From: a virus
Strand: one strand, 5' to 3'
IMG/VR virus record: IMGVR_UViG_3300049483_000209
Coordinates: 1-29,524 of that record
Length of the DNA: 29,524 nucleotides
A model generated the notes under the pieces. It did no database searches and was not told the origin of the DNA. It saw only the letters and a list, made by a program, of their open reading frames with translations. The position numbers were made by a program, and so were the translations under genes. Positions 1 through 29,524 of this stretch are shown here, one piece after another. How positions within the stretch are numbered: the stretch's first letter is position 1; every line of letters starts with the position of its first letter.

Positions 1-1399
1 GCCCGGTAATCTTCGTGGCGGCAAGGTCAGCGATCTGCGCACTGGTCAATGTTCCGGTGATCTTTGCGGCCGCGATGGCTGCGATCTGCGCACTGGTCAA
101 CTGCCCAGTGATCTTCGCGGCGGCAATATCGGCAAGTTGCGCGTCCGTCAACTGGCCCGTAATCTTTGCGGCCGCTATGGCCGCCAATTGCGCATCCGTC
201 AACTGGCCCGTAATCTTTGAAGCGGCCAACGACGCGATCTGTGCATCGGTCAACGTGCCGGTGATGTCGAGAGCGGGCACGGCGCACGTCCAGGCGGTGC
301 CGGTGTAGCGGTAGAGTTTCTTGTCGGAAAGCAGAAAGACCATGCGCCCGGTAAACAGATTGGAGACGGGGAGCGTAGCGACAATCTCGTAACCGCCGCG
401 CGCCTTATTGACGCTGAAGGTGCGAATGATCGTCGCCCCGCCGGCAATTACAGTGAGGTTGAGAGCGGCACTGTCATCGGTGATGGCCGTCACCTGATAG
501 TACCCTTTGGGGTGCCCTGCGACCGGATAATTGTCGCTCGTGTTGATCGTGCCCGTGCACCCCGTGCCTGTCGCGCTCAGGGACGAGGCAGCGGTATCAT
601 CCGTCACTCCCTTGAAAACCGTGAGCTGTCCGCTCGCGCCATCCAGCGTAGGATCCACGGGCGTGCCTTCCGCATAGCAGAATACCTGGAACGATTCTCT
701 GCTGAGATTGACCGAGTAGCCATCGGCTCCCGTGCCGTCCGATCCGGGTGGGCCTCCCGCGCCCGCTTTGATCTTACAAATCGTGATGGTCTGATCGATG
801 ACGGCGCCGCCCGTAGAGCTGATCACGAAAGTGAACAACGGGTAAACGAGCGTGTTGCCTGCCGGGTCGCTCGCCGTAAAATTGATGTCATAGCTGCCCG
901 GCGTGTAAGGGATGCCGGAGAGGACCCCGCCCACGAGCACGAGCCCTGGGGGGAGGGAATCCCCCGTGGTGACTGTCAGGGTGTCGGCTTCGTAGTCGAT
1001 GCACAACGCCGCGATATCGAGCGGCGCCATGGGAAGGTCCCGCGCCAGGTTGATAGTTTGCGGTTGATCATTCACCATCACCGGGGCGTGGTTGTTGACG
1101 TACTCCGTGACCTCCCCGTACCAGGCGCGCAGGCTCCAATCGTAGACATCGAAGGGGAACTGCTGCCCCGTGACATCACCGGCGCTGTAAATGATCGGCA
1201 CTCCGGTGCTGAGCACGACCAGCGGGAAATTGTCGGGCGTGGTTATCGGCGGGGCAACCATGAGGTCGCCATTCGCTACCGCAGGGGTCGCATCGATGAG
1301 CAGTGAGAGCTGCCCATTCGCCCACGGGAGCGACTTCACCAAAACGTAAACCATGCCCTTGGCGTGAAGGGCGAGTCCGCGTTGCAGGTGGTTGAGCAT
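1..1399 (-). CDS. Tail fibre-like protein, 3' end outside the window (partial)
   Basis: An open frame begins at the ATG at 1399 and has no stop before the left edge, giving at least 466 codons. Residues around 135-205 look like a putative Ig domain, with the typical SLPPGLVL...LSGIP pattern. A short collagen-like stretch (GAGGPPGSDG) leads into a second beta-rich region. The C-terminal part visible here is five tandem 17-residue repeats of the type ITGQLTDAQIAAIAAAK, a helical repeat common in phage tail fibres and tip proteins. The start is uncertain: no Shine-Dalgarno is seen before 1399, and the in-frame ATG at 1354 has only a weak AAGG. The frame is the same as that of the preceding gene, whose TAG stop lies nine bases upstream. 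The position after the tailspike and LamG genes supports a receptor-binding or distal tail role; this is inferred. Confidence 0.75.
   Translation of the reverse strand, partial: MLNHLQRGLALHAKGMVYVLVKSLPWANGQLSLLIDATPAVANGDLMVAPPITTPDNFPLVVLSTGVPIIYSAGDVTGQQFPFDVYDWSLRAWYGEVTEYVNNHAPVMVNDQPQTINLARDLPMAPLDIAALCIDYEADTLTVTTGDSLPPGLVLVGGVLSGIPYTPGSYDINFTASDPAGNTLVYPLFTFVISSTGGAVIDQTITICKIKAGAGGPPGSDGTGADGYSVNLSRESFQVFCYAEGTPVDPTLDGASGQLTVFKGVTDDTAASSLSATGTGCTGTINTSDNYPVAGHPKGYYQVTAITDDSAALNLTVIAGGATIIRTFSVNKARGGYEIVATLPVSNLFTGRMVFLLSDKKLYRYTGTAWTCAVPALDITGTLTDAQIASLAASKITGQLTDAQLAAIAAAKITGQLTDAQLADIAAAKITGQLTSAQIAAIAAAKITGTLTSAQIADLAATKITG
2..265 (-). repeat. 51-bp tandem repeats encoding 17-residue units
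   Basis: Five units of 51 bp (265 down to 11) plus the start of a sixth encode ITG(Q/T)LT(D/S)AQ(I/L)AxxAAxK. Units differ by a few substitutions and keep exact length, so the array is in frame and may continue past the left edge. Such repeats in phage tail proteins usually form helical or coiled stalks. Confidence 0.85.
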
Positions 1400-1408
1400 C
1401 GGGGCGTG

Positions 1409-2314
1409 CTACAGGATCAGAACCGCGACGCCGGCCGCCATCACCTCAGCCGTCGGGCTCCCGGGCGAGACGGTGAAGCGACCCTCGCCCGAGGTGAGCG
1501 CGTAAGCGGTCACGACCCCGAGGCATTGCTTGGCCTGAGTGCCCGAGAGGCACCACACTTGCTTTCCAACGTAGTGCGAGGCGCTCGCCTCCGTGATGTC
1601 TGAGCACTGGAACGTGGTCGCCGTCCCGCCCGTGGCCGTGACGGTGCCGAGAATCACGCTCTTGGCCATCGCCCCGAGCAACGCCGCGTCGGCGCTAGTG
1701 CCCGCGATGGCCTGGATGTCCGCCGCCGCCATCCCGATGGCGCAAGGGCGCAGGACCTCATACGTGGTGGATGAGTCCGGGTTGGTTTCCCAATTCGGGG
1801 TGACGCTGGCGATCTTGGTCGATGGATCGTAGGCGGTGATGACGCGCGCCTGGTTGTTGAGACTCCCCGAGCCTCCCCCGCCGCCGGTTCCGCCCGTGGT
1901 CTTGAGGATCAGCCCCGCGTAAGCCGTCACGCTCGCATCAGAGGCGCCCGCCGCGAGCGTCATCGTTCCCGCGGCGCCCGCTTGCGCGGTGCCGCTGTGA
2001 ATCACGCGCAGCACCTGCGGCCGCACTTCGATCAGCGTGGGATTCGGCCCACTCGCCACCTTCGCGGCCAACGCCAGCATCGAGCAGTTGGTTTCATCGC
2101 CCGTGAGCGTGATATACCCCCAACCATTCGAGCCCGATATGGTAGTGATCTCTTCAGTGCAATCGGTAAACGATCCGCCGTCCTTGGACACTTCGGTGTC
2201 GGGCGTCGTGGGATCAGTGGGCACACCCGATGCGTCAAGAAAGGGAACCTGGAGTGTGAAGCGTGCGCCCTTGATCGGGTAGGGGAGCGCGGCGTGTGAT
2301 GCTGAGTTGGACAT
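1409..2314 (-). CDS. Phage structural protein of unknown function, 301 aa
   Basis: I do not recognise a family with confidence. The 301-residue protein is rich in Thr, Ser, Ala and Gly. It has a beta-rich N-terminal part (about 1-110), a Gly-rich linker with a run of five Gly followed by SGSLNNQ (about 143-155), and a C-terminal beta-rich domain. The ATG at 2314 is preceded by GAGGG at a spacing of nine bases. It lies between the LamG protein and the open-ended fibre gene, so a minor tail or fibre-associated role is likely. It is the only complete gene in the window that ends in TAG, and the frame stays open after that TAG into the next gene. Confidence 0.75.
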   Translation of the reverse strand: MSNSASHAALPYPIKGARFTLQVPFLDASGVPTDPTTPDTEVSKDGGSFTDCTEEITTISGSNGWGYITLTGDETNCSMLALAAKVASGPNPTLIEVRPQVLRVIHSGTAQAGAAGTMTLAAGASDASVTAYAGLILKTTGGTGGGGGSGSLNNQARVITAYDPSTKIASVTPNWETNPDSSTTYEVLRPCAIGMAAADIQAIAGTSADAALLGAMAKSVILGTVTATGGTATTFQCSDITEASASHYVGKQVWCLSGTQAKQCLGVVTAYALTSGEGRFTVSPGSPTAEVMAAGVAVLIL

Positions 2315-2315
2315 G

Positions 2316-3023
2316 TCAGTAAACCCTCACGTGACGTAAACCAATGGGGATGATTGAAGCGGCGCCACGACGGCGGCCGGCATCAAGGGTGATGGTCGGA
2401 TTGTCGGTACTGTAGCTCGTCCCGGTAACGGTGAGGCTGGTCGCCTGCGAACCGCTGCTGGGCTCTGGAGACTGATTGCCGGTAAGCGGCCAGTACTCGA
2501 TCAGATGATCGGAGCGCACGAGATTCGGGGCCTTGGTGGTGAGTTCCGCGATTTCAGAATCCGAGAGCACAATGTCCCAGACGCCGACATGTGCCACTAG
2601 CGTGCCCGATAACAGCGGGATGCCCGGCGTTGTGCTAAGGTTCCCCGATATACGTGTGGCGTCGAAAGTGCCTGGTGTAGCGGCGACGGCATTGGTTCCT
2701 TTATTCGCCCCATCACGGAAGCAGGCTTTGGTCGTGTCATCCGTCCAAGTCCCAGTGCACAGCGTCCACACCCCGGTAGACGGAGAACCCGATGCGGAGG
2801 CGCTTCTTGAATTTGAAGCATCCCTCAAAATAGACTGGATCACCGCCCCGGCCACCTGTAGGGTCAGTCGGTGATTGCTTGTACCCGCTTGACCGATGTT
2901 AAAGATATGACCCGAGCCTGTGTCACCAAACTTCACCCACGCCGATACCGTAACGGGGCGCGAGGCACGGACCGCGCTGGCGGCGTCGAGGTGATCGGTG
3001 TTCGCTGAAAATGATCTGCTCAT
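2316..3023 (-). CDS. LamG/concanavalin-like tail protein, 235 aa
   Basis: The protein is almost entirely one LamG-like (concanavalin A-like lectin/glucanase fold) domain. Seen directly: an N-terminal TVSAWVKF strand, GHIFNIG, and a C-terminal pair VAHVGVWDIVLSDSEI and LIEYWPL that is typical of LamG_3-type phage proteins. It is clearly paralogous to residues 1-210 of the 732-residue protein encoded at 19702-21900. It ends with a short Arg-rich tail (GRRRG...RHVRVY). The start has AGGTGA six to nine bases upstream. The domain family binds glycans or proteins; here it is probably displayed on the tail near the tailspike, which is inferred from position. Confidence 0.85.
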   Translation of the reverse strand: MSRSFSANTDHLDAASAVRASRPVTVSAWVKFGDTGSGHIFNIGQAGTSNHRLTLQVAGAVIQSILRDASNSRSASASGSPSTGVWTLCTGTWTDDTTKACFRDGANKGTNAVAATPGTFDATRISGNLSTTPGIPLLSGTLVAHVGVWDIVLSDSEIAELTTKAPNLVRSDHLIEYWPLTGNQSPEPSSGSQATSLTVTGTSYSTDNPTITLDAGRRRGAASIIPIGLRHVRVY

Positions 3024-3035
3024 AAGGTCACCTGT

Positions 3036-5852
3036 TTAATAGGGCGCAACTCTGAAATGCCAACGCTGTAGCCATTCCTCCAGCCACGTCAACCCACTCG
3101 GCTGCAACGCATCGCGCCCAGCGGCCACGGTGATGAGCGGATCGCCGCCCATCGCCCCGGAGTCGAAAGGGTCAATGGTATTGCTGGCCACTGACGGGTA
3201 TCCGCCATAAGCACTGGTCGGGGTGACGGTGCCAGTGCCGTCAAGGATAACGCCGACATTAATAGCGCCGGTCTTCCCGCTGATGTAGTTGGCGGCCTGC
3301 TGCGTTGAGAATGTATCCCACCCCGCACGATCCAGGGGACGCGCCCCAACGGTATCGGCCATGAGCTGAGCAAACGCGAGTTTGCCCGCCTCCGTGTCCG
3401 TGATGGTGTAGGTGTTGTAGCCGGTCGGGTAGACGGAGGTGATGCGGCTTGCCTGATAGTAGCCCGACGGAAGCGTCATCGGGGCTTGAATGGCGTTGGT
3501 TTGCGGGGTGCTGCTGTTGCCGTTGGTGAACAGCGTAGCGCCCTGCCCTTGAGCGGCGTTCCTGTCCCGTTTCCGGTTCCCGCTAAAGTAGCCCTGCGAT
3601 CCCGCTACAAAGGGCACTGCTGAGCTTGTACTATTCAGCTGAATCGGATAAGGGACCACGCCCCCGTTAGCCGCGCTCGGCCCCATCACAAACAGGTTCT
3701 CTTCTGCGTTCACAAATGACTGAAAGAGCGTGCCCGGAGATTCAATACTCTGGTTGGCTTCCCCCGGCGTGTCGATCACGAACCAAGAGCCATACTTGGT
3801 TTTCCCGGCCACATTGGTCGGGCCCGCGTTATACATCAGGCAATTCGCCACAGTCAGAGAGCGCGCCCGCACGAAGGGCATACGGAAATTGCAGTGCTGA
3901 ATGATCGTGCGCAGGATCGACACATTCTGCGCGTCATCCGCGACAAGTATTCCTGTGCCGTGAGGCGTGGTGCGATCCCGGCCTGATATTGAGATCGGGT
4001 TTCCGATATGGCACTGCCAGACGGTGTAATTGCTTCCGATGCAATAAAATTGAAGCGTTTCATCGGTTGCTCCGTACAGACTGCAATTGGCCGCGATGTT
4101 CCGACTTCCGCTGTTGGTGCTGTATCCACCGAGCGCGAGAGAGTCACCAAGATCGTCTGCGTTAGAATTGGTAGCGGGGTTGATGTAGTTAGTGAAGTGC
4201 CAATACAGCCCATCACTACCCCGGTTGTTTATCAGCCCGTTGATGTTCACAAACCCCGGCGAGGGCGCTATCTGGCCCGCCCACGTGCAGTACTGCGCGC
4301 TCTGGAGAGCTGGCAGGGAGGGCGAGTCATAAATTCCGCTGATAATCGGAATGATGAACTTTGGACCCGCAGCGGCGAGCGCCACACTGCGACTGCAATA
4401 ATACACCCGGGACCCTTTCCCCGGCACAGCGGTTGGTCCTACGCTGCCCGTGCTGAGCGTATTGATCAGGTACACCGTGGTCGCGGGCGTTGCCAGATGC
4501 CGGCCGGAGCCAAACACCGAGTCCATGCCGAAGCCTGCGGAATTTGGAATCTGCGAAACATAGGCCGGGGTCGCCGCCGGCCAGTCGCTCGGCGGCGCCG
4601 CGCTGCCGCTTGTGCCGTTTACCGATGCGCCCGCCGCGCTCACGTTGTTCGCAATGTCCGTGGCTGTGAGTGAGTAGGAATAAGACGTGCTCGGCGCTAC
4701 CGCGTCGATGTACGTGGGTCGCGCAAGCGTTTGCAAGGCCACCTTCTGAAAGGTCACGGAGCAAGGCTTTGTCGCGCCATTCGCCGCCACAGCGGGACCG
4801 ACAAAGGGCGAGGCACCGAGCGATTGTACGAAGGTGCCGAGCGTCACCCAATCATTCCCGTTGAGACTCCAGTACGCTTTATACGTGGTACCCGAACCCG
4901 TGAGCTTCAGCCATACGGGGTTCACTGTGTTGGGGACCGCTCCAATCTGCGTAGTGACGCCGCCGGCAATCGAGCGGTTTTGAAACACGAGCCCCGCATT
5001 CTGCGCGAACGGATAAAGCACCAACGCGACATTGGGGCTCCCGGGCGTCGCGTCCTTGCGGGCCACGAGCGCCGCCTGGGCGTAAGTGTTAGCGTGCGTG
5101 AATGAGCTGACCTTCGCGACCAGCGACCACTCCGAGGCGCTGATCTGCTCTGCGTAGTGCCCGCCCTCATCGGCTGTACTGTAAATTCCTGAGCCATAGG
5201 ACTCAATGGTCAGGTCAGCGCCCGACTGCGAAAACACGCTAACGGAGGAAGGGGCGCCAATATCGTAACCGGAGAAAGTGGGCTTGTTCCCGGGCACACT
5301 GGCAATAGTCTTGACGGTGCCCGGGGTACGGGTGAGCGTGTACTCCTTCATCCCCGACCAGCCTGTGCCCGCAGGCGCAGGATCACTGCTCGCGTCCCAG
5401 GATACCGACATCTGTGTTGAGCCCACGGGCGTAAGCACGAGGCCCGTGGGTACGCACGGGGGCAGAGTATCGACGGTGACGGCCGCGATGCTTTCAAGAT
5501 CGAATGAATTGCTGTCTGCGGTATCCGCTCCGCGCGTCGCACGCACGACAATCGTGCCCGACCCTTGACCGGTGCCTGAATAATTTAAGCCACCCGCAGC
5601 GAGCAGCGACCATCCCGGGGGCAAAGTACCGGATGCCAGCGTGGCGACAGCCGTAAGGTCGCCGGGCTGCGTGAGATAGGTCGCAAACAGATTGACCGAA
5701 AAAGGTGTGCCCTCCTGCTTTTGCAAAAACGAGGGCACCGTCACCCAAGAGAGCGGAATGACAGGCTCGCCATCATCCCCATCGGGGTATCGGCCATCGA
5801 GAATGTTCGAGGGCGTTGGGACGATGGTGAAGGATTTGAAGGCGAGCGGCAT
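3036..5852 (-). CDS. Pectate-lyase-like tailspike / tail fibre depolymerase candidate
   Basis: A 938-residue multidomain protein. Residues 34-125 look like a putative Ig domain. A fibronectin type III domain starts at about 130-190, is interrupted by a DUF1349/LamG-like beta-sandwich (about 195-375), and resumes at 377-412. From about 420 to 938 the sequence matches the pattern of secreted pectate lyases with a right-handed beta-helix: NCSLYGATDE (589-598), PHGTGILVADDAQNVS (630-645), RMPFVRARSLTVANCLMYN (657-675), then the C-terminal VGARPLDRAGWD (835-846), YGGYP (882-886) and LTWLEEWL (921-928). It follows the J-like hub gene directly, the usual site for receptor-binding proteins. Cleavage of host surface polysaccharide is the likely role, but catalytic residues and substrate are not established. 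The SD before the ATG is weak. Confidence 0.8.
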   Translation of the reverse strand: MPLAFKSFTIVPTPSNILDGRYPDGDDGEPVIPLSWVTVPSFLQKQEGTPFSVNLFATYLTQPGDLTAVATLASGTLPPGWSLLAAGGLNYSGTGQGSGTIVVRATRGADTADSNSFDLESIAAVTVDTLPPCVPTGLVLTPVGSTQMSVSWDASSDPAPAGTGWSGMKEYTLTRTPGTVKTIASVPGNKPTFSGYDIGAPSSVSVFSQSGADLTIESYGSGIYSTADEGGHYAEQISASEWSLVAKVSSFTHANTYAQAALVARKDATPGSPNVALVLYPFAQNAGLVFQNRSIAGGVTTQIGAVPNTVNPVWLKLTGSGTTYKAYWSLNGNDWVTLGTFVQSLGASPFVGPAVAANGATKPCSVTFQKVALQTLARPTYIDAVAPSTSYSYSLTATDIANNVSAAGASVNGTSGSAAPPSDWPAATPAYVSQIPNSAGFGMDSVFGSGRHLATPATTVYLINTLSTGSVGPTAVPGKGSRVYYCSRSVALAAAGPKFIIPIISGIYDSPSLPALQSAQYCTWAGQIAPSPGFVNINGLINNRGSDGLYWHFTNYINPATNSNADDLGDSLALGGYSTNSGSRNIAANCSLYGATDETLQFYCIGSNYTVWQCHIGNPISISGRDRTTPHGTGILVADDAQNVSILRTIIQHCNFRMPFVRARSLTVANCLMYNAGPTNVAGKTKYGSWFVIDTPGEANQSIESPGTLFQSFVNAEENLFVMGPSAANGGVVPYPIQLNSTSSAVPFVAGSQGYFSGNRKRDRNAAQGQGATLFTNGNSSTPQTNAIQAPMTLPSGYYQASRITSVYPTGYNTYTITDTEAGKLAFAQLMADTVGARPLDRAGWDTFSTQQAANYISGKTGAINVGVILDGTGTVTPTSAYGGYPSVASNTIDPFDSGAMGGDPLITVAAGRDALQPSGLTWLEEWLQRWHFRVAPY
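5699..5738 (-). other. Terminator-like hairpin inside the tailspike gene
   Basis: On the transcribed strand, GTGCCCTC (5738-5731) pairs perfectly with GAGGGCAC (5714-5707) across a 16-base loop that itself holds a TTTTGCAAAA palindrome. Three bases later comes a run of five U (5703-5699). It lies about 115-155 bases into the tailspike coding sequence. The shape fits a weak intrinsic terminator or attenuator, but coding constraint could produce it by chance. Confidence 0.4.
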
Positions 5853-5855
5853 GGC

Positions 5856-7937
5856 TTATACCGTTGGCGCGTAAACCGCGCGCATAGTGAGGGATGTCTG
5901 GTCCACGTCATCACGCATCCCGCCCGTGATGGCATAGCTCCCATCGGCATTGAGCGTATAGGCTATGCCATCGGGATTGCCGTTTGGAGCGAGCAGGAAA
6001 GTACAATGGTCCGTCACATCCGTAACGCCCGAAAATACGCGGAAGTGCCCAACGAGCGGGGGATAGGTGGCGACGTGACCGGCGGCGTCGGCCGTCAGCA
6101 AGACCACGCTGAGTGAGAGCGAGGCGCTGATGCCCGCTTCGCCCGCGGCGCCTGTCGGACCTGTACCGGCGCTCGTGGCCGCTCTCGCCAGGCCTGCGGT
6201 GGCGCTCAGGGGATTGGTCGGGCTTAGGGTGTTGCCCGCAAGGTTGCGCACGCGCGCCCAGTAGTAGCGAGTGGTGGTGTCCTCTTTCTTGATGAACACG
6301 CTATTGTTGGAGCCCGTCCAGATAACGGCGCCCGCGGCGATGTTGTTGGTATCCGACTCAACCAGCTCCACCTGTAGATTCTGATACCATATAGGAGGCA
6401 TCGCCCAAGTGAAGGTGATGCCGCCACCGCCCCCCGTGCCCCCGAAATTTCCTACTGAGTCGGAAATAAAACTACTGGGTGCGGGGCCCGCGAGTGCTGT
6501 GGTGGTTTGGTAGAGCCCGACCCCCGGATCATTCCAATCCTCCGCGGCCACCTCCTCAAGCCCAAGCTCCACGTGCATCGTCTGTGGATTGAGTTTCCAT
6601 CCCGCACAGCGCACGAGCTGATCGAATATACCTAGCTCGGTGTTGCTGAATGTACCGAACTCCCCCGGCCGCACCCCGTAGAGTCCATAGCCCGCTTGGA
6701 ACGTCCAACTTTTCGCGCGGCGCGATTTGCGCTGTAGGGTAATCGCTTTGCGCTGCGCCTCGAATTGATTGGTGCAGGTGGGCTGTTGTAGCTCGCGCCA
6801 CACAGGCCCTTCTCCATCCGCGTTCTCATCCGCCGTGACGCGTACGGGCGGGTATTCGACAGGCTGGTAAAGATTATCAGGGTCATAGAACTGGCCGCGC
6901 ACCGCGTTGTAGCGATCCGCAAAAGGGAACTTGGTGCGGAAGTTCATCGGGCCAACCACATCATCATCGCCTACGGCGAACACCGGGGACGAATTCTGAC
7001 CCGGCAGCAGCACCCACTTCCCCGCGCTATAGAGCACGCCCCCGCCCATCGACCCGGCGAGCGCCTTGAGGTTGTCTTCGTAGTCGCTGGTGCAATCGAG
7101 CACGCACCCGACCGTGTACCGCTTCTGCGTACCCCCCGGGACGGTCACGGTTTCATCGCAGCAGTTCGCAGCCGCAACCGCCGCAACCCAATCAATACGC
7201 GCCGCCGCTTCGCCTACGCCCAGCACGCTGTCCATGAGGTAGTCGATTATGCACAGCGCCGGATTATCGCTGTAGGCGATGTAAGCCGGGTTGGTCGGGC
7301 TGGCGCCCGGCGCGACATCGAGGCGCGGATCATAGACCTTCTTGCCGCGCACCATCACGCGAATTTCCGGCTTGCCCCCTGAGTACACCGTGGTGTCGTA
7401 CTGGTATTGGATGGCGAGGTAGGCAATGCCCTTGCCCAAATGGTCCGGGTCCCAGTACCCGCCCCACGCACTATTTAGAATATAGTCAAGCGCCCCGGCC
7501 GTATCACCGGGGTAACGGCGAATCCATAGCTTGTCGGCATAAGTGCCCGTGGTGACCTTTCCATCGTTCAAGCTGTGACTGATCGCGGTGATATTCGCAG
7601 AAAGAATTTTCTCCTGGTTGGCCCACACGTCCGTTACCGCATCGACTTCATGCCCGGCGAGTACCAGTACCTGATCGAGCATCTGGTTGTTGGTGCCATG
7701 CGTCCACGGAGGAATCACATTCATACCCGACACCAGCGTCTGCCCGTAGACAATGCGCCGGGGTTCGGTGGTGCCTGTGAACTCTTGCGTGGCGCCATCG
7801 GAGAGCTGCGTGGCGGCGTCGCTTTCCGAAGGCATCATTATCTTTGCGGCGATAAGCAGCACGACGTACTCGGCCGCCATCGCCCAAGTCAGAGTGCCCA
7901 GAATGGCCGGAATAACAAGAGGGATCAGAACCGGCAT
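5856..7937 (-). CDS. Tail tip hub protein, lambda J-like (host specificity)
   Basis: A 693-residue protein in the position of the central tail hub. The hydrophobic N-terminus (1-35) followed by the PRRIVYGQTLVSG region (59-71) is typical of J-type proteins. Residues 80-460 form the hub, with WFTF-like segments and GLYGVRPGEFG (418-427). A Gly-rich linker (499-506) leads to an Fn3-like domain (about 507-590), then a short collagen-like linker GPTGAAGEAG (593-602) and a C-terminal Ig-like domain (605-693). J proteins assemble as a trimer at the tail tip, guide DNA exit and anchor fibres. This one is shorter than lambda J (1132 residues), so receptor binding is probably delegated to the next genes. 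GGAGGG lies eight bases before the ATG. Confidence 0.85.
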   Translation of the reverse strand: MPVLIPLVIPAILGTLTWAMAAEYVVLLIAAKIMMPSESDAATQLSDGATQEFTGTTEPRRIVYGQTLVSGMNVIPPWTHGTNNQMLDQVLVLAGHEVDAVTDVWANQEKILSANITAISHSLNDGKVTTGTYADKLWIRRYPGDTAGALDYILNSAWGGYWDPDHLGKGIAYLAIQYQYDTTVYSGGKPEIRVMVRGKKVYDPRLDVAPGASPTNPAYIAYSDNPALCIIDYLMDSVLGVGEAAARIDWVAAVAAANCCDETVTVPGGTQKRYTVGCVLDCTSDYEDNLKALAGSMGGGVLYSAGKWVLLPGQNSSPVFAVGDDDVVGPMNFRTKFPFADRYNAVRGQFYDPDNLYQPVEYPPVRVTADENADGEGPVWRELQQPTCTNQFEAQRKAITLQRKSRRAKSWTFQAGYGLYGVRPGEFGTFSNTELGIFDQLVRCAGWKLNPQTMHVELGLEEVAAEDWNDPGVGLYQTTTALAGPAPSSFISDSVGNFGGTGGGGGITFTWAMPPIWYQNLQVELVESDTNNIAAGAVIWTGSNNSVFIKKEDTTTRYYWARVRNLAGNTLSPTNPLSATAGLARAATSAGTGPTGAAGEAGISASLSLSVVLLTADAAGHVATYPPLVGHFRVFSGVTDVTDHCTFLLAPNGNPDGIAYTLNADGSYAITGGMRDDVDQTSLTMRAVYAPTV

Positions 7938-8342
7938 TTAATCGACCCTCCATACGCGCAGGGCCTTGTCGATCCTCAGGTGCGATACTCCGCTCGGACT
8001 CATCATGGCTACGGTATCGCCAACACACACCCCCAGGCCCGGCCCATCTTGAGTCGGCATAAGGCAAACATCACCGCGCCGAGCGTTCGGCCATGTGAGC
8101 GGAGTCCCGAGCCGAGCAGTAACAGCGGCCTCTATTCCTCCCTCATCATTCAGGAACCGCGCCGCTGCCTCAACGCTGCCCAAGTGAGTGCGCAATTCCT
8201 CCGCCCGGTGAGAGTCCTCGCAGATCGCGTCAATACACTGCGCAGCAAACAGCCCGCAATTCTCACTACCATAATCAAAGGGGCGCTTGCTTGCGGCGCT
8301 AACCGCTTCATTGAGCCGCGCCACCCAGTCCCAATACCTCAT
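7938..8342 (-). CDS. Tail-associated NlpC/P60-like cysteine peptidase, DUF6950-like
   Basis: A 134-residue protein between the hub genes, where siphoviruses usually carry the NlpC/P60-type peptidase (lambda K equivalent). It begins with the WDWVARLNEAV helix, then YGSENCGLFAAQCID with the candidate catalytic Cys, a RGDVCLMP strand-turn, GVCVGD, and a C-terminal SHLRIDKALRVWRV with a candidate His. This order matches DUF6950 proteins, which are NlpC/P60-related and short. The likely job is local opening of peptidoglycan or processing during tail-tip assembly and DNA entry. GGAG precedes the ATG at a spacing of eight. The gene overlaps the stop of the upstream hub gene by four bases. Confidence 0.75.
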   Translation of the reverse strand: MRYWDWVARLNEAVSAASKRPFDYGSENCGLFAAQCIDAICEDSHRAEELRTHLGSVEAAARFLNDEGGIEAAVTARLGTPLTWPNARRGDVCLMPTQDGPGLGVCVGDTVAMMSPSGVSHLRIDKALRVWRVD

Positions 8343-8959
8343 CGGTTTTTCTCCGGTCGAGTAGGACGATGCACGCCGCGCGCCGGACCGCCATAAGCCC
8401 CCTTCTCATTCCCCCACTGACTCTTGAAGCCGGCAATCGAGGGCACGTAGTCAAAGAACTTGTCCCCGGGGTAAAGCTGCTGTTGGTCCACGTTCGTGTA
8501 ACGCGCAATACGCGGCTCGCGGCGCAACCGATGTTCACAGTTGAGCTTGATGGTGCCAAGGTTTTTGTCGAGGGCGATTTCCATATAATCCATGCGGCCT
8601 TCCCACACGGTTTCAGGATTGGCCACGAGCGCGCCCGTACTCTGATTAAGCAACCCCAGGTAAACGATGACCGAGCGCCCTTGATATGCTTCGTTCTCGG
8701 CCGTGGCCACGAGCGAGGCATCCACCCCTGAGAGCGTAAGCACGATGGGCCGTGCCACCGTGTCGAGCGTTTCCTGCACCGCGTCGATACCACCGAACTG
8801 CCCGAGTGGTAGATAGGTGTGCCCCGCGTAGGGGACCTCCATGATGCCGTCGTTCAAGTAAACGTGCCCGCTGGAAAAGTCCATATCCACCATCACACAG
8901 CCGATGATGCTGAGCTTGGCCAGCTCGGTAGCGTTGGATGCTGCGACAACGCGGGTCAT
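8339..8959 (-). CDS. Tail tip / baseplate hub protein (lambda L-equivalent position)
   Basis: A 206-residue protein with the pattern of hub proteins found between Dit and the peptidase in many siphoviruses. The N-terminal CVMVDMDFSSGHVYLND segment is followed by a YAGHTYLPLG strand. LTLSGVDASLV leads to GRSVIVYLGLL, VWEGRMDYMEI and CEHRLRREPRIARYT, and the C-terminal YPGDKFFDYVP is characteristic. By analogy with lambda gpL or DUF2163-type proteins, it forms the ring linking the tail tube to the J-like hub. The C-terminal 20 residues are basic and less conserved-looking. GAGG lies eight bases before the ATG. Family assignment is by pattern, not by search. Confidence 0.7.
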   Translation of the reverse strand: MTRVVAASNATELAKLSIIGCVMVDMDFSSGHVYLNDGIMEVPYAGHTYLPLGQFGGIDAVQETLDTVARPIVLTLSGVDASLVATAENEAYQGRSVIVYLGLLNQSTGALVANPETVWEGRMDYMEIALDKNLGTIKLNCEHRLRREPRIARYTNVDQQQLYPGDKFFDYVPSIAGFKSQWGNEKGAYGGPARGVHRPTRPEKNR

Positions 8960-9961
8960 TTAACTGGCCTCAACAAAGGTGAAGTCGAAATCCGATAACA
9001 GGTTCACGCCCGGCCGCGATACCTGCACAGCGCCATCGGTGAAGATACCCTTCATCATAGGTTCCCCGATAATGATGGGCGCGTTATCCGGCACAAACTT
9101 ACGCAGGGCAGGTTCAAAGAACAACATCCCCGCACCGGAGCCGTCGCTGTTCAGATCGAAGGTGACGGATTTCATCTCCCCATTTACTTCGACACGATCC
9201 CCGGCACGCAGCAGCCCATTGGTGTTGATGGGCAGGGCGTCGATAGGGAGCGAGGTGTAGAAAGTGGTGAGGCTGGTGGGATTGACGGCGAGGGCGCAGC
9301 GCCGAAGCGAAGCATAGGTGCAGAAAACGGCTTCGCCCGAAGACGCGCCTGAACTCACATAAATAATGCGCTGGTTCCCGGCAGCACTCGCCCCCGCCAC
9401 ACCGGCCACGGTGATCAGCCCGCGCGCCGAGGAGGAAACGCTGTCATAGTTATTGCTGCCATCACTCATGCGCACGCCCAGGGTATCGGAGCCACTGCCC
9501 ACGGCATCGACAAGGCACGAGCGCATGGCATAGGCCACGCCACTCACAACGCTGACGCTTTGATATGCGTAGGGAGCGGTGACCCCGATCATGGACAGGC
9601 GCAACGTGCGGTTGTGCCCCGACAACGTGCAGTTTCCTCCCGCCGTCCAGCCGGTCGCGCCATTGACGAAATCGCCATTGGTGAGCAGTTCCGGGGCCGG
9701 AAAACTTCCGCGTTGCCTATAGGTTGGGTCGGGAATCCAAATGCGATTGGACTTCCCGCGAAGCGAAGCCATCAGCGCGGATAGGTAAGCGCGATTGTCG
9801 CCAATCAGATTGTACCAATTGAGTCGCGCCTGCCACCGCTGGCCGCGCGAGACGGTGCGAGTGGCACCGGATAAAACGGACTGCTGCACGCCGCTGAAGT
9901 CGATCAGCGACCATTCGGCACCATTGGGAACAAGGCTAGGGGATAAAACAAAATCAGTCAT
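8960..9961 (-). CDS. Distal tail (Dit/gpM-like) protein with inserted carbohydrate-binding-like domain
   Basis: The first ~85 residues (RTVSRGQRWQARLNWYNL, RIWIPDP) and the last ~100 (LLRAGDRVEVNGEMKSVTFDL, FFEPALR, GIFTDG, DFDFTFVEAS) form one Dit-like tail protein. Between them, residues about 90-232 form a separate module that starts with ELLTNGDFVNGATGWTAGG, the classic opening of jelly-roll carbohydrate-binding domains. Such 'evolved Dit' proteins attach the tail tip to cell-surface sugars before the main receptor is met. The ATG overlaps the tape-measure stop (ATGA). The Dit or gpM assignment rests on position just after the tape measure and on the split-domain pattern. Confidence 0.75.
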   Translation of the reverse strand: MTDFVLSPSLVPNGAEWSLIDFSGVQQSVLSGATRTVSRGQRWQARLNWYNLIGDNRAYLSALMASLRGKSNRIWIPDPTYRQRGSFPAPELLTNGDFVNGATGWTAGGNCTLSGHNRTLRLSMIGVTAPYAYQSVSVVSGVAYAMRSCLVDAVGSGSDTLGVRMSDGSNNYDSVSSSARGLITVAGVAGASAAGNQRIIYVSSGASSGEAVFCTYASLRRCALAVNPTSLTTFYTSLPIDALPINTNGLLRAGDRVEVNGEMKSVTFDLNSDGSGAGMLFFEPALRKFVPDNAPIIIGEPMMKGIFTDGAVQVSRPGVNLLSDFDFTFVEAS

Positions 9962-12093
9962 GTCCGCAATCCCCGGTTGTACCGTTGAAGCATGGCCACC
10001 AATTGCCGATTCCCCTCACGCACCGTGCGCTGTACATCGGCTTGGACCTGTGCACGATCAGCGCGCGAGTCGATATTGATAACCGGGGAATAGACGATAC
10101 TCTGCCCGCCAGCGCCGTTCGGGATAATGGAGCCCGCGGAGTTCGGCCGGAACATTTCAGGGCCCCGCTCACCGACAAGGTAAGTACTGCCAGGATACAC
10201 AGAACCCCCACCCGCACGAGCGCCGCCAGAGCGCGTGTATAGGTCCCCGCTAGGCGAGGGCGACCCCATCAACCCGCCAAATATCGCCGAGAGCCAACCA
10301 CCGCCGCCTCCAGACAAAGATTCAATCAAAGGCTTCATGATCGACTGCTGAACAAAGAATCGGGCCAAGTCCGCAATCATCGAGTCGATAAAGGATCGGA
10401 ACGTGAGCTTGCCCGTAGTGATCCAACTCGTCATGGCATCCTCAATGCCCTTGAACATATCGGTGGTTATGCGCGCGGTGCTGCTCGCAACATCCTCCAG
10501 CGACTTCATATACTCCTTTGCCGCTCGCGTCACCCCCGCGCCAGCCGTCCGGTCCGCATACAGGGCTCGATTTTTCTCAACCTCCAGCAACTTATCGTAC
10601 ACATCAAGCAGCCCTTCGGATTGAAGTTTGAGCTTGAGGGTATTGTCCTGGAGAGCGGTCTGAAGTGCGTTCGCGGTTTCCGTCTCCCCATTCATCGCCG
10701 CATACGCAGCCTCAACAGACATAATAGTTTCAGCGAGGTCCCTTTGCTCGCGGCTCGTTTCCCGGTCGATGGCGTTCTGCTCTCGTGAGGCTCGACTCCG
10801 ATCCACCGCCATGTCGTTTTGAATCTGCTGAATCTTCCCCGAGGCGATTATCTGCTGATCACGGTCCTTGCTCGTCGCGATGAAGTCTGCCAGGGTAGCG
10901 ATCTCACGAATGTAGATGTCTTGGACGGCAGCGGAGTTCTGCTCCGTGATCGCCAACCTTTTTGCCGAGTAGTCCCCAAGAGACACAAGGCCCTCTTGGT
11001 AATCGGCGGCGAGAGTTTCGTTGAGGTATCGAGCCGCCTCATCCTGCGCGCGTATCTGATCATCCATCAAGCGCAATTGCTCATTCATGAGCGCGCCCGT
11101 CATGTCCTTAACGTGCTTCGCCTTCGCCAACGGGTCCGTGTACCCTTCGGGAGTCTTTAGCACATCGGTAAGGTTCGGCAACCCCTTGAGCCCCATAGCC
11201 CGCAGCTTACCCAAGGTCACGACAGTGCGAGCAATCTCCTCATTCAAAAAAGCATACGCTTTCTGATCGACCATTGCGCCATTCGCATTTCCACGCGCCG
11301 CCGACTCCATCCCCTTTTTCTGCGCGTTGAGTTGCCCGAGGTACTTTTCCATGTCCTCAGTCGGGGACCCTCCCCCAATCGCAATTCGGAACCAGTCCGC
11401 AAATCTCGTCACCCCGGGTGCCACCATAAGCGCCAAGCGCCGACCAAGCGACGCCGCACTGGCCTCCATCTTCTTAAACGCCTCATCGGCTTGAACGGCG
11501 GCGTGGGCGCTGAACTCGTCCAGCGTAATTCCTAAATCATCCGCTTCCTTCCGCAGCGCCGCAATCCCAGCGGCACCTTTCTCCAGAAACGGGATCATGT
11601 TGAACCCCGCCCGTCCAAACAACTCCGTCGCCGCTCGCGCTCGCGTGGCGGGGTCCTCGGTGTTGGCGAAGGCTTCCGCAATAGCTTCCAACTGGTCCTC
11701 GGGCTTCAACTGCCGCAACGCTTTGATGCTAATGCCTATGGCAGAAAATGCCTTGATGGTGTCACCCTTCGATACGGCGACCTCCATATTTTTGAACGCC
11801 AGCGACAACTCCTCCGTGCTTATCCCTGATTGCTTCGCGGCGTAGTCGAGTTGACTGAATACGGAAACAGCAACACCCGCTTTGACCGATGCCTTTTCCA
11901 TCGCATCCGCAGCGCGGATGTTATTCATGATGAACTGTTCAATCCCACGGACCGTGAACGCGACGCCGAGGACGCTGCCCACCTGTTGGACCACGCCGGA
12001 GAGATGCTGGAAGCGGCGCTCAATCCGGTCTATGGACGAGTGGAAGCTGGTGTCCTGGGCCGCGATGTCGAACAGTACGTTGAACAGTGCCAT
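9958..12093 (-). CDS. Tail tape measure protein
   Basis: A 711-residue protein directly after the tail chaperones. It has long helical, Ala- and Glu-rich segments, with LGVAFTVRGIEQFI at about 40-55 and a long coiled-coil region at about 340-540. The C-terminal signature of lambda-H-type tape measures is clear: a Gly-rich AGGGSVYPG, then TYLVGERGPEMFRP and SIIPNG, and a polar tail. The protein sets tail length and is expelled during DNA injection. At roughly 0.15 nm per residue, 711 residues suggest a tail near 100 nm. It is shorter than lambda H (853 residues). No muralytic domain is visible. Confidence 0.9.
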   Translation of the reverse strand: MALFNVLFDIAAQDTSFHSSIDRIERRFQHLSGVVQQVGSVLGVAFTVRGIEQFIMNNIRAADAMEKASVKAGVAVSVFSQLDYAAKQSGISTEELSLAFKNMEVAVSKGDTIKAFSAIGISIKALRQLKPEDQLEAIAEAFANTEDPATRARAATELFGRAGFNMIPFLEKGAAGIAALRKEADDLGITLDEFSAHAAVQADEAFKKMEASAASLGRRLALMVAPGVTRFADWFRIAIGGGSPTEDMEKYLGQLNAQKKGMESAARGNANGAMVDQKAYAFLNEEIARTVVTLGKLRAMGLKGLPNLTDVLKTPEGYTDPLAKAKHVKDMTGALMNEQLRLMDDQIRAQDEAARYLNETLAADYQEGLVSLGDYSAKRLAITEQNSAAVQDIYIREIATLADFIATSKDRDQQIIASGKIQQIQNDMAVDRSRASREQNAIDRETSREQRDLAETIMSVEAAYAAMNGETETANALQTALQDNTLKLKLQSEGLLDVYDKLLEVEKNRALYADRTAGAGVTRAAKEYMKSLEDVASSTARITTDMFKGIEDAMTSWITTGKLTFRSFIDSMIADLARFFVQQSIMKPLIESLSGGGGGWLSAIFGGLMGSPSPSGDLYTRSGGARAGGGSVYPGSTYLVGERGPEMFRPNSAGSIIPNGAGGQSIVYSPVINIDSRADRAQVQADVQRTVREGNRQLVAMLQRYNRGLRT

Positions 12094-12095
12094 GG

Positions 12096-12572
12096 TTAGG
12101 TCCCGCCCTTGCGAGCCTCCTTGGTGTACCGCTTATTGAGGGCGCGAGCGAGGTCCGTGAAGAATTGAATGGAAGCGGTTTGCTGGAGCGCGGCCCATTG
12201 CCGCTGAAGCACCCCGCTCCCCGCTATGAACCGTTGCGGGGCGCCGCCCTCTTTGCGGGAGGGACGGGTAAGGTGCCCAAACTCAACGAAGCGCCAGTAA
12301 AAAGCATTGCGAGGGTTGTCCGCTTTCCCGACCGTATCCACCGACACGGTGGACTTCACGAGTGTGCGCGCTGATACGAACCGCGTGCGAACGTGCAGCG
12401 CGCGTTTCATACGCCCTGTGCGCTCGGGCAGGTACGCCTCCAAGTCCTTTTGCTTACTCTCGCCGATCCGCCGCACCGAGGCACGCACGATGCGCACGGC
12501 ATCCTCCTGGAACAGCTTCAACCCAGCGTGGAGGTCCTGGTGGTTAAACGCGATTTGAATGTCTTTACTCAT
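12096..12572 (-). CDS. HK97 gp10-like head-tail / tail completion protein
   Basis: A 158-residue protein with the HK97_gp10 pattern: a helical start (DLHAGLKLFQEDAVRIVRASVRR), LPERTGRMKRAL, then FYWRFVEFGH and PQRFIAGS, followed by a long C-terminal helix. Family members act in head-tail joining or tail completion. Usually this gene sits between the head-closure gene and the tail terminator; here it lies between the frameshifted tail chaperone and the tape measure. Its ATG overlaps the stop of the chaperone extension (ATGA), so it is probably translationally coupled. No strong SD is visible. Confidence 0.8.
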   Translation of the reverse strand: MSKDIQIAFNHQDLHAGLKLFQEDAVRIVRASVRRIGESKQKDLEAYLPERTGRMKRALHVRTRFVSARTLVKSTVSVDTVGKADNPRNAFYWRFVEFGHLTRPSRKEGGAPQRFIAGSGVLQRQWAALQQTASIQFFTDLARALNKRYTKEARKGGT

Positions 12573-12769
12573 GACGGGGCCCGTCCGAAGAAATTGTGCA
12601 ATTTACTCTCCGCATCCACTTCACTCTCCGTCATTCCCCGCTCCAGCCTATAGTACGCAGCCCACTCCGTCAGCTCCCGCGAACTCAGACTACGTAAAAG
12701 TTCATCCACCGTTTTGCCCAACTCACGAGCGAGGAAGAAATAGAACCGCCGCTGCGGTTGGGCAATCAA
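12569..12769 (-). CDS. Tail assembly chaperone T-domain, made by -1 frameshift (GT fusion)
   Basis: A 66-codon open frame begins immediately after the slippery site near the end of the G gene and has no convincing start of its own (first codon TTG, no SD). After a -1 shift on A AAA AAT, ribosomes read ...EKK-LIAQPQRRF and continue to the stop at 12569, giving a fusion of about 181 residues. The segment is helical, with FFLARELGKTVDELLRSLSSRELTEW, which resembles the GT/DUF4035-type chaperone C-terminus. In lambda, gpG and gpGT bind the tape measure and recruit tail-tube subunits. The next gene starts in an ATGA overlap with this stop. Confidence 0.85.
   Translation of the reverse strand: MIAQPQRRFYFFLARELGKTVDELLRSLSSRELTEWAAYYRLERGMTESEVDAESKLHNFFGRAPS
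12744..12759 (-). other. Frameshift-stimulating stem-loop
   Basis: On the mRNA strand AACCGC (12759-12754) pairs perfectly with GCGGTT (12749-12744) around an AGCG loop. The stem starts nine bases after the slippery heptamer, within the spacing usual for -1 frameshift stimulators. It is the only clear structural element next to the site. Confidence 0.7.
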
Positions 12770-13113
12770 TTTTTTTCCGCCTCCTTCAGATCATCGTCTG
12801 CCATGCTGTTGAGCCTCGCCGCCACCTTCACGATCCGATCCAGAGCAAGCCACGATTGCTTACCGAGCGGGTCAATGTCCGCTTCAGTGAACATCAGTGC
12901 CCCGCTTTCATCGACCACCGTGAACACAATCAGTGCGGCGCGGTAATTCTCCCCGAGTTTACCGATTTGGGAGCGGGCGCGAATGAATGCCTCAAAGGCA
13001 TCCCGCTCCGTACCCGACATCGTGCGCACCGTCACTTCACCTCCCAACTCTGGGACCTGCACTTTTTCCGCCGGCAGCACCGGGGACGTTAGCAGTTGAT
13101 CGCGCGTTAGCAT
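12766..13113 (-). CDS. Tail assembly chaperone G
   Basis: A 115-residue protein between the major tail protein and the tape measure, the place of the tail chaperone in lambda-like siphoviruses. Seen: VPELGGEVTVRTMSGTERDAFE, typical of these chaperones, then a helical core and a charged end (DDDLKEAEKN). The stop codon is four bases inside the frameshift window, so most ribosomes would make G and a minority GT. The ATG begins one base after the major tail protein stop, which suggests translational coupling. Start choice is supported by the conserved LTRDQLL opening. Confidence 0.88.
   Translation of the reverse strand: MLTRDQLLTSPVLPAEKVQVPELGGEVTVRTMSGTERDAFEAFIRARSQIGKLGENYRAALIVFTVVDESGALMFTEADIDPLGKQSWLALDRIVKVAARLNSMADDDLKEAEKN
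12769..12775 (-). promoter_or_regulatory. -1 ribosomal frameshift slippery site A AAA AAT
   Basis: In the zero frame of the chaperone G gene the mRNA reads GCG GAA AAA AAT TGA. The heptamer A AAA AAT fits the X XXY YYZ rule in the correct phase, two codons before the stop. A -1 slip enters the T-domain frame at TTG ATT GCC. Seven A residues in a row (12776-12770) reinforce slippage. Confidence 0.88.
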
Positions 13114-13114
13114 A

Positions 13115-13753
13115 TCAGGCGAACCAGGCTTTGGCGGCCGTGATCTTCACGGACACTGAAGCCTTGTAGATGTCGTTGGCTCCGGCCGTGAACCCGAACT
13201 GCTTGACGGCGCCCGGGAAGCACGCCACGAGGTTCGCGGAGTCCTTGACGGTGAAGCCCTTGACGGACTGCGCCTCACGCGCCAACCGCAGAGCGGCCTG
13301 GCCGGAGTCCGCATTGTCGAGGACCAAATCAAAAGTTGCATCGCCTTCATCCCCGAGTCCAATCAGCGACTCCTTCGTAACGGAACGGAGGTGCGTCGTG
13401 TCGATGTCGCTGGCGGCGCCGCCCGCCGCATTGACATTCGTAACCTTGCCCACCGCGGTCATCGTCAGCTTGTAGGCGCTACCGCCCGTACCCGCGGCGG
13501 AGTAGTTGGTGCCATCCACGCCCTTCAGCTCGAAGGTGCCCGCGGCCATGTTAGCCACCACGAACACACGCCCATTGATTTCCGGCACGCCCACAACGCC
13601 ATCGATGAACACGATGTCGCCGTTTGAGTACCCGTGGCTGTCCGCCTGTATCTCCACCACGCCATCACTCGCAACAGTGGCGCTGGTAATGACCTTAGCA
13701 GCGGCACGATCCGTCTCAACCGACAGAATTGAACCTTGTGATTTAGTCGCCAT
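13115..13753 (-). CDS. Major tail tube protein
   Basis: A 212-residue protein in the major tail protein position. It starts MATKSQGSILSVET and carries an inserted-looking segment (about 35-95) with HGYSNGDIVFIDGV, VPEINGRVFVV and GTFELKGVDGTNYSA. This segment is a phage-associated strand-turn module also found in other phage structural proteins. The rest (DIDTTHLRSVTKESLIGLGDEGDATFDLVLD ... KQFGFTAGANDIYKASVSVKIT) fits gpV-type tail tube proteins with the 'GxGDxGD' region. It polymerises as hexameric rings around the tape measure. AGAGGG lies about seven bases before the ATG. The 27-base gap upstream of the gene holds only this SD. Confidence 0.87.
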   Translation of the reverse strand: MATKSQGSILSVETDRAAAKVITSATVASDGVVEIQADSHGYSNGDIVFIDGVVGVPEINGRVFVVANMAAGTFELKGVDGTNYSAAGTGGSAYKLTMTAVGKVTNVNAAGGAASDIDTTHLRSVTKESLIGLGDEGDATFDLVLDNADSGQAALRLAREAQSVKGFTVKDSANLVACFPGAVKQFGFTAGANDIYKASVSVKITAAKAWFA

Positions 13754-13780
13754 GATAAACCCTCTTTGATTAAAAACCCA

Positions 13781-14134
13781 TCAGACAAATACGTTCCACT
13801 GCTGTGAAACACGGTATTGGCGAACCGCGCTGTCATAGTCCTCGGTTTCATCGAGCATGACAACGCCACTCGCCTCAAGACACGCTCGCCCGGCGCTCTT
13901 GAGCGCCTGGGCTTCGGAATGAGTAAGGGCCCAATAGTTGACGATCACCGCAACCAGATCCAACCCCGCCGACCCCTCCAGCGTATTAAATGGGACATCA
14001 GAAAGAGTATGGACCGAAATCGCAGGCATCACATCATCCTCCGCCAACACCACGGGGCGCACCCGGGTATCGACATAGGTAACGATGTCACTATCCGCGA
14101 GCAGCCATTCAACAACTTGCTTGACAGCCATCAT
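13781..14134 (-). CDS. Tail terminator protein, DUF3168-like
   Basis: A 117-residue protein matching DUF3168 in pattern and place. It has a helical start (AVKQVVEWLLADSDIVTYVDTRV), PAISVHTLSDVP, a central strand VAVIVNYWALTHSEAQALKSAGRACLEA, and a closing AVRQYRVSQQWNVFV strand. The family (gpU/HK97 gp10-neighbour type) caps the tail tube and joins it to the head. Start: two consecutive ATGs overlap the stop of the previous gene (ATGATG), and either can serve. Located between head-closure and major tail genes as expected. Confidence 0.85.
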   Translation of the reverse strand: MMAVKQVVEWLLADSDIVTYVDTRVRPVVLAEDDVMPAISVHTLSDVPFNTLEGSAGLDLVAVIVNYWALTHSEAQALKSAGRACLEASGVVMLDETEDYDSAVRQYRVSQQWNVFV

Positions 14135-14448
14135 GGCCCCCGGGCCGTGCCCAGAATAGAAAGGCCATCGTGCATCCCAATTTCCGTCACATCCTCCACT
14201 TGGTATTCCTTGCCCTCGTGCACGATCCGGTCCCTTGTATCAAAGTCCCTGCGGTAGCGGATATTGAAACGAGTCGTTGAAAGATTCGCCGTCTGATCCG
14301 CTACAAATTGATCGTGCCTCGAAAGCGGCAGCACCCGCGCCCAAACCGTCGCCAGATCAAAGAAAGACTCCACGACCTCGTTCAACTCATTGGTCGTGGT
14401 CGCTCGTTTCCGGAGCGTTATGCGTTGGTCGAGTTGCCCGGCATCCAT
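14131..14448 (-). CDS. Head-tail adaptor / head closure protein (SPP1 gp16-like, Phage_H_T_join)
   Basis: A 105-residue beta-barrel-type protein opening with MDAGQLDQRITLRKRA, the hallmark of the Phage_H_T_join family, then FFDLATVWARVLPLS, TTRFNIRYRRDFDTRDRIVHEGKEYQV and a C-terminal strand. It closes the portal channel after packaging and docks the tail. TAGGA lies six bases before the ATG. Fits the expected order connector, closure, terminator. Confidence 0.88.
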   Translation of the reverse strand: MDAGQLDQRITLRKRATTTNELNEVVESFFDLATVWARVLPLSRHDQFVADQTANLSTTRFNIRYRRDFDTRDRIVHEGKEYQVEDVTEIGMHDGLSILGTARGP

Positions 14449-14451
14449 GGC

Positions 14452-14775
14452 TCATCCTACCGCGGGATCACGCAGCGGGTACAGAATCGCCGTCACCGGG
14501 GCGGGCAGGTATCCCATCTCCCAGTCCGTCATCTTCACGCCTGACGGGTCGCGCTTCCAAATCCCCACGAGCGCCAGCACAGCATTCACGATCACGGCGG
14601 GGACCTCTTCAGCCACACCATCAGACGCAACCTCATACTCCTCCTCGGTCAGATTCAGATACGTGAGCACCGCTTCCGAGGCGCCCATGATCGCTAACTC
14701 CAGATCATCGTCCTCATCCGCCCCGTCATATTTCAACCGGGCCTTCGCAACCGCAAGCGACACGAGCATGGTCAT
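14452..14775 (-). CDS. Head-tail connector, HK97 gp6-like
   Basis: A 107-residue, mostly helical acidic protein of the gp6/gp15 connector type. The start LVSLAVAKARLKYDGADEDDDLELAIMGASEAVLTYLNL matches the typical 'DDxLLxxLIxAAxxxVxxYL' pattern. PAVIVNAVLALVGIWKRDP follows, then a C-terminal PAPVTAILYPLRDPAVG. Family members form a ring under the portal. AAGGGAGAG lies just before the ATG. Start overlaps the stop of the collagen-like gene by four bases, indicating coupling. Confidence 0.88.
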   Translation of the reverse strand: MTMLVSLAVAKARLKYDGADEDDDLELAIMGASEAVLTYLNLTEEEYEVASDGVAEEVPAVIVNAVLALVGIWKRDPSGVKMTDWEMGYLPAPVTAILYPLRDPAVG

Positions 14776-15656
14776 GGGCGCTCTCCCTTGATCTTGCTAA
14801 CGCCGGGGGGACCTTGCGGGCCTCTCTCCCCGTCCTTGCCATCCCGCCCACGCTTCACAGCCAGCTTCCAACTGTCATCCGTCTCGGGGCGCGCCTTGGT
14901 GTCGCGCGTCGCAATCCAAATCGACCCACCCCAAGTCACAAGATCACCGCGAACGTACTGCTCATCAACCTTATGGACTCCACGCCACACAGGGAATGGG
15001 CATACAACGTTCTTTATCCATTGCGTCTCCCCCGCTGTCAACGATACAGTCAACGTCCGCCCATCCTCGCCCAATACCGCGTCAAATGTTGATAGGTCAA
15101 CGCCATCCCGCCCATCCTTCCCGTCCTTCCCGTCCTTGGCCTTGGGGGCGCGATCAATCGCATTCTGAAGCAGCGCCTGCGCCCGGCGCTCGAAGTCCAG
15201 CGCCCACTTGGCAAGCGCGGTGTCCATGAAGGCATGAACCTCCTCAATGGTGAACACTCGCCCATCCGCGCCATCCTTCCCCGGGGCGCCGTCTTTACCT
15301 TCCCGCCCGGGGGCGCCGTCCTTGCCGTTGAGCCCTGGGGCGCCGTCCTTGCCGTCCTTCCCCGGAGCGCCGGGGCGCCCCTCCGCGCCGTCTTTACCCG
15401 CGGGGCCGACTTCGCCCCGGGGACCGATCCCGCCCGGCGCTCCGTCCTTCCCGGGCGCGCCCGCATCCCCCTCCGCGCCATCCTTCCCCGGGGCGCCGTC
15501 CTTCCCATCAACCCCGTCCCGACCCGGGGCGCCGTCCTTCCCGGCGGGGATCGAGTCGATGCGGGTCGCGAGCGCCGCCAGCGCCGAATCGACGTACTCT
15601 TTGACGCCACGGACAATCGCACGAAGCAATGTGGCTTTCTCTTGAGGGTCTATCAT
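14772..15656 (-). CDS. Collagen-like fibre protein with putative carbohydrate-binding domain
   Basis: A 294-residue protein. Residues 1-35 are helical. Residues 39-132 are 31 uninterrupted Gly-X-Y triplets rich in GKD and GAP. A second helix (136-170) follows, then a short collagen stretch (174-186) and a beta-rich domain at about 190-268 with YVRGDLVTWGGSIWIATRDT...DDSWKLAV, which resembles type 5/12 chitin-binding modules. A last collagen segment (270-285) ends the protein. Triple-helical phage proteins form trimeric fibres. The location between portal and connector, with overlapping starts and stops, suggests a head or neck fibre rather than a tail-tip one; this is inferred. GAGGA precedes the ATG at seven bases. 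Confidence 0.88.
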   Translation of the reverse strand: MIDPQEKATLLRAIVRGVKEYVDSALAALATRIDSIPAGKDGAPGRDGVDGKDGAPGKDGAEGDAGAPGKDGAPGGIGPRGEVGPAGKDGAEGRPGAPGKDGKDGAPGLNGKDGAPGREGKDGAPGKDGADGRVFTIEEVHAFMDTALAKWALDFERRAQALLQNAIDRAPKAKDGKDGKDGRDGVDLSTFDAVLGEDGRTLTVSLTAGETQWIKNVVCPFPVWRGVHKVDEQYVRGDLVTWGGSIWIATRDTKARPETDDSWKLAVKRGRDGKDGERGPQGPPGVSKIKGERP

Positions 15657-17011
15657 GCTGCTATCCTCAGTAATTTTACCACTGCTTCATACGCTGCTTG
15701 CTCGCTCACGGCTTCATCGGCCGCACTGGCAGGCTCCGACGCCGCCGGCGGAGTAGGTTTCGCACCGGGGGATTCAAACGGATCATCCTTCGCATCCCGC
15801 TTCGCCAGCGCTGCGAGCGAATAATTTTGCTGTTGCAAATACGGAGATTCCCCGCCCGCAACCGGCGGCATGTCCTCCTCCCGTCGCGCCTCATTCGGCG
15901 CCATCCACCCGCCATTAATCGACTTACTGTGACTCTCAAAGCGGGTCTGCGGATCCATACGCAGCAGGGGCTTTGTATCAAACCATACCTCAAACGGAAA
16001 ACTCAATTCCAATCCATCGGTTAGGTGAAGTTCCATATTTTCGATAATGGATTGGAGGCACTGGTTATAGTACTGCTGATCGAGCATCCCGGCGTTCGCC
16101 ACGGTAGGCATTTGACCCAGTCCCAATTTGTAAGACGGAACGTGGAACGTGGCGCAGATCGTCTCACCCGTGAACTTCAACTGCTCCAGCATCTGAGAGT
16201 CAACAGCCGTAACCGTCATGGCTTCATATTTGAGCCCATCGCCCATGACCGCAATCTGTCCGGCATTCTTACCACTGAACTTCGTCTGCCACGCCTCCTT
16301 TACCCGCTCCGCCGTTTCCTTCGAGATAGCCCCGGGCGCCGTCAGGACTCCGCTCGGGCGGGACATGTTCTGAAAGAAGCTGGCGCTATTGTTCATGATA
16401 GCCGCGCCCTGCATCGCCGCGACGCCACAAGCAAAGATCGGCGACAGACCGATCATCGGATGAAACACCGTGTTGATGCGGTCGTGGATAATCTCGTAGG
16501 CGGGAACGATGATTTTTTCGTCTACTCCCGACAATATGTCCTCTGCCAATTCATAGTACACCCCGCCGTCCTCCGCCACCAGGGGCCACACGCGGTGCGG
16601 GTCGAGGATGTACAACGCAACGATATTTCCCGATGAGTCCCGCTCCTTGAGGATGTAGGTGTTGCCGTGAAGCATCAACGACAGGACCCACATCCGGTAA
16701 AACTCAACCCGCGTTTGAAACGCATTGGGCGCCCGGAGTACGGGGCGCTGTAGGGTTGGGGTCCAAATCTGCTTCACCGAGTTGTACACCATCGCCGCAG
16801 CGGGCAGCTTCGAGATGTCGTTGGCGATCAGAGATGCGCAAGAGAACACGGCCCAGTTCTGACTCGCTACGGCTCGGTCCACTTTGAAGTCCGCTTGCCA
16901 TGCGCCCGGGACGCTATCAAACACCGTCACCCAGTCCCCCATCGCTGCTAGGGATTGAAGCGCCAAGGCTTTGGCGCTACGGATTGAAATGTCAAGTCCC
17001 AGGAGTTTCAT
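15653..17011 (-). CDS. Portal protein, HK97 family
   Basis: A 452-residue portal of the Phage_portal (HK97) family. It opens with SIRSAKALALQSL and WVTVFDSVPGAWQ. The next segment (about 50-75) reads NWAVFSCASLIANDISKLPAA. Then come FYRMWVLSLMLHGNTYILKERD, YILDPHRVWPLV, IIHDRINTVFHPMIGLSPI, the wing and stem region SFFQNMSRPSGVLTAPG, and FHVPSYKLGL...QQYYNQCLQSII. The C-terminus is Ala/Pro-rich. Portals form the dodecameric DNA gate at one capsid vertex and start prohead assembly. Length is normal for the family. GGAG lies six bases before the ATG. The gene comes after, not before, protease and capsid. Confidence 0.92.
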   Translation of the reverse strand: MKLLGLDISIRSAKALALQSLAAMGDWVTVFDSVPGAWQADFKVDRAVASQNWAVFSCASLIANDISKLPAAAMVYNSVKQIWTPTLQRPVLRAPNAFQTRVEFYRMWVLSLMLHGNTYILKERDSSGNIVALYILDPHRVWPLVAEDGGVYYELAEDILSGVDEKIIVPAYEIIHDRINTVFHPMIGLSPIFACGVAAMQGAAIMNNSASFFQNMSRPSGVLTAPGAISKETAERVKEAWQTKFSGKNAGQIAVMGDGLKYEAMTVTAVDSQMLEQLKFTGETICATFHVPSYKLGLGQMPTVANAGMLDQQYYNQCLQSIIENMELHLTDGLELSFPFEVWFDTKPLLRMDPQTRFESHSKSINGGWMAPNEARREEDMPPVAGGESPYLQQQNYSLAALAKRDAKDDPFESPGAKPTPPAASEPASAADEAVSEQAAYEAVVKLLRIAA

Positions 17012-17014
17012 CGC

Positions 17015-17323
17015 TTACTCCGCCGCCGTCATGTCCCGGCGCTTGTACTTCCGCTTCCCGCTCTCATCGAGCCCCGGGTGATCGTAGCCTCGGGCCTTCC
17101 CGTTCCCCGAAGCCTCACGCGGATGTGCGGGTACAGGAGACTCGACAACCTCCTCTTCCACCGCCACGCGCGATACTCTCCGCGGCGCCACCACGGGCAC
17201 CGAAATCACCCGCCGCATCGCCGTCAGCGCCTTCGCATCCGGCGCTCGCATGTCGAACGATTCGCCGACCTCATAATTGCGGCGCCCGTACTTGAGCGCC
17301 TTACTTATGACCGTTACCTGCAT
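17015..17323 (-). CDS. Small phage protein with basic C-terminus, head module
   Basis: A 102-residue protein. I choose the ATG at 17323 (MQVTVISK) because AAGGAG lies seven bases upstream; an ATG at 17329 is too close to that SD, and a farther in-frame ATG at 17377 would put the start inside the terminator hairpin. The N-terminal half (VISKALKYGRRNYEVGESFDM...DAKALTAMRR) looks like a small beta domain seen in short phage proteins near capsid genes ('ygxxxyxxGexfdxxxxdAkxL'). The C-terminal half is low-complexity and Lys/Arg-rich. The function is not known to me. It might bind capsid or DNA, but that is only suggested by charge and position. Confidence 0.75.
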   Translation of the reverse strand: MQVTVISKALKYGRRNYEVGESFDMRAPDAKALTAMRRVISVPVVAPRRVSRVAVEEEVVESPVPAHPREASGNGKARGYDHPGLDESGKRKYKRRDMTAAE

Positions 17324-17338
17324 CGCCATTCTCCTTTC

Positions 17339-17371
17339 AAAAAGCGGCTCCCCATATTTCAGAGGAGCCGC
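17339..17371 (-). terminator. Intrinsic terminator after the major capsid gene
   Basis: The mRNA strand has GCGGCTCC (17371-17364) and GGAGCCGC (17351-17344), an eight-base-pair perfect GC-rich stem with a 12-base loop, followed at once by five U (17343-17339). It begins 19 bases after the capsid stop codon and ends ten bases before the first ATG of the next gene. It would let the capsid message end here, or reduce read-through into portal and tail genes. Confidence 0.85.
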
Positions 17372-17389
17372 CAACACTCACCTCTTCAC

Positions 17390-18772
17390 TCAGCTCGCAG
17401 CGTCACCCCATGAGGCATCGTCCACGTACGCCACGGCGCTCGCGCGGCGCTTGGCGAAATTCATGGCCCTCACGATCTTGATGGCAGTGCTCTCGCTCTG
17501 GAACATCGACACCGGCTGCTTCGACTGCCCGGTGGGAGCCAGCACATCGCCGGTTCCGTCCGTGGCCATCTCGATGGTCGCATCACGTGAGATCGAAACC
17601 TGCACGCCGCCATCGCCGATCTTGTAGATGTCACTCGGCTTGAGCAGCAGCACATGCGCCTCGTTCACGTTGTCCCCAGTCACCACCGGATCGCCTTCCA
17701 GCGTTCCACCGTTGGCGTTGAGGTCGGGGAACTCCCGCTGCCCGAGCGCATTCCGCATCAGTGAAATGGCCTTTGCGCGCGCCGGGTTCATCACGAGCGT
17801 CAACCCGCTCGCATTTTTCGCCGTCAGGAACGGGCCATACAGTGCCAGGATTCCTTCCCGCACCGCATCCGCATCGTTGCCCGTGGAGGCGATACCCACC
17901 AACCCGTTCAGGATTCCCGCGGGCGACACACCACCACTCGCCGCCGAAGCGGAGATGAAGGTGCCGTCGATCCGCTGCGCTGCGGCCTGCCCGAGTGCAT
18001 CCCGCACCAGCGATTCCGCCGAGGGCGAGGAGTCACGGATCAGCTCGTTGCTGATCACGGCCAGAGCCGCAACCTTCAACGGGGTGAGGTTCACCGTGCT
18101 GAAGTCCGCCTTGGTCGCCGGGATGGCTTTGCCTTCCCCAACCCAATACCCCGTCGCGGCGCCGTCCTGGCCCTTGATCGTGACATTGGCAGGGACCGCT
18201 CGCAGCGCCAGCCGGTCATACACCGTCAGGCCGTTGAGCCACTCGATGAAGTCACCGGTGAACCGGCCATCCATCGACACCAGCTCAGCACCCCATTCCC
18301 CAGACGCCTCGCCACCACCGGCCACTTCGTTGGCTTTGATGAACTCCACGAGTGCGGGGTTCGTCTTGCCCCAACGGGCCTGCGCGATCCGCGACGGCGC
18401 AACCCCTTCGAGACTCGCAAGCGCCTTGGCGATCACGACGCGGGTGAAGGACTGGCCCTTGAACACATCGTCCTTGTTCTTGTCCGCAACGATGATCGTC
18501 GGGCCGCGAGCGCCCGTGGCGCGCTGCTCACTCGCTCCATCCGTCGCCTCAACACGGCGCCCTTTCTGCACACTCAGCCCTTCGAGCCTGTGGAAGCGCA
18601 CGAGGTCCGCATCCAGCGCCTTCACTTCGGCATCGATGTTGTCGAACTCCTCCTGATCCTCGGTGGTCATGGAGGTCCCGTCCGTCATGGACTTGGTGGC
18701 AATCTCCTCCATACGTGCGGCTTTCGCGGCGCGTGTGGCCTCAAGTGCCTTGATTTGCTCACTGATCTTCAT
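17390..18772 (-). CDS. Major capsid protein, HK97 fold
   Basis: A 460-residue HK97-type capsid protein. Residues 1-75 form a helical coiled-coil delta domain (EQIKALEATRAAKAARMEEIA ... FDNIDAEVKALDADLVRF). This part normally acts as an internal scaffold and is cut off by the protease encoded next door. The body holds GGGEASGEWGAELVSMDG, the NGLTVYDRLALRAVP segment, TGYWVGEGKAIPATKADFSTVNLTPLKVAALAVISNELIRDSSPSAE and, near the end, GDGGVQVSISRDATIEM. GGAG lies seven bases before the ATG, which overlaps the protease stop (AATGA). An intrinsic terminator follows. Confidence 0.94.
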   Translation of the reverse strand: MKISEQIKALEATRAAKAARMEEIATKSMTDGTSMTTEDQEEFDNIDAEVKALDADLVRFHRLEGLSVQKGRRVEATDGASEQRATGARGPTIIVADKNKDDVFKGQSFTRVVIAKALASLEGVAPSRIAQARWGKTNPALVEFIKANEVAGGGEASGEWGAELVSMDGRFTGDFIEWLNGLTVYDRLALRAVPANVTIKGQDGAATGYWVGEGKAIPATKADFSTVNLTPLKVAALAVISNELIRDSSPSAESLVRDALGQAAAQRIDGTFISASAASGGVSPAGILNGLVGIASTGNDADAVREGILALYGPFLTAKNASGLTLVMNPARAKAISLMRNALGQREFPDLNANGGTLEGDPVVTGDNVNEAHVLLLKPSDIYKIGDGGVQVSISRDATIEMATDGTGDVLAPTGQSKQPVSMFQSESTAIKIVRAMNFAKRRASAVAYVDDASWGDAAS

Positions 18773-19371
18773 TCGTCATCTCCGTTGGTCAACAGTTTGA
18801 TCGGACTGCGCGGTTGCGCATCCGTTTTCTTTCCCGCGACGCCGGGAGGAAGGATCAGAACCACGGGCCGTCGCTGCTCGGGGCCTGACGCGGCCCGCAA
18901 CTGACGGTCGATGGTTTTGATTGAAAGTATTGTGGCCTCAGCGTTGGCTGGAATCGTGACTGCGCTCAATTCGAGCCAATTCCACTTCGTGAAGTGAATG
19001 CCGTACGTCTCCTTGATGTAGGCGTACTCGATGGGCGCGAACCCGATGCTCAGCCCACGCACCAGTTTGTGCTTGATCGACTGCCACGCCTCATCCAGCC
19101 GGTCCTTCAGTTTCCCAGGCTCATCGACCTTCAGGATTTTGAAGGTGACGGGAATCCCGTTCTTGTTGGGCTTCGCGGCCGTGACGTGCCCGATGGGCTG
19201 GTGCGCGTCATGCTGCCACAGCAAGGGCAACGGCAACTCGAACTCCGCGCCCATCGGTTCCACGATGTCGTTCATGCGGTCCGTGGTCGGCGTCGAAGCG
19301 ATGCCCTCCATGACCCGTGACTCTTCATCAATGCTCTTGATGTCGAGTAAGGAATATGCGCGCTTCAACAT
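18769..19371 (-). CDS. Prohead maturation protease, HK97 family (S78)
   Basis: A 200-residue serine protease of peptidase family S78. It begins with the VMEGIASTPTTDRMNDIVEP strand-loop. The LLWQHDAHQPIGHV motif supplies the catalytic His. The VRGLSIGFAP motif supplies the nucleophilic Ser. WLELSAVTIPANAEATI is the usual third motif. It cleaves the delta domain from the capsid protein and then itself. GAGGAGA lies about six bases before the ATG. The C-terminal 40 residues are Arg/Pro-rich and probably a self-cleaved tail. Gene order protease then capsid is standard; the lack of a portal gene upstream is not. Confidence 0.92.
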   Translation of the reverse strand: MLKRAYSLLDIKSIDEESRVMEGIASTPTTDRMNDIVEPMGAEFELPLPLLWQHDAHQPIGHVTAAKPNKNGIPVTFKILKVDEPGKLKDRLDEAWQSIKHKLVRGLSIGFAPIEYAYIKETYGIHFTKWNWLELSAVTIPANAEATILSIKTIDRQLRAASGPEQRRPVVLILPPGVAGKKTDAQPRSPIKLLTNGDDE

Positions 19372-19381
19372 AATCGTCTCC

Positions 19382-19705
19382 TCACTTCGTAACCGGCAGT
19401 ATTGCCTTCAGTGTCAATGTTTTCCCTTCAGTGCTAGTGGCCGCATGCGCCTTGATCACATAGTCCCCCGCCGAGTCCACCACCCCGGTCGGCACCAGAA
19501 TAATTTTCTTGGTATCATCCAACGCCGTCCCCGCCACAATGAGTTCTGATTGATCGACGGGCGAGCCGAACTTCACATCCACCACTTCCGCCGTCGGCGT
19601 CCCCGCCAACGTCTCCCCCGTCTCAAGGTCCGGCGAAAAGTCAAAACTCACCGTCCGCTCCTCGCTCACATCACGCTCGGGGAATCGCTGGGTTGGCTCG
19701 GTCAT
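19382..19705 (-). CDS. Small Ig-like phage protein, Gp77-like
   Basis: A 107-residue acidic beta-rich protein. Pattern: RFPERDVSEERTVSFDFSPDLETGETL, AEVVDVKFGSP, a DDTKKIILVPTGVVDSAGDYVIKAHAATSTEGKTLTL strand series, consistent with a small Ig-like fold. Phage proteins of this kind (Gp77-like) occur near structural genes and are often next to Arg-rich neighbours. It may be a minor virion protein or a decoration. GAGGAGG lies eight bases before the ATG, the strongest SD in the window. It overlaps the stop of the repeat-rich fibre-like gene. Confidence 0.7.
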   Translation of the reverse strand: MTEPTQRFPERDVSEERTVSFDFSPDLETGETLAGTPTAEVVDVKFGSPVDQSELIVAGTALDDTKKIILVPTGVVDSAGDYVIKAHAATSTEGKTLTLKAILPVTK

Positions 19706-21900
19706 GTCCCCGTCCTCCTCACTCTGAAATTTCGCGCCGCAAGCGTCACCCGATACACACGCCTCGGGATAGTGGCCCGGAATCGGCGCGCCGGAGCCCG
19801 TACCACATAGTCGGGGTCAAATATGGCCCGAAATGCTTTTACCCTAAAGAGCATCGCCACCGCACCCGCCATGGCTGCTTCGCCATTGATCACGGGGAGC
19901 GGCGCCAGATACAGCGGCACCACACTCGCCATCGACCCTGCGCCCGTAAGCGAAATGGCGGCAGCCATGGCGCTGTTTATCGTCGCGTTAAATCGAGCAG
20001 CACCGTTAATCGAACAACCGGCCGCCAGGGCCATCGCAACATCGCACGTGATAAGCGTGAGCGGATTATCTTTCAGTTCACCTTCAGACGCGAACCCAAA
20101 CGCCACCGCGCCGGTCAATGCCCCCGCACCCCGGAGCGCGGGCGTTGAGGCGAGCGTTACAGGAATCACACCGATCAGCGGCGCCGTGCCGTTGATGGTC
20201 GGGGTCGCAGAGAGCACGAGCGGGACCGTGCTCGTAAACGATCCGGCGCCGTTTAGGGTCGGGGTCGCAGCGAGCGCAAGCGGGACCGCACTCGCCATCG
20301 CCCCCGCGCCGTTTAGGGTCGGGGCGCCTCCAAGCGTAAAGGCCGATGCGGCAGAAAGCGCGCCCGCACCGCGTAGGATCGGCGACATCCCAAGCACAAG
20401 CGGCACCGCGCCCGTGAGCGGCGCTGCACCGTTTATTGCTAGGGTCGCAGCAAGCGTCAAACCCGGGGAAACAGAGAGCGCACCCGCACCACTTAGGGTT
20501 TGGGATGCCTCCCAGAGCAATGAGATTTCGCAATTAAGCGCGCCGGACCCGACAGCGGTTAGATCACATATAAAATCCGTCAGCAGGCCAACCGTACTCG
20601 TCAGCGCGCCAGCGCCCGCAAGCGTAAGCGTGGATCCAATGACGGCGGGGATCGTGCTGCTGAGCGGGGCGGCGCCCTTGATGCTCGGCGTGACCCCAAT
20701 CACATCAGCAATCGTACTCGTCAGCGCTCCGGCGCCCGCGAGCGTAAGCGTGGAACCAAGAATGGTGGGGATCGTACTCGTCAGCGCGCCAGCGCCCGCA
20801 AGCGTAAGCGTGGAACCAAGAACAGTGGGAATCGTACTCGTCAGCGCTCCGGCGCCCGCGAGCGTAAGCGTGGAACCAAGAATGGTGGGGATCGTACTCG
20901 TCAGCGCGCCAGCGCCCGCAAGCGTAAGCGTGGAACCAAGAACAGTGGGAATCGTACTCGTCAGCGCTCCGGCGCCCGCGAGCGTAAGCGTGGAACCAAG
21001 AATGGTGGGGATCGTGCTGCTGAGCGGGGCAGCGCCATTGATGCTCGGCGTGACCCCAATCACATCAGCAATCGTACTCGTCAACGTCCCGACAGCGTTA
21101 ATGCCCGGCGTGACCCCAATCACATCAGCAATCGTACTCGTCAACGCCCCGGAGCCCGCGAGCGTAAGCGTAGACCCGGCGACTAGGGCGATGGTGGTAC
21201 TCATCGCGCCCGATAGGAAAATATCAAAGGCGCCGGAACCATTATCCCACAAGAGAATATCGAAATTTAACTGCGGATTATCCGTGCTGTAACTCGTGCC
21301 CGTGACCGTGAGGCTCGTGGCTTGCGTGCCGTTGCTCGGCTCCGGGGAGGCGTTGGCGGTGAGAGGCCAGTACTCAAGCAGATGCGAGGGCTGGACCTTG
21401 TCGGGTGTTTTCTTGGCCAACTCCGCAATCTCGGCATCTGAGAGCACGATGTCCCAAACCGCGACATGCGCCACCAGAGTACCAGACAAAAGGGGCAGGC
21501 CCGGGGTAGCAGCAAGATTGCCTGATATACGGGTAGCATCGAATGCGCTTGGGGTGCGCGCAGCAGAATTGGTTGCTTTATTCGCTCCAGCCAAAAAGAC
21601 CGCGCGATCCGTGTCATTCGTGAAAGTGCCAGTGTAGAGTTGCCACACCCCCATCAGCGGCGTCCCCGACGAAGTAGGACCCGAGGAGGTGCTGGCGTCC
21701 CTCATAATTGCTTGGAACGCCCCACCAGCAAAATTCAAGCTAATGCGATGGTTAGATGATCCCGCGGTGCCGATATTGAAAATATGTCCTGTGTCTGTGC
21801 TCCCCGCTTTTACCCACGCCGATATTGTGACCGGGCGCGTCGCCCGTACCGCAGTGGCGGCGTCCAGATGATCGGTATTGGCTGAGAATGACCTACTCAT
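19702..21900 (-). CDS. LamG-domain protein with long 20-residue repeat array (fibre-like)
   Basis: A 732-residue protein in three parts. Residues 1-210 form a LamG/concanavalin-like domain, a clear paralogue of the protein encoded at 2316-3023. Residues about 230-685 are about 22 repeats of 20 residues, consensus (S/T)LTLAGAGALTSTIPxxLG, with later copies more divergent (ATPTLNGAGSFTSTVPLVL). This gives a regular beta-rich stalk. The last 47 residues are very Arg-rich (13 Arg), with ARRFRATIP, RRVYRVTL and ARNFRVRRTG. A fibre or adhesin on the virion is likely from the LamG head plus stalk. The ATG overlaps the previous stop (TGATG). Host-binding is an inference. Confidence 0.8.
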   Translation of the reverse strand: MSRSFSANTDHLDAATAVRATRPVTISAWVKAGSTDTGHIFNIGTAGSSNHRISLNFAGGAFQAIMRDASTSSGPTSSGTPLMGVWQLYTGTFTNDTDRAVFLAGANKATNSAARTPSAFDATRISGNLAATPGLPLLSGTLVAHVAVWDIVLSDAEIAELAKKTPDKVQPSHLLEYWPLTANASPEPSNGTQATSLTVTGTSYSTDNPQLNFDILLWDNGSGAFDIFLSGAMSTTIALVAGSTLTLAGSGALTSTIADVIGVTPGINAVGTLTSTIADVIGVTPSINGAAPLSSTIPTILGSTLTLAGAGALTSTIPTVLGSTLTLAGAGALTSTIPTILGSTLTLAGAGALTSTIPTVLGSTLTLAGAGALTSTIPTILGSTLTLAGAGALTSTIADVIGVTPSIKGAAPLSSTIPAVIGSTLTLAGAGALTSTVGLLTDFICDLTAVGSGALNCEISLLWEASQTLSGAGALSVSPGLTLAATLAINGAAPLTGAVPLVLGMSPILRGAGALSAASAFTLGGAPTLNGAGAMASAVPLALAATPTLNGAGSFTSTVPLVLSATPTINGTAPLIGVIPVTLASTPALRGAGALTGAVAFGFASEGELKDNPLTLITCDVAMALAAGCSINGAARFNATINSAMAAAISLTGAGSMASVVPLYLAPLPVINGEAAMAGAVAMLFRVKAFRAIFDPDYVVRAPARRFRATIPRRVYRVTLAARNFRVRRTGT
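20590..21180 (-). repeat. 60-bp repeats with 120-bp higher-order period
   Basis: The DNA behind the first 10 or so protein repeats is a near-perfect 60-bp tandem array. Two alternating 60-bp versions make a 120-bp unit. From about 20710 to 21015 the sequence is identical at a 120-base offset (for example 20761-20880 equals 20881-21000 exactly). Flanking units at 20650-20710 and 21011-21070 carry another shared variant with GGAGCCGCCC-type changes. This points to recent tandem duplication. Confidence 0.9.
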
Positions 21901-23846
21901 CAGGCAGTCCCATTCGGCTTGGCGTTATTCGAGCGCCCGATCAGCGTGCCACTCTCGTAGGCTTCCGCAAAATGATCATACACATTGTCATACACCGTGA
22001 CGCTGTAGGCACCATTACCCGAGCGAGAGGTGCTCGCTACATGGTCCGCGTCTGCGCCGTTCTCCCGGTACACATCGATGTCCACCGTGCCGGCGGCGCT
22101 CCCGCTCACCGTCCCATCGACCGTGAAAGTGATCGTATGATAGGTGAACAACCACGCGATCCCGCACCGCACAGACGCATCCGCCGAGTATCGGGACCGG
22201 CGCTGCGTTTCGATATCAAGCCGGTTGGTATCAAAATCGCTCGGCCACCGCTTGAACTCCGCGCTTCCCCGGCAATACATGACCTGACAACAGATTTCAG
22301 AATCCTTGATTGCTATGTCCCGGTACATACTCCGCCACCCATCGCCCTCCCCTTCACCAGCGCCAACCTCAAAATCGAAATTGAGCCCAGTGGTCGCGTT
22401 CGCGTCCCAATGGATAATCTGGAACCCCGCGGCCGTAATCCAATAATCTGACTCCGGTATATTCGGCGTTTGCCCCGCTGCCGTTGAGACAACACGGGTA
22501 ACTGTTAACAACGCATCCCATGGCGCGCACAGGTACGCGACCGTGTGCGCGTGCGCGGCAGGGCCTTGCGCCGAAACGTCACTGAGGTAATTCAGGATCA
22601 ACAGGCCGCTGACATTCCACCCCAAGTCGGTTGAGTCCGTGCGGTAACAGTCCACATTGAACGTGTTGATGCCGCGCGCTATCGTAATCCCCGCGCCTTG
22701 CGCTCCGCCGGAATCTATGCGCTGCTGAAAGTTCGATCCCCCACAAATCACGCTCGCCGTTGCGGTGTAGGCGCGGAAAGCCTGCGACCCGGCGCGCGAG
22801 TTCAACCCACCCAGGTTCCCCGCCCCCGGCATAAAGCCAACCCGGTATGCGGATTGCTTGAGGGTCAAGGTGCCGGGCTCCTCCAAGAAAAATGTAGTGG
22901 AGAAACGCGACGCATCACTTGAAGTTGTCCCGCCCATCGGGGACGGAATATCAAAGGGGATCATGATGCTGTTGAGAAATTTAGTTGTCCCAGACTTCGC
23001 AAACGAGTACGTCACATACATCGTAGGCATGATCATGTTAAACAATGCCGTCGTTGTGCACCACGCCTTGAACGCATGGACCGCGGACGTGCTCGGGGAC
23101 TCTACGTGGAGATAGGTGTGGTAAGTGTCCGAAGCAAGTGTACGCACCTCCGCAGAATAAGTGTGCGTGGTGCCGCTATCAATACGAATGTTCATCGTCC
23201 CGGCGCCCGACCCTCCGGCACTTTCCACGTTACCTTCCAAAAGGAAAAATTGCTGAAGAACGGTAAAAGAGGCTACATTCTCGCACAACCCGCCGCTCCC
23301 CGTGAGCTGCGGTATTTGGTTCGTCCCAAGTTCCGTTTCCGACGTGGCCAGGGCTCCGGTGTTGCTCTCCATCGGAATGATCATCGTCGCGTACTGCGTC
23401 GCCGCCGAGTCATCATACTCATAGGTAATGGCGATAATGGCGCTGACGTTATTGCTTGTGAGCCCCGTACCGGTGCTCATGTCGAGGTACACCCCAATGT
23501 CGAGCGTTGCGGAGTTGGCGGCGGGGAAGTTCGAAACGAAGTGCGCGGTAAAGTCTACGGGGCCTATTCTCCCGCAAACATTCTCACCCGTATTTGCCAG
23601 ATCATCCGTCTCCGTGAAAGTAGTCGCTCCCGCGCCGTTCACGCTGCACGTGACGCGGTGCTCGGTGACAGTGTTGCCCGTCACTGTGGACATGCCCGAA
23701 AAGTTCACCCACACCAAACAGGAGCGGAACGTGCGGCTGGAGTTCTCGGCATACACCGTAATTTGCGTCAGAGCAGTTTGCGTCGCATCCGCCACATCCG
23801 CCGCGATCTGCGTTGCGTACCAGAGGGTCTTGAGTCGCTGTGCCAT
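21900..23846 (-). CDS. Large structural protein with three tandem ~138-residue domains
   Basis: A 648-residue protein I cannot assign to a family. It has an internal three-fold repeat. Strands ITYEYD (about 140), VTYSFA (278) and LILNYL (416) recur every 138-140 residues. Each is followed by a similar strand: ATMIIPM (153-159), LNSIMIPF (291-298) and VAYLCAP (436-442). This fits three beta-sandwich or jelly-roll domains in a row. A C-terminal domain from about 569 (ITFTVDGTVSGSAAGTVDIDVYR...AYSVTVYDNVYDHF) looks like a small Ig/regulatory-like fold. Cys residues recur in the domains. A virion adhesion or decoration role is inferred from neighbours. The SD is weak. Confidence 0.75.
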   Translation of the reverse strand: MAQRLKTLWYATQIAADVADATQTALTQITVYAENSSRTFRSCLVWVNFSGMSTVTGNTVTEHRVTCSVNGAGATTFTETDDLANTGENVCGRIGPVDFTAHFVSNFPAANSATLDIGVYLDMSTGTGLTSNNVSAIIAITYEYDDSAATQYATMIIPMESNTGALATSETELGTNQIPQLTGSGGLCENVASFTVLQQFFLLEGNVESAGGSGAGTMNIRIDSGTTHTYSAEVRTLASDTYHTYLHVESPSTSAVHAFKAWCTTTALFNMIMPTMYVTYSFAKSGTTKFLNSIMIPFDIPSPMGGTTSSDASRFSTTFFLEEPGTLTLKQSAYRVGFMPGAGNLGGLNSRAGSQAFRAYTATASVICGGSNFQQRIDSGGAQGAGITIARGINTFNVDCYRTDSTDLGWNVSGLLILNYLSDVSAQGPAAHAHTVAYLCAPWDALLTVTRVVSTAAGQTPNIPESDYWITAAGFQIIHWDANATTGLNFDFEVGAGEGEGDGWRSMYRDIAIKDSEICCQVMYCRGSAEFKRWPSDFDTNRLDIETQRRSRYSADASVRCGIAWLFTYHTITFTVDGTVSGSAAGTVDIDVYRENGADADHVASTSRSGNGAYSVTVYDNVYDHFAEAYESGTLIGRSNNAKPNGTA

Positions 23847-24320
23847 TTAGTTCAAATTCCGCTCGCGCGCTTCCGCCGCCCCTACATTCGCAATCTTCAA
23901 CCAATCCTCCTTCTCCCCCGCCGCATCCCGCGCCGCTCGTCCCGCGACCGTCAACCACTGCGCCAACGTGAAGCAATCCTCATACGGGATCGTCAAGGTG
24001 TGAGGCCCGATACGCCACGCCACCGTGCTCCCGGTCTGCTGGATGTCAATATCACGGTTCTTCAACGCCGCGGGAATCTTCGCCCTCCACCGCGCCGGGG
24101 CCACGCGCTCAGGCGTGGCGTTGTGAAGGCGCCCGTGCAACCGGATGGTGTACGAGGCGTCGTGCACAGACCGCTTCGCGTAGCGTGCCTCGATGCGCAA
24201 CGCCACAGCCATCTTCAACGCCAGGTCAAACTCGAAACTAAACATCAGCCCCATCAACTCCAGCGTCACCAGCTCACCGTCCACATCGACCCGGGCGTGA
24301 GTTTTTCTCATAATGGTCAT
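23847..24320 (-). CDS. Phage protein of unknown function, 157 aa
   Basis: A 157-residue protein. I choose the ATG at 24320 because GAGGA lies eight bases upstream; an upstream in-frame codon at 24410 would place the start deep inside the neighbouring gene. It is alpha/beta with many charged residues: DVDGELVTLELMGLMFSF near the start, ARYAKRSVHDASYTIRLHG, and a C-terminal GPHTLTIPYEDCFTLAQWLTVAGRAARDAAGE helix. No family recognised. It lies between two structural genes and is probably co-transcribed with them. Confidence 0.7.
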   Translation of the reverse strand: MTIMRKTHARVDVDGELVTLELMGLMFSFEFDLALKMAVALRIEARYAKRSVHDASYTIRLHGRLHNATPERVAPARWRAKIPAALKNRDIDIQQTGSTVAWRIGPHTLTIPYEDCFTLAQWLTVAGRAARDAAGEKEDWLKIANVGAAEARERNLN

Positions 24321-24330
24321 TGTTAAGTCC

Positions 24331-24768
24331 TCAGTCGAGCGTGACCACCAGGGCGCCAATCGCAAAGGAGGGCGTGATGTTCTGGGAGATGACGAGCGCC
24401 GATGTCCCAATCATGTCCAGGCTCCCACCCGCCGAGAGCGCATAACCGAGCCCTGTGTGGCTGATCGTGGAGCCGGTCACCCCACACTGTGGGAACGTAA
24501 CGGCTCCAGCGTTTGCCGACTGCGTGGTGCCGGAAATCGTCCACCCCGCTCCACGCGCCACGGCCTGCCGGGCGTAGTTGGTGTAGGCCGATTCGCTCGC
24601 CGTCTGTAGCGTTGCGCTGTCGCCCGGGTCCGCCGTGTGCAGCGACACGTGGATACTGCCCGCGGTGCCTGAGGGCTGAAGGCCCGAGGCGTCGCCGACG
24701 TTGGCGGCGGCGGTGTTCTTGAAATAAAGCGTGAGAAGTTTGTTCTCAAATGCGTCAGTTGCGCTCAT
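24331..24768 (-). CDS. Gp80-like tail/virion accessory protein
   Basis: A 145-residue protein with the pattern of the Caudoviricetes Gp80-type family, often labelled tail fibre protein. It has a helical DAFENKLLTLYFKNTAAANVG start, IHVSLHTADPGDSA, TNYARQAVARGAGWT, a VTFPQCG turn, and a closing strand series ITPSFAIGALVVTLD. Members are small beta-rich virion proteins. TAGGAG precedes the ATG at a spacing of eight. The gene is followed after ten bases by the next start. Exact role is not established. Confidence 0.75.
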   Translation of the reverse strand: MSATDAFENKLLTLYFKNTAAANVGDASGLQPSGTAGSIHVSLHTADPGDSATLQTASESAYTNYARQAVARGAGWTISGTTQSANAGAVTFPQCGVTGSTISHTGLGYALSAGGSLDMIGTSALVISQNITPSFAIGALVVTLD

Positions 24769-24771
24769 TGA

Positions 24772-25548
24772 TCATGCTCCTACTGTGATTGATTCCACTA
24801 CTACCCGGCGCCGCGCTTTCGTCGGGCCGCTCAAACTAAAATGTTCCGCTATCCAAGGCGACGCCGCCCGGGCCACAGGGTCCCAGGGATCGGGCTTGCC
24901 GTGGAACACAACGAGCCGCGCCCCCTCAGGGAGTGCGCCCGCGCGGCGTTGCTTACAGTCTTGGCGCCAGGCGTAGATGCCATCCGCTTCCGTCCACGTC
25001 GCCTCCTTCCGGCGCCCGAGGCAGTACTCAATCCACGCTTGGTCCGAGCCCGTAAGGCCCGCGGCGTGCGTCAGCTTCGGGGAATCGATGGGGTCGAAGT
25101 CCTCCCACACATGCGCACGGGCGCCCGTGCGCATCATGAACATCGACCCGTTGAGCGCGCCATGTGCGTGCTTCGAGGCGTACATGATGAAGTCCTCATC
25201 CCGATTCCACAGCGGGCGCATATCCCCCGTGATCACCACGTCCAGGTCAATCGACACGAACCGCTCGCCCGCAATCTCCGCAAACTCCGGGGAGAAGGCC
25301 CGCAGCCGCCGATAGCAACTGGGCCCCGGCCCGGGCCACGTCGGGTTGAGCAGGTCGCCGTGCAGCGCCCACAGCGGCACCGTCATCACCCGTTCATCGA
25401 TGCCCTCGGGATCGTCCGTGATGCAGACGACGCGGTGCGGTTCCGGGTAATGGCGCTCGACCATAGCACGCATAATGTTCACGTGCTCGCTCCGGAACCA
25501 GCTGCGGTAGCCGGGCTTGGCCCACTTCCAGGTGACGATGCTGAGCAT
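24772..25548 (-). CDS. Glycosyltransferase, GT8-like
   Basis: A 258-residue protein of the GT-A fold. It starts MLSIVTWKWA with VCITDDPEG (42-50), has SCYRRLRAF (77-85), then the metal-binding DLD motif in FVSIDLDVVITGDM (97-110). It continues ALNGSMFMMRTG (131-142), GSDQAW (167-172) and VVFHGKPDPWD (213-223), the closing His-Gly-Lys-Pro element typical of GT8-like enzymes. All expected motifs are present, so it should be active. It is expected to move a sugar from a nucleotide-sugar to an unknown acceptor. GGGGA lies eight bases before the ATG. Neighbours suggest a sugar-modification cassette. Confidence 0.82.
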   Translation of the reverse strand: MLSIVTWKWAKPGYRSWFRSEHVNIMRAMVERHYPEPHRVVCITDDPEGIDERVMTVPLWALHGDLLNPTWPGPGPSCYRRLRAFSPEFAEIAGERFVSIDLDVVITGDMRPLWNRDEDFIMYASKHAHGALNGSMFMMRTGARAHVWEDFDPIDSPKLTHAAGLTGSDQAWIEYCLGRRKEATWTEADGIYAWRQDCKQRRAGALPEGARLVVFHGKPDPWDPVARAASPWIAEHFSLSGPTKARRRVVVESITVGA

Positions 25549-25857
25549 TTATGCGGTCCCCGCTTTCGAGACACCGCTGCCATTCGTCGCCCGGGGCGGG
25601 TAGAGCAGGGTATGGGCTTGCTGTTCGACCTCATGGGTCACGTCGCAGTGCGAGGGTTCCCAGAAGTACACACTATTCACAACGCGGCTCGCACGGCGCG
25701 CAAAATTCTGCTTCCACCCACGCTCATTCCACCGCCACCGACCTATGAGCCCGCTCACCGTCTCCCGAGGGCGCGCCCAAGGGAAGAACAACAACGCGCA
25801 CACGAGCATGTTGACGGCGACGTACAACGTAAATACCCGGGAGCCGAACCACTTCAT
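25549..25857 (-). CDS. Small membrane-anchored protein
   Basis: A 102-residue protein with one N-terminal transmembrane segment (about 8-26, LYVAVNMLVCALLFFPW). After it comes a cytoplasmic or periplasmic part rich in Arg and Trp (RPRETVSGLIGRWRWNERGWKQNFARRASRVVNSVYFWEP). No family recognised. AAGGAG lies seven bases before the ATG. It lies between the ATP-grasp-like and glycosyltransferase genes with overlapping ends, so it probably works with them, perhaps holding the pathway at the membrane. That role is an inference. Confidence 0.75.
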   Translation of the reverse strand: MKWFGSRVFTLYVAVNMLVCALLFFPWARPRETVSGLIGRWRWNERGWKQNFARRASRVVNSVYFWEPSHCDVTHEVEQQAHTLLYPPRATNGSGVSKAGTA

Positions 25858-26786
25858 GCTGCCGCTCCTTGCGGTGAAGGTTTATAGGCCCACGCTCCGT
25901 TTTCAATTTCGCTGAACATACAATCCCACATGTCGATCCAAGTGTAGGGCGAGCGGAACAGCGTCGCCGCATTACAATCGCCCGGCGACGGCCACGGCCA
26001 CGCGAGCGAGGACTCCAGCAATCTCCACTCCATAATCGCCGCGTCCCAAAGTATATCGAGCGCGCACCAGCGGGTGCCTACCTCTGCGAAAAACGCATCC
26101 GCATACTCCAGCAGCGACTCGACCTGAGGGGTCATCACCTTCACCGGCACGGTGTTGCCGGTCTGCGCCACGGGGCGATCCGGGTAATTGTGCCGCATGA
26201 ACACCGCGCGCGCATTCCCAATCGCGTTTACCCGCCACGTGATCTCGTGGGGGATGAACTCCGAGAGCAACACATAGTCGTGCTGCACGGACTTCGCATT
26301 CACGCCGCCCCCGCCGCCCGCGCAATGATGGACGATGACCCCGGGGCCAAAGACCTCGTGAACGTGGCGCGCGGCTTCCGTAGCATCCTTGAGAATGCGG
26401 ACATTGACCGATGATGCCCCCACGTCCGCCTTCGACACCAGCGGGTACGGGGCGGCGGCGAGAAATTCCAGCGCCGCATCAAGCGCGGTAATCCTCACAG
26501 TAAGCGGCATCCACGCGCCCCAGCGCCGGAATTGTTCGCTCTTGCTCTCATACGTCTCGACCATCGCGGCGTCCTGAACCATGAGCAACCGCTCCGCCAT
26601 GAGGGAGAAGTCGCGCTGGTTACGGCGCAACGCCACCGGGTCGGCGTGCGGGCGGATAAAGCCAACGCCCTCGCCCTCGACTTCCGCACCGCTGAAGATG
26701 CGCTTGCCTCGATACCCGAAGCGGAAAGCCGCCGCGAGCGCCGCGGCGTACCAGACGTTGCGCTCGTCAAGCACCCAGAAGTTCAC
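25854..26786 (-). CDS. ATP-grasp-like enzyme
   Basis: A 310-residue protein. I choose the GTG at 26786 (NFWVLDERNVW) because GGAG lies six bases upstream; the farther TTG at 26798 has none. Pattern of the ATP-grasp fold: PYPLVSKADVGASSVNVRIL with the first Lys, YVLLSEFIPHEITWRVNAIG for the central strand and catalytic Glu, and WCALDILWD...MEWRLLESSLAWPW for the end, where the usual E-x-N is E-S-S. ATP-grasp enzymes make acyl-phosphate intermediates and join a carboxylate to an amine or thiol. The substrate is unknown. The start overlaps the previous gene by 20 bases. Confidence 0.7.
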   Translation of the reverse strand: MNFWVLDERNVWYAAALAAAFRFGYRGKRIFSGAEVEGEGVGFIRPHADPVALRRNQRDFSLMAERLLMVQDAAMVETYESKSEQFRRWGAWMPLTVRITALDAALEFLAAAPYPLVSKADVGASSVNVRILKDATEAARHVHEVFGPGVIVHHCAGGGGGVNAKSVQHDYVLLSEFIPHEITWRVNAIGNARAVFMRHNYPDRPVAQTGNTVPVKVMTPQVESLLEYADAFFAEVGTRWCALDILWDAAIMEWRLLESSLAWPWPSPGDCNAATLFRSPYTWIDMWDCMFSEIENGAWAYKPSPQGAAA

Positions 26787-27297
26787 GAACGTCTCCAAGC
26801 GGAAAGCGGAGCAGTGCGGAGCCCGGGGTGCAATTTATGACGTTGACTGCCTGATCCGCTTCCCACTTGTCGAACTGATGGATGTGGATATTGAATCTCC
26901 CCGGCTTCGTGTTCTGGAGCGGCGCCGGATGCTCGCCAAAAAAATGCGCGCCCCCAGTCGCGTGCATATCGAACCCAAGCAACAAGAGCCGCGACGCCCC
27001 AAGTTTTACGGCGACCCGCATCGCTTGGAGCCCGGAGTTGAGCCCAATCGTGAAGCGGCCCTCGTACTTGATACGCTCGCACCCGGGGTATCCCATCCCG
27101 CAAAACTTCCGTCCCTTGAACTTCAACGCCTCGGGATGCACGCGCCACCACTTCGAGTCGTTCGACACGAGCGCATCGGCCCAGGGCGCGAGCCGGTAGG
27201 CGTCCGACACCGCGATCACACGGCACTTCCCTCGCACGTACTCGGCGACCTCCGAATTCATCGAGGGCCCCGTAGCAAGAATGGCGAAAGTACTCAT
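26767..27297 (-). CDS. MptE/DUF115-like protein
   Basis: A 176-residue protein with an N-terminal AILATGPSM (nucleotide-binding Gly-rich loop), VIAVSDAYRLAPWADALVSND, and FTIGLNSGLQAMRVAVKLGASRLLLLGFDM followed by HFFGEHP. This combination is typical of the 6-hydroxymethylpterin pyrophosphokinase MptE-like/DUF115 group, whose members in bacteria and phages often sit next to sugar-modifying genes (for example flagellin glycosylation). The ATG has only a distant SD (GAGG at 13 bases). Next to ATP-grasp and glycosyltransferase genes, a nucleotide- or sugar-related role is likely. Confidence 0.72.
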   Translation of the reverse strand: MSTFAILATGPSMNSEVAEYVRGKCRVIAVSDAYRLAPWADALVSNDSKWWRVHPEALKFKGRKFCGMGYPGCERIKYEGRFTIGLNSGLQAMRVAVKLGASRLLLLGFDMHATGGAHFFGEHPAPLQNTKPGRFNIHIHQFDKWEADQAVNVINCTPGSALLRFPLGDVRELLGA

Positions 27298-27509
27298 GCA
27301 CCGGATTCAACCTCTTCGCTGACCGCTTTGGCGGAAAGAGTAAATTGCTCGACAACTGTGTCAATCGAATTTTCGGCATACATCGTCGCAGTAACCACCA
27401 CCGCCTCGCCAACCTTAAAATCAATCACGAGCCGTCTCACAAAGCGTCCCTCCAAGCCCAGAGCCTTCAACACGGCAAGAGCAAACTTATTGTCTGTTGC
27501 AATTATCAT
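27294..27509 (-). CDS. Small unknown protein, 71 aa
   Basis: A 71-residue protein starting at the ATG at 27509, which overlaps the terminase stop as TGATG; a GTG one codon earlier (27512) is also possible. It has an alpha/beta pattern (IIATDNKFALAVLKALGLEGRFVRRLVIDFKVGEAVVVTATMYAE...VVEQFTLS). I recognise no family. The stop overlaps the start of the next gene by four bases, so it is tightly coupled to both neighbours. It may be a small packaging or accessory protein, but this is unknown. Confidence 0.6.
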   Translation of the reverse strand: MIIATDNKFALAVLKALGLEGRFVRRLVIDFKVGEAVVVTATMYAENSIDTVVEQFTLSAKAVSEEVESGA

Positions 27510-29500
27510 CACATGAATAGAACTTCGTACGCTTTCTTTTGCGGTTTTGGGTTCATCGCCATAAGCGCCACGGCGTTGAAGGTCGCCATGAGCGGGTCGA
27601 TCTTCGAATCCCCAGAACTCTGCTTCGTAATGATGATTGCGTTGCCTCGAGGCTCGACCACCGCGTTACCGACACACCACGCCATCATGCGCGAGTTGCC
27701 GTGATGAAGCGCTCCCTCGGCCAGTTTTCGCTCCGTGGTCTTGATGGCGCCCACTAGTTTCCAGCCTTGAGAAATTCCGACAACGCGTTCGAATTCGATC
27801 CCCTTGTCCACGATCGCGTCGACGATACCACCGATTCCCGCCTGATCAACGCCTACGCGATCCAGCAGTCCGGCGGTTTCAATCCGTTCGACGTAGTCGG
27901 CCACCTGAGTCACGTCCTCTCCTGGATTGGCGACAATCGTCAAATCGCCGTCTCGTTCGAAGTCGCCGAACGCTTGGGCCGCGGCCTTGCGCCGCTCCAG
28001 TACGATGGGATGAATCCACGCGTGCGCCCAGTGAAGCCACGCGCCTGACTCGACGTCGCGACCGACCACGGCCATGCCGAGCATATCTTGCATGCCACCA
28101 CCGTCGATCCCGACAGTAACGACTTCGCTGTGCGTCAAAAGGTGGTCCAAGGTCATGGCTTTTGATCCAGGTTGTCGAGTCCAGAAATCAGCCCCGATCC
28201 AGTTATCGGAGCGCAGCGCGATGCCGATCTCAACGTTGAGGTGTTGGCTGGCCCACGCTCTCAGCTCCGCGTCCCCGGTAGCACTTGCCGTCGCAAAGTC
28301 CTCGACTAGGCGCGGAATGCTGATTGAGCGACCTGCATTGGGAGTGATCATGTCCCAATTGCGCTGATTAGCCCAAGAATCTCGACTCCGCTGCATGGCC
28401 TCTGGGAATTCGTACATGATAGGCAGCATGACGCCTGCCTGTTTACCGTCACGAATATCACGCGCCTTTTGCAGTTCGATTTTGAACACCCCGACGGGCG
28501 GGTCCTCGGACTGGGTCGTAATAAATGCCATAAATGCTTCGGGGAACGGGAGCATGCCGCCGCGCAGCTGGCGGATCGCCGACGGCGCCTTCGACATGCG
28601 CGACACCACATGCAGTTCATCGATTAGCACAGCCAGGGGTTTCTGACCCGTCAGCACCGAGGGATCGAAGGTCATGATCTGCAGTTCGGTGCCGTTGAGC
28701 CGGTGCACGATCGTCTTGACGTGTTCGCGAACGTGGAAGAGTTTCGATAGCACGGGATCGAGGTGGATCGCCCCGGCGGCGGCGTCGAAGGCCAGTTGTG
28801 CCACGTCGTGCACGGGCGCCGTCATGATCATGGTCCCGTTAGGGCGACGATTCAGCAGCATCGCCGTTAGCATCAGTAGCGCGCCGTTCGTCGTCTTCGA
28901 GTTCTTCTTCGGCACCAATAGGAACAGTTCGCGGATCATCCGTTGCTGGGTTCGCTTGTCGAGCGAGCCGAACAGGACGCGCACGATGTCGTTGAACCAC
29001 TCGCCCCCGGCCTCTCCCATGGTGGGGGTACCTGGCACGTCGGCCAGGCGCAGTTCGCTGAACACCCTTACGGCCCGATTCCCCATGTCGAGGTCGATCG
29101 GCAAATTCGGGATGAGCGAGCGCCGCGCCTTTAGGCGCCGCTCCCAGTCCGGCGTCGACAGGTCCCAGGGTTGCGGCAAAGGGAGGCCTGGTTTGAGTGG
29201 AAGAAGCGGAGGAAAATCGAGCAATTCCTCCCAGATCGTGCCCTTCGTCGCCGTTTTGGCGTTAAGGATAACGTGTTCCTTCTTTCCGACCCGTATTGGA
29301 GGTGTGACGATGCGCGTGCCATCGGGCAACTGCTGTATCCGCGGCGAAGTATTAGGGCTTCGACGATTGCTGAGACGCTTGTACGCCTTACGTCGCGCCG
29401 CGTTCATTCTAGCTCGCTGCTCAGCGGTGTGCACTCGAGGGCGCAGTGAGGGTTTCTTTGCGCTACGTGCGACGCGCTTCATTTTACGCTTCGTTTTCAA
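27509..29500 (-). CDS. terL: Terminase large subunit (start uncertain, possibly outside the window)
   Basis: The DNA-packaging motor. Walker A VPKKNSKTT (196-204), Walker B AVLIDELHVV (290-299) with catalytic Glu, then the nuclease domain with VGIDGGGMQ (463-471), GVDQAGIGG (550-558) and SKIDPLMATFNAVALM (632-647). The pattern fits the Terminase_1 family. The protein is long because of a basic N-terminus (KRKMKRVARSAKK...RRKAYKRLSNRR). Start choice is open: TTG at 29500, ATG at 29482 and ATG at 29407 lack a good SD, and the frame stays open to the right edge, so the gene may begin outside the window. The small subunit would be expected to the right and is not seen here. Confidence 0.92.
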   Translation of the reverse strand: MKTKRKMKRVARSAKKPSLRPRVHTAEQRARMNAARRKAYKRLSNRRSPNTSPRIQQLPDGTRIVTPPIRVGKKEHVILNAKTATKGTIWEELLDFPPLLPLKPGLPLPQPWDLSTPDWERRLKARRSLIPNLPIDLDMGNRAVRVFSELRLADVPGTPTMGEAGGEWFNDIVRVLFGSLDKRTQQRMIRELFLLVPKKNSKTTNGALLMLTAMLLNRRPNGTMIMTAPVHDVAQLAFDAAAGAIHLDPVLSKLFHVREHVKTIVHRLNGTELQIMTFDPSVLTGQKPLAVLIDELHVVSRMSKAPSAIRQLRGGMLPFPEAFMAFITTQSEDPPVGVFKIELQKARDIRDGKQAGVMLPIMYEFPEAMQRSRDSWANQRNWDMITPNAGRSISIPRLVEDFATASATGDAELRAWASQHLNVEIGIALRSDNWIGADFWTRQPGSKAMTLDHLLTHSEVVTVGIDGGGMQDMLGMAVVGRDVESGAWLHWAHAWIHPIVLERRKAAAQAFGDFERDGDLTIVANPGEDVTQVADYVERIETAGLLDRVGVDQAGIGGIVDAIVDKGIEFERVVGISQGWKLVGAIKTTERKLAEGALHHGNSRMMAWCVGNAVVEPRGNAIIITKQSSGDSKIDPLMATFNAVALMAMNPKPQKKAYEVLFM

Positions 29501-29524
29501 CGCACTATGCTCATATCGCAGTAC

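Follow-up and report, generated by a model that had tools for sequence, protein, structure and literature searches.

The window analysed here is a virus record of 29,524 bases derived from an HK97-like siphophage, the genes of which run on the minus strand. Matches to PHROG families identify TerL, the protease, the major head protein, the portal, the connectors, the tail terminator, the tube, the chaperone, the tape measure, the distal tail protein and a J-like fibre. TerL (27509-29500) is followed, as far as a gp80-like fibre gene (24331-24768), by the five open reading frames (ORFs) of the original prediction, all on the minus strand:

27294-27512, minus strand: first ORF, 72 aa from GTG or 71 aa from ATG, no family match
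26767..27297, minus strand: MptE/DUF115-like protein, 176 aa (phrog_4603; predicted fold nearest to Maf and GT42)
25854..26798, minus strand: predicted ATP-grasp ligase of the RimK/LysX/ArgX type, up to 314 aa (model, Foldseek, invariant residues)
25549..25857, minus strand: one-pass membrane protein, 102 aa (phrog_3342; hydrophobic segment)
24772..25548, minus strand: putative GT8-like (glycogenin-type, GT-A) glycosyltransferase, 258 aa (phrog_1962; glycogenin profile)

Four-base overlaps are found at three junctions (TerL with the 72-aa ORF, the 72-aa ORF with the MptE-like gene, and the ATP-grasp gene with the membrane protein gene), and the membrane protein and glycosyltransferase genes abut. 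The called start of the ATP-grasp gene is the TTG at 26798; the alternative GTG at 26786 would give a 20-nt overlap with the MptE-like gene, the same as in several relatives. The five genes had been described as interrupting the packaging-to-head order. The interruption is real, but it is longer than these genes, as the gp80-like gene, the genes of a 187-aa and a 648-aa protein, a LamG gene and the gene of a 107-aa protein also precede the protease. Defence-system models gave no match. Two proteins of the window (19702-21900 and 2316-3023) have a phrog_8510 stretch in common, and the larger of them contains a LamG (lectin-like) domain.

The glycosyltransferase matches phrog_1962 with an E of 3e-15. 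Its profile matches glycogenin-2 (4ueg; E 1.9e-4) with the DxD, DQ and HxxGxxKPW regions all aligned, whereas its score against Pfam GT8 (PF01501) is 13.0 bits, under the gathering cut-off of 24.3; the protein is GT8-like, as judged from its profile. The DLD motif (D101, D103) is intact, as had been noted, aligns with the DAD of glycogenin and is invariant in all 34 glycosyltransferase sequences. The closing FHGKPDPW motif, also noted before, aligns with HFLGSMKPW of glycogenin but is shortened to HGKPDPW; its F215 and G217 are invariant, and two divergent paralogues have another residue in place of the His. A 24-base perfect palindrome, ATGCGCACGGGCGCCCGTGCGCAT, lies within this gene at 25111-25134; it is the window's only one of at least 14 bases and is missing from related loci. 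A clear transmembrane segment is present only in the 102-aa protein, which matches phrog_3342 (1e-7), has its hydrophobic segment at residues 8-26 and carries the motif PRETxSGLxGR...HC.

The AF2 model of the ATP-grasp protein (pLDDT 86.6, pTM 0.86) has a predicted RimK/LysX/ArgX fold. A Foldseek search with the model finds ArgX (E 6e-13), and whole-chain comparison gives Z scores of 23.0 for RimK, 22.6 for ArgX and 22.1 for LysX, the next group (GSH synthetase, Ddl) reaching at most 18.8. Four residues of the ATP/Mg site, K123, R189, D248 and E262, are invariant in 29/29 sequences. An hhalign alignment with E. coli RimK, of low probability, places the ATP-site Lys and the Mg-ligand Asp and Glu of that enzyme opposite K123, D248 and E262. 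The phage ligase differs from RimK, LysX and ArgX, to which it is about 15% identical, in having its own signature, ETSLAWPWPSPG, and in replacing the Asn of the E-x-N motif of ATP-grasp enzymes by S264 (E-x-S), again in 29/29. Catalysis is likely despite this replacement.

The MptE-like protein matches phrog_4603 (E 4e-33), and its match to Pfam PF01973 (1.9e-5, 25.0 bits) is under the cut-off of 34.6. Its AF2 model (pLDDT 87) is weak in Foldseek alone (best E 2.4e-3). The closest structure is that of the flagellin glycosyltransferase Maf (5mu5), which superposes on 160 residues with a Z of 13.7 and an rmsd of 2.7. The GT42 sialyltransferase CstII comes next (Z 12.1), and MptE (the HPPK 8sd5, Z 9.7) and thiamin pyrophosphokinase rank under both, at Z 9.6-9.7 between them. 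The GPSL, SG and GxD stretches in its N-terminal part align with CstII, and the alignment stops short of the catalytic His region. The predicted likeness to Maf and GT42 has its limits, as the phage protein is just 176 aa long, is 16-18% identical to them and covers only the central part of Maf. The MptE/DUF115-like, ATP-grasp, one-pass membrane and GT8-like labels of the original prediction are all upheld.

Four of the five genes form a recurrent cassette. A query with the glycosyltransferase led to 12 viral loci, at least seven of which carry an ATP-grasp gene; there the MptE-like gene usually precedes the ATP-grasp gene and the membrane protein gene often comes after it. Single-sequence scans with the ATP-grasp or the MptE-like protein alone gave no match, and an alignment was required: that of eight ATP-grasp proteins yielded 31 loci on uncultured viral contigs. 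Among the 27 contigs with at least 2 kb of downstream sequence, a GT8-like gene lies no more than 1.7 kb downstream of the ATP-grasp gene in all 27, and the one-pass membrane protein gene is likewise downstream of the ATP-grasp gene in 26. An MptE-like gene is found within 4 kb in 23/31 contigs, 20 by profile and three more divergent (L038, L039, L047); of the contigs lacking it, long flanks to either side are available only in L034 and L042. These counts are slightly inflated and not all independent, because the contigs L025 and L046, and likewise L029 and L037, are nearly identical. The original prediction had named a failure of these genes to co-occur elsewhere as refuting it; they do co-occur, in about 30 contigs.

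The slot between the membrane protein and the glycosyltransferase sometimes holds an O-methyltransferase or a GDPD-type phosphodiesterase gene. GDPD-type genes occur near or inside the cassette at L010:5093-6001, L012:5150-6001, L043:276-1160 and L046:7858-8523, and the one in L046 has a further match to a PHROG of tail fibres. An apparent fusion of the ATP-grasp and membrane proteins in L029, L032 and L037 was rejected, as it arises from an ORF that continues in an alternate frame through the ATP-grasp gene.

The first ORF, which had been counted as a 71-aa member of the set, was left out of the cassette because it has no relative in the loci carrying the set (no homologue at E 1 in any of them) and because its GC content is 49% against 60% for the window; it matches no family either and is probably a passenger.

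The flanks of the set vary, yet its neighbours are nearly always genes of the head, the connector or the terminase. In L007 and L012 it sits between head closure (Hc1) and neck genes; in L036 and L044 it has a collagen-like gene on one side and head closure (Hc1) on the other; in L043 it is upstream of TerL; it adjoins capsid protein E in L041 and the phrog_9953 head protein in L038. The exception is L034, where it stands beside a PhoH gene. The ATP-grasp protein of the window is about 60% identical both to that of the L019 phages, whose portals are barely alignable, and to that of the L046 phages, whose portals are 60% identical. Such similar ligases in spite of very different portals point to exchange between backbones. 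In a Mantel-type comparison, the distances of cassette genes correlate with each other at r 0.50-0.75 and with those of backbone genes at r 0.09-0.85. As the former values are not clearly higher, this test leaves transfer as a unit unproven. For nearly all pairs of cassette proteins compared, dN/dS falls at 0.03-0.30, and they are therefore under purifying selection.

The genes, their co-occurrence, their folds, the conserved catalytic-type residues and the selection on the proteins are what the analysis shows, and from here on acceptor, donor, order of steps and purpose are inferred. With a probability of roughly 0.45, the four genes are a late-operon cassette for a small glycan, perhaps with an amino-acid cap, that would decorate a protein produced in the same late period, most likely a surface-exposed virion protein such as a fibre, a capsid decoration protein or a tail protein. 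The sugar donors would be supplied by the host. Either the small Maf/GT42-like or the GT8-like enzyme would take a first sugar from a nucleotide sugar of the host and attach it to the acceptor, and the other of the two would then extend it. The RimK/LysX-like ligase would activate a carboxylate with ATP and join it to an amine; an amino acid might thus cap a sugar acid or the terminal carboxylate of the acceptor. The one-pass membrane protein might keep the enzymes or the acceptor at the inner membrane. The optional O-methyltransferase and GDPD genes would be expected of a decoration that varies because hosts or other binders select on it. The earlier reading of the locus as a sugar-modification cassette fits the GT8-like and Maf/GT42-like proteins, whereas the presence of a RimK-like ligase hints at chemistry other than glycosylation alone.

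Maf, glycogenin, RimK and LysX/ArgX are all protein-modifying. A virion-protein target is the first choice because these proteins modify proteins and because the set is found in late structural operons. Ser and Thr, in which the original prediction had noted many virion proteins to be rich, amount to 20-25% of several fibre and tail proteins against 15.3% overall. A collagen-like protein (14772-15656) was considered as the acceptor and rejected, since its Gly-X-Y repeats are rich in Lys and Asp and contain hardly any Ser or Thr. This protein has 32 unbroken Gly-X-Y triplets, its C-terminal region matches portal-associated families, and homologues occur in many cassette phages. A more specific proposal, a phage-only pathway in which the RimK/LysX-like ligase and the two glycosyltransferases build a coat of amino-acid-capped (peptidyl) glycans on virion proteins, seems rather improbable; we know of no virus with such a combined coat.

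The cassette might instead act late on an envelope glycan of the host (LPS core, capsule or lipid-linked precursor), so that the progeny avoid debris or other phages are barred. Virion-protein and host-surface targets, both of which had been put forward, cannot be separated from sequence alone, and a membrane protein suits a soluble virion protein no better than an acceptor bound to the membrane or linked to lipid. It is because hardly any copy of the set lacks the membrane protein that an envelope target, possible at odds well below even, is placed a close second. Bacterial GT8 enzymes and GT42 sialyltransferases are established as often acting on LPS. The glycosyltransferase clusters of large phages have been proposed to serve an outer polysaccharide (PMC7824862). 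An integrase is present in 3/13 records, and some members may therefore be temperate. The tight overlap with TerL and the position in the structural operon imply late rather than lysogenic expression, however, and no promoter-like site was found above chance. Neither a GtrA-type flippase, which sets the cassette apart from Gtr serotype-conversion cassettes, nor a CMP-sugar synthetase was found in the 13 records, most of which are possibly fragments. The target might also be a host protein or a metabolite to which the ligase adds an amino acid, the product of the glycosyltransferases being unrelated. RimK-type ligases are known to modify ribosomal protein S6, and the fold of the MptE-like protein is common also to MptE and thiamin pyrophosphokinase. 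Host proteins have also been put forward as targets of phage R2K ATP-grasp proteins (PMC7824862). Since the ligase is in fixed linkage with a GT8-like gene, and Maf and GT42 outrank the pyrophosphokinases, such a function appears improbable.

It would be very improbable that the genes are unrelated accessory genes (morons) gathered by chance, with no joint pathway. Relatives of the MptE-like protein include orf7 of phage D3 and PmgP of P1, and MptE-like genes stand without a ligase in D3 and PAJU2 (in the head/neck region) and in P1; gene order and inserts differ between phages as well. The presence of ligase and glycosyltransferase together in 27/27 contigs, across different layouts of the head genes, already disfavours a chance cluster. 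The pmgP gene is nonessential in the laboratory (PMC10695390), which fits a decoration function and proves nothing. The least probable target is phage DNA, which the original prediction had also named. Examples of phage glycosyltransferases acting on DNA have been described (Pyle 2024, as cited in PMC12619734). Unlike phage DNA hypermodification systems, the 13 records, several of them 47-60 kb long and most possibly fragments, contain no base modifier of the thymidylate-synthase type, and DNA-modification genes do not usually sit among late structural genes; this part of the prediction is left without support.

Phage glycosyltransferases are usually read as serving against host DNA defences or serotype conversion. 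Glycosylation of virions or surfaces by phage-encoded enzymes is itself already known, and the combination of the four genes appears undescribed: no description of it was found in the open-access literature searched, and the set was found in no isolate phage or sequenced bacterial species. Queries with the ATP-grasp protein gave no relative among 50,697 phage records, the membrane protein had no match in phage records, and the contigs of GTDB species genomes contained no relative of the ATP-grasp or glycosyltransferase proteins within the scope of the peptide patterns used. The closest functional precedent for a virion target may be that of mycobacteriophages, whose capsid and tail tube carry glycans added by phage-encoded glycosyltransferases (Freeman 2023, as cited in PMC12619734). 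Hosts and genes differ there, and neither a RimK-like ligase nor a Maf/GT42-like or membrane protein is described in the account cited, whereas the present system is known from its genes. If the favoured decoration of the virion, or that of the host envelope, is true, then decorating the particle or the surface of the dying cell, by glycosyltransferases together with an ATP-grasp enzyme of the protein-ligase type, would seem to be a widespread strategy among uncultured phages. The four small proteins of the cassette are candidates for direct expression and assay.

Relatives of the glycosyltransferase are found in four isolate or named records, one of which is Tetraselmis viridis virus S20 (NC_020840.1, L015). 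This virus has a GT8-like relative (47%) together with two MptE-like genes, GT-D, GT2, FkbM and other methyltransferases, and the gene set sits between the capsid-region and head-closure genes. The S20 set is larger than the cassette, but no ATP-grasp ligase or membrane protein was found in it. Although the record gives a green alga as its source, the virus is a tailed phage.
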